Source: Candidatus Sulfopaludibacter sp. SbA3
Lineage (GTDB): Bacteria > Acidobacteriota > Terriglobia > Bryobacterales > Bryobacteraceae
Assembly: GCA_945890485.1 (NCBI GenBank)
Contig: CAMDCN010000005.1
Span: 124,001 to 188,000 of the forward strand
Reading direction: 5' to 3'
DNA: 64,000 bases
Below are positions 1-64,000 of this stretch, one piece after another. Under the pieces are notes generated by a model, which did no database searches, was not told where the DNA came from, and saw nothing but the letters and a program-made list of their open reading frames with translations. The position numbers were made by a program, and so were the translations under genes. How positions within the stretch are numbered: position 1 is the first letter of the stretch; each line of letters starts with the position of its first letter.

Positions 1-2400
1 GTACTGCGGCCACGAGCCGCCGCTTTGCTGCAGGAAGTTCAGGCCCATGGTGATCTCTTCTTCGCGGGGTGCGCGGAGGTATAGCGATTCATAGGCTTGG
101 TGGAGCTTGGCGCGGTCGTCACCGGTAAGGCGTTGGGTAAAAGCTTCGGCCTGGCGCGCGACGAACGAGTTATTCAGGAAGTACAAGCGCTGCATGGGGC
201 CGAGGGTGACGGTGCGCTTTTCGGTTGGATTGTTGGGATTGGGGAAGTCGAACAGGGCGAGGCTGGGGTCTGGCTTGGTGCGGCCGACGTAACCATAGAC
301 GGTGCGGCGGTGGAAGTCGTCCGCGAGGGGTTGGGCCGGGCCGCCGGGGGTACGGTCGAGATGGCCGGCGACGATGAGGAGGCTGTCGCGGAGGGATTCG
401 GCGTCGAGGCGCGGCTTCAGATTGGCGCGCCAAAGTAGCTTGTTTTCGGGGTCGATCTGCGCGTTGGCGGCAGAGTAGGCGGAGCTCATGGCGTAGGCAT
501 CGGTCAGAACGAGGCGGCGGTGAAGCCGCTTAAGCGACCAGCCATCCGCGATGAACTCGGCGGCCAGAGCGTCGAGGAGTTCGGGGTGGGTCGGCCGTTC
601 GCCAAGCTGGCCGAAGTTGGAAGCGCTGGCTACGATGCCTGCTCCAAAATGGCCCTGCCAGACACGATTGACGATGACGCGGGCGGCGAGCGGGTGGCGA
701 AGGATCGCGTCGGCGAGTTCGGCGCGGCCGCTGCCTTTCGTGAACGGGGTGGGTTCGTTTTCGCAGAGAGCGGTGAGAAAGTGGCGGGGGACCTCCTCGC
801 CAAGGTTCTGTTCGTCGCCGCGAATGGCGACCTTCGCATTGGCCGGTTTGTCGACGTCCTTCAGCGTGTGGAGGAATGGGTACTGCTTCGGAAGCGTGTC
901 CTGCAGTTCCTTGAGTTCGCGGCGCAGGCGGTCGTGTTCGGCCTTCCAGAGAGGGGAAAGCCAGCGGTCGATGTCCTTCTCGCCGAAGTAGTAAATGCCA
1001 CCGCCGAAGGAGAAGAAATCCTTGTTATAGGGGTCGGAGGCGAGATCGCGCCAAAGGTAGTACTCAAGGATGGGTAGCGATTCGAGGTTGGTCCATTGGC
1101 GGGTGGATTCGTCGCGGAGGCCCTTGGTGCCACCGAGTTTGACGAAGTTGCGTTCTTCCATGCCTCGGCGGTCGGCGAAGATGCGGTTGACCAGGGCCTG
1201 GAACTTCTCTGGAGTCGTGTTTTCGAGGAACGGGTGGTCTTTAGCGGGACCCTTCAGGTAGGCCTGCCAGCGCTTGAAGATCTCGGCGTCGAGGCCTTCG
1301 TCGGTTTTGGCGGTCATGTACTTCGCGGTTTGCCGGGCGAGCAATTCGGCGAGGTCGGCGGCCTGAAGTTGGACGAACCGGTCGAGGGCGAACTTGGCAT
1401 CGTCGATGCGCTTCTTGTGGTCCTGGTATGCCTTGACGGTGGCCTCGTCGGCGAGGGGCGATTCGTGGGCCTTGCTGCTTTTGAAAACGCCGAGGAGGGA
1501 GTAGTAGTCCTTCGTTGGAATGGGGTCGTATTTATGGTCGTGGCACTGGGCGCAGGCGACAGTGAGGCCGAGGAAGGTGCGCGTGGTGACGTCGAGTTGA
1601 TCGTTGGCGCCGTGGCCGAGGGCCTGGAAGCCGAGGGCGGCCATGTCTTCCGGCGAGTCGGCGGCGATTTGGGCGCGGGCGAATTCGTTGTAGGGGCGGT
1701 CCGTGTTGAGAGCCTGGATCACCCAGTCGCGGTAGCGGTAGGCGTTGGCGTAGGGAGTGTCGTTGCTGGCGCCAAGTTGGCCGTCGGCGTAGCGGGCGAG
1801 GTCGAGCCAGTGGCGGGCCCAGCGTTCGCCGTAGTGGGGCGAGGCGAGGAGGCGGTCGACGACGTTGGCGAAGGCTTGCGGAGAATTGTCGGCGGTGAAA
1901 GCGGCGAGTTCGGCGGGGGTGGGTGGGAGGCCGGTGAGGTCGTAGGTGACGCGGCGGAGGAGGGTGCGTTTGTCGGCGCGAGGGTTCGGGGAAAGCTTGG
2001 CTTCGTTTCGCAATTTGGCGAGGAGGATGTCGATGTTGACGGGGGCGGGCTTCGGAAGCGGCTGAAAAGCCCAGACAGACGGCTTGCCCACCGGCGGCGC
2101 GGCGGGTACGACGGCGCCTTCCGTAATCCAACGGGCGAGGTCGGCGATTTCGGCGTCGGGCAGCTTGCCGGTGGGAGGCATCTGCAGCTTTGCGTGGGTG
2201 CGGGCAACCGCTTGATAAAGCACGCTGGCTTCGGGATTGCCGGGGACGACCGAGGCGCTGGAAAGTTTGGCGATGGGATGGCACCCTTGGCAACGTTTGA
2301 CGAATAAAGGGCGGATTCGCTGTTCGAAAAAATCTGACGGCGCGGCGTGGCACAGCGCGGGCAGCAGTGCGAGTGCGAAGCCGAAGCCGCGAATTACCAT
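1..2400 (-). CDS. PSD1/DUF1549-DUF1553 cytochrome-type protein, 3' end cut by window edge
   Basis: An open frame of 800 codons runs from an ATG at 2398-2400 to base 1 without a stop, so the C-terminus lies outside the window. Residues 1-19 look like a signal peptide. A c-type heme motif CQGCH follows at 37-41, typical of the planctomycete cytochrome domain. A DUF1549 region starts near residue 105 (LLRRVTYDLTGLPP) and carries a second CxxCH (CAQCH, then DHKYDPI). The later part (VNRVWQGHFG) belongs to DUF1553. Such proteins are exported and often sit beside DUF1501 proteins; their reaction is not established, and a role in polymer breakdown is only inferred. It is divergent from kdsB with almost no intergenic space and no clear Shine-Dalgarno. 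No partner is visible in this window. Confidence 0.9.
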   Translation of the reverse strand, partial: MVIRGFGFALALLPALCHAAPSDFFEQRIRPLFVKRCQGCHPIAKLSSASVVPGNPEASVLYQAVARTHAKLQMPPTGKLPDAEIADLARWITEGAVVPAAPPVGKPSVWAFQPLPKPAPVNIDILLAKLRNEAKLSPNPRADKRTLLRRVTYDLTGLPPTPAELAAFTADNSPQAFANVVDRLLASPHYGERWARHWLDLARYADGQLGASNDTPYANAYRYRDWVIQALNTDRPYNEFARAQIAADSPEDMAALGFQALGHGANDQLDVTTRTFLGLTVACAQCHDHKYDPIPTKDYYSLLGVFKSSKAHESPLADEATVKAYQDHKKRIDDAKFALDRFVQLQAADLAELLARQTAKYMTAKTDEGLDAEIFKRWQAYLKGPAKDHPFLENTTPEKFQALVNRIFADRRGMEERNFVKLGGTKGLRDESTRQWTNLESLPILEYYLWRDLASDPYNKDFFSFGGGIYYFGEKDIDRWLSPLWKAEHDRLRRELKELQDTLPKQYPFLHTLKDVDKPANAKVAIRGDEQNLGEEVPRHFLTALCENEPTPFTKGSGRAELADAILRHPLAARVIVNRVWQGHFGAGIVASASNFGQLGERPTHPELLDALAAEFIADGWSLKRLHRRLVLTDAYAMSSAYSAANAQIDPENKLLWRANLKPRLDAESLRDSLLIVAGHLDRTPGGPAQPLADDFHRRTVYGYVGRTKPDPSLALFDFPNPNNPTEKRTVTLGPMQRLYFLNNSFVARQAEAFTQRLTGDDRAKLHQAYESLYLRAPREEEITMGLNFLQQSGGSWPQY

Positions 2401-2428
2401 GCCGAAATCTTATCACTCGGCTCCCTCG

Positions 2429-3181
2429 ATGGAGCGCGTGCTACCATCGAATGTGCTCGCCAGAGTTTTAGGAATTATTCCGGCGCGCCTGGCTTCTACT
2501 CGGTTTCCAGGGAAACCCCTCGTCCCTCTAAGCGGCAAGCCAATGTTGCAGCACGTATACGAACGCGCCTGCCTTTGCCGATCCCTTGATCAAGTTTTGA
2601 TCGCTACCGATGACGATGCAATCGCCGCTGCCAGCCGCGCTTTTGGGGCTCCGGTCCAAATGACCTTGCCCACGCACCTTTCCGGAACCGACCGCGTCGC
2701 CGAAGTCGCCGGGAACCATGAACATGGAATCGTCGTGAATATTCAGGGGGACGAACCGCTGATTGATCCCGCCGCCATCGATTTGGCCGTGCGCAGCCTG
2801 ACCGACAACCCCAACGCGCAGATGGCGACGTTGAAGCGGAAGATCGACCGGCTGGACGAAATCACAAATCCGAATGTCGTAAAAGTTGTAACGGACCACC
2901 GGGGCTTCGCTATCTATTTTTCGCGCAGCCCGATCCCGTACAATCGGGGCGGCGCCGTGACCTATTTCAAGCACATCGGGCTCTACGTGTATCGGCGTGA
3001 GTTCCTGCTCGACTACTCCGACCTTCCGGTTGGTCCGCTTGAGCAGGCTGAACGGCTGGAACAACTGCGGGCTCTCGAGAATGGCTTTGCCATTCACGTA
3101 GCCGAAACTCAATATGAATCCCTCGGGGTGGATACCCCGGAAGACCTAGTTCGAGTCCAGGCGCACCTGGGCGTCCTCTGA
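2429..3181 (+). CDS. kdsB: 3-deoxy-manno-octulosonate cytidylyltransferase (CMP-KDO synthetase)
   Basis: Activates KDO with CTP to give CMP-KDO for lipopolysaccharide inner-core synthesis in the cytoplasm. The N-terminus carries the family signature GIIPARLASTRFPGKPL, and NIQGDEPLI and the YFSRSPIP segment are also typical. From the ATG at 2429 it is 250 residues, normal for KdsB (about 245-255). The start is uncertain: in-frame ATG at 2399, ATG at 2429 and GTG at 2453 are possible and none has a good ribosome site; the 2453 start gives the most family-like N-terminus. It is followed after 9 bases by pyrG, which makes the CTP it uses, and then kdsA. Confidence 0.95.
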   Translation: MERVLPSNVLARVLGIIPARLASTRFPGKPLVPLSGKPMLQHVYERACLCRSLDQVLIATDDDAIAAASRAFGAPVQMTLPTHLSGTDRVAEVAGNHEHGIVVNIQGDEPLIDPAAIDLAVRSLTDNPNAQMATLKRKIDRLDEITNPNVVKVVTDHRGFAIYFSRSPIPYNRGGAVTYFKHIGLYVYRREFLLDYSDLPVGPLEQAERLEQLRALENGFAIHVAETQYESLGVDTPEDLVRVQAHLGVL

Positions 3182-3190
3182 TTTTTTCCT

Positions 3191-4825
3191 ATGGCCAAAT
3201 ACATTTTCGTGACGGGCGGTGTGGTGAGTTCCTTGGGCAAAGGCATCGCCGCCGCATCCATCGGTTGCCTGCTCGAAAGCCGCGGGTTGCGCGTCACGCT
3301 GCAGAAATTTGATCCCTATCTCAACGTAGATCCGGGCACGATGAGCCCGTTTCAGCACGGCGAAGTCTTCGTTACGGATGATGGCGCCGAGACCGACCTC
3401 GACCTGGGCCACTATGAACGGTTCACGCATGCGCACCTGACGCAGGCGAACAACCTGACCTCCGGGCGCATCTACGAAACCATCATCAGCCGGGAGCGGC
3501 GGGGCGACTACCTCGGCAAGACCGTGCAGGTGATTCCGCACGTCACGAACGAAATCAAGGCCGGCATTGAGCGGGTGTCGCCGGATGTGGATGTCGTCAT
3601 CGTGGAGATTGGCGGCACGGTGGGCGACATCGAGTCGCTGCCGTTTCTCGAAGCCATCCGGCAGGTGCGGCATGAGAAGGGCCGGGACAACACAATCTTC
3701 GTGCATGTAAGTCTGGTGCCGTGGATCGCGGCCGCGCATGAGCTGAAGACCAAGCCGACCCAGCACAGCGTGAAGGAGTTGCGGGCGATTGGCGTGCAGC
3801 CCGATATCCTTGTGTGCCGCAGTGAGCGCCCGATCGGTGCGGAGTTGAAAGAAAAGATCGCGCTGTTCTGCGACGTGGAAGCCCGCGCCGTGATCAGCGC
3901 TTCCGATGCGAGCACCATCTACGAAGTGCCGCTGATGTTTGCCGAGCAGGGCGTAGACGAGATCATCCTGCACCAGTTCCGCATGGAGAGCGCGCCGCGG
4001 GACCTGACCCGTTGGACCGAGATGCTCGACCGCATGCAGAACACCGTGGACGAGGTGAACATCGGACTGGTGGGCAAGTACGTCGAGTACGAAGACAGCT
4101 ACAAGAGCTTGAAAGAGGCCCTCCTACACGGCGGCTTGGCGAAGCGGTTGAAGGTGAACATCCACTGGATTGAAGCCGAGAACCTGACTTGGCCGGAGTG
4201 CACCGAGGAGCTTAAGAAGTACGACGGCATTCTGGTGCCGGGCGGCTTCGGCAAGCGCGGCGTGGCCGGTATGTTGAACGCGATCCGCTATGCGCGCGAG
4301 AACAAGGTGCCCTACTTCGGCATCTGCCTGGGCATGCAGACGATGGTGATTGAATATGCGCGGAACGTGTGCGGGATGCCACAGGCGGACTCGACGGAGT
4401 TCGAGCCGTCGACGCCCCACCGCGTGATTTATAAGCTGCGCGAACTGAAAGGCATCGATGAACTCGGCGGCACGATGCGGCTGGGCGCTTATCCGTGCCA
4501 ACTCGCGCCGGGCAGCTTTGCGCGGGCGGCCTACGGGCAGGAATTGGTGAGCGAGCGGCACCGGCACCGCTTCGAATTTAATCGCGATTTTGAGAAAGTT
4601 CTCACCGACGGCGGACTACAGTTAACCGGGCAAACCCCGGACGGTATCTACGTTGAAATCTGCGAAATCAAAGACCACCCCTGGTATCTCGGCTGCCAGT
4701 TTCATCCTGAGCTCAAGTCCAAGCCGCTCGAACCGCATCCGCTCTTCACTGCTTTCGTGGGCGCTTCCTACGAGGAGCACCTCCGCCGCATTGGCCGGAG
4801 TGCGGAGCTGATGCATGCCCAATGA
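3191..4825 (+). CDS. pyrG: CTP synthase
   Basis: Converts UTP to CTP using ATP and glutamine; 544 residues, full length for the family. The N-terminal synthetase domain begins KYIFVTGGVVSSLGKGI and includes DPYLNVDPGTMSP. The C-terminal class I glutamine amidotransferase domain has the nucleophile Cys379 in GICLGMQ and the His505/Glu507 pair in FHPE. It sits between kdsB and kdsA; its last 11 bases overlap the start of kdsA, so translation of the two is probably coupled. Linking CTP supply to CMP-KDO synthesis in one operon is common in Gram-negative bacteria. Confidence 0.98.
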   Translation: MAKYIFVTGGVVSSLGKGIAAASIGCLLESRGLRVTLQKFDPYLNVDPGTMSPFQHGEVFVTDDGAETDLDLGHYERFTHAHLTQANNLTSGRIYETIISRERRGDYLGKTVQVIPHVTNEIKAGIERVSPDVDVVIVEIGGTVGDIESLPFLEAIRQVRHEKGRDNTIFVHVSLVPWIAAAHELKTKPTQHSVKELRAIGVQPDILVCRSERPIGAELKEKIALFCDVEARAVISASDASTIYEVPLMFAEQGVDEIILHQFRMESAPRDLTRWTEMLDRMQNTVDEVNIGLVGKYVEYEDSYKSLKEALLHGGLAKRLKVNIHWIEAENLTWPECTEELKKYDGILVPGGFGKRGVAGMLNAIRYARENKVPYFGICLGMQTMVIEYARNVCGMPQADSTEFEPSTPHRVIYKLRELKGIDELGGTMRLGAYPCQLAPGSFARAAYGQELVSERHRHRFEFNRDFEKVLTDGGLQLTGQTPDGIYVEICEIKDHPWYLGCQFHPELKSKPLEPHPLFTAFVGASYEEHLRRIGRSAELMHAQ

Positions 4826-5612
4826 GACCTTAGATCTGATTGCGGGCCCCTGCGTCATCGAGAGCGAAGAGCATCTCCACTTTCTGGCGGAGAGCATTCA
4901 GTCGATTGCGGGGGACTTCGTTTTCAAAGCGTCGTTTGATAAGGCCAACCGGTCCAGCGTCCACTCCTACCGGGGGCCGGGTATAGCGGAAGGTCTGAAG
5001 ATGCTGGCGCAGGTGAAGCAGCGCGGCTTCCGGATTCTCACCGACATCCATGAAACGTGGCAGGTGGGGCCGGCGGCGGAGGTCTGCGACATCCTGCAGA
5101 TTCCGGCGTACCTTTGCCGGCAGACGGATCTGCTGATTGAAGCCGGCCGTTCGGGCCGCGTGGTCAACATCAAGAAAGGCCAGTTCGTTTCGCCTTGGGA
5201 TATTCGACTGGCGGCCGACAAAGTGGCTTCGACGGGCAACAACAACATCATCCTGACGGAGCGCGGGACGACCTTCGGCTACAACAATCTCGTTGTGGAT
5301 ATGCGCGGCCTGATTATCATGCGCAGCTTCGGCTGGCCGGTGGTGTTCGATGCGACGCATAGCGTACAACTGCCGGGCGCTTCCGGGCACGGCAGCGGCG
5401 GGCAGCCGGAGTTCATTGAGCCGTTGGCACGGGCGGCTGTGGGCGTTGGCGTGGACGGCGTTTTCGTCGAGGTCCATGAGGCGCCGGAGCGCGCGCTATC
5501 GGACGGTGCGAACGCGCTACCGCTCGATCAGCTCGCCGGATTCTGGCGGCGGCTAACCGAGCTGGACGCGGTGACGCGGCGGCATCTGCGGCCGGTGGAA
5601 GAGCTGGCCTAG
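4815..5612 (+). CDS. kdsA: 3-deoxy-8-phosphooctulonate synthase (KDO-8-P synthase)
   Basis: Condenses phosphoenolpyruvate with arabinose 5-phosphate to give KDO 8-phosphate, the first committed step to KDO. It has 265 residues, slightly short of the usual 275-285. Family motifs include AGPCVIES near the N-terminus, FDKANRSS, and DATHSVQLPG near residue 180. The ATG lies inside the pyrG coding end. Its stop overlaps by 4 bases the stop of the convergent SGNH gene. Whether it is the metal-dependent form was not determined. Confidence 0.96.
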   Translation: MPNETLDLIAGPCVIESEEHLHFLAESIQSIAGDFVFKASFDKANRSSVHSYRGPGIAEGLKMLAQVKQRGFRILTDIHETWQVGPAAEVCDILQIPAYLCRQTDLLIEAGRSGRVVNIKKGQFVSPWDIRLAADKVASTGNNNIILTERGTTFGYNNLVVDMRGLIIMRSFGWPVVFDATHSVQLPGASGHGSGGQPEFIEPLARAAVGVGVDGVFVEVHEAPERALSDGANALPLDQLAGFWRRLTELDAVTRRHLRPVEELA

Positions 5613-7432
5613 TTCGGTAGTTCGCGGACCATCATATTGCGGAACCGCTGCTTGCCGCCGGGCACCCAGCGGTTGCCCGCGTGGACCTGCACGGCGATCA
5701 TGCCGCTGTTGGCGCCGCCAGGGAGATGGTTCGCTGTGTCCGTGAAGTCGGTGATGAGGATGCCGTTCATCCAAACGCGGATGCGCGGGACGTCACCTTC
5801 AATGCGGGCGCGAAGATGGTTCCAATCGTTGCGGCGGTACCACTCCTGCCAGTTGGGCAGGAAGGTGGTGACGCCTTTCAGGCGCTCGCCATAGATGCCG
5901 CCGACGGCGCCGCCGTCGAGATAGTCGAGCAGCACCTGATACGCCTCGCCCTTCTCATTGGCGCGGAGGAAGAGGCCGCCGTCGCAGCCGTAGGTCGGAT
6001 TCACTTCCAGGCTGATCTCGAAGTTTTTGTAAGGCCGATCCGTGAGCAGGATGCCGCCATGGCCGGGGCGATCCTGCGTGCCCGTCAAGGCGCCGTCTTC
6101 TACTTTCCAGGACTCCGTTTTCCCGTGATGGTTCACTTGGCTGATGTGCCAGCCGGTGAGGTCCTTGCCGTTCCAGAGCGCCTTGAAGGCGGAGGGGCCG
6201 GGGACAAGTTCAAACTGATGGGGCGCCGGCTGCGCGGCCGCACGCTGCTTTTCGGTGAGTTCGGCGGTGAGGACGTCGATGGCTTCGGTGGCCTTGGCGA
6301 GGCCGGACAGACCGTCCTTGCTGAGCGGCACTTGGAGGCTGCGCCAGCGGGTGTTGTGAACATTAGCGCGACGGAGCGTGAGCGCGTGGACCTGCGCGGC
6401 CTGCGCCCACATAGGGGTGCGGAGGGTGGCGAGGTTGACTCCGGCGGCCCATTCGGCAGCGGTGCGGGTCGCGACTTCGGAGCCATCGATGCGAAGCGTG
6501 TGCGGGCCGGCCGGGAGGCCGATGACCTTCAGCGTCTGTTGGTTGAAGCGGTCGTTGAAGTCCGAAGAGTTCACGGTGAGCGCCATGATGGGATCGGCCG
6601 TATCGATGGGGAAGGGAAGGGCACGATCAAGCTGCGTCCAGGTGAGTTTGGCGAGGTTCGAGACGGTGGTGTTGATGGAGGCGGTCACCTTCTGCGCCTT
6701 CGCGTCGATGGTGACAGCGGAGACGACGCTGGGCGCGCCCCAGCCCTGCAGCAAGCCGCCGGCCATGATGAGGTGGCCCGCCGGGCCGGGGTGGACGCGG
6801 TCCGGGATGATCTTTTGCGACTGGGCCGCGTCGGTGGCCTTCGCCTTGGCGAGCATGGCGGTGACGGGGCGGTTGAGATCGGCGAGGGTGAGTTGCTGCT
6901 CTTTGGCGAGCTGCGAGAGAAAGTCGGCGTAGCGAAGGAGGACGCCGTTGTAGCCACCGGGGAAGCGGGGCTCATAGGTGACGTCGTCGTAGGGCGAAGG
7001 CTGGATGGCGGTAATGCGGATGCCGGGGACCTTGGTCTTCAGCTCCTTGACGATGTTGCGGAAGCCGTTGGCGTAGGTGTCGAAGATCTGCTGATCGAAG
7101 GCGCGGACGCGGCCGTCGTTCATGCCGAGCATGATGGAGACAACGGTGGGCTTATACGCGAAGACGTCGCGCTCCAAGCGTTCCGCGATGCCGCCGCCGG
7201 CGCCGCCGGTGACACGGTCACCGCCCCAGCCGGAGTGGGTGAACGTGATCTTGCGGTCCGGGTAGCGGGTGACGGCGAAGGTCTCCGTGAAGGTTGTATA
7301 AAGGCGCTGGTCCGTGATGGAGTCGCCGAAGAAGACGACGCGGTCGCCGTCTTTGAGATGAAAATCCTGGGCGACGGCGGCGACGGAGAGCAGAGAGAAG
7401 AGAAGAAGACGCACGGCGGTATCGTACCTCAT
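5609..7432 (-). CDS. Secreted SGNH/GDSL hydrolase fused to DUF1080 domain
   Basis: A 607-residue protein with a signal peptide (about 1-22), an SGNH hydrolase domain and a C-terminal DUF1080 (3-keto-disaccharide hydrolase/LamG-like) domain. The SGNH nucleophile is Ser38 in GDSITD; LGMNDG and DRVHPGPAGH supply the Asn and the Asp/His blocks. The DUF1080 part starts near residue 410 (LWNGKDLTGW). SGNH enzymes remove acyl groups; DUF1080 proteins act on or bind oxidised glycosides, so the fusion may trim decorated sugars outside the cytoplasm (inference). It is the last gene of a three-gene operon and shares a 4-base ATGA overlap with the oxidoreductase before it. Confidence 0.9.
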   Translation of the reverse strand: MRYDTAVRLLLFSLLSVAAVAQDFHLKDGDRVVFFGDSITDQRLYTTFTETFAVTRYPDRKITFTHSGWGGDRVTGGAGGGIAERLERDVFAYKPTVVSIMLGMNDGRVRAFDQQIFDTYANGFRNIVKELKTKVPGIRITAIQPSPYDDVTYEPRFPGGYNGVLLRYADFLSQLAKEQQLTLADLNRPVTAMLAKAKATDAAQSQKIIPDRVHPGPAGHLIMAGGLLQGWGAPSVVSAVTIDAKAQKVTASINTTVSNLAKLTWTQLDRALPFPIDTADPIMALTVNSSDFNDRFNQQTLKVIGLPAGPHTLRIDGSEVATRTAAEWAAGVNLATLRTPMWAQAAQVHALTLRRANVHNTRWRSLQVPLSKDGLSGLAKATEAIDVLTAELTEKQRAAAQPAPHQFELVPGPSAFKALWNGKDLTGWHISQVNHHGKTESWKVEDGALTGTQDRPGHGGILLTDRPYKNFEISLEVNPTYGCDGGLFLRANEKGEAYQVLLDYLDGGAVGGIYGERLKGVTTFLPNWQEWYRRNDWNHLRARIEGDVPRIRVWMNGILITDFTDTANHLPGGANSGMIAVQVHAGNRWVPGGKQRFRNMMVRELPN

Positions 7433-8457
7433 AAGGAAATGGGCCTGCGCTCGCGGCTGGAGCGATATATGCCTTGAATCAGCGCGACAACGGCGCGACC
7501 ATCCTCGGCGGGGGAGACAAAGGGGCGGCCCTGGTCGATGGCTTCGAGGAAGTCCTGGACTTGCAGCCGGTGATAGTGGGAGATGGGATCGGCGGGGGCG
7601 TCGTAGGTGGGCGCGGGTTCGCCGGGGATGGTCCAGAGGTCGTTGTAGGCGGGCTCGAGAACGGCGCCGGACATGCCGGCGATGAAGCTGGCGCCGCCGT
7701 CGGTTTGGGTGCCGACGGAGTAGCCGTTCTTGCCGTGGACGTGGATCTTCGTGTGGATGCCGGGGTTCTGTGAGAGGCTACAGACGATGTTGCCGAGTCC
7801 TCCGTTGGCGAAGCGGATGTTGGCGAGGGCCGTGTCTTCGACTTCGACGTAGGGATGGTTCAGGTTGCTCCACTCGCCGGAGACCTCGCGCATGGGGCCC
7901 ATCATCCATTGCAGGATGTCGAGGTGGTGCGGGGCCTGGTTGATGAGCACGCCGCCGCCTTCGGTTGACCATTTGCCGCGCCACGGGTCGGAGCGATAAT
8001 AGGCCTCGTCGCGCCAACTGAACATGGCGACCGTGCCGAGAATGGGCTGGCCGATCTTGCCGGCTTCGATGGCGGCCTTCATCGCCAGGACGGGTTCAAA
8101 GAAGCGGCGCTGACTGACGACGCCGAGGCGCGCGCGGCCGCGGGCGGCGGCTTCGAGCATGTGGTCGCAATCATCGACCGTAGCGGCGAGCGGCTTCTCG
8201 ACGAGGACGTGGACGCCGGCTTCGAGCGCGGGAATGGCGGGCGCGGCGTGGAGCGGATGGGGCGTGCAGATGACGAGGGCGTCGACGGTGCCGAGCATCG
8301 ATTGGACATCGGCGAATGGCGCGGCGCCGTAATGCGCGGCGAAGGCGGCGGCACGGGCGGGGTCGTGATCGCAGACCGCCGTGAAGGTGCTGAGCTGCGA
8401 GAGGGCGGCGGCGTGGAGGTGGCCCACCTTGCCGCAGCCGACGAGACCGGTGCGCAT
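7429..8457 (-). CDS. Gfo/Idh/MocA family NAD(P)-dependent oxidoreductase
   Basis: A 342-residue sugar oxidoreductase. The Rossmann dinucleotide motif GCGKVG is at residues 7-12, the family motif EKPLA lies near 92-96, and the substrate-side segment HHLDILQWMMG is present. Members oxidise or reduce inositols, glucose derivatives or 3-keto-glycosides. Here it is directly preceded by a sugar isomerase (stop and start abut) and followed by an SGNH-DUF1080 gene, so a 3-keto-sugar pathway is a reasonable guess. No signal peptide is seen, so it is probably cytoplasmic. The exact substrate cannot be read from the sequence. Confidence 0.92.
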   Translation of the reverse strand: MRTGLVGCGKVGHLHAAALSQLSTFTAVCDHDPARAAAFAAHYGAAPFADVQSMLGTVDALVICTPHPLHAAPAIPALEAGVHVLVEKPLAATVDDCDHMLEAAARGRARLGVVSQRRFFEPVLAMKAAIEAGKIGQPILGTVAMFSWRDEAYYRSDPWRGKWSTEGGGVLINQAPHHLDILQWMMGPMREVSGEWSNLNHPYVEVEDTALANIRFANGGLGNIVCSLSQNPGIHTKIHVHGKNGYSVGTQTDGGASFIAGMSGAVLEPAYNDLWTIPGEPAPTYDAPADPISHYHRLQVQDFLEAIDQGRPFVSPAEDGRAVVALIQGIYRSSRERRPISL

Positions 8458-9366
8458 CTAGAGCGCCTCCGGGAAATACTGCGCACTCATGCGGCGGAGG
8501 AAGGCGAGGGAGGCGACCATTTCGTCCATGCCGTTCATGCCATCTTCGAGGCTGATCCAGCCGGAGTACTTGTGGGCGGCGAGGATGCGGAAGATCTCGT
8601 GATAGTCGTTGAGGCCTTGGCCCGTGACGCCGTGGCGGAGGCTGGGCGAATAGCCGAGGGTGCCGTCGGCCTGACGGAGGTCTTCGAGCGAAGCGCCGGG
8701 GACGAGATAGCGGTCGCTGGCGTGCATGGAGACGACGCGGGGGGCGACGATTTCGAGGAGTTCGATGGGGTCATCGCCGGCGACGAGGGCGTTCGAGGGA
8801 TCGTATTGGACGCCGAAGTTTTCGGTGTCGTTGATGAGGGCGAGCAGTTCGAGGAAGACGTCCTTCTTCTGGGCGAATTCGGGGTAGCGCCAGAAGCCGT
8901 CTTTGTAGTGGTTTTCGAGGCCGAGGATGATGCCGTGTTCGCGGGCGACGGGGAGGAGCGACTCGATGCACTCGACGACCCAATGGAGACCCTGTTCACG
9001 GGCGAGGCCGGGATAGCGCTGGCCGCTGAGGACGCGGCAGACAGCGCCGGGTCCGCCGAGGCGGCGCGTGACGGCGATCATGGCGGCTTCCCGGTCGACG
9101 GCGCGGCGACGGGCGTCGGCGTCGGGATTGGTGAAATCCGGCGAGCAGCAGAGCATCGGCATATCGAAGCCGGCGGTGGAGATGGCCTCGCCGATGGAGT
9201 CGAGATAGGAGGGGTCGAGGGACGTGAAGAAGCCGTCGTACATCTCGAGGCCGTCGGCGTCGAGGTCGCGCGCCATGGCGATCCAGTCGAAGACGGTCAT
9301 GGTGGGCTTTTCGCCGGCGATGGCGTCCAGATAGCACTTGGGGAAGGCGGAGAGGCGAAGGGGCAT
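8458..9366 (-). CDS. Sugar phosphate isomerase/epimerase (xylose-isomerase-like TIM barrel)
   Basis: 302 residues of the AP endonuclease 2/xylose isomerase-like TIM-barrel family. Recognisable strand ends include DADGLEMYDG, GLENHY, QYDPSNALVAGDDP and the C-terminal ISLEDGMNGMDE, which supply metal-binding Glu, Asp and His residues. It starts a compact operon with a Gfo/Idh/MocA oxidoreductase and the SGNH-DUF1080 protein; this trio is common in sugar and inositol-like catabolism. The ATG at 9364-9366 has no evident ribosome site and is only 21 bases from the divergent selenoprotein gene, so its promoter must overlap that gene's 5' end. Confidence 0.88.
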   Translation of the reverse strand: MPLRLSAFPKCYLDAIAGEKPTMTVFDWIAMARDLDADGLEMYDGFFTSLDPSYLDSIGEAISTAGFDMPMLCCSPDFTNPDADARRRAVDREAAMIAVTRRLGGPGAVCRVLSGQRYPGLAREQGLHWVVECIESLLPVAREHGIILGLENHYKDGFWRYPEFAQKKDVFLELLALINDTENFGVQYDPSNALVAGDDPIELLEIVAPRVVSMHASDRYLVPGASLEDLRQADGTLGYSPSLRHGVTGQGLNDYHEIFRILAAHKYSGWISLEDGMNGMDEMVASLAFLRRMSAQYFPEAL

Positions 9367-9387
9367 GTTGCTACAATGTGAATAAAT

Positions 9388-10602
9388 ATGCGGGTTTTAC
9401 TGCTGATTCTCGGTTTAGCCGCGATGGCGATGGGCCAGGACGATGATATCGTGTGGCTCGACAACTATGCTGAAGCGGTGAAGGCCGCCAAGGCAACGGG
9501 GAAGCCGATCTTCCTCGAGTTTCGCTGCGAGCCTTGAACGAACGGCAGAATATTTGACGCACAGGTTGTGCTGTCACCGAAAGATTCGCCCCTGGGCAAA
9601 CTGCTGCGGCAGTACGTGACCGTGCGCATTATCCGCATGGATACGATCGATATTGGTCTGTTTGAACATGACCGGAACAACACGATCTACTTCTACATTT
9701 TGAACGCGGACGAGCAGATCTATATGCGGTACGGCGGGCGGGATAACGCGTCGCCCGATACCTACCTGAACATCGAGAGCCTGACGTTGGCCGCGGCTAA
9801 GGGGTTGGAGTTGCATGCGAATCGGCCGCCCGCGCCTCCGCGGCCGAAGCCCGATTTTCCGAAGAACTATTCGCTGCTGGTGGAGCGGACGTTTGCGCGG
9901 AACCAGTGCGTCGAGTGCCACCTGATTGGCGACTACCAGAATCTGCACCGGCAGCAGGATGGGACGCTGGACAAATTGGTGCATCTGTTCCGGTCGCCGG
10001 ACTTGAAGACCGTGGGGATTTTGTTGGATGTGCCGAAGGGGCTGGTATTGAAGGAGGCCACGGGGGCGGCGGCAGCGGCCGGATTGCAGGCAGGCGACCG
10101 CATCGCGAAGTGGGAAGGGACAACGGTGTGGACCTTCGCGGACGTGCAGCATCGCTACAACGAGACGCCGCGGACGGCGAAGGAAGCGAAGTTGACGGTG
10201 GAGCGGGGTGGGAAGATGGTGGACGTGACGATGGCCCTGCCGCCGCGGTGGTGGTGGGCCGAAACGAAGTTCCGGCAATCAAGCGTGGAGCCGCGCTTCT
10301 ATTTCGACGACCGGCCTTTGACGGCGGAGGAGAAGCAGCAGTTGGGGCTGCCGGCGGAAGGATTTGCCAGCATGGTGAAGTATGTGTCGAGTACGGCGCA
10401 GACGATGGAGTTGCATGCCTTGCAGGTGGGCGATGTGATCTCGGCGATCGATGGCAAACGTGTGGATGCCGATGCGCATACGGCATCGCTCTATTTGATC
10501 CTGCGCAAAATGCCCGGCGATTCGGCGATGCTGGAAGTAGTGCGCGGCGGGAAGAAGATTGAGATGCCGCTCAAGACGATCCAGATGAGCTTTAGAAAAT
10601 GA
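9388..10602 (+). CDS. Predicted selenoprotein: signal peptide, thioredoxin fold with C-E-P-Sec, CxxCH, two PDZ domains
   Basis: One reading frame from ATG 9388 to the stop at 10602 is interrupted only by TGA at 9535-9537. Residues 1-17 form a signal peptide. Residues 18-150 look like a thioredoxin-7-type fold (VWLDNYAEAVKAAKATGKP, then IFLEFRC). The UGA is residue 50 and falls in C47-E48-P49-X50, where a thioredoxin has CxxC, so it is best read as selenocysteine. A 9-bp hairpin with a GGU loop lies 26 nt downstream. Further on are CVECH at 174-178, a possible heme or redox site, and two PDZ-like domains near 205-285 and 325-402. Total 404 residues. It overlaps the DsbD-N-like gene by ATGA. 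No Shine-Dalgarno is seen. The alternative, a short truncated gene plus a GTG-started ORF at 9568, would split the thioredoxin fold and is less likely. Confidence 0.82.
9555..9576 (+). promoter_or_regulatory. Bacterial SECIS-like hairpin downstream of in-frame UGA
   Basis: Bases 9555-9558 pair with 9573-9576 and 9559-9563 pair with 9567-9571, giving nine Watson-Crick pairs. U9572 is bulged out and the apical loop is GGU (9564-9566). The loop begins 26 nt after the UGA. This fits the bacterial SECIS rules: upper stem of 4 or more pairs, G in the first two loop bases, loop 16-37 nt past UGA. E. coli fdhF has a similar GGU loop and bulged U, though there the bulge is in the 5' arm and here in the 3' arm. 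It would recruit SelB with Sec-tRNA. Confidence 0.75.
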
Positions 10603-11102
10603 GACTGCTGAGCCTAGTGTTGTTGGCGACGGGATGGGGTGCGCCGGTAGAGGTGCGCGTCGATGATGAGGTCTGCGCGACCTATGACGCGCGGCTGGCT
10701 GGCGACCAACTCGTGGTTCGTGTGCGCCTGGGCAAGGGCTGGCACACGTTTGCGATGGACAATACGGTGCGGGCCGTCGAGGCATTGAAGGGCAAGAAGG
10801 CGCTGAGCGCGGACATGCCGACGAAGGTGGCCGTGGGCGAGGGGCTGACGGTGACCGGGACGTGGAAGCAGACGCCGCCGGCGGATTTTTCAAAGCCGGA
10901 ATTGCGGATTTTCAGTTGGGGATACGAAGGCGAGGCGATGTTCGTCGCGCCGGTGAAGCGCGAGGGAACGGTGGGCAAGGTCGGCGTGAAGGGACAGGCC
11001 TGCACCCCGTCGATCTGCAAGAACATCGACGTGAAGGTGGATGTGGGGATGGCCGATGGGCCGTTGGCGGGTGCGCCCCTCGAACTGGTGCGCACCCAAT
11101 AA
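10599..11102 (+). CDS. Secreted DsbD N-terminal-domain-like protein
   Basis: 167 residues with a short signal peptide (about 1-15) and an immunoglobulin-like fold resembling the periplasmic N-terminal domain of the thiol:disulfide reductase DsbD. It shows GKGWHTFAMDN, GYEGEAMF and a C-terminal pair of cysteines in GQACTPSICKNI, the position of the redox pair in DsbD-N. The DsbD membrane and C-terminal domains are absent, so it is a stand-alone carrier or partner. Its ATG overlaps the stop of the predicted selenoprotein by 4 bases, which argues that the two act together in periplasmic thiol exchange (inference). Confidence 0.82.
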   Translation: MRLLSLVLLATGWGAPVEVRVDDEVCATYDARLAGDQLVVRVRLGKGWHTFAMDNTVRAVEALKGKKALSADMPTKVAVGEGLTVTGTWKQTPPADFSKPELRIFSWGYEGEAMFVAPVKREGTVGKVGVKGQACTPSICKNIDVKVDVGMADGPLAGAPLELVRTQ

Positions 11103-11115
11103 AGCGGCCGGATTT

Positions 11116-11664
11116 CTACGCGGCGGCCAATAACTCCAAGTTGGCCTCGAAGGACTCCAAATGGTTGTAGGACGCATTAAGCAGATTCGCGTAGACGCGC
11201 TTGATGTCGGCCTGTTTGGCTTCGACGATCCCAACTTCCAGATCGGCGATGTCGGTCTTCTCGATGAGAACTCCCACTTCGAGGGCGTCCTTGAGGGAGA
11301 TGGCGACCTTTGTGGTGAGGTCGAAATACATCGCTGCCATCCGGGGATCGGCGAATTCACCGGCGGCCCGGCCAGCGGCCGGATCGGCTAGATTGTACTT
11401 GGTGAGCAGACGGCCTACCTGACGAAAGTGCGCCGTCTCGCTCTGCGCAATGTTGGGGAAAATACGCACGTTCCAGCGTTCCCCGGCGACAGCGTACACG
11501 TCGTGGGCCAGTTTCTCTTCTTCCCGCATCAGAAGCAGGCGGGCGGATTCCTCCGCAGTGAGGACGGCCGGGACATTGCCTCCCCCGGGACCATTCTGCG
11601 CCAGCAAAGGTGCGGCAGCTACCGCGCTGAACCCGATCGCCAACCACTCTCTTCTTGTTCTCAT
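11116..11664 (-). CDS. DUF2202 ferritin-like domain protein
   Basis: 182 residues. The ATG at 11662-11664 was chosen over an upstream TTG because a clear Shine-Dalgarno (AGGAGA) sits 6 to 7 bases before it. The N-terminus has RTRREW followed by a hydrophobic stretch, a Tat- or Sec-like signal. The mature part begins LTAEESARLLLMREEEKLAHDVY, here split as LTAEESARLLLM and REEEKLAHDVY, which is the hallmark of DUF2202, a four-helix ferritin-like fold rich in Glu and His. Function of the family is not established; metal binding is likely. It is convergent with the DsbD-N-like gene, 13 bases away. Confidence 0.87.
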   Translation of the reverse strand: MRTRREWLAIGFSAVAAAPLLAQNGPGGGNVPAVLTAEESARLLLMREEEKLAHDVYAVAGERWNVRIFPNIAQSETAHFRQVGRLLTKYNLADPAAGRAAGEFADPRMAAMYFDLTTKVAISLKDALEVGVLIEKTDIADLEVGIVEAKQADIKRVYANLLNASYNHLESFEANLELLAAA

Positions 11665-11670
11665 GACCAA

Positions 11671-11676
11671 TCTCCT
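11671..11676 (-). promoter_or_regulatory. Ribosome binding site fixing the DUF2202 start
   Basis: Reads AGGAGA on the minus strand, ending 6 bases before the ATG at 11664. It supports this ATG rather than the in-frame TTG at 11682, which would place the site inside the coding region. Confidence 0.7.
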
Positions 11677-11717
11677 GTTCAACTAAACAGATTCGGTTGG
11701 CCGGAGAAGGTGACAGG

Positions 11718-13355
11718 TTACGAGTAGATGCCGGGCGCTTCGTGGCCGAGGGCCTGCACGTATTCGACGTAGGTGCCGGGGTAGACGCGGGGGACGCGCT
11801 CCTTGCCCGTTTCGCCGCCGAGTTCGAGCACCCGCGTGCCGAGGCCACGGAGGAACGTACGATCGTGCGAGACGAAGATCATCGTGCCTTCGAAGTCCGC
11901 TAACGCCTCAACGAGCATCTCCTTCGTCGCTAGGTCGAGATGGTTCGTCGGCTCGTCAAGGACGAGGAAGTTCGGCGGGTTGAAGAGCATGCGGGCCATC
12001 GCCAGGCGCGACTTCTCGCCACCGGAGAGCGCGCGGATGCGCTTATCGACATCGTCGCCGGAGAACTGAAAGGCGCCGGCGAGCGAACGGAGCGAGCCGA
12101 TCGAATCTTGCGGGAAGTCCTTCTGCAGTTGCTCGAAGATCGTGAGTTCCGGGTCGAGCACGTCGAGCGACTGCTGGGCGAAGTAGCCCATCTGCAGGCT
12201 GGCGCCGAGGCGGACGGTGCCCGCGTCCGGGTTGGTGGCGCCGGCGATCATCTTGAGCAGAGTCGTCTTGCCGGCGCCGTTGCGGCCCATGACGGCCCAG
12301 CGTTCGCCGCGGCGGATGGTGAGGCTGAGGCCGTCGTAGATCACGCGGTTGCCGTAGGCCTTGTGGATGTCTTCGATGACGGCCACCTGATCGCCGGAGC
12401 GGGACGGGGCGCGGAAATCGAACTTCACCACTTGGCGTTTCTTCGGTAGTTCGATCTTGTCGATCTTGTCGAGCGCCTTGATGCGGCTCTGGACCTGGGC
12501 GGCCTTGGCGGCGTGCGTCTTGAACCGCTCAATGAAACGCTGTTCCTTGGCGAGCATCGCCTGCTGCCGGGCGAAGGCGGCCTGTTGATTCGTCTCGCGG
12601 ACGGCGCGCTCGCGTTCGTAGAAGTCGTAGTTGCCGGAGTAGGAGACGATTTCACCCGAGTCGATCTCGGCGATCTTCGTGACGAGACGGTTCATGAACT
12701 CGCGGTCGTGCGAGGTCATCAACAGCGATCCCTGATAGTTGCGGAGGAACGTTTCGAGCCAGATGATCGATTCAAGATCGAGATGGTTCGTCGGTTCGTC
12801 CATCAGCAACACGTCGGGACGGCCGAGGAGGACGCGGGCGAGCGCCACGCGCATCTTCCAACCGCCGGAGAGCGCGCCGACGTCGCCGTCGATCTGCTCG
12901 TCCTGAAAACTCAAGCCGTGGAGCACTTCGCGAGCCTGGGCTTCGAGCGTGTAGCCGTTCAGGTGTTCGTACTCTTCCTGCACCTCGCCGAAGCGTTCGA
13001 GGATCTTGTCCATCTCATCGAACCGGGCGGGGTCTTCAAGGCCCTGCTGCAGCGCCTCGAGTTCGTGATGGAGTTCGCCGACGCGGCCGGAGCCGGCGAT
13101 GGCTTCGTCGAGCACGGAGCGGCCCTTCATCTCTTCGACGTCCTGGCGGAAGTAGCCGATGGTGAGCTTCTTCGGGACGGTGACGTCGCCTTCGTCGGGG
13201 GCTTCTTCGCCCACGATCATGCGGAAAAGGGTGGTTTTGCCGGCGCCGTTGGGGCCTACGAGGCCGACCTTTTCGCCGGGGTTCAGCTGGAAATTGGCGT
13301 CGACAAAAACGAGTTGCTTGCCGTACTGCTTGTTGATATTAGAAAACGCGATCAT
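11718..13355 (-). CDS. ABC-F family ATP-binding protein
   Basis: 545 residues with two ABC ATPase domains and no membrane segment, the ABC-F layout. The first Walker A is GPNGAGKTT at 34-42; both domains carry LSGG signatures (LSGGWKMR, LSGGEKSR) and Walker B DEPTNHLD. A basic, charged linker between them (near residues 240-320) matches the P-site interaction motif region. ABC-F proteins bind the ribosomal E site and relieve stalling or protect from antibiotics. The ATG at 13353-13355 has GGAGG five bases upstream and is preferred to a TTG four codons earlier. It follows the multiheme cytochrome by 22 bases. It resembles the general housekeeping Uup/EttA-like type; no resistance role can be claimed. 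Confidence 0.93.
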   Translation of the reverse strand: MIAFSNINKQYGKQLVFVDANFQLNPGEKVGLVGPNGAGKTTLFRMIVGEEAPDEGDVTVPKKLTIGYFRQDVEEMKGRSVLDEAIAGSGRVGELHHELEALQQGLEDPARFDEMDKILERFGEVQEEYEHLNGYTLEAQAREVLHGLSFQDEQIDGDVGALSGGWKMRVALARVLLGRPDVLLMDEPTNHLDLESIIWLETFLRNYQGSLLMTSHDREFMNRLVTKIAEIDSGEIVSYSGNYDFYERERAVRETNQQAAFARQQAMLAKEQRFIERFKTHAAKAAQVQSRIKALDKIDKIELPKKRQVVKFDFRAPSRSGDQVAVIEDIHKAYGNRVIYDGLSLTIRRGERWAVMGRNGAGKTTLLKMIAGATNPDAGTVRLGASLQMGYFAQQSLDVLDPELTIFEQLQKDFPQDSIGSLRSLAGAFQFSGDDVDKRIRALSGGEKSRLAMARMLFNPPNFLVLDEPTNHLDLATKEMLVEALADFEGTMIFVSHDRTFLRGLGTRVLELGGETGKERVPRVYPGTYVEYVQALGHEAPGIYS

Positions 13356-13360
13356 CCGAA

Positions 13361-13365
13361 CCTCC
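13361..13365 (-). promoter_or_regulatory. Ribosome binding site fixing the ABC-F start
   Basis: GGAGG on the minus strand, five bases before the ATG at 13355. It lies inside the reading frame if the upstream TTG at 13367 is used, so the ATG is the better start. Confidence 0.7.
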
Positions 13366-13377
13366 AAGGTAGCAGGC

Positions 13378-14667
13378 TTAGCGGGTCAGACGGTCGAGAA
13401 TTTGCTTGGCTTGGGTGTGGCCGGGATGGAATTGGAGGAGGCGGCGGAGCGTTTGGATGGCCGCCTTTTTGTCGCCGCGTTGCACCTGGGCGGCTGCGAG
13501 ATTGAGCCCGGGGCCGGGGAGGCCGGGGTAGCGGGCGAAGACCGATTTCCAGCGGACTTCGGCGGAGGCGGCCTGGCCGTTTTGCGCTTCGTAGATGGCT
13601 AGGTTGGCGGCGGCGGTGGGTTCGTCCGCGTTCAACCGCAACGCTTCGCGATAGACGCGAACGGCGTCGGCAGCGCGGCCGGCCTGGTCGTAGAGCTGGC
13701 CGAGTTGGGTGAGCACTGCAGCGTCCTTGGGCTCGACGCGTTCGAGGCGCGGGATGGAGGGTTGGGCGAGGGCGAGGTCGCGGGGCGGGATGGGCGCGTC
13801 CCAGAAGAGGCGGAGCGGGCGCTGGGGCGAGGTCTTGCGGCCGATGCGATGGTTCGTGAAGGCGACGTGGGCGTCTTTACTGTCCGTCTTCGGCATGTGG
13901 CAGGTGGCGCAATCGGGGCCACGGCCGCATTTGTCGGGCGTGTGGCAATTTTGGCAGGTGTTGGCCTTCATGCCGCCGTGCGGGTCGTGGCAGGTGACGC
14001 ACCAGAGTTTGTCGCCGGCTCCTTGCTTGCAGGCGCTCTCGGCGAGTTGCTCGGCGTGGTCGGTGGCGTTGCTCTTGGCGCCGCTGACGAAGATGGAGAC
14101 GAAGTCGCCGAGGCGGTCGCCGGGCTTGTAGTCGTAGGGATTCTTGCCGGCGCGGGTGACCTTGGCGGCGCCCGTGAGATGACACTGCTCGCAGACGTTG
14201 TCGCGGCGTTCGGGGGGGAGTTTGGCGGGGTTGACGGAGTGGTGGGAGGCCGGGCCGTGGCAGCGTTCGCAGGAGATGCCGGGTTCGGCGAAGGGCGGGT
14301 TCGGATACTGGTTCTGGGTTCCCTTCACTAGCTTCGTGCCGGTGGTGTGGCACTGGAGGCAGGGCTCTTCGACGGGGCGGAAGGTTTGGGCGTTGGGGAA
14401 GCCGGGTGAAAGGCCGAAGGACTTTGTTTTCGAGAAATAGGATTGCGGGCTCTGGATGAGGAAGTTGCCGATGAAGGAGACGTAGCTTTTTCCGAGAGCG
14501 CCGGAGCCGAGCGACCACTTGCCGGGCGATTCGAGCGCGGCGGTCCGGGCCATACGGGAATGCGACTGCCGCTCAACAATTTCGGCATGACAGGGGGCAC
14601 AAACAGCACTGCCCGGGTCCGCGAAGACCCGGGCAGTGAAGACGGACAGGAGAAACAACCGAAGCAC
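13378..14667 (-). CDS. Secreted heptaheme c-type cytochrome with C-terminal TPR region
   Basis: 429 residues starting at GTG (14665-14667). A signal peptide of about 16 residues is followed by seven CxxCH heme motifs: CAPCH, CLQCH, CERCH, CEQCH, CVTCH, CQNCH and CATCH, with the last group closely spaced as in cytochrome c554-like proteins. The last 120 residues form tetratricopeptide-like repeats (AAVLTQLGQLYDQAGRAADA). Likely a periplasmic electron-transfer protein with a protein-docking tail. Its start directly abuts the stop of the TonB receptor gene, so the two are probably co-transcribed. The electron partner is unknown. Confidence 0.9.
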   Translation of the reverse strand: MLRLFLLSVFTARVFADPGSAVCAPCHAEIVERQSHSRMARTAALESPGKWSLGSGALGKSYVSFIGNFLIQSPQSYFSKTKSFGLSPGFPNAQTFRPVEEPCLQCHTTGTKLVKGTQNQYPNPPFAEPGISCERCHGPASHHSVNPAKLPPERRDNVCEQCHLTGAAKVTRAGKNPYDYKPGDRLGDFVSIFVSGAKSNATDHAEQLAESACKQGAGDKLWCVTCHDPHGGMKANTCQNCHTPDKCGRGPDCATCHMPKTDSKDAHVAFTNHRIGRKTSPQRPLRLFWDAPIPPRDLALAQPSIPRLERVEPKDAAVLTQLGQLYDQAGRAADAVRVYREALRLNADEPTAAANLAIYEAQNGQAASAEVRWKSVFARYPGLPGPGLNLAAAQVQRGDKKAAIQTLRRLLQFHPGHTQAKQILDRLTR

Positions 14668-17600
14668 TTAGAACGTAAAGCGCAGGGCGATTTCGATGTT
14701 CCGCGGTCCCAACTGTTGGCCGGTGAACTGGCCGAACAAGGGGCTCTGGATGTTGGTGTTCAAACCACCGATGCCAGCCCAGTTGAAGGCATTCAAGAAC
14801 GTGCCGCGGAGCTGAATATTCCGCACTTCATCGAACTTGAAGAACTTCTGGATGCTGCCATCGAAGGTCACAACGTGACGGTCGCGGATGTTGGGCAGGT
14901 ACGGCCCAACGGTTCCGAGCCGTTGAACAACGTTCTGGCCGCCGGCGACTACCGGAGGATTGGTGAACGCTGCGCGATTCAGGTAGGTGGTTCCGCCGGT
15001 AAAGCCGCGGAAGTTGATGGGGGCATCGGGGTTCAGGATGATCGGCACACCGGTTACCAGGTCCGGACGGGCCGCGTTCCCGGTCGGGAGATTGATGCCG
15101 CCGGTTTGAATGGCGATGGGGTTGCCACTGCGCCAATTCTGAATGCCGCTCAACTGCCAGCCACCGATGAAGGCGTCGACCAAGCCGTTGGTGTTCACGG
15201 CGCGGCCTTTACCGACGGGGATCTCGTAGATCCAGCTCAACTTCGCCACATGCGGGAGGTGGTAGTTGGTGATGGAACGCTCGAGGTTGCGGTTGAAGAC
15301 GTCGGCCACGCCCTCGGCGTCGATTGCGTTGTCGGTCAAGCCAAGGGACTTGGACCACGTGTAGGCACCCAGGATGGCCAAGCCTTTCTTGAAGTGCCGG
15401 GTGACCTGCAGCTGCAGGGAGTTGTACGACGACGTACCCAGGTTCGGGAAGATACTGTTGATTCCGGTGAACTGGGGGTAGGGGCGCAACGCCTGCAGGT
15501 TGGTGCCCGCGAAACCGGGGAACGGCTGCGGAATCGGGCTCGACGCGTTCCACGGACGGGGCAGGATGTCGCCATACTGCTGCGTGACCGAGAACGGCAG
15601 GTTGTTCGGCTGCTCGAAGCCCTTGGCGAGCAGGCGGGTGCCCTTGTTGCCAACGTAGTTGAGTTCGATAACCGTGCTGGCCGGGAGCTGATACTGGAAC
15701 CCAAAGTTCCAATTCTGCACATAAGGCAGCCGGTTGCCTTGCGGGCTGTAATAGTCGATACCCTGGCCATTGGCAAGATTCGGAATCTTGTTGGGCAAGG
15801 TGCCGGTGAAGTTGGGATAGGGGTTGGACAGATTGCCGACGGGCGCTTCAGCGAACGGCACCTGGGTATTGCCGGAATTGACAACGATGCTGCCGTTGTA
15901 GCCGAGGGTGCCGCCGAAGCCGAAGCCGTTGGAGATGGCCGGGGTGTTGTTGATGCCGTAGCCGCCGCGCCAAACGAGCTTATCGGTCATCGCGTAGGCG
16001 AAGCCAAACTTCGGCGAGATCTGCTTCCAGTAGGTGTCCTGGAAACCTCTCCGGTCGCGGTCTTCGGCGAAGACCAACGCGCCGGGGCGGTTGCCAGCGG
16101 CCGGGTTCGGCACTGCGAAGTCGATCGCCGACATGCGGCCGGCGACTTCGATGAGGCCACCGACCATCTCCCAGCGGAGTCCGAGGTTGAGGGTCAGCTT
16201 CCGGGAGACCTTCCAGTCGTCCTGGAAGTAGAAGCCGGCGGTGCGCCACCGGTGGCCGAAGTTGGATGCCACGATGCCGCGGCTGGTGGAGGCGTAGTCG
16301 CCGAGCAGGAAGCTGGCGAAGCTGTGACCAGTCTGGTTGATGAAGCCCGGCAGCGCGGTCTGGTTTGGCGAGAAATTAAAGTCGCCGGAACCGGACTTGG
16401 AGCGGGTGTTGTAGTAGTAGCGGCGGTTTTCAAAGCCGAACTTGTAATTGTGCTTTCCGCTCACCTTCGTGAAGTCGGCCTGGATGATTGTGGAGCCGTT
16501 GAAGCTGCCACCACGGCTGTTGGAGCCGAGACGGCCGCCAGCGCCGATGCCACCGCCCTGGAAGGGCAGACCGGAGAAGTTCAGAGCCGGGAAGTGGGTG
16601 CCCGGGACGTTCTGCAGTCCGATCTTGGACGGCCAATCCTGGTCAACGTAAACGCTCTCGTTGATGTTGCCGAAGCGGTTGTAGCCGAGGTTCAGGCGGC
16701 CGAGCAGCGTCGGGGTAAGCGTGAAGTCGTAGGCGCCGCGGACCATGGTGCCCGGGGTGTCCTGGTTCTGATAAACATTGGTCGGAGCTCCGGGAGGCGC
16801 GCCCCAACGGCCGCCAATCGAGTTGTTCCGCACACGGAAGTTGCGATTCACCATGCCGCTAATGCGATGGCGTTCGTTCAAGTTGTGGTCGCCCTTGAAG
16901 GTCAGCATGCGTTCGCCGAACACGGGACAGCAGGCGCCAAGAGACGGGGTGTTCTGGAGCATGGTATCGAACAACGGCTTGTCGATAGTGGCCACGTCGA
17001 TAATTTTCTGCGAAACCGGGCTGAACCGGGTGCGAGGAATGATGTTGCCGGGGAAGATGTCGCGGACCCAGGTGTTGCCGACTTGGCGGGCGGAGGCAGG
17101 ATCGTAGATCGCGCCGCCGATTACGGGACGTCCAAGCGCGTCCGTGCCAACGTTCGTGCCGGAGATGGCGTTTCCAGTGAATCCAGCGTTCAGGATGCGG
17201 CTGAAGTCGCCCTGCTGATATTCGGGCATCGGCAATTGAGTGAAGGAGGTCTGATTGAAGTCCTTCGTTGTCGTCCGCTCGAAATTATGGAAGAAAAAGG
17301 TGCGGTTCTTGCCGTTGTAGACTTTCGGGATCAGCACAGGGCCACCAATGGAGTAGCCGTAATTGTGCTGCTTGAACGGCTGCCGCTCAACGCCGGCTGC
17401 GTTCGAATTGAACGCATTGGCGCGGAGCGCATCGTTCTGGCCGTAGTAGTAGGCCGAGCCATGGAATTCGTTCGTGCCGGACTTCGTGGCGAAGTTGGCT
17501 ACCGAGGTCTGGCCGCCGGAGTATTGGGCCGAGACGGTGCCGGTCTGCAGCTTGAATTCGGAGATCGACTCCGAAGACGGGCTGAATTCGCTGTTGGCGC

Positions 17601-18189
17601 CACCCGCAAGGTCCATACGGCCGACGGAGATACCGTCGATCAGGATCTCGTGCGAATAGTTCTGTCCGCCGTTGATCGACCCTTGCCAGGTGCCGCCGGT
17701 GGTGCCGGGGAGCGAGGTGAAGATGAACTGCTGGATCTGACGACGGCCGCCGCCAACGGCGATTGGCCAATCGTCGAACTCTTTCTTCGATACGTAAGAG
17801 CCGATTTCCGCCGTGCCGGTTTCGAGCAGCGGGGTTTCAGCGGTGATGGTGACCGATTCGGTCAGGTTGCCGACTTCAAGGGCGAAGTCGATGGTCAGGG
17901 TCTGTGCGACGGCGAGAACGATATTCTGCCGGACGGACGTTTTAAAGCCAGGCGCCGCAACGGTAATGCGGTACGTGCCGGGGGAAAGCGAAGGCGCGCG
18001 GAAGACGCCGGCTTCCGTAGAAGCGGCATTCAATTCGACGCCAGTCGCCATGTTGAAAATCTTCACGTTGGCGCCGGCTACAGCCGCGCCGGAAGAATCT
18101 GTGATGGAACCATTAAAAGTTCCACGTTCTGCTTGGCCGAAGCACGCAGCGGCGGCCAATAGGACGCCTAGTACTATTCGGGATATCAT
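14668..18189 (-). CDS. Oar-like TonB-dependent outer membrane receptor with carboxypeptidase regulatory domain
   Basis: 1173 residues. A signal peptide ends near residue 21. A carboxypeptidase-regulatory-like beta-sandwich follows (GSITDSSGAAVAGANVKI), then a plug region with ILIDGISVG, then a long beta-barrel ending in the aromatic residue Phe (IALRFTF), as outer membrane barrels do. This acidobacterial Oar-type family is usually 1000-1250 residues; substrates are mostly unknown and are thought to be oligosaccharides or peptides. The ATG has an excellent ribosome site (AGGAGG, 18196-18201). A multiheme cytochrome gene starts right after its stop. Confidence 0.93.
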   Translation of the reverse strand: MISRIVLGVLLAAAACFGQAERGTFNGSITDSSGAAVAGANVKIFNMATGVELNAASTEAGVFRAPSLSPGTYRITVAAPGFKTSVRQNIVLAVAQTLTIDFALEVGNLTESVTITAETPLLETGTAEIGSYVSKKEFDDWPIAVGGGRRQIQQFIFTSLPGTTGGTWQGSINGGQNYSHEILIDGISVGRMDLAGGANSEFSPSSESISEFKLQTGTVSAQYSGGQTSVANFATKSGTNEFHGSAYYYGQNDALRANAFNSNAAGVERQPFKQHNYGYSIGGPVLIPKVYNGKNRTFFFHNFERTTTKDFNQTSFTQLPMPEYQQGDFSRILNAGFTGNAISGTNVGTDALGRPVIGGAIYDPASARQVGNTWVRDIFPGNIIPRTRFSPVSQKIIDVATIDKPLFDTMLQNTPSLGACCPVFGERMLTFKGDHNLNERHRISGMVNRNFRVRNNSIGGRWGAPPGAPTNVYQNQDTPGTMVRGAYDFTLTPTLLGRLNLGYNRFGNINESVYVDQDWPSKIGLQNVPGTHFPALNFSGLPFQGGGIGAGGRLGSNSRGGSFNGSTIIQADFTKVSGKHNYKFGFENRRYYYNTRSKSGSGDFNFSPNQTALPGFINQTGHSFASFLLGDYASTSRGIVASNFGHRWRTAGFYFQDDWKVSRKLTLNLGLRWEMVGGLIEVAGRMSAIDFAVPNPAAGNRPGALVFAEDRDRRGFQDTYWKQISPKFGFAYAMTDKLVWRGGYGINNTPAISNGFGFGGTLGYNGSIVVNSGNTQVPFAEAPVGNLSNPYPNFTGTLPNKIPNLANGQGIDYYSPQGNRLPYVQNWNFGFQYQLPASTVIELNYVGNKGTRLLAKGFEQPNNLPFSVTQQYGDILPRPWNASSPIPQPFPGFAGTNLQALRPYPQFTGINSIFPNLGTSSYNSLQLQVTRHFKKGLAILGAYTWSKSLGLTDNAIDAEGVADVFNRNLERSITNYHLPHVAKLSWIYEIPVGKGRAVNTNGLVDAFIGGWQLSGIQNWRSGNPIAIQTGGINLPTGNAARPDLVTGVPIILNPDAPINFRGFTGGTTYLNRAAFTNPPVVAGGQNVVQRLGTVGPYLPNIRDRHVVTFDGSIQKFFKFDEVRNIQLRGTFLNAFNWAGIGGLNTNIQSPLFGQFTGQQLGPRNIEIALRFTF

Positions 18190-18195
18190 TCAGGA

Positions 18196-18201
18196 CCTCC
18201 T
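18196..18201 (-). promoter_or_regulatory. Strong ribosome binding site of the TonB receptor gene
   Basis: A perfect AGGAGG on the minus strand, six bases before the ATG at 18189, in the 70-base divergent gap to the S9 peptidase gene. Most other genes in the window lack such a strong site, which suggests high expression. Confidence 0.75.
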
Positions 18202-18260
18202 GGAATTTGGGCCAGCATATCACGGGCATGGGCTAGAGTGAACCGGTGTATCGTACCCAC

Positions 18261-20942
18261 ATGGGTCTTTTTCGAGTCGTTTTTGTCCTCGTGGTAGTCT
18301 TCGCGCCCCTCGCCGCTCAGGGTCCTCGACCGATCTCTTTTTCTGATTTCGACTCCTGGCGATCCATTCAGAGCCAGGAGCTTTCTCCCGACGGCAAGTA
18401 CCTTGCTTATGCGTTGCTTCCCCAAACCGGAGACGGCGAAGCGGTGCTCCGCGAACTCGCTACGGGACGGGAGACCCGCATTCCAATCGGCGCCATGCCG
18501 CCCCCGGCTACGGAAGGCGAAGGCGAGGATGGTCCGCCCCCGCCTCGCGGTCCGAGGATCGACTTTAGTGGCGATGGCAGTTATCTGTTTGTAACAACCT
18601 ATCCTTTGAAGGCCGCCGCCGACCAAGCGAAGCGAGATAAGAAGCCGGCGCCGCCGAATGGACTCGCTATCGTTGAGGTTGCCGCCGGACGACTTACCCG
18701 CATCGAGGACGTACAAAGCTTCGCCTTTCCAGAGGACGTTACCAACGCCGTCGCCTTCCGGCGCAGTGGCAAGGGCCCTACGGAGCTGGTGGTGCGTTCG
18801 CTGCCCTCTCAGGCGGAGCGCAAATTCGCGGACGTGAATGAATACTCTTTCACGCGCGATGGCCAGTTACTTGCCATCGCCACGAAAGAGGCCGTAAAGA
18901 TTCTGAACCAGGAGGTCCAAACTATCACGGCTGCCACCGGCACTTATGCCAAGCTCACGTGGGACGACGGGCAGACCCAACTGGCCTTCGTCACCAAGCA
19001 AGCACTGTTCGGCTGGAAGCGTGGCCAAGCCACAGCCACCGAATGGCATCGCGCCAGCATCAGCGACCGTGCCAACCTGCTCTTCTCGCGGGATGGTTCC
19101 CGCGTCTTCTTTAGTACGGCTCCCAAACGCCCCACACGGTCCGAGCCGGACCTGGCCGAAGAGAAGGCCGTCTTCGATCTCTGGCACTATCAGGACGACC
19201 GTGTACAGACGATTCAAAAGGTGCGCGCGGAGCAGGAACGCAATCGCAGCTTCCGCGCGTCGTTCAGTATTCTGGACAATAAATTTACACAATTGGGGGC
19301 GCCGGACCTTCCGGAGGTCACTCCGAGCGAAGACGGACTGGTTGCGGTTGGGGTGGATGACCAGCCGTATCGCAAGGACAACGACTACAGCGAGCGCTAC
19401 AGCGACTTTTGGCTGTTGAATGCAGTGACGGGTGAACGCAGCCTCATCGTCCAGCGCTCCGCTGGTACGCCAGCGCTTTCTCCCGACGGAAAATACGCCA
19501 TCTACTACTCCTTCGGGAACTGGTGGGTGATCAACGTAGCGACGAATACTGTCACCAACCTCACGGCGCATCTGAAGGTTCGATTCCGTAACGAACTCCA
19601 CGACTCGCCCGGCGGCGCGGCCAGCTACGGCCAGATCGGCTGGACCAAAGACAGCCGCCACTTTCTGGTTTACGACCGTTACGACATTTGGGCGCTCACG
19701 CCAGACGCCGCTGCCGCGAAGAATCTGACGGAGGGCGAAGGCCGGAAGGAGAAGATCCAATTCCGGCTGGTTCGGCTGCGGACGGATCCGCGTAACCGCC
19801 ATCTCGATCCCGCCGAACCGCTCCTGCTCCGCGCGGAGAATGAGGTGACCCGCGAGAGCGGCTTCTATCGCGACTCGTTCGCCGGCGATGCGCCGCCGCA
19901 AAAAATACTGATGGCGGCGAAGAACTTCCGCGCCCCAGTGAAAGCCAAGAATGCCGACGTCCTTCTGCTCTCCGCCAGCAGCTTCACCGAGTTTCCAGAT
20001 CTGCTGATCACCGACTCTTCGTTCGCCAAACTCGATAAGGTGACTCGCGCGAATCCGCAGCAGGCGCAGATGGCCTGGGGATCGGCGGAACTGATGAAAT
20101 TTACGAATATGAACGGCGTGCCGTTGCAAGGCGTGCTGGTGAAGCCACCGGGATTCGACCCCGCGAAGAAGTACCCGTTGATGGTCTATATCTATGAGCG
20201 GCTGTCGCAGACGCTCCATACGTTCTACGATCCGGCGCCGAGCCACCGGGTGAACCCGGCTGTCTACGCCTCGAACGGCTACGTCGTGCTGATGCCCGAC
20301 ATCGTTTACACCATCGGCTATCCCGGCCAAAGCGGTATGAACGCCGTCATGCCAGCCGTGCAGAAGGTGGTCGATGAGGGCTACATTGACGAGGCCCGCA
20401 TCGGGATTCAAGGCCATTCCTGGGGCGGCTACCAGATCGCCTACATGTTGACGAAGACGAACCGCTTCCGCGCTGCCGCGCCAGGGGCGCTGGTGGGCAA
20501 CATGTTTTCGGCCTATTCGGGCATCCGCTACGGCACCGGCATCCCTCGGCAGTTTCAATATGAGCGGACGCAGAGCCGCATCGGTGGCACCCCGTGGCAG
20601 TTCCCGCTGCGCTTCCTCGAAAACTCTCCGGTGTTCACGGCGGATCGTGTGCAGACGCCCGTTCTGATGCTGCACAACGACGGCGACGACGCCGTACCGT
20701 GGACGCAGGGCATCGAGTTCTTCCTGGCGCTCCGCCGCTTGAATAAGGAAGCCTACTTCTTCAATTACAACGGCGAACCGCATGGCATCCGTAAGCGCGC
20801 CAACCAGATGGACTACGCGCTGCGCCTGTTCCAATTCTTCGGCCACTACCTGAAAAACGAAACGAAGCCAAAGTGGATGGAAAAGGGGATCCCGTACATC
20901 GAACGGGATAGCCCGGAGCATCAGGCCACCTCCTTACAATAG
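18261..20942 (+). CDS. S9 family prolyl oligopeptidase-type serine peptidase, exported
   Basis: 893 residues from the ATG at 18261 (a GTG five codons upstream is possible). A signal peptide (LFRVVFVLVVVFAPLAAQ) leads to a long N-terminal beta-propeller and a C-terminal alpha/beta-hydrolase domain. The catalytic serine is Ser720 in GHSWGG; the likely Asp is in GDDAVPW (near 809) and His841 in GEPHGI. The enzyme should cut peptides, probably in the periplasm. It is somewhat larger than typical DPP IV or acylaminoacyl peptidases. It is followed after 8 bases by the deoxyhypusine-synthase-like gene. Confidence 0.92.
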   Translation: MGLFRVVFVLVVVFAPLAAQGPRPISFSDFDSWRSIQSQELSPDGKYLAYALLPQTGDGEAVLRELATGRETRIPIGAMPPPATEGEGEDGPPPPRGPRIDFSGDGSYLFVTTYPLKAAADQAKRDKKPAPPNGLAIVEVAAGRLTRIEDVQSFAFPEDVTNAVAFRRSGKGPTELVVRSLPSQAERKFADVNEYSFTRDGQLLAIATKEAVKILNQEVQTITAATGTYAKLTWDDGQTQLAFVTKQALFGWKRGQATATEWHRASISDRANLLFSRDGSRVFFSTAPKRPTRSEPDLAEEKAVFDLWHYQDDRVQTIQKVRAEQERNRSFRASFSILDNKFTQLGAPDLPEVTPSEDGLVAVGVDDQPYRKDNDYSERYSDFWLLNAVTGERSLIVQRSAGTPALSPDGKYAIYYSFGNWWVINVATNTVTNLTAHLKVRFRNELHDSPGGAASYGQIGWTKDSRHFLVYDRYDIWALTPDAAAAKNLTEGEGRKEKIQFRLVRLRTDPRNRHLDPAEPLLLRAENEVTRESGFYRDSFAGDAPPQKILMAAKNFRAPVKAKNADVLLLSASSFTEFPDLLITDSSFAKLDKVTRANPQQAQMAWGSAELMKFTNMNGVPLQGVLVKPPGFDPAKKYPLMVYIYERLSQTLHTFYDPAPSHRVNPAVYASNGYVVLMPDIVYTIGYPGQSGMNAVMPAVQKVVDEGYIDEARIGIQGHSWGGYQIAYMLTKTNRFRAAAPGALVGNMFSAYSGIRYGTGIPRQFQYERTQSRIGGTPWQFPLRFLENSPVFTADRVQTPVLMLHNDGDDAVPWTQGIEFFLALRRLNKEAYFFNYNGEPHGIRKRANQMDYALRLFQFFGHYLKNETKPKWMEKGIPYIERDSPEHQATSLQ

Positions 20943-20950
20943 AAGCTGGC

Positions 20951-22198
20951 ATGAACCATCACGATTCCCACCGCCGCACCGTCCGCGTCAAGCGCGTCGA
21001 CGAAGTGAATTCGCTCGACGAAATGTTCCGGCACTGCTTGCCGGCGTTTGGCGGCGCTTACCTCCGCCGGATCTATGAGATCCTCGACCGCGCCATTGGC
21101 ATGGGCTGCCCGCTCACGCTCGCCATCGCCGGTCCGGTCACCGTGTCTGGCCAGCATCAGACGTGGCTGATCCCGCTGCTCGAAACCGGGTGGGTCGCTT
21201 ATCTTTCTACCACTGACGCGGTCTGCTATCACGATGGCCACCGCTCGCTAGATGGCCGCAAGGATCCTGTATTCGAAGTGCCCATCTTCGGCGACGACGG
21301 CGCACTGCGCGACGAGAAAACCATCCGTGTCACCGACATGGCGTTCGACGAGGACGTGCTGCTCGATCAGGACCGTTTCCTGACCGCGCTGCTAAATCAC
21401 GAAGACTTCCAGAAGAAGATGACCGGCACCGAGATGCGGAACAAGCTTGGCCGCTGGTACCAGGCGATCGAAGAGCGCAATGGCGTGGAGCAGGGTTTGC
21501 TCGCCAAGTGCCACGAGATGGGGATCCCGGTGTTTGTGGGCGCGCCGGGCGATGGCAGCGTGTTCCTGAATTCCATGAAGCTGTGGGCGATGCGCGAGGC
21601 TGGGTTGATCCCGTCGTACGGCTTCGATCTCGATATCCATGCAGAGGTGTTTGAGGCTTGCGCCTACCATCGGTGGGGTCTTTTTGATACGGAAGCGAAG
21701 TCGCTGGCGACGTTCATGCTCGGCGGCGGCGTGCCAAAGAACTACAATTTGCAGCCGGAGCCGGCGCTCGGCCAGATCCTCGGTTTGCCCGACGTTCGCG
21801 GTTACGAATTCGATGTGCAGATCACGTCGGCGCCGATCACCGATGGCAGCTTGTCGAGTTGCCCCCCGGCCGAAGCGGTCACCTGGGGCAAGGTGGATCG
21901 CGATACCTACCAACAGTCGACCGAAAGCATGCAGGGCGATTATTCGATGGTCGTGCCGTTCCTGATTAAGGCGCTGCTCGATCGCCGGAAGAAGTTCGAA
22001 CGGTTGCGCGACGAACTCGGCGAAGAGACCTTGTTCGAGCGGCATCCGGAAGCCAAGGGTTACCTGCGCTCCCGCGATGGCTACCGTCTCTATGATCAGC
22101 GCGAAGCCCTGGTCGGCAAGCTGCGCGACGCGGTCCGCGAGAATGCGGATTGGCTGAACGAAACTCTCACCTACCCACTCGCGATCCCAAAACAATGA
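20951..22198 (+). CDS. Deoxyhypusine synthase family protein
   Basis: 415 residues. Family features in order: an N-terminal Rossmann-like region (LTLAIAGPVT, then TGWVAYLSTTDAVCYHD), the GGGVPKNYN loop, DGSLSSCPPAEAVTWGKV. The last contains the Lys of the WGK motif that in eukaryotic deoxyhypusine synthase forms the enzyme-spermidine intermediate. Bacteria lack eIF5A, and bacterial members are thought to act on polyamines or small molecules instead; the substrate here is unknown. Its stop overlaps the start of the DUF6986 gene (ATGA), so the two are translationally coupled. Confidence 0.83.
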   Translation: MNHHDSHRRTVRVKRVDEVNSLDEMFRHCLPAFGGAYLRRIYEILDRAIGMGCPLTLAIAGPVTVSGQHQTWLIPLLETGWVAYLSTTDAVCYHDGHRSLDGRKDPVFEVPIFGDDGALRDEKTIRVTDMAFDEDVLLDQDRFLTALLNHEDFQKKMTGTEMRNKLGRWYQAIEERNGVEQGLLAKCHEMGIPVFVGAPGDGSVFLNSMKLWAMREAGLIPSYGFDLDIHAEVFEACAYHRWGLFDTEAKSLATFMLGGGVPKNYNLQPEPALGQILGLPDVRGYEFDVQITSAPITDGSLSSCPPAEAVTWGKVDRDTYQQSTESMQGDYSMVVPFLIKALLDRRKKFERLRDELGEETLFERHPEAKGYLRSRDGYRLYDQREALVGKLRDAVRENADWLNETLTYPLAIPKQ

Positions 22199-23106
22199 GA
22201 CAACCGGTTCATGTCTTCTACGGCGGCGCCCATCTGTTCCGGCCCGACATTATCGAAAAGATCAGCAGCGTGGCACTGCGCGCGCTGCCGAGCTTCGATA
22301 CCCCTTACCGCAAGCAGCTCGAAGCCAAGCTGAAGGCGGAGCCGGTGGAGGACTATCGGATCGACTTTGAGGACGGCTATGGTGACCGGCGGCAGGACGA
22401 GGAGGACGCCGATGCCTATCGCTGCGGCAAGATCGTTGCGGCCGGCACCGGGTTGCCCGCGGTGGGGATTCGCATCAAGCGGCATGGCATCCGCACGCTC
22501 CGCATTTTTCTCGATAGCGTAGGCACGCTGCCGCCCGGTTTCCGCATCACAGTGCCGAAGGTGGAGCGTCCGGAGGAGGTAGCGATGGTGGCCGCCGAGT
22601 GTCCGGACGCGCATATCGAAGCGCTGATCGAGACCGGCCCCGTGGTCCAGCGGCTCCACGAGATTCCGGCCCATAGCCTGCACCTTGGTCCGTACGATCT
22701 GCTCGCCTCGTTGGGAATCCCGGCCGCGTTCCAGCATCTGCACCACCCGGCGTGCACCATGGTTCGGATGCAAATGCTGCTTACCGGCAAGACGGTCGTG
22801 GATGGTCCAACGAAGACGCTGCCCGTGGGCGACAACCCGCAAGAGGGTTGGAAGAAGCATCGCGAGGACATCTGGCGTTCGCTGAGTGAGGGCTTCTACC
22901 AAAGCTGGGATATCCACCCGGCACAGCTTGTTTCGCGTTACGCCACGCTGATGGAGTTCTACATGGAACACCTGCCCGCGGTGCGCGAGCGCCTCGCCAA
23001 CTTCGATGGCTCAGCGACGCGGTTGGGTGCGCAGTTCGACGATGCGGCCACCATCCGCGGTTTGCGCGCGTTCGCGGAGCGGGCGTCTTATTTGGTATCG
23101 CGGTAG
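22195..23106 (+). CDS. DUF6986 HpcH/HpaI aldolase-like TIM-barrel protein
   Basis: 303 residues from the ATG at 22195, chosen because it overlaps the previous stop and gives a normal N-terminus (MRQPVHVFYGG). The motif DYRIDFEDGYGDRRQDEEDA matches the DUF6986/HpcH-HpaI family, and IEALIETGPVVQ gives the Glu typical of metal binding in the citrate lyase/aldolase barrel. Members bind a divalent metal and cleave or form C-C bonds of 2-oxo acids; no substrate is known for this branch. It is the third gene of the S9 peptidase operon and ends 19 bases inside the convergent M20 gene. Confidence 0.78.
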   Translation: MRQPVHVFYGGAHLFRPDIIEKISSVALRALPSFDTPYRKQLEAKLKAEPVEDYRIDFEDGYGDRRQDEEDADAYRCGKIVAAGTGLPAVGIRIKRHGIRTLRIFLDSVGTLPPGFRITVPKVERPEEVAMVAAECPDAHIEALIETGPVVQRLHEIPAHSLHLGPYDLLASLGIPAAFQHLHHPACTMVRMQMLLTGKTVVDGPTKTLPVGDNPQEGWKKHREDIWRSLSEGFYQSWDIHPAQLVSRYATLMEFYMEHLPAVRERLANFDGSATRLGAQFDDAATIRGLRAFAERASYLVSR

Positions 23107-24479
23107 TTCAGCGGGGGCTTGGCGTCTTTCGGCAGGCGCGATTCGTAGTTGAATCCGGCGCGGCGTTTTTCGAAGGCCGCGCGGACGGCAGCCAGTTGCT
23201 TGGGGTCGCTATAGAGGTCCATCGCCGTCAACGCGAGCACCTTGGCGGCGAGCACCATGCCTTTGCGTCCGATGCTCATTCCCGCGCACGCCGTCGATTG
23301 CCAGGAGTGAAACGGGATGCCGGGGGCGAAGGTTGCGAGGCTAACTTCCGACGTCGGAACCACCCAGGAGACGTCCGCGGCGTCAGTGGATGCGGAGCCG
23401 GCCCCGCTCGCGATCGGCTGGATCTGCGCCTCGCTGCCGAGGGCGAGTTCCGGCTCTGCGAAAAGCGTAGTGCGCAGTTTGGTGGCGAACTCCTTTTCTT
23501 CGGCGCCGTACTGAATGCCGCCGAGTACACGCATATGCCGGTCGTACATCGCAGCGAGGGCGTCGTTCGGCAACATGTTGTAGACGGAGGACTGAATCGC
23601 CTCCTCCTGCTTGGTCTCGGTGGCGAGAGCTGCACCGGCGGCGGCCTTTTCTATGCGGGACCAGACGTTGTCGAGAACCTTCATCGACGGGTGCCGCGCG
23701 TAGACGTAGACCTCCGCGAAGTCCGGCACGACGTTCGGCGCCACGCCGCCCTGCGTGACGATGTAGTGCATGCGGGTCTCCTGTGGCACGTGCTCGCGGA
23801 GCAGGTCGATGGCATGGTTGAAGAGCATGACGGCGTCGAGCGCGGAGCGGCCCTGTTCCGGGTTTGCCGCAGCGTGGGCGGCGGTGCCGCGGAAGCGGAA
23901 CTTGGCGGTGATATTCGCGAGGGTGGTGCGGAGGCTGGCCTGGTTGGCGTCGCCGGGGTGCCAAGCGAGCACGGCATCGACATCGGCGAAGGCGCCGGCG
24001 CGGATCATGTAAACCTTGCCGCCGCCGCCCTCTTCGGCGGGCGTGCCGAAAACTTTCAGGGTGCCGCGGAAGCCTTGCTCCTTGAGGGCGATGGCCGCGA
24101 GTACGGAGCCGGCCCCGAGCAGGTTATGGCCGCAGCCGTGGCCGGGGGCGTTGGCGACGCGGGGCGCTCGCTTCGGCGTGTCTTCCTGCGAGAGGCCGGG
24201 CAGCGCGTCGTATTCCGCCGGCAAGCCGATGACCGGCTTGCCGGAGCCGTAGGTGGCGACAAACGCGGTGGGGATGCCGCCGGTGCCTGTCTCGACCGTA
24301 AAACCTGCGCGGCGCAGTTCGGCCTGGAGTAGGGCGGAGCTTTTCTCCTCTTTATAGCCGACTTCGGCGAGCTCCCAGATCTGCCGGGAGAGTTGCCCCA
24401 GGCGTTCGGAGTGAAGGTCGACCTTGCTCGTCACCTGGCTGTGGAGCAGGGGGACGAGCAGGCAAAGCAGGTAGCGCAT
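23088..24479 (-). CDS. M20 family metallo-amidohydrolase (AbgB-like)
   Basis: 463 residues from the ATG at 24477-24479; a longer frame exists upstream but it is low-complexity read-through into the RND gene end. A short signal peptide (MRYLLCLLVPLLHSQ) is followed by the catalytic domain with GHGCGHNLLG and GTPAEEGGGGK, which carry the metal-binding His and the catalytic Glu. A dimerisation insert and C-terminal HSW complete it. Closest known function is p-aminobenzoyl-glutamate hydrolase subunit B; export makes another amide substrate likely. It is the last gene of the large minus-strand cluster, 4 bases after the RND permease. Confidence 0.9.
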   Translation of the reverse strand: MRYLLCLLVPLLHSQVTSKVDLHSERLGQLSRQIWELAEVGYKEEKSSALLQAELRRAGFTVETGTGGIPTAFVATYGSGKPVIGLPAEYDALPGLSQEDTPKRAPRVANAPGHGCGHNLLGAGSVLAAIALKEQGFRGTLKVFGTPAEEGGGGKVYMIRAGAFADVDAVLAWHPGDANQASLRTTLANITAKFRFRGTAAHAAANPEQGRSALDAVMLFNHAIDLLREHVPQETRMHYIVTQGGVAPNVVPDFAEVYVYARHPSMKVLDNVWSRIEKAAAGAALATETKQEEAIQSSVYNMLPNDALAAMYDRHMRVLGGIQYGAEEKEFATKLRTTLFAEPELALGSEAQIQPIASGAGSASTDAADVSWVVPTSEVSLATFAPGIPFHSWQSTACAGMSIGRKGMVLAAKVLALTAMDLYSDPKQLAAVRAAFEKRRAGFNYESRLPKDAKPPLNYRDTK

Positions 24480-24483
24480 GCTG

Positions 24484-27400
24484 CTAGGACAACACAGTCT
24501 CTTCCACTGTCGCCACCTGTGAATGCGATCGTGTGGCAGGGACGCGGCCGGAGAGGAGCAGGTAAACGGCTGGCGTGAGGTAAAGCGTGACGACTTGCGA
24601 GAAGAGCAAACCACCGACGACGCAAAGCCCGAGCGGTTGGCGGGCTTCGGCTCCCGCACCGTGGCCGAGGGCGATGGGCAACGCTCCGAAGAGCGCGGCC
24701 ATCGTGGTCATCATGATGGGGCGGAAACGGATGACGCAGCCTTCAAAGATGGCTTCTCTCGGCGACAAGCCCGACCTGCGTTCGGCATCAAGGGCGAAGT
24801 CGATCTGCATGATGGCGTTCTTCTTCACGATGCCGATGAGCAGAATCAGCCCGACGAAGGAGTAGATGTTCAGATCGAGGCCAAACAGATGCAGGGTGAG
24901 CAGCGCCCCGAAACCGGCCGACGGCAGGCCGGAGAGGATCGTGAGCGGATGGACGAAACTTTCATACAGGATGCCGAGCACGATGTAGACGACGAGGATG
25001 GCAATGACGAGCAGCAACATCAGGTTCTGCGTAGACTTCTGGAACGCCTGCGCCGTGCCCTGGAAAGTGGTGGTGACCGTGTCGGGCAGATGCTGCGTGG
25101 CCAGTGTTTCAATGGACTGCACGGCATCGCCGAGGGAGACCCCGGGGAGGAGATTGAAGCTCATCGTGACGGCGGGGAGCTGGCCGAAATGGTTGATGCT
25201 GGTGGGTCCGGCGCGGGGCTCCAGCCGAGCGAGGGAACGGAGTGGGACCAGCACCCCGTCCGTGGAGCGAACATAGAGGGCGCCCATCTGGGATTCGTCG
25301 GCCTGGAACTCGCGCTGGACCTCCAGCAGGACACGGTACTGATTTTCGGGGGCGTAGATAGTGGAGGTCCAGCGGGGGCCATAGGCCGCGAAGAGGGCGC
25401 TTTCAATCTGTTCCGGGGTAACGCGGAGCGTGGCCGCGCGGTCGCGATCGATGACCACGCTGAGTTCGGGGTTGCGGATCTGGAGGTCGCTCGTCACGTC
25501 GACGAGGCCCGGCACCTTGGCCAGTTCGCGCTCGAACACAGGGGCGCTGCGGTGGAGTAGTTCGGTGTCGGTGCTTTGCAGCGTGTACTGGTAAAGGCTC
25601 TTTGAGAGTGTGCCGCCGATGCGGATGGCGGGAGGATTCTGCAGGAACGCGCGGCCTGCCGTGAGGCTGTTGAGCTTGGGGCGAAGCCGGGCCATCACGG
25701 TGTCGACGCTGGGCTGTCCGGGCCGCTGGGCGCGGGGATGCAGATCGAAGAAGATGCGTCCGAAGTTGGCGGCGTTTTGGCCGCCGACGCTAGTGGAGAA
25801 GGACTCAACGGCGGTCTCGTCGCGGACCAGGTCGTTCAACTTCTGCATGTGCCGGGCGACATCGAGATGAGACGTGCCTTGGGGGAACTCGATGGACGCC
25901 AGGATCTCGTTGCGGTCTTCACTGGGAACGAAGCCTTTGGGCACCTGCAGATAGAGCCAGACGGTGCCGGCGAGGATGGCGACCGAGAGCGCGAGCACGG
26001 CGGGGTTGTGCCGGAGGGTCCAGCGGAGGGAGCGCTCGTAGGCTTCTTGCATGGCGGTGAAACCGCGCTCGGTGAACCGGTATAGCCGGCCATGGCGAAC
26101 GCCATGACCCGAGCGAAGGAACCGGGCCGACAGCATGGGCGTCAGGGTGACCGAGACGAAGCCGGAGACGAGAATGGCCACGACGATGGTGACCGAAAAC
26201 TCCTGAAACAGGCGCCCGAGGATCCCATCGAGGAACAGCAGCGGGATGAAGACGGCGGCGAGCGAGACGGTCATCGAGATGATGGTGAAGCTGACCTCGC
26301 GCGTGCCTGCCAGGGCGGCCTGCACCGGCGGCAGGCCCGACTCCATATGGCGCACAACGTTTTCGAGGACGACGATGGCATCGTCCACCACGAAGCCGAT
26401 GGCGAGGATCAGCGCGAGCATGGTGAGGTTGTTGAGGCTGTAGCCCAATAGGTACATGGCCGCGAACGTGCCGATGATGGAGACGGGCAGGGCGAGGCTG
26501 GGGATGATGGTTGCGGAAAGGTTGCGCAGGAAGAGGAAAATGACGAGGACCACCAGGAAAACGGTGAGCAGCATGGTCCATTGGACTTCGAGGAAGGACT
26601 CGCGAATGCTGTTGGCGCGGTCTGCAATCACCTCCACCGTGACGGCGGGGGGCATCTCCGCCAGGACGCGGGGGAGCAGCGCGCGGACTCCGTTGGCGAC
26701 ATCGACGGCGTTGGTGCCGGGTTGTTTGAAGACGAGGACGTTGAGGAATCGTTCGGTGAATTTCGCGCTGCTGAGCCAGGCCGCGGTCTTGTCGTCTTCC
26801 ACGCTATCGATAACGGTGGCGACATCCTGGAGACGGACGGGCGCCCCGTCGCGCTGCAGAATGACCAGGCCGCGATAGGCCTCCGCGGAGGTGAGTTGGC
26901 CGGTGGCGTGGATGGTCATCATACGGTCCTGGCCGTACATGGTGCCGGTGGGCATGTTGACGTTGTGGCGGCGGATGGCGGATTCGACTTCGTCGATGCC
27001 GATACCGAGCGCGGCGAGGCGGCCGGGGTTGACCTGTACGCGGACGGCGTATTTCTGGGCGCCTTGGATCTGCACCTGGGCGACGCCGCGGACGGTGGAG
27101 ATGCGTTGAGCCAACAGCGTGTCGGCGTACTCGTGCATCTTGTAGAGGGGGACGCTGGAGGAGCGGATGGCGAGATAGATGACGGGCTGGTCCGCGGGGT
27201 TAACCCGGCGGAACGAAGGTGGAGCGGGCATGCCGGCCGGGAGCAGGGGAGAGGCCTGCGTGATGGCGGCTTGCACGTCTTGCGCGGCGCCATCGATGTT
27301 GCGGGAGAGAGCAAACTGCAGCGTGATGGAGGTGCTGCCGAGGGAGTTGACCGAGTTCATCGAGTCGAGCCCTTCGATGACGGAGAACTGACGTTCGAGC

Positions 27401-27594
27401 GGCGTGGCGACGGCGGAGGCCATGGTCTCCGGGTTCGCGCCAGGCAGGCTGACATTGACGACGAGCGTCGGCATGTCGATGTTGGGCAGGTCGCTGACGG
27501 GCAGTTGGCGATAGGCGACCAGGCCGAACAAGGTGATGGCGGCCATGACCAGCGTCGTAGAGATGGGCCGTTCGATGAAGATGCGGGAGATCAT
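24484..27594 (-). CDS. RND efflux pump permease (AcrB/MdtB-type)
   Basis: 1036 residues, full length for the hydrophobe/amphiphile efflux RND family. It starts MISRIFIERPISTTLVMA as typical. Proton-relay residues are present: the Asp pair in TM4 (GFVVDDAIVVLENV) and the Lys in TM10 (GIVKKNAIMQID). Two large periplasmic loops hold the porter and funnel domains. It works with the adaptor encoded just upstream, whose stop overlaps its start by ATGA. No TolC-type outer membrane factor is found in this window, so that component must come from elsewhere. Substrates cannot be predicted. Confidence 0.96.
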   Translation of the reverse strand: MISRIFIERPISTTLVMAAITLFGLVAYRQLPVSDLPNIDMPTLVVNVSLPGANPETMASAVATPLERQFSVIEGLDSMNSVNSLGSTSITLQFALSRNIDGAAQDVQAAITQASPLLPAGMPAPPSFRRVNPADQPVIYLAIRSSSVPLYKMHEYADTLLAQRISTVRGVAQVQIQGAQKYAVRVQVNPGRLAALGIGIDEVESAIRRHNVNMPTGTMYGQDRMMTIHATGQLTSAEAYRGLVILQRDGAPVRLQDVATVIDSVEDDKTAAWLSSAKFTERFLNVLVFKQPGTNAVDVANGVRALLPRVLAEMPPAVTVEVIADRANSIRESFLEVQWTMLLTVFLVVLVIFLFLRNLSATIIPSLALPVSIIGTFAAMYLLGYSLNNLTMLALILAIGFVVDDAIVVLENVVRHMESGLPPVQAALAGTREVSFTIISMTVSLAAVFIPLLFLDGILGRLFQEFSVTIVVAILVSGFVSVTLTPMLSARFLRSGHGVRHGRLYRFTERGFTAMQEAYERSLRWTLRHNPAVLALSVAILAGTVWLYLQVPKGFVPSEDRNEILASIEFPQGTSHLDVARHMQKLNDLVRDETAVESFSTSVGGQNAANFGRIFFDLHPRAQRPGQPSVDTVMARLRPKLNSLTAGRAFLQNPPAIRIGGTLSKSLYQYTLQSTDTELLHRSAPVFERELAKVPGLVDVTSDLQIRNPELSVVIDRDRAATLRVTPEQIESALFAAYGPRWTSTIYAPENQYRVLLEVQREFQADESQMGALYVRSTDGVLVPLRSLARLEPRAGPTSINHFGQLPAVTMSFNLLPGVSLGDAVQSIETLATQHLPDTVTTTFQGTAQAFQKSTQNLMLLLVIAILVVYIVLGILYESFVHPLTILSGLPSAGFGALLTLHLFGLDLNIYSFVGLILLIGIVKKNAIMQIDFALDAERRSGLSPREAIFEGCVIRFRPIMMTTMAALFGALPIALGHGAGAEARQPLGLCVVGGLLFSQVVTLYLTPAVYLLLSGRVPATRSHSQVATVEETVLS

Positions 27595-28769
27595 TGGGCT
27601 TGGCGGACCTTCATGCCGGCGGTGAGGCGGAGGTGCCCTTCAGTCACGATGCGTTCGCCAGCGGCCAGGCCTTTCTCGATGGAGACGAGGCGGGTGGCCC
27701 GAGGACCAGCGACGACGGGCCGCTGCTCCACCAGGTCGCCCGCGCCGACGACGTAAAGAAAGTTACCGGCTTGCCCGGTTTGCAGGGCGGCGGCGGGGAC
27801 GACGACTGCCTGAGGGCGCTCCTCAAGCAGCACCTTTACTTCGACGAACTGGCCGGGCCAGAAGCGGCCGTCCGCGTTAGCCATTTCGGCGCGGGCGCGG
27901 ATGGTGCCGGTGCGGCTGTCGACGCTGTTTTCAAGGAAGCTCACGCGGCCAGGAGCCGCCATGGCGTGGTCACCCGGAGCCTGCGCAGAGACCGTAAGGC
28001 CGGCAGAACCCATGCGCCGGCGCAGGGTTGCCAGGTGGTCCTCTGGTACGGCAAAGGAGACGTACACCGGGGCGGTGGAGTGGATCGATACGAGGTCGGA
28101 CTCGTTGGCCTTGGCAAGGTTGCCGGTGCGAAGAGAGAGGCTGCCCGTGCGGCCAGAGATGGGCGATCGTACGGTACAGAAGCCGAGTTGGAGGCGGGCC
28201 TGCGCGAGGGCGGCGGCGCTGGCCCCAGCGGCGGCTTTCGCACTATCGACGGCCGCGCGTTCGACGTGTACGGACTGCTGCCGGGATCGGGCATCCACGG
28301 TGATCTGGTCGGCCTGTTGGGCGGAGGCGACCCCTTCGGCGCGCAGCCTCTGATATCGGGAGAGTTGTTCGAGGGCGAACGCTTCCAGGGCGACGGCGCG
28401 GCGGAGGCTGGCTTCGGCTTGAGCGGTCAAGGCTTGGTCCTTCGCGAGATTGGCCTCCAAGACCTTGACCGATTCCTCGTAGGGCCGGCGATCGATTTCG
28501 AATAGGAGGTCGCCCTCCCGGACGAGGTCTCCTTCGCGGAAGTGGACGCGGGTGACCACGCCACTGGCCTGGGCTTTGACGACGGCGGAGGCGACTGGCT
28601 CCACCCGGCCGGTGACCGCAAGTTCCACGGGAAGCGGTTGGACTTCAGCCTGGGCAATGCGAACGGTGGCGACGGGGACGGAGGCGGCGCCCGCCGTGAT
28701 GGGTGCGGAGCCTCCGCAGCCGGCTAGGCTGAGGAGGCCGCAGAGGAGGACGTACGGAGCAGCGTGCAT
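27591..28769 (-). CDS. RND efflux periplasmic adaptor (membrane fusion lipoprotein)
   Basis: 392 residues from the ATG at 28767-28769. A lipobox LAGC places the lipidated Cys at residue 18. The order is barrel-sandwich/lipoyl half (GVVTRVHFREGDLV), a long helical hairpin rich in Ala and Gln, the second lipoyl half (VRSPISGRTG), a beta-barrel and a membrane-proximal domain ending AGMKV. It links the inner membrane pump to an outer membrane channel. It follows the beta-propeller gene by only 4 bases, so the pump is embedded in the large envelope cluster. Confidence 0.95.
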   Translation of the reverse strand: MHAAPYVLLCGLLSLAGCGGSAPITAGAASVPVATVRIAQAEVQPLPVELAVTGRVEPVASAVVKAQASGVVTRVHFREGDLVREGDLLFEIDRRPYEESVKVLEANLAKDQALTAQAEASLRRAVALEAFALEQLSRYQRLRAEGVASAQQADQITVDARSRQQSVHVERAAVDSAKAAAGASAAALAQARLQLGFCTVRSPISGRTGSLSLRTGNLAKANESDLVSIHSTAPVYVSFAVPEDHLATLRRRMGSAGLTVSAQAPGDHAMAAPGRVSFLENSVDSRTGTIRARAEMANADGRFWPGQFVEVKVLLEERPQAVVVPAAALQTGQAGNFLYVVGAGDLVEQRPVVAGPRATRLVSIEKGLAAGERIVTEGHLRLTAGMKVRQAQ

Positions 28770-28773
28770 GAGG

Positions 28774-30558
28774 TTAGCGGCCTGAATCGGGCAGCGCGTT
28801 CCAACGGTCCATGGGGACGTCGCGGCCGGGATAGGCCACCTTCTTGAAGGGCCACTTGGCAGAGACCCATTCGCGGACCGCCTTTTCGAGGACGGGTTCG
28901 AGGCCGGCGGCGGCGCCCTGGGCGGTGACCCAGAGGCGGACCTGTGCATCGTAGCCCTGCTTGCGGCTGGGATTGATGTAGACGCAGGCGAGCTCCGATT
29001 TCTTATCCGGCGTGAGCAGGCCCCAGGAGTACGCGGTCTGCTGCTGGAACTCCCATTCATGGCGCTTCAGTTCGCCGTAGTCTTCAGCTTTCGTGATGCG
29101 GGACGGGCCAGTGCCGCCGGAACGGTCCAGTAGTGCCTGATAGTCCTGGTCGAGGATCGTCGGCTCCAGAATGTTCCAAACGTAGCCGGATAGTTCGGGC
29201 ATGGTGGGGAGAAGGAAGTCCTCGGGGACGAAACGGGTTTGCTTTTTTGCGTAGGCGAGAGTGGTGGTGGGCGAGGCGACGACCAGTTCAGGAGAACAGG
29301 TCTTCGCGCAGACCGCGTAGTGGATCCAGCGAGGTTCAGCGCCCGTGAACGAGGCGACGAGTTCGGCTCCGGCCTTCGCAAACGGAACTGAGGTGGACTT
29401 ACCGTTCAGCGTGGCTTTGAGCAGGAGTGGGGAGTTGAACGCGGGATTGATTACCTTCGCGTGGAACTTGGTGGTTTCGCCGGGAAGCCACGTCAGAAGG
29501 TCTTCGAGAAGCACGTCGGCTTTGCCATCGCCGTCGAGATCGGCGGGCTTGGCGCGGGTGGTCCAGGAAGGGGGCACAAGCGTCGTGAGCTTGGCGGCCT
29601 GAAAGCGCCAAGTGTGGCGCCAGCGGCCGTTCGAAAGCCACACGAAGCCATGGCCGGTCTTGATGGCGTCTCCGCCCGGACCGGCGAACTGCTGCGTGAC
29701 GCGGTTTGTTATGGGATCAATGCGGGAGACCGGAATGGTGCGGGCCGTGACCCAGACAGAGCCTTCGCCGGCGGCAATGTCGCCACCGCCGCCGGGCACG
29801 CCGACTTCGATGGTAGCGGCGACGGTCTTTGAATAAGGATCGATCTTGGTGACCGTTCCGGTACCTTGGTTGAGGGTCCAGACGTGGCCTTCGCCGACGG
29901 CCATGAAGCGCGGATTGGCATCGACGGGAATGGTGGCGATGACCTGATTCGTGGCCGGATGGATGACGCTGACGACGCTGGTTTCCGTGCTCGAAACCCA
30001 GACGAGGCCGTAGCCGTAGACGGCCGTGAACGAGCCGGGCGGGACGGGGATGCGCGCGATGATCTGATTCGTCGCTGGGTCAATGCGAGCGACCGCGATG
30101 CCCTTGGGATCGGTCGGCATCCAGGCGGAGCCGGAGCCGAAAGCGATACCGCCCTCTGTGTTCGCTGGAGCCAGCGCAACCTTGGAGACGGTCTTGTTCG
30201 TCGTGGTGTCGATGCGATAGATGACGTTCTCTTCGCAACTGGGAGCCCACAGCGTGCCGGCGCCGATGGCAAGCCCGGAGCAGGGCTTGGGCATCGGCAC
30301 GCGCGCGACGATCTGGTTGGTCGCCGGATCCATACGGGCGACGAAGTCCTGCTGCTTGGCGTTGGTCCACATCATGTCCTCGCCGGCGACGAGCCAGTCG
30401 GGGCCGCCGCCGATGTCGTATTGGGCGTCGGGGATGATGCGGGCGGTGGGATGTTGCACGGCGGGGATGCCGGGCTTTGGCGGCTGCGGAGGGCGGACAT
30501 CTGGAGTTTGCGCCAGGGCCACGAGCGCCGTAGCGAGGAATAGATTTGTGGGCTTCAT
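28774..30558 (-). CDS. Secreted YVTN/Vgb-type beta-propeller protein
   Basis: 594 residues with a signal peptide (about 1-16) and a beta-propeller built of repeats of the form RIDPATNQIIARIPVP; at least five are visible between residues 45 and 290. A Ca-binding-like DLDGDGKADV motif is near residue 345. The C-terminal 230 residues show no family I recognise. Virginiamycin lyase and YVTN proteins share the fold, but the lyase active site was not identified, so a binding or surface role is as likely. The start has AGGA five bases upstream. It lies 15 bases after the DUF1501 gene. Confidence 0.82.
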   Translation of the reverse strand: MKPTNLFLATALVALAQTPDVRPPQPPKPGIPAVQHPTARIIPDAQYDIGGGPDWLVAGEDMMWTNAKQQDFVARMDPATNQIVARVPMPKPCSGLAIGAGTLWAPSCEENVIYRIDTTTNKTVSKVALAPANTEGGIAFGSGSAWMPTDPKGIAVARIDPATNQIIARIPVPPGSFTAVYGYGLVWVSSTETSVVSVIHPATNQVIATIPVDANPRFMAVGEGHVWTLNQGTGTVTKIDPYSKTVAATIEVGVPGGGGDIAAGEGSVWVTARTIPVSRIDPITNRVTQQFAGPGGDAIKTGHGFVWLSNGRWRHTWRFQAAKLTTLVPPSWTTRAKPADLDGDGKADVLLEDLLTWLPGETTKFHAKVINPAFNSPLLLKATLNGKSTSVPFAKAGAELVASFTGAEPRWIHYAVCAKTCSPELVVASPTTTLAYAKKQTRFVPEDFLLPTMPELSGYVWNILEPTILDQDYQALLDRSGGTGPSRITKAEDYGELKRHEWEFQQQTAYSWGLLTPDKKSELACVYINPSRKQGYDAQVRLWVTAQGAAAGLEPVLEKAVREWVSAKWPFKKVAYPGRDVPMDRWNALPDSGR

Positions 30559-30573
30559 CGGGTTCCTTTTTCG

Positions 30574-32031
30574 TTAGGCAATGATGTCGTGGATCACTTC
30601 GCCGGCAATGTCCGTCAGGCGCATGTCGCGGCCGCTGTAGTGATACGTCAGCTTGGTGTGGTCGATGCCGAGGAGATGAAGGATGGTGGCGTGGAGATCG
30701 TGCACGTGCACCTTCTTCTCGACAGCTTTGTAGCCGAACTCGTCGGTGGCGCCATAGGTCGTGCCGCCTTTGATGCCGCCGCCGGCAAGCCAGAGGGAGA
30801 AGCCGTGGGGGTTGTGGTCCCGGCCATTGACCACGCCGCCGGCAGTTTCGTTAGCCGTCTGGATGGCAGGGGTGCGGCCGAACTCCGTGCCGCAGACGAC
30901 GAGCGTATCTTCAAACATGCCGCGCTGCTTCAAGTCCTTGATCACGGCCGCGTACGCACGGTCGGAATCGAGGGCGAGGCGACGGTAGGACATGATGTCG
31001 GTGTGGGCGTCCCAGGGGTCACCCTTGCCGTAGTAGGTCTGCACCATGCGCACTCCGCGCGCGGCCAGCCGAACGGCCATCAGCGCGCCGAGGGCCGTGC
31101 TGCCGGGGCCGTAGAGTTCGCGGACGGACTTCGGCTCCTGCTCGACGTTGAAGACGTCCGGAGCTTCGGTCTGCATGCGGAACGCGGTTTCCATCGACTT
31201 GATGGACGCTTCCATCTCCATGTCCTTCTCGCCGATGGCGCCGAGGTGACGCTCGTTGAGCTTGCGCAGGAAGGCAACATCGCGGCTTTGGATGATGCCG
31301 TCGATATCGGCATTGGTGACGTTGGGGATGAGCTTGGCGGCCTTCACCGGTTCATCTTCTACCCAGGTGTTGTGGACCATGGTGCCTTGATGGACGGCCG
31401 GGAGGAAGGATGAACTCCACAACGGGCTGCCGATGGTGAGTGGCTCAGTCGGCGTCATGACGACATAGCCGGGAAGGCTCGCGTTCTCGGTGCCGAGGCC
31501 GTAGGTGATCCACGATCCCATCGATGGCCGGCCGATGATGTTCGAGCCCGTATTCATGAGCGTGATGCAGGGTTCGTGATTGGGGATTTCCGCCCACATC
31601 GAACGGATCATGCAGATGTCGTCCGCGACCGAGCCGACATGTGGCCAGAGCTCGCTGAGTTCGAGCCCGCTTTGGCCGTGCTTCTCGAACTTGTAGGGCG
31701 ACTGCATCAGGGTCCCGGTTTTCCGCTGTGTCAGAATCTGCGGCCCGGGCAGCGGCTTGCCGTGGTACTTCGCCAGGGCCGGCTTGGGATCGAACGTGTC
31801 GACGTGCGAAACGCCACCGTTCATGAAGAGGAAGATGACGCGCTTCGCCTTCGGTTTGAAGTGGAGTTTGCCGGTGAGAACGCCAGGGATGGCGTTCGTG
31901 GGCTTGGCGGTATCGGCTCTGGCCAAGGTCGCATTGACCATGTTCGACAGCGCAACCATACCGAAGCCGCCACCGAGTTTCGAGAGCGCCTCGCGGCGCG
32001 TAAACGGACGGGGATGTTCATGACAGGACAT
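30574..32031 (-). CDS. DUF1501 domain protein with Tat signal
   Basis: 485 residues. The N-terminus has a twin-arginine motif (FTRREALSKLG) and hydrophobic segment, so it is probably exported folded. The body is the DUF1501 domain of the alkaline phosphatase/sulfatase superfamily (RVIFLFMNGGVSHVDTFDPK; VVCGTEFGRTP; GRDHNPHGFS), with Asp and His residues placed as metal ligands. DUF1501 proteins nearly always pair with PSD1 proteins, as here with the gene 19 bases upstream; the joint reaction is unknown, though sulfated or phosphorylated polymers are suspected. Confidence 0.92.
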   Translation of the reverse strand: MSCHEHPRPFTRREALSKLGGGFGMVALSNMVNATLARADTAKPTNAIPGVLTGKLHFKPKAKRVIFLFMNGGVSHVDTFDPKPALAKYHGKPLPGPQILTQRKTGTLMQSPYKFEKHGQSGLELSELWPHVGSVADDICMIRSMWAEIPNHEPCITLMNTGSNIIGRPSMGSWITYGLGTENASLPGYVVMTPTEPLTIGSPLWSSSFLPAVHQGTMVHNTWVEDEPVKAAKLIPNVTNADIDGIIQSRDVAFLRKLNERHLGAIGEKDMEMEASIKSMETAFRMQTEAPDVFNVEQEPKSVRELYGPGSTALGALMAVRLAARGVRMVQTYYGKGDPWDAHTDIMSYRRLALDSDRAYAAVIKDLKQRGMFEDTLVVCGTEFGRTPAIQTANETAGGVVNGRDHNPHGFSLWLAGGGIKGGTTYGATDEFGYKAVEKKVHVHDLHATILHLLGIDHTKLTYHYSGRDMRLTDIAGEVIHDIIA

Positions 32032-32050
32032 AGGAAAGGGTCTCCGGGAA

Positions 32051-34936
32051 CTAGTTCAAATAGAGGAATTCGTTGGAGCTGAGCAGGGCCCAGCAGAGGG
32101 ACTTGAGCGGCGACTGCGGGAGCTTCTGCGCAGCCTTTTCCTTTTCCGGAGCCGGTTCAATGCCGGCCGCCTCGGGGGCCGGCTTGAGGGCCATGCCGGC
32201 GGCCTGGACCGGCGCCGGAGCGGCCTTCGTGACGGGCTCACTGCGGAGGAGTTCGAGCGCGGAGGCAAGCTCCGCGGCCGTGGGCTGCCGTTGCAGCGTG
32301 ATCTCGTAGACAGTCTTCACCTGCGCCTCTTCGCCGCCCGCTTTGCGCGCCCGCTCGGCCACGGCTTCCGCCTGGCGATGAACGAACTCGTTGTTGAGGA
32401 AGAATAGGCGCTGCTGGGGAACATTCGTGGTGTAGCGCTTCTCGATGGAGATGGTGGCCGTCGGGAAGTCGAAGGTGGACAGCACTTCGTTGGGATACAT
32501 GCGGCTGACTTTGGCGTAGACCGCGCGGCGCCTCATCTTTTCGTTCAAGTCGTCGGACTTGCCGCCGATCTTGGAGACGTCCAGGTTGCCACCCGCCGTG
32601 AGCAGGGAGTCCCAGATGGGTTCCACTTCCAGGCGCCGCCGGTTGGCGCGCCAGAGGCGCTTATTGGCGGGATCCTTGGCCAGGTTCGCTTCGATCGCCT
32701 GGGAGCTGAGCTGGTAAGTCCGCGAGAGCAGAATCTCTTTGTGCAGCTTCTTCCACGACATCCCCTCGGCTTGGAACTGGCGGGCCAGATAGTCGAGCAG
32801 TTCCGGGTTGGTTGGCCGGCTGCCGACAAGGCCGAAGTTGCTCGGCGTTTCGACGAGCGGGGCGCCCATGTGCCATTGCCAGATGCGGTTTACCATCACG
32901 CGGCTGGAAAGCGGATGAGCAAGGATCGATTCGGCGAGCTCCATGCGGCCGCTGCCTTTCGAGAACAGCTTCTCTTCGCCATTCGTCAGGAAGCTGAGGA
33001 AGCCGCGCGGGGCGTCCTCTCCGAAAGAGTACGGGTTGCCGCGGACGAACACCTTCAGGTCCGTGGGTTCCTTGTCTTCTTCGATGCCGTAGACAAATGG
33101 GTAGTGCTCCGGCATTGCCTTCTTGAAGGCCTCAATGTCGGCGCGAAGCAGTTGGAGGTAGTTCGCGAGGTCGGCGCTGAGGCGCTTTTCCAGGAACCAA
33201 CCATCGAGCTTGAGCAGGCCGGGCTGCTTCTTGTCCTCGGCATTGGGGTTGCCCGGGTTCTCTGGCAGATCGGTCTCGAAGATGTCTCGCCAGAGATAGG
33301 TTTTCTCGCGTGGCAGGCTCTTGAGTTCAATCTGGTGCTTATTCAGCCGGCGCTTCTTCCCGTTCGGCAGCGGATCAAACTGTTCGTCAGCGTTCTTGAG
33401 CCGGGCCAGTTCGGCCTCGTTCTTGATGCGAAGTTCGGTGTATTCCTTGTTGACGGCGCCGACGGTTTCCGCGAAGGCCTTAGCGAGTTTCGCGGCTTGC
33501 TCCTCGGTGCCGTTGCCATCAACGAGGGACTGCCACTCCTTCAGGTAGGGGTAGTTATAGGGCTTCTTTTTAAGGAACCGAGCCCACCGATCGAGGACGT
33601 CGAGATCGAGCCGTTCCTTTTCGGCGATGGCGACCGTGGTGGCCCGCTTCTGCTTGCCCAGTCTCCATGCGGCCATCATGTAGCGTTCGGTCTGCGAGAC
33701 CAGCATCTGGGCGTAAAGGTCGGAGGCGTCCTTCTCAAACTTCTTCAGGCGCTCCTCTTTGGCTTCGAGTTCTTTCTTCTGTTTGTCGTAGGCTTCGACG
33801 ACGTCCTTTGTGGTCATCGGGTAGGCCTTGAAGCGCGAACTGGCGAAGACGCCGGCGAGCCGGTAGTAGTCCTTGGCGGGGATCGGATCGTACTTGTGGT
33901 CGTGGCAACGGGCGCAGCCGACCGTGAGGCCGAGGAAGGCCTTCGTGGTGACGTCCACCTTGTCGTGCCATTCGTCGGCACGCTCAATGGGCGCGGGATT
34001 GTCTTCAAATTTCCAGACTCCGGTGCCGTGCATCCCCAGGCCGCGCAGCATCTTGTCGCGTTCGGCGGCGGGCATCAGGTCCGCAGCTAATTGCGCCTTG
34101 ACGAACTTGTCGTAAGGGATGTCCTCGTTGAGGGACTGGATCAGCCAGTCGCGATAATGGAACGCCTGGGGGTATTTTTCGGTGCGGTCAGGGCGGCCGC
34201 CGACGTTGTAGTCGTCTTCGGCGTAGCGGACGACGTCCATCCAATGGCGAGCCCAGCGCTCACCGTAGCGAGGCGAAGCCAGCAGACGATCAACCACCTT
34301 CTCAAAGGCGGTGGGCGACTTGTCCGCTTCGAAGGCGGTGACCTCGGCGAGGGTGGGCGGCAGGCCCGTGAGATCGTAAGTGACGCGGCGTAGCAGTGTG
34401 CGACGGTCGGCCAGGGGTGTCGGCTTGAGGCCGTCCTTTTCGAGGCCAGCGAGGACGAAGCGGTCAATGTTGTTTATCGGCCAAGCCGTGTCCTTCACCT
34501 TGGGGGGCGCAGCCTGCGAAAGAGGCTGAATCGACCAGAAGCGCGGCGCCTTGATGTTGAGGGAAGAGACTACTTCGACGGGCCAGTCGGCGCCGTCCTT
34601 AACCCATAGCGTGAAATCGGAAACTTGGGAGTCGGTCAGCTTCACGGCTCCCTTGGGCATGGCCAGGCCGCCGGCGTGGCGGATGGCGCTGATGAGCAGG
34701 CTCTTGTCGGGGTCGCCCGGGACTACGGCTGGCCCGGACTTACCGCCCTTCAGCAGGTCGCCGCGCGTATCCAGGCGCAGACCGCCCATTTTCGAGTTGG
34801 TGTGGCAGACGAAGCATTGTTGGGCGAGAACGGGACGGATCCGGCTCTCGAAGAACTCCCGGCTAGCCTCGGGAGAGGCGGCCGGTTGGGCCAGAAGGGC
34901 GGCGGGCAGGGCCAGGGACAGGAATATGCGTCTCAT
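32051..34936 (-). CDS. PSD1 protein: cytochrome c-like, DUF1549 and DUF1553 domains
   Basis: 961 residues from the ATG at 34934-34936, which has GAGG about six bases upstream; a longer frame to 34999 is not needed. Signal peptide about 1-18, then CFVCH (planctomycete cytochrome domain), DUF1549 with a second CARCH plus DHKYDPI, a long charged middle insert (about 370-540, KKKELEAKEERLKKF type coiled coil) and DUF1553 (MVNRIWQWHMG). The C-terminus ends LLSSNEFLYLN, typical of the family. Pairs with the DUF1501 gene downstream and follows the TonB receptor by 75 bases. Confidence 0.94.
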   Translation of the reverse strand: MRRIFLSLALPAALLAQPAASPEASREFFESRIRPVLAQQCFVCHTNSKMGGLRLDTRGDLLKGGKSGPAVVPGDPDKSLLISAIRHAGGLAMPKGAVKLTDSQVSDFTLWVKDGADWPVEVVSSLNIKAPRFWSIQPLSQAAPPKVKDTAWPINNIDRFVLAGLEKDGLKPTPLADRRTLLRRVTYDLTGLPPTLAEVTAFEADKSPTAFEKVVDRLLASPRYGERWARHWMDVVRYAEDDYNVGGRPDRTEKYPQAFHYRDWLIQSLNEDIPYDKFVKAQLAADLMPAAERDKMLRGLGMHGTGVWKFEDNPAPIERADEWHDKVDVTTKAFLGLTVGCARCHDHKYDPIPAKDYYRLAGVFASSRFKAYPMTTKDVVEAYDKQKKELEAKEERLKKFEKDASDLYAQMLVSQTERYMMAAWRLGKQKRATTVAIAEKERLDLDVLDRWARFLKKKPYNYPYLKEWQSLVDGNGTEEQAAKLAKAFAETVGAVNKEYTELRIKNEAELARLKNADEQFDPLPNGKKRRLNKHQIELKSLPREKTYLWRDIFETDLPENPGNPNAEDKKQPGLLKLDGWFLEKRLSADLANYLQLLRADIEAFKKAMPEHYPFVYGIEEDKEPTDLKVFVRGNPYSFGEDAPRGFLSFLTNGEEKLFSKGSGRMELAESILAHPLSSRVMVNRIWQWHMGAPLVETPSNFGLVGSRPTNPELLDYLARQFQAEGMSWKKLHKEILLSRTYQLSSQAIEANLAKDPANKRLWRANRRRLEVEPIWDSLLTAGGNLDVSKIGGKSDDLNEKMRRRAVYAKVSRMYPNEVLSTFDFPTATISIEKRYTTNVPQQRLFFLNNEFVHRQAEAVAERARKAGGEEAQVKTVYEITLQRQPTAAELASALELLRSEPVTKAAPAPVQAAGMALKPAPEAAGIEPAPEKEKAAQKLPQSPLKSLCWALLSSNEFLYLN

Positions 34937-35011
34937 GAGAGTCCTCAAGGGTGGTGCTGGAAAAGCGGGGCCCCGCGACGACGCGGTGCGGGGCCCCATG
35001 GGGTCAACTGG

Positions 35012-38000
35012 TTAGAACTCGTACCGCAGGGCAAACTGCATCACGCGGGGGGCGCCGGCTGACGTGAACTGTCCAAAATTGGAGGGGGAGTTCGCGTCGA
35101 GGCTCAAGTTCAAAAAGTTCACATTGTTGAAGGCGTTGAAAGCTTCCGCCCGGAACTGCAAACGGTGGCCCTCCCAAGGCAGGAAGATCGCCTTGGCGAT
35201 GGAGATGTCCGTATTCACGAGGTTGTCGAGCCGGACAGCGGAGCGCTTGCCGACCTCGCCGGGATACATTGGCTTCCAGTTCGAGGCTTCCCGGGGCGAA
35301 CCAAAGATGGAGGGGTTGCCGATGTCGTTGATCTGCACTTTCGCTTCGTACGGGCCGACGGGGTAAGCGACGGTGCTGAAAGAGAAGTTCGTGGGCCACA
35401 GGCCGGTGTATGCCACCGAGGACGGCAGCCCGGAGTTGTACCGGAAGATGCCGGAGACCTGCCAGCCGCCAACAAGCTGGTTGACGACGGGAGATGCGTT
35501 CGTAAGGAATTTGCGGCCCTTGCCGAACGGGAGTTCGACGAGGGAGTTGGCGTTGAGGTTGTGGCGCATATCGAAATCGGACGAACCGCGGAAGGCGCCG
35601 TAGTCAAAGGGATTCAGCATGATGCCGGCGTGGGTGCCGCCGCCGGATTCAGGGGCGCCGCCGTTATCGATGGAGTGCGACAGGGTGTAGTTGAAGTCGT
35701 AGGCGAAGCCTTTTGAAAGAGCGCGGCGAATGGTGAGCGTACCGCCGTGATAGTTCGAGAAGCCGACGTTGGTCCAGGTGGAGCTCCCGCTGGACTGCGG
35801 CGGATAGAAGGTGAAGCAGCCGCTGGTGGACATGCACTGGTTGCCGAGCGAGGGCCGCCGGATACGGTCCACCTGGTGAACGGCGTCAGCATCGCTACCA
35901 GCGTTCTGGCCCCAGAGCAGGTTGTAGTAGTTGGCGCTGGCGCTGCCGGGGAAGTAGAAGTTCGTCAGGCCAGCCATTTGGTTTTCGATGAACGCGTTCG
36001 GCGGGATCAGGCCAGGGTTGGACGCCACGGCGCGCGGGTCAACGCCGGCGTTCCAGTGGTTGCGCATTTCGCGGGCCATGTCTTTCCAGACGATGCCGGA
36101 CTTGGGGTCTTTGAAAAGCAGAGCCCAGCCGCCGGCGTCAATCTGCATCAGCAGCTTCCTCGAAAGGCGCCCGGCGTAGCCCACTTCCATCGTCATGCCG
36201 CCCGGAAGTTCCCGGGCGTACGAGGCGTTCAGGAGTATGGAGTACGGAGTGCGCAAATCACTGGCGATGCCCATGTAGTTGCCGCCGATAAAGTCGACGT
36301 TGGGAGGGGTGAATGGGAACTGATGAACGGACGCGGCCGGAATGGTGGGGAACGTGCCGTTGTAGCGGGGGCCGGTGGTGAAGTTGACGGATTGGCCCAG
36401 GTTCTTGATCTCGGTCAGACCGAAGGAGGCGGCCTGATCGAAGTTGGTGACCAATTGGCTGCCGAAACGGTCATAGACCAGCGCCGCTCCGCCGCGAAAT
36501 ACGCCGCCTGTTCCAAAGACCTTGGACAGGAGGCCATCGCCCTTGCGCGGGCTGTAGGCGAAGGCGAAGCGCGGAGCGAAGTTGTTGTTGTCCGGACGAT
36601 ACCAACTGTCGGTGCCGTTCACCGGGCCGTTCCAGTCGTACTGGCGAATGGCGTGCGGCAATTGGAAGCTGGGGATGCCCGCCAACATGCCGCCGTAGCG
36701 TTCGGCGTAGTAAGCCTGCGCAGAGAAGGTGGGCGCGACCTGTAGTCCGTTCTGCTCATAGGGCACGCCGAAGCGGGTCCAACGGACGCCGTAAGTCAGC
36801 GTGAGAGAGGGGTTCACCCGCCAGGAGTCTCCGATGTAGAGTTCCAGATCGTTGGAGGCGAACTGGCGGATGGGCGGGGCGCCGATGGGCAAGGGATTGC
36901 CTTCGCGGTCGTAGCTATAGGTCATTGCGCCGCCCGTGATGAGACCGGTCAGATTGCCAAAGGCGCGCGAGAGCGCCGGGCTGTTGGCCAGACGGATGTT
37001 GGCGTTGCCCGTGGAGTTGGCCAGGTAGCCTTCCGTCGCGTTGACGATGTCCGCGCCCAGGCCGGAGAGGCTGCCGCGGCCGTAGGAGTAGTTCTGAAAG
37101 GCGTTGGCAAAACTCGTACGGTCGTTCCGGATCACGCGAAGGTTTACGCCTCCGGTGACGGTATGGCTGCCCTTCGTCCAAGTGAGGTCATCGGCGAAGT
37201 TGTAGGTGGGAGCGATGCGAATGTAGCCACGGGTGAAGTTCTCGGCCAGATTGATTGTGTCAATCGTGAACCCGGTCTTCGTGCTGCCGGTCCGTTCAAT
37301 GCCGATGCGAGTAAGGCCCGCGGTGACGACGTTGACGAGCGACGGCGTGAGTACCTGGGTGTAGAGGCCGGAGAGGCCGCGGCTATTGTTGAGCAACTGC
37401 GCAGCCGCGGGCTGGCCGGGGTACGGCGCCAACGCATTGCCATCGTCCTGAATGTTGTCGGCCAGGGTGCCGCGGAGAGACAGGGAGTGCTTGCCGGCTT
37501 CGTCCAGCCGGAAGTCCATCTTGCCGACGTAGGCCTTGTTGTCGAGCTTGAACGGGGCGTTGAATCGGAACACTGAAAAGTTCAGGCCCCGGTCGAGACC
37601 GGAGTTGGGATCGTTACCCACGGGCATTTGTTTGAACAAGTTCAACATCGTCTGGCTAGCGCCTAGTCGAAGCGGGTCGATCGCGCGAACGTCGGCGGCG
37701 GAAAGAGTGCGCGTAACGCCGTCATTGGTGACCACTCGGATCTCTCCGTTCTTGAACGATTCCGACGGGACGTTGCGAAGTTGGCTGTAACCGCTGGCGT
37801 CGCGGCGTTGTTCCCAGTTGAGGAAGTAGAAGGCGCGATCGCGCACAATGCGACCCCCGACTGAGGCGCCGAACTGGTTGCGAATCAGCGGCTCGCGCTT
37901 CACCCCGGCCCGGTTGTTGAACCAGTTATTGGCCGAAGTCACGGTATTGCGGTGGAACTCATAGAGCGAGCCATGTAGTTGGTTGGAGCCGCCCTTGGTA

Positions 38001-38749
38001 ATAAGCGAAACCTGGCCGCCGGAACTGCGGCCTTGATTGGCATTCTGGCCGCCGACGGTGACGCGGAACTCCTGCACCGAATCGAGCGGCACCGGAAGGG
38101 CGGCGTTGAAGCCGCCGGGACGATCGGCGCTAGCGTTGTTGAACCCACCGTTTGGTCCGCCCTCCAGGCCGGCCGTTTGGTTGTCGTTCACATCGACGCC
38201 GTCCAGCGTGATGTTGTTCTGATCGCGGCGGGCGCCCAGCACTTCGCCGGTGGAGGTAACTCCAGCCTGCAGGCTGAGCAGTTCGACCACGTTCCGCGTG
38301 AGTAGGGGCAACTGGCGCACCTGGGTTTCGTTGAAGGCTGTGCCCAGGGAGGCATCGACCGAGTTGATCTTGGCGACTTCGGCTTCGACGTTGACGGTCT
38401 GCACCATGCTGGCGACGTCCAGATGCAGGTCGAGCGACGCGGGCGTATTCACGAGCAATTGAACGCCCTTCTGCGTGAGGCCGGCAAAGCCCGGCTTCTC
38501 CACAATCAAAACGTAGGTGCCCGGAGGAACTTGCGAGAACTGATACGAACCGGAGTTGGTGGTGAGCACCGAACGGCGCCAACCCGTCTCGGCGCTTTCC
38601 AGTTTGACGACCGCGCCATCAATGGCGGCGGCCTGCGCGTCGGTGATGTTTCCGCGCAGAGAGCTCATGGCTTGACCCCAGAGCATGCTAGCCAGCGCGG
38701 ACAAATGCAGGGCGATCAGCATGATGCTGATTCGAGTGTTGTTTTTCAC
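35012..38749 (-). CDS. Oar-like TonB-dependent outer membrane receptor
   Basis: 1245 residues starting at GTG (38747-38749) with GAGGAG nine bases upstream. The order is signal peptide, carboxypeptidase-regulatory domain (GNITDAQAAAIDGAVVKLE), plug (LDGVDVNDNQTAG) and a large beta-barrel ending in Phe (MQFALRYEF). It lies between the anti-sigma gene (190 bases upstream) and the PSD1 gene, a position that suggests its expression is set by the adjacent ECF sigma factor. Substrate is unknown; the neighbours suggest a polymer breakdown product or other large nutrient. Confidence 0.94.
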   Translation of the reverse strand: MKNNTRISIMLIALHLSALASMLWGQAMSSLRGNITDAQAAAIDGAVVKLESAETGWRRSVLTTNSGSYQFSQVPPGTYVLIVEKPGFAGLTQKGVQLLVNTPASLDLHLDVASMVQTVNVEAEVAKINSVDASLGTAFNETQVRQLPLLTRNVVELLSLQAGVTSTGEVLGARRDQNNITLDGVDVNDNQTAGLEGGPNGGFNNASADRPGGFNAALPVPLDSVQEFRVTVGGQNANQGRSSGGQVSLITKGGSNQLHGSLYEFHRNTVTSANNWFNNRAGVKREPLIRNQFGASVGGRIVRDRAFYFLNWEQRRDASGYSQLRNVPSESFKNGEIRVVTNDGVTRTLSAADVRAIDPLRLGASQTMLNLFKQMPVGNDPNSGLDRGLNFSVFRFNAPFKLDNKAYVGKMDFRLDEAGKHSLSLRGTLADNIQDDGNALAPYPGQPAAAQLLNNSRGLSGLYTQVLTPSLVNVVTAGLTRIGIERTGSTKTGFTIDTINLAENFTRGYIRIAPTYNFADDLTWTKGSHTVTGGVNLRVIRNDRTSFANAFQNYSYGRGSLSGLGADIVNATEGYLANSTGNANIRLANSPALSRAFGNLTGLITGGAMTYSYDREGNPLPIGAPPIRQFASNDLELYIGDSWRVNPSLTLTYGVRWTRFGVPYEQNGLQVAPTFSAQAYYAERYGGMLAGIPSFQLPHAIRQYDWNGPVNGTDSWYRPDNNNFAPRFAFAYSPRKGDGLLSKVFGTGGVFRGGAALVYDRFGSQLVTNFDQAASFGLTEIKNLGQSVNFTTGPRYNGTFPTIPAASVHQFPFTPPNVDFIGGNYMGIASDLRTPYSILLNASYARELPGGMTMEVGYAGRLSRKLLMQIDAGGWALLFKDPKSGIVWKDMAREMRNHWNAGVDPRAVASNPGLIPPNAFIENQMAGLTNFYFPGSASANYYNLLWGQNAGSDADAVHQVDRIRRPSLGNQCMSTSGCFTFYPPQSSGSSTWTNVGFSNYHGGTLTIRRALSKGFAYDFNYTLSHSIDNGGAPESGGGTHAGIMLNPFDYGAFRGSSDFDMRHNLNANSLVELPFGKGRKFLTNASPVVNQLVGGWQVSGIFRYNSGLPSSVAYTGLWPTNFSFSTVAYPVGPYEAKVQINDIGNPSIFGSPREASNWKPMYPGEVGKRSAVRLDNLVNTDISIAKAIFLPWEGHRLQFRAEAFNAFNNVNFLNLSLDANSPSNFGQFTSAGAPRVMQFALRYEF

Positions 38750-38939
38750 GTCTGTAATCTCCTCGGTCTAGAGTTGGAATCAGCCCTCGCGGCAAGGCGG
38801 GAGGCTTTATCGCTGCGCCGGATTGCGATCAGGCACGCGATGCAGACGAGATGGTTCAGACCGGGAGACAACACTCCGTCGTGGAGAGGAACGGGTAGAC
38901 GGGACCCAAGCGATACTGATTCAACGAGAAACGGAGCGG

Positions 38940-40688
38940 CTAGGGCTCACACTTCCCAGCCAAGGCCGCGCCGACGTTGGCGTGGAGGCCCACTATCTCT
39001 TGCCGCCAGTTGAAGGGGCTGATCTGGCCCAGATCCGGACTCCCTCCGGCCAGAGCCGTGAAGCCGCGGGAGTACAGCTCTTCTAGACGGGAAACAGAAC
39101 TGGCTAACAAGGTGGCGGTCCCGTCCCAACGGCAAAGGGCACCGGCAGCGGACTGCTCCGGCAGTTCCACCCCGGTAGCCGCAAGGAGAGGCCGGCTGTT
39201 GGCATCCACCTGAGCCCAAGCTAGACGCGCGGCCTGCCGATGGGCCTCGCCCAAACGATTCAGCCGAGCAGCCGCCTGCGGCGAAAGAGCGGAACGCGCG
39301 GCATCCGGAAACCTCTGTGCCAGATCGGCCAGCGCGGCGACCTCCACCAGAACTCGGCGCAGAGCGGCGTGCTGGGCGGAGACCACAAGGTTCGCCGCTC
39401 GCTCTCGTCCCACCATTTGTACGAGACTGTCGAAGAAAAGAGGAGGCTGAGGCGCCAGCGGAACCACGTTCACCGTCGGCGGGCCGGGGTGGTCCAGGTC
39501 GTTTTCTTCCACCGCCACAATCTCGATCGGCCGGCTGGTTTTGATCGCATGGCGGAGGGCAACAAGATGGGTCGGATCCTCCGGATAGGTGGTGATCAGA
39601 ACGCGTTGCGCTTGCCTTTCAACGCGCGCGCCATCGCGGTCCGCGGCGCCCGTTTCATGCACGGCCACCAGGGCGTCGACTTCGGCCTCGTTCAATTCTT
39701 CGGCGGTCAGAACCGGGATGGCGGGAACTTCCAGAAGCGTTGGTTCCCGAGTCTCTTGTGGGTCGAGCGCCGGTGTCACCTCCAGCTCGGAAATCGTGGC
39801 GGGTTCAATCCCGTCCATCCAGTTTGCAAGCTGCGGCGTGAGGGCCGTGACTTCGAGTGCCGTTTCCACAATGCGATATTGCCGAGTGCCGCCGTCGCCG
39901 TGGACCATCCACGTCTGCTCTATGGGATGCCAGTCCGTTGCCCGTACGACCAGTTCCGCCTCGACGATCTCTCCGGGTTCCGGCGCATCGGCCGAGCGCA
40001 TGCGAATGCGCAGATAGCCGCCTTCCTGGTCTACTTGCTCCCGGGCGGCGCCGTTTTCAGCAACCCAAGCGGCATGGTTGGTGGCCGAAACCGGGCGACT
40101 GAAGTCGAGGTCGTTTTGTTCGTATAACGTCTCCAGTTCCCGCCACAACGCCGCATCGCCGCCCGCCTCGGGCTGCCAGCGGGGCCGATGGGCCGCCGCC
40201 CGCCACACTTTGCCTTTCGCCCGGCGCGAGTTGGCCTCCACTTGAATGCGTTGCACGGTGACCGCGCGGGGCGACCGCAAGTCCATGGCCTTCTCCGCCG
40301 CGGCCGACCGGGCCATGGCTTCCTTGGCGGAGACGATGGGAACAGGCCACAGCAGCACTGCGAGGAGAGCCGCCACGGCACCGGCAAGCGAGAATCCGGC
40401 GAACGGGCTGATCCGGCGGGCAGGAGGGGCCTGGCTGGCAGCGGCGGCTGCCAGCCTGCTCGCAAAGCCATTCCAGCGAGACCGATCGACGTCGGACTGC
40501 CAACCGGAGGCGGCCATTTCAGCGTATCGGTCAATCGTACGGAGAAGTCGTTCGTGCTTATGGCGGCAGCCCCAACAGAGTTCGAGATGAGCCGCGACAT
40601 CGGCGCGGCGGGACTTATCGAGTTCGCCCTCTATCGCTTCGATCAGTTCTTCGACGGTGGGATGCCGCTCGCTGAAGCTACTGGTCAT
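38940..40688 (-). CDS. Large anti-sigma factor with zinc-finger N-terminus and one membrane segment
   Basis: 582 residues. The N-terminal zf-HC2-like domain has the zinc motif H-x3-C-x2-C in HLELCWGC (near 35-42). A hydrophobic segment at about 97-117 (FSLAGAVAALLAVLLWPVPI) crosses the membrane once. The remaining 460 residues are predicted to be periplasmic, much larger than in usual anti-sigma factors, with no family I can name; VKLE-type and proline-rich parts are visible. It overlaps the sigma gene by 11 bases. Likely holds the sigma factor inactive until an envelope signal, perhaps from the TonB receptor encoded next. Confidence 0.83.
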   Translation of the reverse strand: MTSSFSERHPTVEELIEAIEGELDKSRRADVAAHLELCWGCRHKHERLLRTIDRYAEMAASGWQSDVDRSRWNGFASRLAAAAASQAPPARRISPFAGFSLAGAVAALLAVLLWPVPIVSAKEAMARSAAAEKAMDLRSPRAVTVQRIQVEANSRRAKGKVWRAAAHRPRWQPEAGGDAALWRELETLYEQNDLDFSRPVSATNHAAWVAENGAAREQVDQEGGYLRIRMRSADAPEPGEIVEAELVVRATDWHPIEQTWMVHGDGGTRQYRIVETALEVTALTPQLANWMDGIEPATISELEVTPALDPQETREPTLLEVPAIPVLTAEELNEAEVDALVAVHETGAADRDGARVERQAQRVLITTYPEDPTHLVALRHAIKTSRPIEIVAVEENDLDHPGPPTVNVVPLAPQPPLFFDSLVQMVGRERAANLVVSAQHAALRRVLVEVAALADLAQRFPDAARSALSPQAAARLNRLGEAHRQAARLAWAQVDANSRPLLAATGVELPEQSAAGALCRWDGTATLLASSVSRLEELYSRGFTALAGGSPDLGQISPFNWRQEIVGLHANVGAALAGKCEP

Positions 40689-41253
40689 GGAGGTCCTTCA
40701 TCAACCGAACCAGCGCCCGGCGAATTCCTTCGGACACAGTCGATTCGCTGACCTGGAGGATCTCGGCGATCTCGCGGTACCGGAAGCCTTCCGTGCGGAG
40801 TTGGAGGCAGAGGCGCTGCTGTTGGGGGAGCCGGTCGGCCGCGGCGCGAACCAGCGCGATGCGTTCGTTGTGAAGCATCGACTCCTCGCAGGAGAGGTGC
40901 CGCTCATCGACGATCTCCATGCCGCCGATGTCGACAGTTCCCTGACTATGGGAGTCGCGGCGGCGGTGGTGGTCAATGGCCAGGTTGTGGCCGGTGCGAA
41001 ATAGCCAACCCTTCGTTTCGTGGATCTGCCGATTCTGGCGCAATTCTTGATAAAGGCGGAGAAAGCACTCCTGGGTCAGATCCTCTGCCTCTCCCTGGTC
41101 TCGCAGGATGACTTGGAGGTAGCGGCAGAGTGCCTCGCGCCAGGTGGCGAAGTATTGGGTGATGCGGTCTTCCAACGTGCCGCACTCAGCTTCCGCATCC
41201 GTAAAGAGGAGGCCGGAGAGCGAAAGCGGTTCGGAGTGGTCGTTGGCAGACAT
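40678..41253 (-). CDS. ECF-type RNA polymerase sigma factor
   Basis: 191 residues. Region 2 includes GEAEDLTQECFLRLYQEL and WLFRTGHNLAIDHHRRR, and region 4 has LPQQQRLCLQLRTEGFRYR followed by an HTH (IAEILQVSESTVSEGIRRAL). There is no region 3, as in extracytoplasmic-function factors. Translational overlap with the zinc-finger anti-sigma gene supports a sigma/anti-sigma pair. It heads about 18 kb of co-oriented, closely spaced genes. No convincing autoregulated promoter was found in the 254 bases upstream. Confidence 0.93.
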   Translation of the reverse strand: MSANDHSEPLSLSGLLFTDAEAECGTLEDRITQYFATWREALCRYLQVILRDQGEAEDLTQECFLRLYQELRQNRQIHETKGWLFRTGHNLAIDHHRRRDSHSQGTVDIGGMEIVDERHLSCEESMLHNERIALVRAAADRLPQQQRLCLQLRTEGFRYREIAEILQVSESTVSEGIRRALVRLMKDLHDQ

Positions 41254-41471
41254 GAGCGAAACCCTGGTCCACTTGCTTTGGTGGCAAGAGGTGCTTTCCT
41301 ATGAGACGGGATTCGAAGTTCTTTTCCTGACAGGGGCCCAACATTAAATTTGGGCAGGAAGTGCGACAAGAAAAGCGCCAACGGGGGGGCACGGAGCAGA
41401 GCCGCCACGAGCGGCTACTTGGGCTGAAGGTACATACCGCAGCCGAGGCCCCATGGTAGCACTGGAGGCAG

Positions 41472-41490
41472 ATCCGCCGCAGCGGCGGAT
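41472..41490. repeat. Perfect inverted repeat upstream of the D-2-hydroxyacid dehydrogenase gene
   Basis: Nine-base arms (ATCCGCCGC and GCGGCGGAT) flank one central base, A41481. It lies 17 bases before the ATG at 41508, in the divergent 254-base region to the ECF sigma gene. It could be an operator or an RNA hairpin covering the ribosome site; it lacks the T-tract of a terminator. The rest of the gap shows no gene. Confidence 0.6.
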
Positions 41491-41507
41491 GTGATAGAAC
41501 AACCCAC

Positions 41508-42548
41508 ATGATCTCTCGCCGCACAGTGCTCCAAGCCTCCGGCCTCGCGGCCGCACCCCAAGTCATGACGGCGCAGACCGGCCCGTTGAAAGTCGTCAGC
41601 ATGGTGGCATTTGAGCCCGGTGAGCTCGCCAAGATCACGCAAGGCAAGGCGGTTCCCATCCGTTTTGTTGTCGCGAAGGACCGCGAGGAATTTCGTAAGG
41701 AACTGCGCGACGCCGATATCGTCTATGGCGGCCTCACCGGCGCCGACCTCGATTTCGCGCCGAAAGTGAAGTGGGTCCAGTCACCCGGCGCCGGCGTCGA
41801 GAGCGCCGACCCGAAGTTTATGGCGAGCCCGATTCTGTTCACGAACATGGCCCGCATCTTTGCGCCCGGCATTGCCGAAACCGCCATGGGCCTGCTGCTG
41901 TGCCTCACGCGCGGCATCACCAAATACTACATGCCCCAGTTCGCCAAGCGGCAGATGAAGCCGGTTGGCACGGTGAAGAGCGCCGACCATTGGGAGCTCG
42001 GCGGCCGGACGATTGGCCTGGTCGGCTTCGGCGGCATCGGCTACGAGATAGGCCGCCGCGCCCATTTTGGCTTCGATATGAAGGTGCTCGCGACCGACGC
42101 GAAGCCGATGCATAGGCCCGAGTGGGTGGAGGAGTTGCACGATCCGTCCTGGCTGATGGAGATGGTCCCGCGGGTCGATGTCCTTGTCAGCGCCGCGCCG
42201 TCGACGCCGAAGACGCGGCGGATGTTTAACGAAGGCGTCTTCCGCAAGATGCAAAAGCACGCGATCTTCCTCGGCATGAGCCGGGGGGATCTGTTCGACG
42301 ATATGGCTCTGGTGAAGGCCCTGAAAGAGGGGTGGATCGGCGGCGCCGGGCTCGATGTCTTCCCCAAGGAACCGCCTCCTGCGGACCATCCGATTTTTGA
42401 CGCGCCTAACGTCGTGATGACGGCCCATACCTCAGGCTGGGGCCCCGACCGCCAACGCCGGCTCGTCGACCTTTTCGCCGAGAACTTACGCCGCTACGCG
42501 CTCGGGATGGAGTTAATGAACGTCGTCGATAAGCAAAAAGGCTACTGA
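41508..42548 (+). CDS. D-2-hydroxyacid dehydrogenase family protein, Tat-type signal
   Basis: 346 residues. The C-terminal two thirds hold the NAD-binding domain with GFGGIG (near 170-175). Catalytic positions of the family are present: Arg in GMSRGDLFDD, Glu in FPKEPPP and His in TAHTSGW. Members reduce 2-oxo acids to D-2-hydroxy acids. The N-terminus SRRTVLQASGLAAA looks like a twin-arginine signal, which is unusual for an NAD enzyme and may mean export or a lost signal. It is preceded by a perfect inverted repeat and followed convergently by a broken DUF4268 gene. Confidence 0.88.
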   Translation: MISRRTVLQASGLAAAPQVMTAQTGPLKVVSMVAFEPGELAKITQGKAVPIRFVVAKDREEFRKELRDADIVYGGLTGADLDFAPKVKWVQSPGAGVESADPKFMASPILFTNMARIFAPGIAETAMGLLLCLTRGITKYYMPQFAKRQMKPVGTVKSADHWELGGRTIGLVGFGGIGYEIGRRAHFGFDMKVLATDAKPMHRPEWVEELHDPSWLMEMVPRVDVLVSAAPSTPKTRRMFNEGVFRKMQKHAIFLGMSRGDLFDDMALVKALKEGWIGGAGLDVFPKEPPPADHPIFDAPNVVMTAHTSGWGPDRQRRLVDLFAENLRRYALGMELMNVVDKQKGY

Positions 42549-43484
42549 TCATACGGCCAAACGGCCGAGGCGAACTCTGAAGACTTTGTCGAAGCGATCT
42601 TGTAGATTGAGCAGGTGTTCGATAACCTCGCTCTCTGATTCTGGGTCGACCGGGTCGCAGCCGTGCACTGTCTTACGAATGATGGAGGCCCGTTTCTCAT
42701 CCAGCCGCAGCCACTCTAGTGCTTGGCCGAACTCTTCTTCAATGGCCGTCTTCTCCTCAAGCAAGAGATCGAGCAAGCGCTTGTTCCGCTGGCCGGAATC
42801 CTTGTCATAGTCGATTTAGAGTTCGGCCCGGTAAGAACGGCGGGAGATTGCCAAGACGATGCTTACGCCGGATCGCCCGAGCCCTATTCCCATCCAGCCA
42901 CTCGGCCCCGCCGTACGTCCTCCGAAAGGGTTCGAGGGTTGGCGCGGGAATGCGATCAGATTCCGCCAAAAACGAAGGTTCGCTTCCTCGGATGCCGCCA
43001 TCGATTTTTTCGAGCCGCCAGTTGCCTTCGATTGGGCGTCGGGTCCGGCAACCACTTGAAACAATGGTGCCACCGGCGAGTCGGCGATTCGAATGGCCTC
43101 GACCTTGACGACGTAGAACGAGATATTCGCCGGGGCAAACTCGTTGAGCCACTCGATCGCGCGTTGATGCTCCGGCCTCGGTTCTGGTGAAATCCAAATG
43201 GCGGTTGACGCCTCCAGGCCGACCAGATAGGTCATGACTTGGCCCAAGTCGCCGTGGTCTGTTCGCTCCAACTGGTTTTCGATGATCACCCGGCGCCCAT
43301 CTGCGTCGCGGCACAGCAGGTCAACAAGGAAATCTCCCACGCGCACCTCCCGTCCCTCGACATCTAACTCCAGACCAATGCGGATAGACAACGCATCGAT
43401 GTGCTGTTCGAGCCACGGCGTGAAACCGCGGGCCTCATCCGCGAATGCCTGACGGATGGGAATCGTAACAATTCGGCTTAGCAA
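42549..43484 (-). pseudogene. DUF4268 nuclease-like gene interrupted by a single TAA codon
   Basis: The frame from ATG 43482-43484 reads 222 residues to TAA at 42816-42818, and the same frame then continues 89 codons to a stop at 42549. The downstream part (IDYDKDSGQRNKRLLDLLLE) is the missing C-terminus of the DUF4268 domain that starts before the stop (RFWRNLIAFPR, GWMGIGLGRSG, RSYRAEL). In relatives the segment reads ELYID, so TAA stands where Tyr (TAT or TAC) is expected. The N-terminal half resembles a PD-(D/E)xK nuclease fold (VGDFLVDLLC, IIENQLE). Either a recent pseudogene or a sequencing error. It is convergent with the dehydrogenase gene with no gap. Confidence 0.8.
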
Positions 43485-43514
43485 GTTTTCATTCTAGTCC
43501 GCGAAAAGCGACGC

Positions 43515-43994
43515 ATGTTTTCCGCGTTACTCGTCATGGCACTCACTCTCGGCGCAAAAACTCAAGTTTCCGGCTACGTCACCAAAGAAATATTCCTGAA
43601 AGGCCGCACCCTCGAGGAAATCGAAAGGACCCTCGGCTACCATGCCGGGCGTCTCGCGAGCGGGGCGACCTTTTTGAAGCTCGACCGCGTCCCCAAGGCC
43701 GGTGAGTTCAGCCTCGCCGGCTATTCCCAGGTGGCCGACCACCGCGCCAGCCCACCAACCGGCATCGACGTCGATAAAGTCTCGCAAATGGCCGCGGCCT
43801 CGTTCACGGCCGACGGCGGCGACCGCCTCGTCAAAGTCTTTCCCGCCATTGGCCACGACGCCGCCATGGCCAACGACGACCAGTATCCCCCCGGTGCCGG
43901 CTGTCCCCAGTGGAAGTTGACCACAAAGATCGACGCCACCGTTGTCGCCGTCGTCTCGCTTTATCTCGGCGGCCGCTACTACCCGGCTACCTAG
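43515..43994 (+). CDS. Hypothetical protein, 159 residues
   Basis: I do not recognise a named family. The N-terminal 13 residues are hydrophobic but short. The segment YVTKEIFLKGRTLEEIERTL and the next AGRLASGATFLKL look folded and charged rather than random, and base use resembles the neighbours, so it is probably a real gene. It starts 30 bases from the divergent broken DUF4268 gene and ends with a 4-base overlap with the convergent aldolase gene. No ribosome site stands out. Confidence 0.6.
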   Translation: MFSALLVMALTLGAKTQVSGYVTKEIFLKGRTLEEIERTLGYHAGRLASGATFLKLDRVPKAGEFSLAGYSQVADHRASPPTGIDVDKVSQMAAASFTADGGDRLVKVFPAIGHDAAMANDDQYPPGAGCPQWKLTTKIDATVVAVVSLYLGGRYYPAT

Positions 43995-44692
43995 CGCAGC
44001 TCATCCCGCACCCGCCGCAGCGCCTGCGCCAGCAAGTACGCGTCGGCCGAATACAGTAGCCGGTCCACGCCCATCTCCCGCCAGCGGTCGGCAGACTCCA
44101 GGCTGTTGGCAAACGCACTCACCTCGATGCCTGCGGCGTGCGCGGCGTGGATCACGCGCTGCCCCGCGCCGAGCACCTCCGCGTGCATCACGTCGCCCGG
44201 CCGCCCCAATGCCTGCGATAGATCATACGGCCCGATGAACAACTCATCGACGCCGGCCAGCCCCGCAATCGCCTCCACCTCGGCTAGCGCGCCGGCGGTT
44301 TCGATCTGAATCACCACCCGCACCGGCCGCTGCAAATACTCGGCCATCGGCACCAGCGAATACCCCGCCGCTCGAACAAAACCGTTTAACCCGCGTCGCC
44401 CCGCTGGATGGAAGCGCGACGCCGACACCACCGCCGCCGCCTCCTCGGCCGTATGAATCTGCGGCACCAACACGCCATCCGCCCCGGCGTCCAAGGCGCT
44501 CTGCAACAGATCCGCTCGCCCCGCCACCCGCACAATTGCCGGTACCCTCGCCGCCCGCAACATGTTCGGCAACTGCGCCGTCCCCATCGCGCCGTGTTCG
44601 GTGTCGATCACCACGAAATCCCATCCGGCCAGGCTGGCCATCTCCACCACGTCCGGGCAGGGAATCTCCAGAAATATACCGGCCGGAATCAT
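43991..44692 (-). CDS. HpcH/HpaI family aldolase
   Basis: 233 residues, normal to slightly short for the 2-dehydro-3-deoxy-aldarate/HpaI aldolase family of metal-dependent TIM barrels. Motifs are DFVVIDTEHGA, the catalytic region RV near residue 57, GADGVLVPQI, QIETAGALAEV with metal-binding Glu, and FIGPYDLSQALG with metal-binding Asp. It cleaves 2-oxo-4-hydroxy acids to pyruvate or the like plus an aldehyde. It shares ATGA with the upstream thymidylate-kinase-like gene, so it is translated from the same message although the functions look unrelated. Confidence 0.9.
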   Translation of the reverse strand: MIPAGIFLEIPCPDVVEMASLAGWDFVVIDTEHGAMGTAQLPNMLRAARVPAIVRVAGRADLLQSALDAGADGVLVPQIHTAEEAAAVVSASRFHPAGRRGLNGFVRAAGYSLVPMAEYLQRPVRVVIQIETAGALAEVEAIAGLAGVDELFIGPYDLSQALGRPGDVMHAEVLGAGQRVIHAAHAAGIEVSAFANSLESADRWREMGVDRLLYSADAYLLAQALRRVRDELR

Positions 44693-45414
44693 TTCACCTT
44701 TCTCGACGGCCGCTTCTTTGGAGCGAAGTGCCCGGCGATATGCCGCTGCAACTCCCGGAAGATCGCGTCCGCCGGTTTCGCCGCGTCCACCGTCACGAAG
44801 CCGTACCGCATCGACATGCGGTCCAGCGCCCGGATCACCCGGGCCTGATACCGCACAAAGCTGTCGTACATGTCCGGGCCGAACCGCATGTCCATACCGC
44901 TCTCCCAGAAGTCGAACTGTCCGCGGCCCATCACCGTTCGCGAAATCAGCGTCGGTACCTCAGCCCGCAGATAGTAAACGGCATGGGGCACCAGCGCGAA
45001 GCCAGCCACCTTTTCGAGCCAGGAACTATCCTCGCCCCGCGCAATCCCCCTCGCCATCAGCGAAAAAATGTAGCGGTCCGTCAGTACGACGAATCCCGCC
45101 CGCAGCGCCGGAATAATCTCGTTTTCCAGGCGATCCGCGAAGTCCGTCGCATAGAACAGCGTCATCGTCACTGACCCCAGCGTATGACCTTCCTTCGCCT
45201 GGGCGATGCCTTTGCCCGCCAAGGCGCTCCGTGCCATCCCCGTATCGAGCACCGCGTGCCCCTGCTGCTCCAGCCAGGACTTCAGCCGGGCCACCTGAGT
45301 GCTCCGGCCCACCGCGTCCGGCCCTTCGACGACGATCAGTTTCCCCTGCAACTCCGAGGTGTCCACCCCCGGCAGCGGCTCGCTATAGAACTGGAGTGGT
45401 TGCTTCGAAAGCAT
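44689..45414 (-). CDS. Thymidylate-kinase-like protein with altered P-loop
   Basis: 241 residues of the dTMP kinase family. The P-loop reads GPDAVGRST, with Arg where the invariant Lys of GxxxxGKS/T should be. The DR motif is in LTDRYIFSLMARG and the ATDFADRLENEI segment matches its upstream partner. The ATG at 45412-45414 lies inside the end of the upstream gene (32-base overlap) but has a strong AGGAGGGG site seven bases before it. It may bind but not hydrolyse ATP efficiently, or act as a pair with the canonical copy. Real dTMP kinase activity is doubtful. Confidence 0.82.
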   Translation of the reverse strand: MLSKQPLQFYSEPLPGVDTSELQGKLIVVEGPDAVGRSTQVARLKSWLEQQGHAVLDTGMARSALAGKGIAQAKEGHTLGSVTMTLFYATDFADRLENEIIPALRAGFVVLTDRYIFSLMARGIARGEDSSWLEKVAGFALVPHAVYYLRAEVPTLISRTVMGRGQFDFWESGMDMRFGPDMYDSFVRYQARVIRALDRMSMRYGFVTVDAAKPADAIFRELQRHIAGHFAPKKRPSRKVK

Positions 45415-46114
45415 GCGTCGTCCCCTCCTGGTTCAAAATCTGCCCGCTGGCCACCGCGTCGCCCAACTGCTCCATTACGATCCGCCGCATCTGGAACTGC
45501 TGCTCTTCAATCGACTGCGAAGCGTCGATGACGTGAAAGCCCATCTCTTCCACCATCGATTCGTACTGCTCCAGAATCCGGCCTTGAAAAATGCGGAACG
45601 ACTCTTCCACCCGCTTCGCCAGATTCAAATCCATGCCGGCCTCGTAGTACTTGATCGAATCGCGCCCGCCGAGAATCCGCCCCAGTGCCACTTCGAGCGG
45701 CACCCGGAAGTAGAACGCCAGGTTTGGCTGAATCGCGAATCGGTAAAGGTTTCGCACCCAGCGCGGCGACACCCCCCGCACCACATCGCGCGCAAACGCG
45801 GTGTAGGCGAACCGGTCAGCGCAAACAATCGCGCCCGCCTTCAGTAGCGGAATAATGTACCGCTCCTGCCGGTCCGCGAAGTCCGTCGCATGGATCAGGC
45901 TGAATGTTGTCGGCGTGAACATCATCTTCTTTTTGCCGCGCCGCGTCGTATCGCTGACGAGCGGTGACGAGTTCCATTCGCTGAACGCCACCGCCAGCCC
46001 TTGCGCCCGCAGCCATTGGCTCAGTAGCGCCAATTGCGTGGATTTTCCGGAGCCATCGATACCCTCAACAATGATCAGCTTGCCCTTGAATCGATTCGGG
46101 GTCAGTAGTTGCAT
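45383..46114 (-). CDS. tmk: Thymidylate kinase (dTMP kinase) family protein
   Basis: 243 residues from the ATG at 46112-46114; a TTG six codons earlier is possible. It has a canonical P-loop (GIDGSGKST), the DR motif in CADRFAYTAFARD and a lid region. dTMP kinases phosphorylate dTMP to dTDP for DNA synthesis; bacterial enzymes are about 205-215 residues, so this one is longer and has an unusual middle. A good -10 hexamer (TATAAT on the minus strand, 46132-46137) precedes it without a clear -35. It heads the tmk, tmk-like, aldolase operon. The gene symbol reflects family only. Confidence 0.8.
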   Translation of the reverse strand: MQLLTPNRFKGKLIIVEGIDGSGKSTQLALLSQWLRAQGLAVAFSEWNSSPLVSDTTRRGKKKMMFTPTTFSLIHATDFADRQERYIIPLLKAGAIVCADRFAYTAFARDVVRGVSPRWVRNLYRFAIQPNLAFYFRVPLEVALGRILGGRDSIKYYEAGMDLNLAKRVEESFRIFQGRILEQYESMVEEMGFHVIDASQSIEEQQFQMRRIVMEQLGDAVASGQILNQEGTTHAFEATTPVL

Positions 46115-46174
46115 GGGAATAAGCTTCGACAATTATAGCCGTAGCCCCCATGACCCTTATCATGTAGAGGAACC

Positions 46175-47704
46175 ATGCCCCGCTACGCCGCTATCGACAT
46201 TGGAAGCAACTCCACACGCCTCGCCGTAGCCGAGGTCAATCCCGGTGAGCCCTGGAAGATGCTCGCGGCAGACCGCGAGGTCACCCGCCTCGGCACCAGC
46301 GTGTTCACGGAAGGCGCCATCTCGAAAGAGGCGATGGAACTGCTCATCCGCACCCTGACCCGCTTTGCGGCCACATACCATCGCCTCGGCGCGACTGGCG
46401 TTCGGGCAGTCGCCACGAGTGCTGTCCGCGACGCGCGCAATCAGGAAGACTTTCTCTACCGCGCCAGCCAAGCCGTCGGCGCGCCGGTCGAAATCATCTC
46501 CGGCCTCGAGGAGTCACGGCTCATCAATGCCGGCGTCCAGGCCGTGTGGCCGAACCCCGACGAGCGTGTCCTCATCATCGATATCGGCGGCGGTAGCGCG
46601 GAAGTCATTGTCTCCGACGGCGGCAAACTCGAAAGCGGCATCTCCCGGCCCCTCGGCGCGGTGCGCCTGAAAGAGATGTTCCTCCAAGGCGATCCCCCCG
46701 TGCGGGAGCAACTCGAACGCCTCTACGCCTACATCGACGAGAAGCTCGCCCCCGCCCTAAAACGCACCGGCTTGGGCAACTTCGATCGCGCCATCGCCAC
46801 CTCTTCCACCGCCGCCGCGGTTGTGAGCGCCCTCAACAAAATCCCTCGCAAAGAACGCGACCGCGCCGACCGCCTTTCCGCCACCACTGCCGACATCGGC
46901 GACCTTGAAAACTTCCTCGCCAAGTCGACTCTCGCCGCGCGCCGAAAAGTACCTGGGATCGGCCCCCGCCGCGCCGAAATCATCGTCGCCGGCATCAGCG
47001 TCCTGCACCGCATTCTGAAAGCCTACGGCCAAACCGAAGTCTTCTACTCCACGGCCGGCGTCCGTGACGGCATCATCGCCGACCTCGCCGAGCGCCGCAG
47101 CGGCAGCGACCTCACCCGGATGACCAAGGAGCAGCGCCAGGTGATCGAGTCCATGGCCCGCCGCTACGCCGTGGACATGAAACACGCCCGGCAAACGGCC
47201 CACCTCGCCAATTCGCTCTTCGTCGGTCTCCAACCGCTGCACCAACTCCCCGCCGGCGCGGGCAAGCTCCTTGAAGCCGCCGCCTATCTTCTCGATTCCG
47301 GCCATTACGTCAGCGACATGGCCCACCACAAGCACAGCTATTACCTTGTCGCCCATGGCGACCTGCCTGCCTTCACCAACGAAGAACGGCAGACCATCGC
47401 CCTGCTCTGCCGCTTCCACCGCAAGTCCATGCCCCAGGCTCGTCATGGATTTTTCCAGGATCTCACCGCTGCGGTTAAGAAAACGGTCCTCTGGCTCGTG
47501 CCGATTGTCCGGCTCGCCGATAGTCTCGCTGGCAGCCCGGACCACCACGCGGAATCCGCCCGCGTCCATATTTCACCCAAAGCCGTCACCATCCTTCTCG
47601 AAGAAGAGGGCAACATCAATCTCGAACTCTGGGCCGGTGAGCGTGTCGCCGATGTGTTTCGACAAATCTACGGCCGCGAGTTGGCGCTGACGCTGGCTTC
47701 GTAG
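46175..47704 (+). CDS. Exopolyphosphatase / guanosine pentaphosphate phosphatase family protein
   Basis: 509 residues. The N-terminal ASKHA phosphatase domain has IDIGSNSTRLAV (residues 7-18), GVRAVATSAVRDARN and IIDIGGGSAEV. The C-terminal region after about residue 310 is HD-like (HARQTAHLANSLF, YLLDSGHYV, MAHHKHSYYLV). Members cut polyphosphate or convert pppGpp to ppGpp; which one applies cannot be told. The ATG has AGGAA a few bases upstream. It is divergent from tmk across a short gap and is followed by tRNA-Gln, whose promoter may lie in its 3' end. Confidence 0.93.
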   Translation: MPRYAAIDIGSNSTRLAVAEVNPGEPWKMLAADREVTRLGTSVFTEGAISKEAMELLIRTLTRFAATYHRLGATGVRAVATSAVRDARNQEDFLYRASQAVGAPVEIISGLEESRLINAGVQAVWPNPDERVLIIDIGGGSAEVIVSDGGKLESGISRPLGAVRLKEMFLQGDPPVREQLERLYAYIDEKLAPALKRTGLGNFDRAIATSSTAAAVVSALNKIPRKERDRADRLSATTADIGDLENFLAKSTLAARRKVPGIGPRRAEIIVAGISVLHRILKAYGQTEVFYSTAGVRDGIIADLAERRSGSDLTRMTKEQRQVIESMARRYAVDMKHARQTAHLANSLFVGLQPLHQLPAGAGKLLEAAAYLLDSGHYVSDMAHHKHSYYLVAHGDLPAFTNEERQTIALLCRFHRKSMPQARHGFFQDLTAAVKKTVLWLVPIVRLADSLAGSPDHHAESARVHISPKAVTILLEEEGNINLELWAGERVADVFRQIYGRELALTLAS

Positions 47705-47710
47705 TAAACT
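47681..47710 (+). promoter_or_regulatory. Candidate promoter of the tRNA-Gln gene
   Basis: A -35-like TTGGCG (47681-47686) and a -10-like TAAACT (47705-47710) are 18 bases apart, and the tRNA starts 17 bases after the -10. It overlaps the last codons of the ppx/gppA gene. Assignment rests on sequence match alone. Confidence 0.45.
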
Positions 47711-47727
47711 GAAAATTCGCCCGGCGT

Positions 47728-47801
47728 TGGGAGATCGTTCAATGGTAGGACTGCAGACTCTGACTCTGCCTATCGGGGTTCGAATCCCTGTCTCCCAGCC
47801 A
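47728..47801 (+). tRNA. tRNA-Gln (anticodon CTG), CCA encoded
   Basis: A complete cloverleaf: acceptor TGGGAGA (47728-47734) pairs with TCTCCCA (47791-47797); D stem GTTC/GGAC; anticodon stem GCAGA/TCTGC with loop CTCTGAC, giving anticodon CTG for Gln codon CAG; T arm with TTCGAAT. The discriminator is G and CCA is encoded. All stems pair, so it should be functional. Confidence 0.97.
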
Positions 47802-47809
47802 TAATTTTG

Positions 47810-47835
47810 TTGCCGTCCGGTCCTGTGGACGGTAA
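47810..47835 (+). terminator. Hairpin after tRNA-Gln, possible terminator
   Basis: Bases 47810-47818 pair with 47827-47835 (nine pairs including one G-U) around an 8-base loop. Only a weak T-run follows (CTTTGGGCTTA), so it is either an inefficient intrinsic terminator or a 3' processing signal of the tRNA transcript. Confidence 0.4.
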
Positions 47836-47878
47836 CTTTGGGCTTATAGAAAGCGTTAATCTGGTTGTAGTGTATCCG

Positions 47879-50161
47879 ATGCGCCTTCTAGCCCCGTTTA
47901 GCTTATTCGCCGTCAGCGCCGCTCTTGCCCAGTCGCCAACGTTTGAGCATTCCGTTCAACCGGTGATCAGCAAGTCCTGCGTCGCCTGCCACAATGACCG
48001 GTCAGCCGCCGGTGGGCTGAATATTGTTCCGTTCCAAAACCAAGCCAGTCTGGCTTCGAACCGGGACGATTGGGAAAGGATCATTCAGAAGATCCGCACG
48101 GGGGAAATGCCTCCCAAGGGCATGCCCAGGCCGACGCAGGCCCAAGCCGATGAGCTGATGTCGTTCGTCACGGCGGAGTTTGATCGCGCCGACAAACTCG
48201 TCAAGCCCGATCCTGGCCGGGTCACCGCTCGCCGCCTGAACCGGAACGAATACACGAATACCATTCGCGACCTGCTCGGCGTCGATTTCCGCGCCGACCG
48301 CGACTTTCCCACCGATGACTCTGGCTATGGCTTCGACAACATCGGTGACGTGCTGACCATCTCCCCCATCCTGATGGAGAAGTACCTCAACGCTGCCGAA
48401 CGCATCGCCGCGCGAGCTATTGGCGCCGACCCGCTGCCAAAGCCCGTCGAAAAGCTCTATCACAATCGAGACAAGGCGATCCGCCGCATCGACCGCAGTA
48501 CGATTGAAGCCTCCCATCGCGTCGATTTCGAAGGCGAGTACACCATTCGCTTCGGCCTCCCCGGCGAGCGCGGCCCTGACGCCGCCCCGGTAAAGCTTGG
48601 GTTGTGGATGGACGGCAAGCTGCTGCATACGCTGATGGCCGAAACGAAGCCGTCGAAGCTTGTCTACTTCAATCCCTACTCGGAAGAGGAGATGCGCCTC
48701 TCGCTGCCCGAAGGCGACCATGTCTTCCGCGTCGGCTTCATCGACGATCCCTTCGTCAAAGACCTCACCGACAAAGAGGCCTACAGCAACAAGAAGAATA
48801 AGTGGATCGAATCGATTCTGTTCATTGGGCCGTTCCCGGAGAAGACGGAGCGCCCGAGCCGCAAGAAGCTGATGACCTGCGACCCGAAGTCCGGGGATGC
48901 CTGCATCGAGACGATTCTCTCGAATCTCGCCCGCCGCGCCTACCGCCGGCCGGTTGCCAAGGATGAGGTCGCCAAGCTCACTCGTTTTGTCGGCATCGCC
49001 AAGCAGGAAGGCCTTTCGACCGAGCAAGGTCTCCAACTCGCGATCCAGGCGGTGCTCGTTTCGCCGCATTTCCTGTTCCGGGTGGAGCGTGACTCCGACC
49101 CCACCGAGCCCCGTCAAGTCACCGACCTTGAACTCGCCTCCCGCCTCAGCTACTTCCTCTGGAGCTCCATGCCCGATGAAGAGTTGTTGCAGTTGGCCGA
49201 GTCGAACAAGCTCCGGGCCGCACTCGATGGCCAGATCAAGCGGATGCTCGCCGATCCCAAGGCCTCTGCCTTCGCCGAAAACTTCGCAGGCCAATGGCTC
49301 GAGATTCGAAACCTCGATAGCGTCAAGCCAGACCCCGTGAAGTTCCCTGCCTGGAATGCCGAACTTCGCGATGCCATGAAGACCGAAACTCGGCTCTTCT
49401 TCCAGGCGATGCTCACCGACAATCGCCCAATGGCTGAATTTATCGATGCCAAGTTCACCTTCTTGAACGAGACCCTCGCCAAGCATTACGGCATCGAAGG
49501 CGTCACGGGCGACGAGTTCCGCCGCGTCGAACTCTCGAACCCGCAACGCGGGGGCATCCTGACGCACGCCAGCGTCCTGACCGTTTCGAGCTACCCGACC
49601 CGTACCTCCCCCGTCATTCGCGGGAAGTACATCCTGCAGAATATCCTCGGCGCGCCGCCTCCGGCGCCTCCACCCGACGTTCCCGCGCTCGACGAAGAGA
49701 AGATGGCCACCGCCGGCTCTCTCCGTCAGCAAATGGAAAAGCACCGCACGAATCCTACTTGCGCTTCCTGCCACAACCGCATGGACGTTCTCGGCTTTGG
49801 GCTTGAGAACTACGATGGTATCGGCACTTGGCGCACCAAGGACGGCAAATTCGACCTCGATACCTCTGGTATCATGCCCAACGGCAAGTCTTTCCAGAGC
49901 CCGTCGGAAATGCGCGTCGTTCTTCAGTCCGAGCTTCCCGATTTCGCCCGCTGCGTCACCGAAAAGATGCTGACCTACGCCCTAGGCCGTGGTTTGGAGC
50001 GGTATGATCGGAGAACAATCGATTCCATCACCAAAACTCTGGCGCCCGCCAACTACCCGTTCCAGGCGCTTGTGAAAGAAATTGTGCAGAGCCTGCCGTT
50101 CCAGATGCGGCGTGGCGAAACACCACGTGAAAACTCCAGCAAGCAGGTAGCCAACCGATGA
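47879..50161 (+). CDS. DUF1587/DUF1592/DUF1588/DUF1585 planctomycete-type cytochrome protein
   Basis: 760 residues from the ATG at 47879, which starts a signal peptide (MRLLAPFSLFAVSAALA). A cytochrome-like CVACH follows near residue 34. DUF1587 (RLNRNEYTNTIRDLLGVDF), DUF1592 (LASRLSYFLWSSMPDEEL), DUF1588 (RGGILTHASVL; a second heme-like motif CASCH) and C-terminal DUF1585 (VTEKMLTYALGRGLERYD) follow in the usual order. The protein is exported; its reaction is unknown. Its stop overlaps the start of the DUF1552 gene, its standard partner in Acidobacteriota and Planctomycetota. Confidence 0.93.
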   Translation: MRLLAPFSLFAVSAALAQSPTFEHSVQPVISKSCVACHNDRSAAGGLNIVPFQNQASLASNRDDWERIIQKIRTGEMPPKGMPRPTQAQADELMSFVTAEFDRADKLVKPDPGRVTARRLNRNEYTNTIRDLLGVDFRADRDFPTDDSGYGFDNIGDVLTISPILMEKYLNAAERIAARAIGADPLPKPVEKLYHNRDKAIRRIDRSTIEASHRVDFEGEYTIRFGLPGERGPDAAPVKLGLWMDGKLLHTLMAETKPSKLVYFNPYSEEEMRLSLPEGDHVFRVGFIDDPFVKDLTDKEAYSNKKNKWIESILFIGPFPEKTERPSRKKLMTCDPKSGDACIETILSNLARRAYRRPVAKDEVAKLTRFVGIAKQEGLSTEQGLQLAIQAVLVSPHFLFRVERDSDPTEPRQVTDLELASRLSYFLWSSMPDEELLQLAESNKLRAALDGQIKRMLADPKASAFAENFAGQWLEIRNLDSVKPDPVKFPAWNAELRDAMKTETRLFFQAMLTDNRPMAEFIDAKFTFLNETLAKHYGIEGVTGDEFRRVELSNPQRGGILTHASVLTVSSYPTRTSPVIRGKYILQNILGAPPPAPPPDVPALDEEKMATAGSLRQQMEKHRTNPTCASCHNRMDVLGFGLENYDGIGTWRTKDGKFDLDTSGIMPNGKSFQSPSEMRVVLQSELPDFARCVTEKMLTYALGRGLERYDRRTIDSITKTLAPANYPFQALVKEIVQSLPFQMRRGETPRENSSKQVANR

Positions 50162-51504
50162 TGATCACCCGTAAAGCACTTCCCCGTCGCACCTTTCTTC
50201 GCGGTCTCGGAGCCGCCATCGCGATTCCGGCGATGGATGCCATGGCGCCTGCTATGGCGTCCAGCCAGCTTCCCGGCAAAGCGCCGGTTCGTATGGCCTT
50301 CGTCTACGTGCCGAACGGGATCGTCGACCATAAATTGTGGAACGTCGCCGAAGGTCCCATTGGGGCCCTGCCGCGCTTGTTGAAGCCCCTCGAAGGCTTC
50401 CAGGGCGACATGCTCCACCTTGGCAACCTGACCCACAACGGCGGCCGCGCCCTGCTTGATGGCCCCGGTGACCACGGTCGTTGCTGCGGCGGCTACCTGA
50501 GTGGCGTCCAGCCCCGCAAGACTGCGGTCGACATCAAAGCCGGCATCACCTGTGATCAGATCGTCGCTAACAAAGTCGGCAGCGGCACCCGCTTCGCTTC
50601 GCTCGAAGTCGGCCTGGAAGACGGCCGCCAGGCCGGCGACTGCGACTCCGGCTACTCCTGCGCGTATACGAACAACCTGTCGTGGCGCAGCGAGACCCAG
50701 CCGATGCCTCCCATCCTGAACCCGCGCGCCCTGTTTGAGCGGCTGTTCGGCACCGGCCAGATCCTCAGCCCGGAAGCTCGCGCCCGCCAGGGTAAGTTCC
50801 GCCGCAGCATCATCGACTTCGTGACGGACGATACGCGCAAGCTGCAGTCAAACCTCGGCCCCACGGACCGGCGTAAGCTCGACGAGTATCTCTCCTCCAT
50901 CCGCGCCATCGAGAAGCAGCTTGAAAAGGCGGAGAACGACAACGCCCAGATCAACCCCGGCATGGACAAGCCCTACGGCATTCCGGCCGATTTCGCCGAG
51001 CACTTCAAGCTCATGACGGATATGATCACGGTCGCCTTCCAGTCCGATATGACCCGCGTCGTGACGTTCCTCGTCACCCGCGAAGGCACCTCGCGTTCGT
51101 ACCGTGAGATCGGCATCTCCGACGGCCACCACCCGCTGACGCACCACATGTTCAATCCGGCGTCGATCGAAAAGGTCGCCCAGATCAACACCTATCACGT
51201 GAAGCAGTTCGCCGGCTGGCTCGAGAAGTTAAAGGCTTCGAAGGAAGGCGACTCGAACATCCTCGACAACTCAATGATCGTCTACGGCGCCGGACTCGCT
51301 GACGGCAACCGGCACAACCACGAAGACCTGCCTACGCTGATGTTCGGTAAGGGGGGCGGTTCGTTCAAGACCGGCCGTCGCATCGTGTATCGCAAAGAGA
51401 CTCCGATCTCGAACATGTACGTCACGATGATGGATCGGATGGGTGTTAACGTTGAGCACTTTGGTGAATCCACGGGACGCCTTGACGGTTTGAACCTGAG
51501 CTAA
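50158..51504 (+). CDS. DUF1552 domain protein with Tat signal
   Basis: 448 residues. A twin-arginine signal (PRRTFLRGLGAAIAIPAMD) leads into a DUF1552 body, related to DUF1501 and the alkaline phosphatase fold; VRMAFVYVPNGIVDHKLW and GDHGRCCGGYLSG are typical of the family. It is translationally coupled (ATGA) to the DUF1592 protein and is followed five bases later by a nucleoside-hydrolase-like gene. The two probably act as an exported pair of unknown reaction. Confidence 0.93.
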   Translation: MMITRKALPRRTFLRGLGAAIAIPAMDAMAPAMASSQLPGKAPVRMAFVYVPNGIVDHKLWNVAEGPIGALPRLLKPLEGFQGDMLHLGNLTHNGGRALLDGPGDHGRCCGGYLSGVQPRKTAVDIKAGITCDQIVANKVGSGTRFASLEVGLEDGRQAGDCDSGYSCAYTNNLSWRSETQPMPPILNPRALFERLFGTGQILSPEARARQGKFRRSIIDFVTDDTRKLQSNLGPTDRRKLDEYLSSIRAIEKQLEKAENDNAQINPGMDKPYGIPADFAEHFKLMTDMITVAFQSDMTRVVTFLVTREGTSRSYREIGISDGHHPLTHHMFNPASIEKVAQINTYHVKQFAGWLEKLKASKEGDSNILDNSMIVYGAGLADGNRHNHEDLPTLMFGKGGGSFKTGRRIVYRKETPISNMYVTMMDRMGVNVEHFGESTGRLDGLNLS

Positions 51505-51509
51505 GCCCC

Positions 51510-52562
51510 ATGCAAGCCATTGGCGCGGCCAAACCCCCTCTGGGCGTCATCTTTGACGCCGATCTTGGGAATGCCATCGACGCCGTACTCGCTATGGCCG
51601 TCCTCTACGGATTGGACGGTAAGAACGAGTGCCGCGTCGTGGCTACCACGGTGTCGAAACACACCCTCGCCTCGGCCGCTATGGCCGAGGTCATCGCCCG
51701 CTTTTACGCCGGTACGGTCAGCGCCGACTTCGGCGCCGTCGGTCGCGGCCTACCGGTGGGCATGTCCATCGCCGGCAAGTCACCGGAAGAAACGCCGCTA
51801 TTGAAAGGTGTGCTGGGCCGGCAGAACGCTGAAGGCAAGCCGGTCTACAACCACGGCATCCTGCAGTTGAACGATACCGCCGACGTTCACGCGGTGATCC
51901 GCAATGCCTACACTTCGCAGCAGGATCTGAACTGCATCACGGTTCTTGCCGGACCGGCCACGGATCTCGCCGGAGTCCTCGGTCTCCCCGGGGTGAAGGA
52001 ACTGATCAAGCAGAAGTGCAAGGCGCTCGTGTGGGCTCCGGAGCGCCTGGGTATCGACTCGGCCGCCGCTCAGAAAGTGCTCGCCGAATGGCCGACGCCG
52101 ATCTATATCGCGATGCCAGAACTCGGCGCTGCCGTGAAATTCCCGGCCACTGCGGTGGACACCAACTTCGCTTGGTCGGAGGTGCATCCCATCGCCGATG
52201 CCTATCGCGCGGCGCAACCGATGCCGTATGACGCCACGACGGCCGCCGTCGCCGCGGTGCTCTACGCCGTGAAGCCCGAAGGCTTCTTCACCCTTTCTCC
52301 GGCCGGAACCGCGACGCTCTCGCCGAAGAACACGATCTTCTGGAAGGCCGGTCCTGGACAGCATCATTTGCTGCAACTCGACCCCGCACAGAAGGCAACC
52401 GTGCTCGAAACGATGACCACCTTAGCCAGCGCCAAGCCGGTACCCCGTGCCCCGCGCCGCCGCCGGCCGCCAGTGGTTGACCCGGCAAAAGCAGATCCGG
52501 CGAAAGTCGATCCGGCCAAGCCGGCAGACCCGGCTAAGCCTATCGAGCCCACGAAGCCGTAA
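51510..52562 (+). CDS. Divergent nucleoside-hydrolase-like protein with Pro-Ala-Lys tail
   Basis: 350 residues. The body resembles inosine/uridine-preferring nucleoside hydrolases (VIFDADLGNAIDAVLAMAVL), but the calcium-binding DxDxxxDD signature is altered: the second Asp pair is replaced by N-A-I-D. Residues near 150 (VLAGPATDLAGVL) match the family. The last 45 residues are a low-complexity tail with repeats of the type DPAKxDPAK. No signal peptide is evident. Hydrolase activity on nucleosides is uncertain because of the altered metal site. It is the third gene of the DUF1592-DUF1552 operon. Confidence 0.72.
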   Translation: MQAIGAAKPPLGVIFDADLGNAIDAVLAMAVLYGLDGKNECRVVATTVSKHTLASAAMAEVIARFYAGTVSADFGAVGRGLPVGMSIAGKSPEETPLLKGVLGRQNAEGKPVYNHGILQLNDTADVHAVIRNAYTSQQDLNCITVLAGPATDLAGVLGLPGVKELIKQKCKALVWAPERLGIDSAAAQKVLAEWPTPIYIAMPELGAAVKFPATAVDTNFAWSEVHPIADAYRAAQPMPYDATTAAVAAVLYAVKPEGFFTLSPAGTATLSPKNTIFWKAGPGQHHLLQLDPAQKATVLETMTTLASAKPVPRAPRRRRPPVVDPAKADPAKVDPAKPADPAKPIEPTKP

Positions 52563-53024
52563 CTACTCCACCCGCTCGTAGATTAGCAAGTTTCGAAACT
52601 TCTTCCCCGACGGCAGCGAACCGCGAGAATCAATCGTCATTCGTTTGCCGTCCGGTGAGATGGTCCGTGTCGCCTCCACGGTCACTTTGCCGTCAAGTTG
52701 GAACACTTGGTCCACCCGATCCGGGCTCCGCAAAAACAGCGCAACCGAGTTGTACAGGCTTCCACCCTGAAACGGATACTGCTTCCCGTCGTATTTCGCG
52801 GTGAACTCAGTATGGAAGGGCTTGCCCGCCATGCTCGTCCCGTCGTGCAGGAACTTTACCCCGTCTCCGTCCTTTACCCACTGCCGCCTGGACTCTTTGG
52901 GTCCCTGCCCCGACTCGTACGTCGAGGCTTCCTTCAAAAACCGCCACTTCCCGATTCCCCGATCGACTTTCGCCTGTGCGAGCAATCCGCCCGCGGCCAG
53001 AATCAACACATTGCGACGTAGCAT
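52563..53024 (-). CDS. Small secreted hypothetical protein
   Basis: 153 residues with a signal peptide (RRNVLILAAGGLLAQA). The mature part is rich in beta-strand-forming and charged residues (GKWRFLKEASTY, TEFTAKYDGKQYPFQGG, IDSRGSLPSGKKFRN), suggesting a lipocalin-like or small beta-sandwich fold; I cannot name the family with confidence. It abuts the convergent nucleoside-hydrolase-like gene and follows the DUF4097 gene by 11 bases, so it may be the last gene of the second ECF operon. Confidence 0.65.
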   Translation of the reverse strand: MLRRNVLILAAGGLLAQAKVDRGIGKWRFLKEASTYESGQGPKESRRQWVKDGDGVKFLHDGTSMAGKPFHTEFTAKYDGKQYPFQGGSLYNSVALFLRSPDRVDQVFQLDGKVTVEATRTISPDGKRMTIDSRGSLPSGKKFRNLLIYERVE

Positions 53025-53035
53025 CGCACGATAGT

Positions 53036-54487
53036 CTACTGCACGCTGCGTTGCAAAGGAATCGGGGGCATCGGCGGCGCCGGCGGAACCGCGGGGATCG
53101 CCTCTGCCGGCTTCGGTGTATCGCTCGTCACGAACCGGTCATCCGACTTCCGCACCCGAATCTCACCTCGGTCCGTTTCCAGTTGCAGCCGTGGACCACC
53201 GCCCACATTCCCGCTCAAGGTTCCGCCCCGCTCCTCGCTCTTTTTCAGTAGCGGAGAACCGTAGTCGTTTTCAATCTCGCCGCGCCGCGTCTTCGCCGCC
53301 AGTTCAAACCTTGCCGCCGTCGGCAGAATCAGTTCAATCTCGCCCGCGTTCGTTTTGGCTTCCATCTTCCCAAACGCGGTACCGGATGGCCGCAGCGTGA
53401 TGTCTCCCCGCTCTACGTCCACGTCGATCGTGTCGGTAAACCCGCTCAACTCCACGTCTTTCGATTTCGCCCGCAGCACCAACGGACCCGTCACATCACT
53501 CCCCGTCATTGCACCGCCGGCGAATCGCAGCGTTCCCGCCACCTTTTCGACCCGCAGGTTCGTCGAAGGCCCCTCAAACCGCAACTGCCGCGCGATCTGC
53601 CGGAACGTCAAATCGCCCGAATAGCTACCGTTCACCGAAACCGTTCCGCCGATGCTCTCAATCTCGACATCGTCGCCCCGGCCCTTGACTTCGACATTGC
53701 CCTTCACATTCGTCGCTCGAATAATGTCGCTCCGGCGCAAGTCCGCCCGTACATTCCCGCCAACATTGTTCAAACGGACGCCAGCGTTCTCGCTGCTGAT
53801 CTCCACATCGCCACCGACGTTCTCGAGGTCGATATCGCCGTAACGGCCCTTCGTCTCCACCCGAGCGCCCTTGGGCACTTGAATCTCCAGATTAGCCCGC
53901 ATCTGCGGTCCGCTCGAAACACGGTCTAGATTCGTGCGGACGATGATGGTATCCCCCTCTTTCACCAGTTGGAAGTCCGATCGCTTGTCATCCCGGTCCG
54001 CATCCTCCCGGCTCATCGCCCGGATCGTCTTCGTCCCGGTCACCCGAACCTCCTCGGACTCGATGCCCGTGATTCGCGTATTCCCCCTCGCGTTGTCGAT
54101 CAGGATCCGCGGCGTCTTGCCAGCCGCCAGGGTTCCGTTCACCGGATAGTCGTACGCCTCTCCCATCAACTCCCAGGCGCCCAACGAAATCCGGTTGCCC
54201 CAGACGTTCCGCTGCTTTATGCCCCAGAAGATACTCGAGCCCACCAGGCAGATGAAGACTACCATCACCCATTCGCCGCCTGTCACACCCTGCCGTGCCG
54301 TCAGTTGACCTTTCTGGTTCCAAACCAGCACCTCCACCAGGCGGAGCATGCCCCAGGCAATCAGCCCGTACGGCCAATACTGGCTCACCAGATCCAACAG
54401 TTGCAGCCCCGGTATGAAGTTTCGCAGGAGAAACAGCAACCCGATGACGATCAAGATGATTGGCCCTACTATCGAAGCGCGGCGCAT
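53036..54487 (-). CDS. Membrane-anchored DUF4097 beta-helix protein
   Basis: 483 residues. The first 100 residues hold two to three membrane segments (IVGPIILIVIGLLFLL, YGLIAWGMLRLVEVLV, WVMVVFICLVGSSIFW), like LiaI/LiaF proteins. From about residue 130 a long DUF4097-type beta-strand repeat region follows (GDIDLENVGGDVEISSENAG) whose strands repeat the pattern G-x-V-x-[IV]-x-x, as in a right-handed beta-helix. A proline-rich tail ends the protein. Such proteins sense or respond to cell-envelope stress in other bacteria; that fits the co-transcribed ECF sigma factor. Confidence 0.85.
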   Translation of the reverse strand: MRRASIVGPIILIVIGLLFLLRNFIPGLQLLDLVSQYWPYGLIAWGMLRLVEVLVWNQKGQLTARQGVTGGEWVMVVFICLVGSSIFWGIKQRNVWGNRISLGAWELMGEAYDYPVNGTLAAGKTPRILIDNARGNTRITGIESEEVRVTGTKTIRAMSREDADRDDKRSDFQLVKEGDTIIVRTNLDRVSSGPQMRANLEIQVPKGARVETKGRYGDIDLENVGGDVEISSENAGVRLNNVGGNVRADLRRSDIIRATNVKGNVEVKGRGDDVEIESIGGTVSVNGSYSGDLTFRQIARQLRFEGPSTNLRVEKVAGTLRFAGGAMTGSDVTGPLVLRAKSKDVELSGFTDTIDVDVERGDITLRPSGTAFGKMEAKTNAGEIELILPTAARFELAAKTRRGEIENDYGSPLLKKSEERGGTLSGNVGGGPRLQLETDRGEIRVRKSDDRFVTSDTPKPAEAIPAVPPAPPMPPIPLQRSVQ

Positions 54488-54490
54488 GGC

Positions 54491-54721
54491 TTAGTTCCCC
54501 CCCGTCATGGATCCCGGCGTCGATGGCCCCGGCATCGGTGGCCCTGGGATCCTCGGCTCGGCCGTCAAGTGCTCCAGCAATTTCAGCAGCCCAATCAAGA
54601 CAAGCAACACCGGCCAGGACTGCCGGATCCCAAAAACTCCCGCGTGGTCGATCGCGAACAGGACACCCACCGCAATCAGCATAATTGGGCCACGAATCGC
54701 GGCAAAGAGATTACTGTTCAC
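54491..54721 (-). CDS. Small LiaI/LiaF-like membrane protein
   Basis: 76 residues. Two hydrophobic segments (RGPIMLIAVGVLFAI and WPVLLVLIGLLKLLEHL) form the DUF5668/LiaF transmembrane signature, followed by a proline/glycine-rich tail. Role in envelope stress response is inferred from family and operon. It lies 3 bases upstream of the DUF4097 gene and overlaps the previous gene by 11 bases. Confidence 0.78.
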   Translation of the reverse strand: MNSNLFAAIRGPIMLIAVGVLFAIDHAGVFGIRQSWPVLLVLIGLLKLLEHLTAEPRIPGPPMPGPSTPGSMTGGN

Positions 54722-55382
54722 GACGCACCCCCTCGTTCAATGGCGCCGCGGGCGACTGCAATCGCACGTACAGCATATACACGCCCGCGCCAATCAAGCC
54801 CAGCGGCCAGAACTTCAACAGTTGCGAGATTCGCAGCAGCTCAAAATTGTGCAGCAGGAAAATCACGCCAAGCCCGATCATCACAATCGGTCCCATGGGA
54901 AACCCGCTCTGCCCCGGACGCCCCGAGACCATGCCGGAGAACTCATCCACCACTTCGCCCATCTGCCGCCGCCGCGCCGTATGATAGGCCTCAAACGCCT
55001 GATAGATCACCCACGTTGGAATCAGCATCGCGAACAGGAACTGCAGCTCGCCGACACTGTCCGCGTTTGCCAGACTGATCAGCATGCCGAACACCAGCAC
55101 GTGGACCAGGCCTTTGGCGTACTGCGCGTTATAAATCGCGCCCACGCCAGGCAACAATCCAAGGATGAACGCCAGCCCGGGGGAGATGCTGTTGTTCAGG
55201 CCCGCCCCATAAGGAGGTGGAGCCATTGGCGGCGCCGTCCAAGGCGATCCTGCCGGCTCGGCCGCCGGAACATGCTCAGCGCAATATACGGTGCCCATCG
55301 CGATCTTTTGCGCTTCCGGCTCCAGTTGTTTGCCGCAGATCCGGCAAAATGCCAGCTGGGGCGGTGGTACGTTCTGTTCCAT
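54711..55382 (-). CDS. Zinc-ribbon plus LiaI/TM membrane protein
   Basis: 223 residues. The N-terminus has a CxxC ribbon (CRICGKQLEPEAQK, then CAEH) that may bind zinc. Four or five hydrophobic segments follow; GLAFILGLLPGVGAIYN and the last two (MGPIVMIGLGVIFLLHNF, FWPLGLIGAGVYMLYV) resemble TM2/LiaI domains. It sits between the anti-sigma and the LiaI-like gene. Function is unknown beyond likely envelope association. Confidence 0.8.
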   Translation of the reverse strand: MEQNVPPPQLAFCRICGKQLEPEAQKIAMGTVYCAEHVPAAEPAGSPWTAPPMAPPPYGAGLNNSISPGLAFILGLLPGVGAIYNAQYAKGLVHVLVFGMLISLANADSVGELQFLFAMLIPTWVIYQAFEAYHTARRRQMGEVVDEFSGMVSGRPGQSGFPMGPIVMIGLGVIFLLHNFELLRISQLLKFWPLGLIGAGVYMLYVRLQSPAAPLNEGVRREQ

Positions 55383-55404
55383 GGTAATATCCCCCGAACT
55401 CTAA

Positions 55405-56016
55405 CTACTGCAAAGGCTTAGCTTCTTTGGAAGGTACGGAAAGTTTCTCCGCTTCGTTCCGTATTTGATGCTGCCTTTCGATTTCTTCCTGCTCCGTCCA
55501 TTCCTGCAGACGGCTCTGGATCTCAAACACCAACCGAAGGTTTTCGTAATACTTCACGGCCCGGTTCCAAGTCCGGTGGGCCTGATCGTCGACGCTGACC
55601 CATATCTTCACCGGATCCAGGTCCACCGCGCTCAGCGGCCGAACTGGAACCTTGAAGACGTTCGCCAGCATCGAAAGCGACAACACCGTCATCGCCATTC
55701 CCATCGCCATCTTCGGCGCCAGCACCGGACCCAGCCAGCGGCTCAGGAAGCCTCGCAGCCCACTTGCGCCGCCGCTCATAGAGGCCTTGGGCCCGCGGGG
55801 GAGATCGTACAGAATCTTGGTGATGAGCTCTTTGGGCGGCTCTACGGTCGCCACGCGTTCCATAAAAGCACTCGCGCCCAACACATCAGCCGCGTACTCC
55901 CGGCAGGCCGCGCAGCTCTCTTGATGTGCTTCAAATGCCGACTTCGCCTCGCCCCGCAACTGGCCATCGACGGCGTCGCAAAGTAGGATTTCGAATTCGG
56001 TGCAGTTCAGCTTCAT
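55405..56016 (-). CDS. Anti-sigma factor with putative zinc finger
   Basis: 203 residues. The zf-HC2-type N-terminus has H-x3-C-x2-C in HQESCAAC (near 30-37) with an earlier Cys. One hydrophobic segment (MGMAMTVLSLSMLANVF, about 103-120) should cross the inner membrane. The C-terminal part is a charged, helical stretch (EIQSRLQEWTEQEEIE). It overlaps the sigma gene by 4 bases (ATGA), as sigma/anti-sigma pairs usually do, and should release the sigma factor on an envelope signal. Confidence 0.88.
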   Translation of the reverse strand: MKLNCTEFEILLCDAVDGQLRGEAKSAFEAHQESCAACREYAADVLGASAFMERVATVEPPKELITKILYDLPRGPKASMSGGASGLRGFLSRWLGPVLAPKMAMGMAMTVLSLSMLANVFKVPVRPLSAVDLDPVKIWVSVDDQAHRTWNRAVKYYENLRLVFEIQSRLQEWTEQEEIERQHQIRNEAEKLSVPSKEAKPLQ

Positions 56017-56678
56017 ACCAACGCCACCTGATACTTCTTCAGCAGCCGCGCCAACTCGGCCCGGCCCCGGTTCAGCCGCGACTTCACGGTCCCCTCGGGC
56101 ACGTTCAACACCGCGGCAATTTCTTTATAGTCCAACTCTTCGAGGTCGCGCAAAATCACCGTCTCCCGCAACTCCGGCGACAGTTTCTGCAACGCACCCT
56201 GCAGAATTTCGCTCGCTTCCCGGCCCGCGAGCAACCCGTCGGCCCGGCCGCCGTGGCCCGCGCTGCGCTCTTCGAGCATCGGCAACTGGTCTTCAATCGA
56301 ATCCGTCACCCGGCTCTGCTTCGTCCGCCGATAGTTGTCGATCAACAGATTCCGCGTCATCCGCGTCAGCCACACCGTGAACGAACCCTCTCCCGCGCGA
56401 AAAGTTCGCAGCGTCTTAAAGAGCCGTAAAAAAACGTCCTGCGTCAGATCCTGCGCTTCGCTGTCCGTCCCGGTAAACCGGTAGCAGACCGCGTAAACAC
56501 GCCGTGTGTGCGTTTTGACAAGATCCTCCCATGCTGTCTCGTCCCCGGCGAGACAACGTTCCACCAACCGCAAATCAAGGTCGAAACTTTGGTCCAAGCG
56601 ATGGTTCCCGCGGAGTGGTTGCGTCAAGCCTTCGACGGCCGCCCAAATCCCTTGCTCAACTGTAGCAGCCGCTGCCAT
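56013..56678 (-). CDS. ECF-type RNA polymerase sigma factor (RpoE-like)
   Basis: 221 residues from the ATG at 56676-56678, chosen because an AAGGGCG site precedes it and the longer frame to 56873 would run across the divergent gene. Region 2 is LVERCLAGDETAWEDLV to DLTQDVFLRLFKTLRTF; region 4 has LSPELRETVILRDLEELDY followed by HTH (KEIAAVLNVPEGTVKSRLNRG). No region 3 is present. With its anti-sigma and LiaI/DUF4097 genes it forms an envelope-stress-like operon. A SigW/RpoE-like promoter (GAAC-N17-CGTA) lies upstream, consistent with autoregulation. Confidence 0.93.
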   Translation of the reverse strand: MAAAATVEQGIWAAVEGLTQPLRGNHRLDQSFDLDLRLVERCLAGDETAWEDLVKTHTRRVYAVCYRFTGTDSEAQDLTQDVFLRLFKTLRTFRAGEGSFTVWLTRMTRNLLIDNYRRTKQSRVTDSIEDQLPMLEERSAGHGGRADGLLAGREASEILQGALQKLSPELRETVILRDLEELDYKEIAAVLNVPEGTVKSRLNRGRAELARLLKKYQVALV

Positions 56679-56733
56679 TTCGCCCTTCCCTGTCTCCTGT
56701 GGATTGCCCGCTCCCGGGCAGTTCGTAAACAAG

Positions 56734-56758
56734 TACGAGGATTTGGCATAATAAGTTC
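56734..56758 (-). promoter_or_regulatory. Candidate ECF-type promoter of the second sigma operon
   Basis: On the minus strand GAAC (56755-56758) and CGTA (56734-56737) are 17 bases apart, matching the layout of SigW/RpoE-type promoters, about 55 bases before the sigma start codon. A small hairpin (GCCCG/CGGGC, 56706-56719) lies in the leader. This supports autoregulation but is only a sequence match. Confidence 0.4.
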
Positions 56759-56796
56759 GCGCGAAGTGCGCAAGCACCCTTATTGTAACGACTGAT

Positions 56797-57852
56797 TTGC
56801 TGAACTTTCTCTCCTCGCCCAAATTCCGGCGCTGGGCCATCGGCTCAGCGGCGGTTATCGCGCCAATTCTCATCTGGTTGTCCTGGCAGCGGCTTGCTGC
56901 CTTCGATTGGGCCGCACTCGGCCAAGTCTATAACCAAATTGACTGGCGCTGGATGCTCCCCGGCGGGGCCACCGTCCTCGCTAGCTACCTCGCTCGCGCC
57001 CTCCGCTGGCAGGTCATGCTCCGTCCGGTCAATCCAAACTCCTCCCTCCGCCGCATCCTCGAAAATACCCTGATCGGCTTCACCGCCATCGTCCTGTTCG
57101 GCCGCCCAGGCGAACTCGTCCGGCCCTACCTCATCTCGCGCTCTGAAAACGTTCCGCTCTCCTCCCAGATGGCGGCCTGGTTCCTCGAACGTGTTTACGA
57201 CCTGCTCGCCGTGCTGCTCCTGTTCGGCGTTGGTCTCGCCACATTTAACCCCACAGGCCGCAACGTCGGCCCCGCTCTACAATGGGTGCTCCAAACCGGC
57301 GGCATCTTCATCGCGGTCATGTGCGCCGCCTGCCTCGTCATCCTCGTCACCGCCGCTCTTGGCGGCAACACCCTGGTCATTCGCCTTCGGGAGTCGCTCG
57401 CCTTTCTCCCGGAAACCCTGCAGGCCAAAATCGGGGGTACCCTGGAGAACTTCGCCACCGGGCTCGCCTCCTGCGGTCGTCCCGCCGACATGGGCCTCAT
57501 CGTTTTCTATACGGCCCTCGAATGGGGGAGTATTCTCGGCGCCTGCCTGTTCATTCTGCGGTCGTTCCCGCAGACAAATGGCCTCTCCTGGCTCGACGTT
57601 ATTGTCTATTTGGGCTTCGTCTCGTTCGGGAGCATCGTCCAGATCCCCGGCATCGGCGGCGGAACTCAACTTGTCGGATTCCTCGTGCTCTCTCAACTCT
57701 TTGCCGTAGCGGCGGCGCCAGCCACCGGAATTGCTATCGCCTGCTGGCTTGCTACTTGGGTAGTAGTTATCCCCTTCGGCTTCGTCCTCGCCGCCCGGCA
57801 GGGCCTCTCTTGGGGCTCCCTCAAAAAGATAGAAAAGGAAATCACCGTATGA
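56797..57852 (+). CDS. Lysylphosphatidylglycerol synthase-type transmembrane protein (UPF0104)
   Basis: 351 residues, apparently starting at TTG (56797). About eight hydrophobic segments and the motifs LARALRWQVML, LFGRPGELVRPYLI and GIGGGTQLVGFL mark the LPG_synthase_TM/UPF0104 flippase-like family. These inner membrane proteins move or modify lipids; the catalytic aminoacyl-transfer domain of MprF is absent, so the substrate is unknown. It is divergent from the ECF operon and translationally coupled to nrdR by ATGA. Confidence 0.85.
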   Translation: MLNFLSSPKFRRWAIGSAAVIAPILIWLSWQRLAAFDWAALGQVYNQIDWRWMLPGGATVLASYLARALRWQVMLRPVNPNSSLRRILENTLIGFTAIVLFGRPGELVRPYLISRSENVPLSSQMAAWFLERVYDLLAVLLLFGVGLATFNPTGRNVGPALQWVLQTGGIFIAVMCAACLVILVTAALGGNTLVIRLRESLAFLPETLQAKIGGTLENFATGLASCGRPADMGLIVFYTALEWGSILGACLFILRSFPQTNGLSWLDVIVYLGFVSFGSIVQIPGIGGGTQLVGFLVLSQLFAVAAAPATGIAIACWLATWVVVIPFGFVLAARQGLSWGSLKKIEKEITV

Positions 57853-58316
57853 AGTGCCCCTTCTGCGCCCACTCAGAAGACAAAGTCATCGACTCCCGCG
57901 AAAGCAAAGAAGGCGATGCGATCCGCCGCCGCCGGCAATGCTTGGCGTGCGAACGCCGCTTCACCACCTACGAGAAAATTGACGAAATTCCATATATGGT
58001 GGTGAAGAAAGACGGTCGGCGTGAAAAATTCGAGCGTCAAAAAGTGCTGAACGGCCTCATCAAAGCCTGCGAGAAGCGGCCCATCTCGATCTCCAAGCTT
58101 GCCGCCATTGTCGATCACATCGAGAGCCGCATCGCGGACAGTCCTGAGCGAGAGCTGTCAACTACTACCGTAGGAGAAATTCTGATGGACGAGCTACGCC
58201 AGCTCGACAAGATCGCCTACGTTCGCTTTGCCTCCGTCTATCGAGACTTTCAGGATGAACAGGCATTCCTCAGCGAACTACAGAATCTTCTGCGAACCCG
58301 CCGCACTGGCCAATAA
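57849..58316 (+). CDS. nrdR: Transcriptional repressor NrdR
   Basis: 155 residues. A zinc ribbon with Cys at 3, 6, 31 and 34 (MKCPFCAHSEDKVIDSR) is followed by an ATP-cone domain (about 49-139; VVKKDGRREKFERQKVLNGL). NrdR senses ATP/dATP and represses ribonucleotide reductase genes. The ATG at 57849 overlaps the stop of the upstream membrane protein. It is followed by 223 non-coding bases before rpoD, so it is the end of its transcript or is read into rpoD. Confidence 0.96.
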   Translation: MKCPFCAHSEDKVIDSRESKEGDAIRRRRQCLACERRFTTYEKIDEIPYMVVKKDGRREKFERQKVLNGLIKACEKRPISISKLAAIVDHIESRIADSPERELSTTTVGEILMDELRQLDKIAYVRFASVYRDFQDEQAFLSELQNLLRTRRTGQ

Positions 58317-58414
58317 ACTACGATTGTAGGAAAAACATCTAACTGAAACCGTTCGTCTTTCTAAACATCTCTCATTATGTGAGGGTGTGAGTTTGGCGGA
58401 AGACAACTTTGGTC

Positions 58415-58444
58415 TTTCAAACAGGTTAGAGGGAATGATACAAT
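58415..58444 (+). promoter_or_regulatory. Candidate rpoD promoter with extended -10
   Basis: An extended -10 (TGATACAAT; hexamer TACAAT 58439-58444) lies 95 bases before the rpoD ATG, with a poor -35 (TTTCAA, 58415-58420) 18 bases upstream. The rest of the 223-base nrdR-rpoD gap holds a direct repeat (ACCTCCGAC at 58476 and 58493) and no gene. Confidence 0.45.
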
Positions 58445-58539
58445 CGGTTTTGGCACTCCTGCTGCGTTGGTCTGCACCTCCGACCCCTTTTTACCTCCGA
58501 CAGTTTATGGCCAGACCCTCCACGGGAGAGTGAGTCTAG

Positions 58540-60099
58540 ATGGATCACTTCGAAGATCAGTATTCCGCTGACACTGCAGAGCCCCTTGGGCTTCCTTTTG
58601 ATGAAGAAGCAAACTTCTTCCATCCGGAGGAAGTGCATGACGGCGACGAATTCCCGGGCCAAGCGGCGCCGGAAGAATCAATTTATACCGACGATCCCGT
58701 CCGCGTTTACCTGCGGGAAATGGGTGCGGTTCCACTCTTAACCCGCGAAGGCGAGGTCGAACTGGCCCGGCGTATGGAACGGGGCAAGCTGCGTATGTTG
58801 CGCGCTATCAGCCGTTCGGCTGTGGTGCAGCACCGCGTTATCGAATTCGCCGAAGCCCTTCGTAAGGAAGAGCAGGACATCGACAACTTTGTCGACCTGG
58901 GCGAAACCGAAGAAGGTACCCCGGCGGACGCCAAGATGCGGAAAGAAGCGCTTGATCGCTTCCTCAACGTCGCTACCCTCTACAAGAAATTGCAGCAAAG
59001 CGCAGAAAAGGTGGAAGCTCTTCCTGTTCTGAAAGCCTCCGAACTCAAGGATCCGGCGGTTCGCAAGGCTCGCCGCAAGATCACGATGCGCCTGGCTCGG
59101 ACGAAAGTCGAAACCAGCCTCGCCATCCGCGCTATCCCGTTTTATCCCTCCCGTTGGCGACAGTTCGCCCAGGAAATCGATAAAACCGTCGACGAGATCA
59201 CCCATCTCGATGCCGAACTGCACCGCCTGGAAGAACGCAAAAAGCCGGAGTACGCTACCCGGATTCGCGAACTGAAGAAAGAGGTCAAAAAACGCGAGGT
59301 CATGGCCGGCGCGTCTCTGGCTGATCTTCGCCATACCACCTCGATCATCCGCCACGGTGAGATTGAAGCCGAGCGCGCCAAGAAAGATCTCGTCGAAGCC
59401 AATCTTCGCCTTGTTGTTTCCGTCGCGAAGAAGTACGTTAACCGCGGACTTCACCTCCTCGACCTCATCCAGGAAGGCAACATCGGCCTGATGCGCGCCG
59501 CCGACAAGTTCGAATATCGTCGCGGCTACAAGTTCTCCACCTACGCTACGTGGTGGATTCGCCAAGCCATCACCCGAGCCATCGCCGACCAGTCCCGCAC
59601 CATTCGTATCCCGGTGCACATGAACGAGTCGATGAACAAATTCCTGCGCGCCACCCGCGAGCTGGAGAAAGAACTCGGCCGTGCTCCTACAAATGAAGAA
59701 ATCAGCCGCCGGATGGATATCCCCGTCGAGAAAGTCCAAAAGCTGAAGACCATCTCCCGCGACCCCGTTTCGCTCGAAACCCCTGTCGGCCGCGACGGCG
59801 AATCCGCACTCGGCGATCTGATCGAAGATCGTTGGGTGGGCTCCCCAGTTGATGCCGTCATTGAGGCCAATGTCCGCGACGAGACCGCTAACATCCTCAA
59901 GACCCTCTCCCCGAAAGAGGAGAAGGTCATTCGTCTCCGCTTCGGCATCGGCTGTGAACGCGAGCACACCCTGGAAGAGATCGGTCAGGAGTTCGACGTA
60001 ACCCGCGAGCGTATCCGTCAGATCGAAGCCAAGGCCCTCCGCCAGCTTCGCTCCCCGGAACGCGCTCGCCACCTCAGGGCCCTCCTCGCCGCCAGGTAA
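58540..60099 (+). CDS. rpoD: Primary RNA polymerase sigma factor (sigma-70, RpoD)
   Basis: 519 residues. Order: an acidic N-terminus, region 1.2 ([20 protein letters not shown]), a non-conserved charged stretch, region 2 ([38 protein letters not shown]), region 3, and region 4 with VIRLRFGIG and the HTH ([20 protein letters not shown]). The C-terminal [14 protein letters not shown] is typical of housekeeping factors. It directs most transcription. The long region 1.1 of enterobacterial RpoD is not obvious. A strong intrinsic terminator follows. Confidence 0.96.
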
Positions 60100-60124
60100 C
60101 GTTTTTTCCCGCAAGCCTACCATC

Positions 60125-60163
60125 GCCGGGGTTGAGCCAGTCTCAATCCCGGCTTTTCTTTTT
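60125..60163 (+). terminator. Intrinsic terminator after rpoD
   Basis: A 12-pair stem (60125-60136 with 60142-60153, one G-U pair) with loop CCAGT is followed by TTTTCTTTTT (60154-60163). The T-tract ends directly at the ATG of the DinB gene (60164), so this hairpin both ends the rpoD message and occupies the DinB upstream region. Confidence 0.85.
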
Positions 60164-60655
60164 ATGGAAGCTAAATCGACTCTTCTCACCCACCTCGACT
60201 ACAGCCTCTGGGCCACGTCCAAGCTCCTCGACGCCGCGTCACGCCTCTCCCCGGAGCAATTGAACCGCGATCTGAAGGTCTCCCATACCTCCGTCCTCGC
60301 TACGCTCCAGCATATCTACTACGCTGATAGAACGTGGCTCGCTCGGCTGGAAGGCCGTAAGATCGCCTTTGCCGACCCCGACCCCGGCCCTAACCTCGAA
60401 CAACTCAAGGAGCTTTGGCCCCCCGTCCTCGAGGCACTGAAAGCCAACATCGATGCCGAGCCGGACATCAACCGCGACCTGACCGCGCAGCGCCTCAACG
60501 GCGACACGTTCACGGCCGCTCGTTGGAAGGTCATCCTGCATGTCGTCAACCACGCTACCCTCCACCGGGGCCAAGTGATGGCCATGATCCGCCAACTCGG
60601 CCAAGTGCCCCCGGCCACCGACCTGTTCTACTTCTACCTCCAACAAGGCGTATGA
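60164..60655 (+). CDS. DinB family protein
   Basis: 163 residues of the DinB/YfiT four-helix family. The metal-binding histidines are visible in LQHIYYADRTWL (near 48) and in HVVNHATLHRGQVM near 126-134. Family members include thiol transferases and glutathione/bacillithiol/mycothiol-type enzymes; the substrate here is unknown. The ATG directly follows the T-tract of the rpoD terminator and has no ribosome site. Its stop overlaps the start of the globin gene (ATGA). Confidence 0.86.
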   Translation: MEAKSTLLTHLDYSLWATSKLLDAASRLSPEQLNRDLKVSHTSVLATLQHIYYADRTWLARLEGRKIAFADPDPGPNLEQLKELWPPVLEALKANIDAEPDINRDLTAQRLNGDTFTAARWKVILHVVNHATLHRGQVMAMIRQLGQVPPATDLFYFYLQQGV

Positions 60656-61035
60656 ATATCAACGAGATGCAGCTCTACGACGCGATTGGGGAAGACGGCT
60701 TTGCCCGCCTCGTCGCAGCGTTCTATGCGCAGATTCCCAACGACGACCTCCTCGGCCCCATGTATCCCGCCGACGATCTCCCCGGCGCCGAACAGCGCCT
60801 CTGCGATTTCCTCGTCGGCCGCTTCGGCGGTCCCCCGCGCTACATCGAACAGCGTGGGCATCCCCGCCTCCGCATGCGTCACGCTCCCTTTGTCGTCAAC
60901 GCCGCCGCCCGTGACCGTTGGCTCCTCCTCATGAACAACGCCTTCACCGTAGCTGCCCTACCCCCGGACGCCGAAGCCATCCTCCGCCCCTTCTTTCTAC
61001 AAGTGGCGAACTTCATGATCAACCAACCCGAATGA
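60652..61035 (+). CDS. Truncated hemoglobin, group II-like
   Basis: 127 residues. Proximal His77 (RMRHAPF), Tyr25 at B10 (FYAQIPNDD) and Trp90 at the G8 site (RDRWLLLM) match group II truncated globins such as YjbI/trHbO. The ligand chemistry suggests binding of oxygen, NO or peroxide. The ATG at 60652 overlaps the DinB stop and the stop overlaps the next start by four bases, so three genes are translated as a unit: two DinB-fold proteins around a globin. Confidence 0.9.
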   Translation: MNINEMQLYDAIGEDGFARLVAAFYAQIPNDDLLGPMYPADDLPGAEQRLCDFLVGRFGGPPRYIEQRGHPRLRMRHAPFVVNAAARDRWLLLMNNAFTVAALPPDAEAILRPFFLQVANFMINQPE

Positions 61036-61553
61036 ACTCCACTCCCGATCTCCGCTACCCAATCGGCCGCTTCCAGTGGCCCACCACCATCACGCCCCAG
61101 GACCGGCGCGAGTGGATCAACGCCCTCGCTGCTCTCCCCGGCCAGCTCCGCACCGCCGTTGCACCTCTCAGCGAAGCCCAACTCGCCAACCCCTACCGCC
61201 CTGGCGGCTGGACCCTCCGTCAAACCATCCATCATGTGGCTGACAGCCACATGAATAGCTACGTCCGGTTCCGTCTCGCGCTCACGGAAGACGCGCCCGT
61301 CATAAAGCCCTACGACGAAGCCCGGTGGGCCGAACTCTCCGACGCCGCCACCGCCGAAGTGGACATCTCCATCGTCCTGCTCTCCGCTCTGCACCTCCGC
61401 TGGGTGCTGCTGCTCGAATCGCTAACCGACGAGCAGTGGCAGCGCACCTTCGTCCACCCCGACCACGGCCCGCGCCGTCTGGACGAAACCCTGGCCCTTT
61501 ACGCTTGGCACGGCGCACACCACCTCGCGCACATCACCGGCGCTACATCTTAA
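61032..61553 (+). CDS. YfiT-like putative metal-dependent hydrolase/thiol transferase (DinB fold)
   Basis: 173 residues starting with the motif MNSTPDLRYPIGRF, close to YfiT/BstA (bacillithiol S-transferase) proteins. Histidine motifs HHVADSHMN and WHGAHHLAHIT supply the metal ligands of the DinB fold. Likely transfers or cleaves a thiol adduct; no thiol biosynthesis gene is in the window. It is coupled to the globin gene and overlaps the convergent hypothetical by 11 bases. Confidence 0.86.
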   Translation: MNSTPDLRYPIGRFQWPTTITPQDRREWINALAALPGQLRTAVAPLSEAQLANPYRPGGWTLRQTIHHVADSHMNSYVRFRLALTEDAPVIKPYDEARWAELSDAATAEVDISIVLLSALHLRWVLLLESLTDEQWQRTFVHPDHGPRRLDETLALYAWHGAHHLAHITGATS

Positions 61554-61974
61554 CGTGAGGCGTACACACCGGCCACGGCGAAAAGCCGATCACTAGCGTT
61601 TCCCGGTCGACATAGAGCAATGTCTCTTTGCCTTTCACGGTCACCGTCTGGATGATGCCGCCGTCGCAGCTCTTCACGCTTCCCCGCGAAACGGGGCCGG
61701 CTTTCTGCCCCCAGTCTTCGAGAAACTGAGCCATTCCGTAGTCCCGGCAGGGCGTAGCGTCCGTACAACCCCATAGAGCGTGCGCCGCCTTATAGTCCTG
61801 CCGTTCCAATGCGGCCACGAACGCCTTTACCTGCGATTCTTCCCGGTAGTTCCGAAAAAGGAACCACAGAACTCCTCCGGTGATGGCCACCGCCAGCACC
61901 GTCAGAACGATTCGCTTTATCAGCCGTTCCCGCTTCGCGTCTTTGACGCCAAATTCGTCGAGATAGCTGCCCAT
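61543..61974 (-). CDS. Membrane-anchored hypothetical protein
   Basis: 143 residues. One hydrophobic segment (RIVLTVLAVAITGGVLWFLF, about 21-41) with a short charged N-terminus puts the rest outside the cytoplasm. It has four Cys in pairs (WGCTDATPCRDY, KSCDGG, WPVC), which may form disulfides. I do not recognise a family. It lies 25 bases downstream of the Skp-like gene and may share its message. Confidence 0.7.
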   Translation of the reverse strand: MGSYLDEFGVKDAKRERLIKRIVLTVLAVAITGGVLWFLFRNYREESQVKAFVAALERQDYKAAHALWGCTDATPCRDYGMAQFLEDWGQKAGPVSRGSVKSCDGGIIQTVTVKGKETLLYVDRETLVIGFSPWPVCTPHVKM

Positions 61975-61999
61975 CGGATTCTCCTCCGACCGAAGCGAC

Positions 62000-62512
62000 C
62001 TACTTTACAGGGTAGGCTTTGTTGTATTCGTCGGTCGCTGTTTTCGTGATTTCCAAAGCCGGCTTGAAGAACACGGCATTCGTGACGTCGATCACGACAT
62101 CGTAGCCGCCCGCCTCGGAAACCTTCTTCACCACTTCTTCCATCCGCTTCGCGCTACGGCCCAGCACATCCTGCCGCTCGCGGTCTACGTCACCCTGCAA
62201 GTCTTCCGTCAGCCGCTGCAACTCGCGCTGCCGCCGTTGACCCCGGATCGTCAATTCCTGCTCCGCCGCCGGCGTCAGTTTGCCCTGCATCGTCTGCAAC
62301 TGCGTCTGAATCTGCTGCAGTTCCTTCTGGATGGTCTCCATCTGGTCCTGGCGCGGTTTAAACTTCGCTTCCAGGTCCTTCTGGGCCTTCGTCAGCTCCG
62401 CTGTGTCGAGCACGGCCTTCTGCAGGTTGATAATAGCGACCTTCATCTGCGCCGAGGCAATCGAAGCGCCGGCAAGCAAAACGGCCGGCAAAAGCAGCGA
62501 ACGGATAAACAT
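62000..62512 (-). CDS. OmpH/Skp family periplasmic chaperone
   Basis: 170 residues with a signal peptide (about 1-21) and a long Gln- and Lys-rich coiled coil (residues about 35-130) typical of Skp tentacles, ending with a beta-rich part (YDVVIDVTNAVFF). The mature N-terminus MKVAIINLQKAV matches OmpH. Skp carries unfolded outer membrane proteins across the periplasm, useful to a cell with two giant TonB receptors. The usual bamA/lpx neighbours are absent here. Confidence 0.9.
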   Translation of the reverse strand: MFIRSLLLPAVLLAGASIASAQMKVAIINLQKAVLDTAELTKAQKDLEAKFKPRQDQMETIQKELQQIQTQLQTMQGKLTPAAEQELTIRGQRRQRELQRLTEDLQGDVDRERQDVLGRSAKRMEEVVKKVSEAGGYDVVIDVTNAVFFKPALEITKTATDEYNKAYPVK

Positions 62513-62568
62513 AAATCTTGATCGAACTCCCTTTTGAGCTATCTGTTAGCCTACCACAGCCAACAATT

Positions 62569-64000
62569 TCAATACGTTAAACACTCATCCAGCGTCCGGC
62601 CCATATTGCCGCTCGGCATCGCCACATCCAGCAAAGTCGCCAATGTCGGTGCAATATCGTTCACTGCCGCCGCCTTGTGATACCGGCCCGCTTTCACGCC
62701 CGGTCCCATCAGAATCACCGGCACCTGGGCGTCGTAATGATACGCCGCTCCGTGCGTAGTCCCCCGGGGTGAGTACATGTAATACGGTTCGGTCAGCACC
62801 ACGAGGTCCGGTCCGCGCCCCGGGTAGTACCCGTTATGCGCCCGCCGGGCCAGAAAGTCCGTGATTGCGATCCCGTCAACCATTTGATCTTTGGTGTAGA
62901 CGCGCGCAATGTGCGGAAGGTTCCGCACCGCTTCCGCTGCCACTTGCCGAGCCTCGCGCGGATCGATCCGCCGAGCCGACAAAAGGTCATAGTTCAGGTA
63001 CGGGACATATTGCGACTTCACCTGCGTCAGCCACTTACCCGTTCCATACTTCGCGTTCAGCGCATTTTCGATCGCAGCCCCGATATCCCGATCCCGCAAC
63101 CGCCCGCCCGGCATCTTCCGCGCCGTATTCACTTCCGGCACCGGCGCTACCCCGTGATCCGCCGTAAACGTCACCAGCACGTTCCGCATCCCGATCTTTC
63201 GATCGACAAACGCGAACAACTTCGCCAGCATCTTGTCGGTCCGCACGCTGATGTCGTGCGCGTGTAGCGAATCCGGCCCTTCCGCATGGCCCACATAGTC
63301 ATTGCACGAGAAACTCACCGCCAGCAGGTCTACGCCCGCATGCTGCCCCAGTTTCTCGTTCTCAATCGTCGCTTCGGTGAACTCCTCAAGCAATTCGTTG
63401 CCAAACGGGCTCGACTCCATGTTCGAGTAGAACATCGTGTCCGCCTTCATCGGCATCTTCTTTAGCAGCACGTCCCCGGACTTCCACTCGGCCCCCAGGA
63501 ACTTCTCGCCCACTTTCTTTGCGTTGAAGCCGTCCACCCAACCCGGCAGCGCCTTCTGGTACCACGTGCTCGAAACAAACTTGCCGGACTCGTTGTCGAA
63601 CCAGTACGCCGCATCCGCCATCCGTCCCGCCGGCAGAATCGCCCCGCGGTCCTTCACCGAAATGCCGATTGTCCTGCTCTCCCCTTTGGCGGACATCTTG
63701 ATCTCGTCGCCAATCGTCGAAACCAGCAGCCGATGCGGCGATGCCGCCGCCCGCTCCGGAGCCCCCAGTGTCTTCTCCTTCGGGTCGAAGACGCTGGTTA
63801 CTTCCCGGTTCATTTCCCGGTCCCACCAGTCGTTGCCCACAATCCCGGATAGAATCGGGCTTGCCCCGCTCATGATGGTCGCGTGTCCCACCGCCGTCAC
63901 GGTCGGCGTGTGCTCGTAAAACGCGTTGGTGAACACCGCGCCCTGCGTCAGCATCCGCGCAATCCCGCCCGTGTATTCGCTCCGGAATCGCGTCAGATAG
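62569..64000 (-). CDS. Type I phosphodiesterase / alkaline phosphatase (PafA-like), 5' end cut by window edge
   Basis: The frame stays open to the right edge (codons before the first ATG at 63952-63954 read RSEYTGGIARM), so at least 477 residues are seen and the N-terminus with signal and first metal motif is outside. The visible part has TPTVTAVGHATIMSG with the nucleophile region, DLLAVSFSCNDYVGHAEGPDS and FTADHGVAPVPE as metal-ligand motifs, and ends at DECLTY. Enzymes of this family hydrolyse phosphate esters in the periplasm. It lies 56 bases from the Skp gene. Confidence 0.92.
   Translation of the reverse strand, partial: YLTRFRSEYTGGIARMLTQGAVFTNAFYEHTPTVTAVGHATIMSGASPILSGIVGNDWWDREMNREVTSVFDPKEKTLGAPERAAASPHRLLVSTIGDEIKMSAKGESRTIGISVKDRGAILPAGRMADAAYWFDNESGKFVSSTWYQKALPGWVDGFNAKKVGEKFLGAEWKSGDVLLKKMPMKADTMFYSNMESSPFGNELLEEFTEATIENEKLGQHAGVDLLAVSFSCNDYVGHAEGPDSLHAHDISVRTDKMLAKLFAFVDRKIGMRNVLVTFTADHGVAPVPEVNTARKMPGGRLRDRDIGAAIENALNAKYGTGKWLTQVKSQYVPYLNYDLLSARRIDPREARQVAAEAVRNLPHIARVYTKDQMVDGIAITDFLARRAHNGYYPGRGPDLVVLTEPYYMYSPRGTTHGAAYHYDAQVPVILMGPGVKAGRYHKAAAVNDIAPTLATLLDVAMPSGNMGRTLDECLTY

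Follow-up and report, generated by a model that had tools for sequence, protein, structure and literature searches.

Selenoproteins in which a Thioredoxin_7 domain with a CxxU active site is followed by PDZ domains are covered by the NCBIfam model NF041199, named 'Trx7/PDZ domain-containing (seleno)protein'. A 2026 inventory lists the Trx7/PDZ family in its Table 1 as CxxU with one Sec and gives a 2008 survey (PMC2398784) as the source (PMC13188914). That marine GOS survey reported a 'putative secreted serine protease MucD' with CxxU, two Sec and 12 Cys homologues (PMC2398784). An entry from 2021 reads 'PDZ domain-containing protein, pfam13899, CxxU' (PMC9402790). Judging by the reviews' cross-references, the 2008, 2021 and 2026 entries appear to describe one family. 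The parts of these descriptions available to us state no function for the Trx7/PDZ family and do not mention a CxxCH motif.

We analysed a window of 64,000 nucleotides from Candidatus Sulfopaludibacter sp. SbA3 (Acidobacteriota). The window encodes a protein matching NF041199 with 417.2 bits (cut-off 300) across positions 2-389 of the 390-position profile, and CxxU lies within Thioredoxin_7, followed by PDZ domains. The first-pass annotation had regarded this architecture as undescribed. A new architecture is ruled out by the full-length match, and CxxU entries for the family stand in the accessible parts of the literature. Based on its sequence, the window gene is an ordinary member of an already named selenoprotein family. 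Less documented than the family itself, in the same parts of the literature, are the strict conservation of CxxCH and the many relatives with two Sec. The features of the locus are as follows.

9388..10602, + strand: Trx7/PDZ selenoprotein gene, ATG at 9388, stop TGA at 10600-10602; NF041199 417 bits
9388..9438, + strand: hydrophobic N-terminus MRVLLLILGLAAMAMGQ, probable signal peptide, judged by eye
9454..9627, + strand: Thioredoxin_7 domain, residues 23-80; Pfam 25.8 bits, cut-off 27
9535..9537, + strand: in-frame TGA, read as Sec50 of C47-E-P-U50 (RCEPU) from the translation and homologues
9556..9575, + strand: SECIS-type hairpin GACGCACAGGTTGTGCTGTC in the coding region, loop GGU (GGT) at 9564-9566, one bulged U
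9907..9921, + strand: CVECH, residues 174-178; C, C and H invariant in 158/158 homologues
10063..10236, + strand: PDZ domain 1, residues 226-283 (Pfam)
10420..10545, + strand: PDZ domain 2, residues 345-386 (Pfam)
10599..11102, + strand: 167-aa DsbD N-terminal-like gene with a C135/C140 pair, overlapping the selenoprotein stop as ATGA

Reading frame and domains of the window protein

The single frame at 9388-10602 (+) translates into 404 residues, with the TGA at 9535-9537 as its sole internal stop. A frame running through this UGA at the position of the second Cys of CxxC had been claimed at first pass, and the translation bears this out with the TGA at residue 50. Under translation table 11, the part behind the TGA is listed as a separate GTG-started ORF (9568-10602, 344 aa). 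Gene calling with table 11 hence yields a 344-aa PDZ protein stripped of its active site. Thioredoxin_7 is recovered at E <= 0.01 in 28/28 members of a diverse family alignment, with the window protein alone scoring slightly below the Pfam cut-off. PDZ_2 (53.9 bits) and PDZ_6 (34.6 bits, cut-off 27 each) both match the window protein over two stretches. The AlphaFold model has a mean pLDDT of 83.3, with residues 49-51 below 50. A fold search returned mainly DegP, DegQ and RseP among the best 50 matches listed. Neither the model nor the matches listed settle the role of CxxCH. A plasmid collection searched with the gene gave no match.

The 2008 name raises the question of whether the gene encodes a secreted protease of the HtrA/DegP/MucD type. 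The PDZ domains do match DegP and DegQ by sequence and by fold. The sequence matches are confined to PDZ residues, however, and Pfam retrieves no protease domain, neither at E <= 1 in the window protein nor among the families listed at E <= 0.01 for the 28 members. The trypsin-like domain that would define such a protease is absent from these Pfam matches, and we consider the protease candidate largely refuted and exceedingly improbable. The name 'MucD', in the part of the 2008 source available, is likely misleading because the protein encoded here has no protease domain.

Selenocysteine machinery and conservation of the TGA

The in-frame TGA almost certainly encodes Sec, and its insertion looks established from comparative sequence evidence. 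The window genome (7.1 Mb, 97% complete) encodes SelB (378.8 bits, cut-off 242), SelA (455.9 bits, cut-off 268), SelD (354.9 bits, cut-off 125) and a tRNA-Sec with the anticodon TCA (70.6 bits, gathering 47). A genome lacking selB or selC had been named beforehand as evidence against Sec; selA, selB, selC and selD are all present. The SelD of this genome (L019, C9:111412-112320) is probably itself a selenoprotein, because its match contains one in-frame TGA.

Across 101 genomes including that of the window, 35 full-length copies with 48-100% identity were recovered and 35/35 contain one in-frame TGA. The position was read in 30 of these (28 by pattern, 2 by translation) and falls at the place of residue 50 in 30/30, with the other five contributing a TGA count only. 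A second collection, overlapping with the 101 genomes, shows the TGA at the same place in 26/26 loci (23 Acidobacteriota and 3 Planctomycetota, the latter at 35-39% identity). The two closest named records, at 93-94% identity, are MAGs labelled Acidobacteria, and several further ones carry the name Bryobacteraceae. Among 396 genomes drawn across the phylum, each with only a few candidates scored, the family cut-off was exceeded by the window genome and by G407, and G303 had a partial match. A TGA is present in all three matches, with one TAG in addition in that of G407. Overall, codon 50 is TGA in 41/41 Acidobacteriota sequences read, and a chance origin is therefore excluded. With the window gene and its relatives, the family gains many Bryobacterales (Acidobacteriota) members that share a conserved operon context (see below).

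Purifying selection acts on the codons before and after the TGA, where substitutions are mostly synonymous. Compared with six relatives, residues 20-49 show dN of 0.014-0.064 and dS of 0.31-1.51, and residues 51-145 show dN of 0.014-0.078 and dS of 0.37-1.07. One 94%-identical relative (L022, identical to L051 and G009) keeps the Sec TGA and has an in-frame TAG at codon 161. This TAG might be a sequencing error or mark a decaying copy.

Sec and Cys forms in Acidobacteriota and Planctomycetota

We surveyed active-site states more broadly using 392 genomes drawn around a Planctomycetota centre. Matches at 1e-35 were found in 123 genomes, with 109 over the cut-off, and copies may be missed because few candidates were scored per genome. 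The surveyed loci comprised 30 loci, four regions (2 Planctomycetota, 2 Acidobacteriota), 80 further regions and the loci from the 101 genomes, the second collection and the phylum-wide draw. The remaining matches of the draw, mostly lower-scoring, were left out. The survey produced 177 gene copies above the score limit and 158 after removal of exact duplicates. These homologues form 150 clusters at 95% identity, of which 37 are Acidobacteriota CxxU, and 52, 24 and 37 are Planctomycetota UxxU, CxxU and CxxC, respectively.

At positions 47 and 50, all Acidobacteriota sequences are CxxU (41/41). The 117 Planctomycetota sequences comprise 54 UxxU, 25 CxxU and 38 CxxC. In the UxxU form, positions 47 and 50 are both in-frame TGA codons (e.g., L108, L111 and L114), and in most sequences one hairpin of the same SECIS type lies behind them. 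Rows with three TGA raised the possibility of a third Sec, which we rejected: the additional TGA falls only a few codons from the start or end of the match and is therefore a terminal or upstream stop. The only residues common to all 158 sequences, with Sec counted as Cys, are C47, U50, C174, C177, H178 and P204. On a rapidly built FastTree phylogeny with 157 rows, position 50 requires 4 changes and position 47 requires 16. Some genomes hold several states, with CxxU and UxxU in G726, and CxxU and CxxC in G492 and G493. In four Planctomycetota loci (L147, L199, L202, L209), two Trx7/PDZ copies lie close together on one contig, and the paired copies in L147 and L209 differ in active-site state. 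An obligate-Sec family had been considered since the 101 genomes contain no full-length Cys form; the 38 Planctomycetota Cys forms led us to drop it. In the accessible text of the literature, we found no UxxU for the Trx7/PDZ family, and the UxxU motifs there belong to other families (PMC13188914, PMC2398784). The UxxU form looks unlisted because the available part of the 2026 inventory enters the family as CxxU with one Sec (PMC13188914).

The active-site state tracks the presence of SelB. Among the Planctomycetota genomes tested, SelB exceeded the cut-off in 16/20 with UxxU, 9/10 with CxxU and 1/20 with CxxC, or 25/30 Sec-form compared to 1/20 Cys-form genomes. The state of one UxxU genome (G610) was read after the test. 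Five of the 30 Sec-form genomes have no SelB above the cut-off, a count that does not take genome completeness into account. Matches below the cut-off mostly have the length of EF-Tu in our reading. The single CxxC genome with SelB over the cut-off (G798, C1:2822687-2824543) may use Sec in other proteins. The CxxC, CxxU and UxxU series with its tracking of SelB provides a natural experiment on the gain of Sec and on the function of a double-Sec thioredoxin site.

Homologues with Cys or U at residue 50 had been proposed as a check, and both forms occur, with the Cys forms found only in the Planctomycetota draw (38). Across homologues, the in-frame UGA is either conserved or aligned to Cys, the pattern by which bacterial selenoproteins are recognized. 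This bears directly on whether the TGA could be read as another residue, either as Trp or through near-cognate read-through. No specific support for such a reading emerged, the aligned residue is Cys in all 38 TGA-free homologues, and tRNA-Sec, SelA, SelB and SelD are all encoded in the genome. The same gene also ends on a TGA stop. We judge decoding as another residue to be very improbable and retain Sec as the residue at position 50.

A bacterial SECIS element is a hairpin located just downstream of the UGA with a G in the apical loop. The window hairpin spans 19-38 nt past the TGA and has such a G in its loop. As a lone sequence it is unremarkable (folding z = -1.18, with 25/200 shuffles folding at least as well), and support thus comes from conservation and covariation across the family rather than from the single-sequence fold. 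For the family survey, the best hairpin after codon 50 was taken from every sequence. The loop lies at +26/+27 in 34/41 Acidobacteriota, 22/25 Planctomycetota CxxU and 47/54 UxxU sequences compared to 2/38 Cys forms. GU in the loop follows the same divide (37/41, 22/25 and 48/54 compared to 2/38). The groups are less sharply separated by a G at loop base 1 or 2 (39/41, 22/25 and 49/54 compared to 17/38). Hairpin energies differ between Sec and Cys forms within Planctomycetota (p = 2e-10), a value taken as direction only because the sequences are related.

Covariation was most evident in the main loop class, to which 92 of the 120 Sec sequences belong (85 of them distinct). Here, 408/425 cells pair compared to a shuffled mean of 347 and maximum of 362, with part of the excess stemming from differences between the two phyla. 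Planctomycetota alone retain the signal (369/400 cells; shuffled mean 336, maximum 346). The stem pair 23-33 occurs as CG, GC, AT and TA. In the same columns of the Cys forms (37 distinct, gapless numbering from codon 50), 28/185 cells pair compared to a shuffled mean of 29.6. The stems in Acidobacteriota hardly vary (270/280 cells, shuffled 270) and are therefore uninformative for covariation. The AGTT loop class (23 sequences, 21 distinct) is not clearly above shuffles, with 68/84 cells (maximum 70) in one register and 62/84 (maximum 61) in the other. Five Sec sequences fall in neither class. The claimed SECIS-type hairpin at a suitable distance is hence recovered at 9556-9575 and covaries among Sec homologues.

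These data also weigh on the reading of the TGA as an ordinary stop, under which the locus would hold either two products, a fragment of 49 residues and a separate PDZ protein starting at GTG (9568-10602), or a gene in decay. The table 11 listing of the downstream half as its own ORF is in line with a stop, and interrupted copies do occur given the relative with the further TAG at codon 161. An ordinary stop is difficult to reconcile with a TGA in 35/35 full-length copies, purifying selection on either side, a Cys occupying this position in homologues whose genomes mostly lack SelB, and the covariation of the hairpin. We regard it as very unlikely. The initial proposals of Sec at residue 50 and of two halves forming one protein are both supported, the former by the machinery, the conserved TGA, the Cys homologues and the covarying hairpin, and the latter by the TGA in all 35 copies and the selection on both sides.

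Operon partner, CxxCH motif and proposed function

The 167-aa gene overlapping the selenoprotein stop is probably a co-transcribed operon partner, as suggested by its conserved position. It scores 19.1 bits with Pfam DsbD_N, below the cut-off of 25, and matches none of the NCBIfam models. Of two partner homologues scanned, L060 reaches 21.8 bits with DsbD_N and L063 has no Pfam family at E <= 0.01. The C135/C140 pair is kept in 37/38 distinct homologues. The partner lies downstream on the same strand in 21/23 named Acidobacteriota loci, and the two named loci without it (L058, L071) sit at contig ends. Considering all Acidobacteriota loci, with some genes repeated, the partner is found in 51/58, five of these 0.7-2.7 kb downstream. 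Of the other misses, four have either flanks no longer than about 1.5 kb (L029-L031) or an incomplete gene (L079, which recurs as L140). No partner homologue was found beside Planctomycetota loci at E 1e-5. Next to the gene in L074 lie genes for a LURP-one-related protein and for a PSCyt2/PSD1 protein. In the window, the DsbD_N-like gene is separated from an ABC ATPase gene by a DUF2202 gene (11116-11682, - strand). L054-L056 have no DUF2202 gene at this place, the ABC gene directly following the DsbD_N-like gene, and the DUF2202 gene may therefore have been recently gained or lost. A multiheme CxxCH cytochrome with TPR repeats (13378-14667, - strand) is encoded a few genes away and is also near in L051 and L054-L056. 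A full DsbD (603 aa) is encoded elsewhere in the window genome, which also has genes for the assembly of cytochrome c.

The CxxCH motif is present in 158/158 homologues read and could be a covalent c-type heme site, which would make the protein a selenothiol-cytochrome hybrid. Such a site would refine the selenoprotein reading rather than oppose it. The invariant C174, C177 and H178 include a His that would be superfluous in a plain dithiol, and H143 (142/158) is a possible distal ligand. Heme c assembly genes in the genome and the multiheme cytochrome gene at 13378-14667 also fit a heme. In 14 sequences, though, D, F or Y stands in place of H143 (one further sequence is gapped and one has another residue), and no well-conserved distal ligand besides H143 was found in the 158 homologues. 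The families listed for the 28 members include no Pfam cytochrome domain. The best 50 fold matches listed are proteases and PDZ proteins, with MamP at rank 50 as the only CxxCH protein. Overall, we consider a heme site plausible at slightly below even chances. MamP is a secreted magnetosome PDZ protein with CxxCH motifs and heme.

We consider it highly probable that the gene encodes a secreted or periplasmic NF041199 selenoprotein with UGA read as Sec and a redox mechanism along the following lines. SelB and tRNA-Sec(UCA) would decode the UGA at 9535-9537, guided by the hairpin within the coding region 19-38 nt downstream. The hydrophobic N-terminus suggests export of the protein. C47 and U50 would form a selenenylsulfide/selenol couple trading electrons with thiol-disulfide substrates, and the tandem PDZ domains may dock a substrate or partner. 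The DsbD N-terminal-like partner would give reducing power to the C/U pair through C135/C140 or receive it, and the full DsbD elsewhere in the genome is a possible membrane source. The invariant CxxCH might serve as a second redox site, either by binding a c-type heme covalently or by acting as a second dithiol. Domains and neighbourhood thus point to a secreted selenothiol oxidoreductase with a DsbD-type partner and PDZ-docked substrates as the most likely function. More tentatively, we suggest as a conjecture short of probable that Trx7/PDZ proteins are selenothiol-heme hybrids and that those of Planctomycetota moved to a diselenide-capable UxxU (54/117 sequences), with the Cys forms found in genomes having no SelB above the cut-off (19/20 tested). 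If true, such a hybrid would link the one-electron chemistry of heme to the two-electron chemistry of selenium in a device outside the cytoplasm. The operon context and the double-Sec branch are worth specialist attention.

Among known systems, MamP resembles the window protein, itself probably secreted, by combining PDZ with CxxCH. The match covers the PDZ stretch only, at 43 bits compared to a cut-off of 300, with no thioredoxin domain or Sec matched. NF041199 shares the same full length, CxxU and the order of Thioredoxin_7 then PDZ, with no difference found for the window gene. The family's entry as CxxU with one Sec, in the available part of the 2026 inventory, leaves out the UxxU relatives (PMC13188914). 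The 'MucD' of 2008 has CxxU in common as far as the accessible description goes, whereas the window protein is without a protease domain (PMC2398784). The locus recalls DsbD in that a thioredoxin-type domain is found beside a redox protein that resembles DsbD_N and carries a pair of Cys. Unlike in DsbD, these are separate genes here, the active site contains Sec, and PDZ domains and CxxCH have been added.
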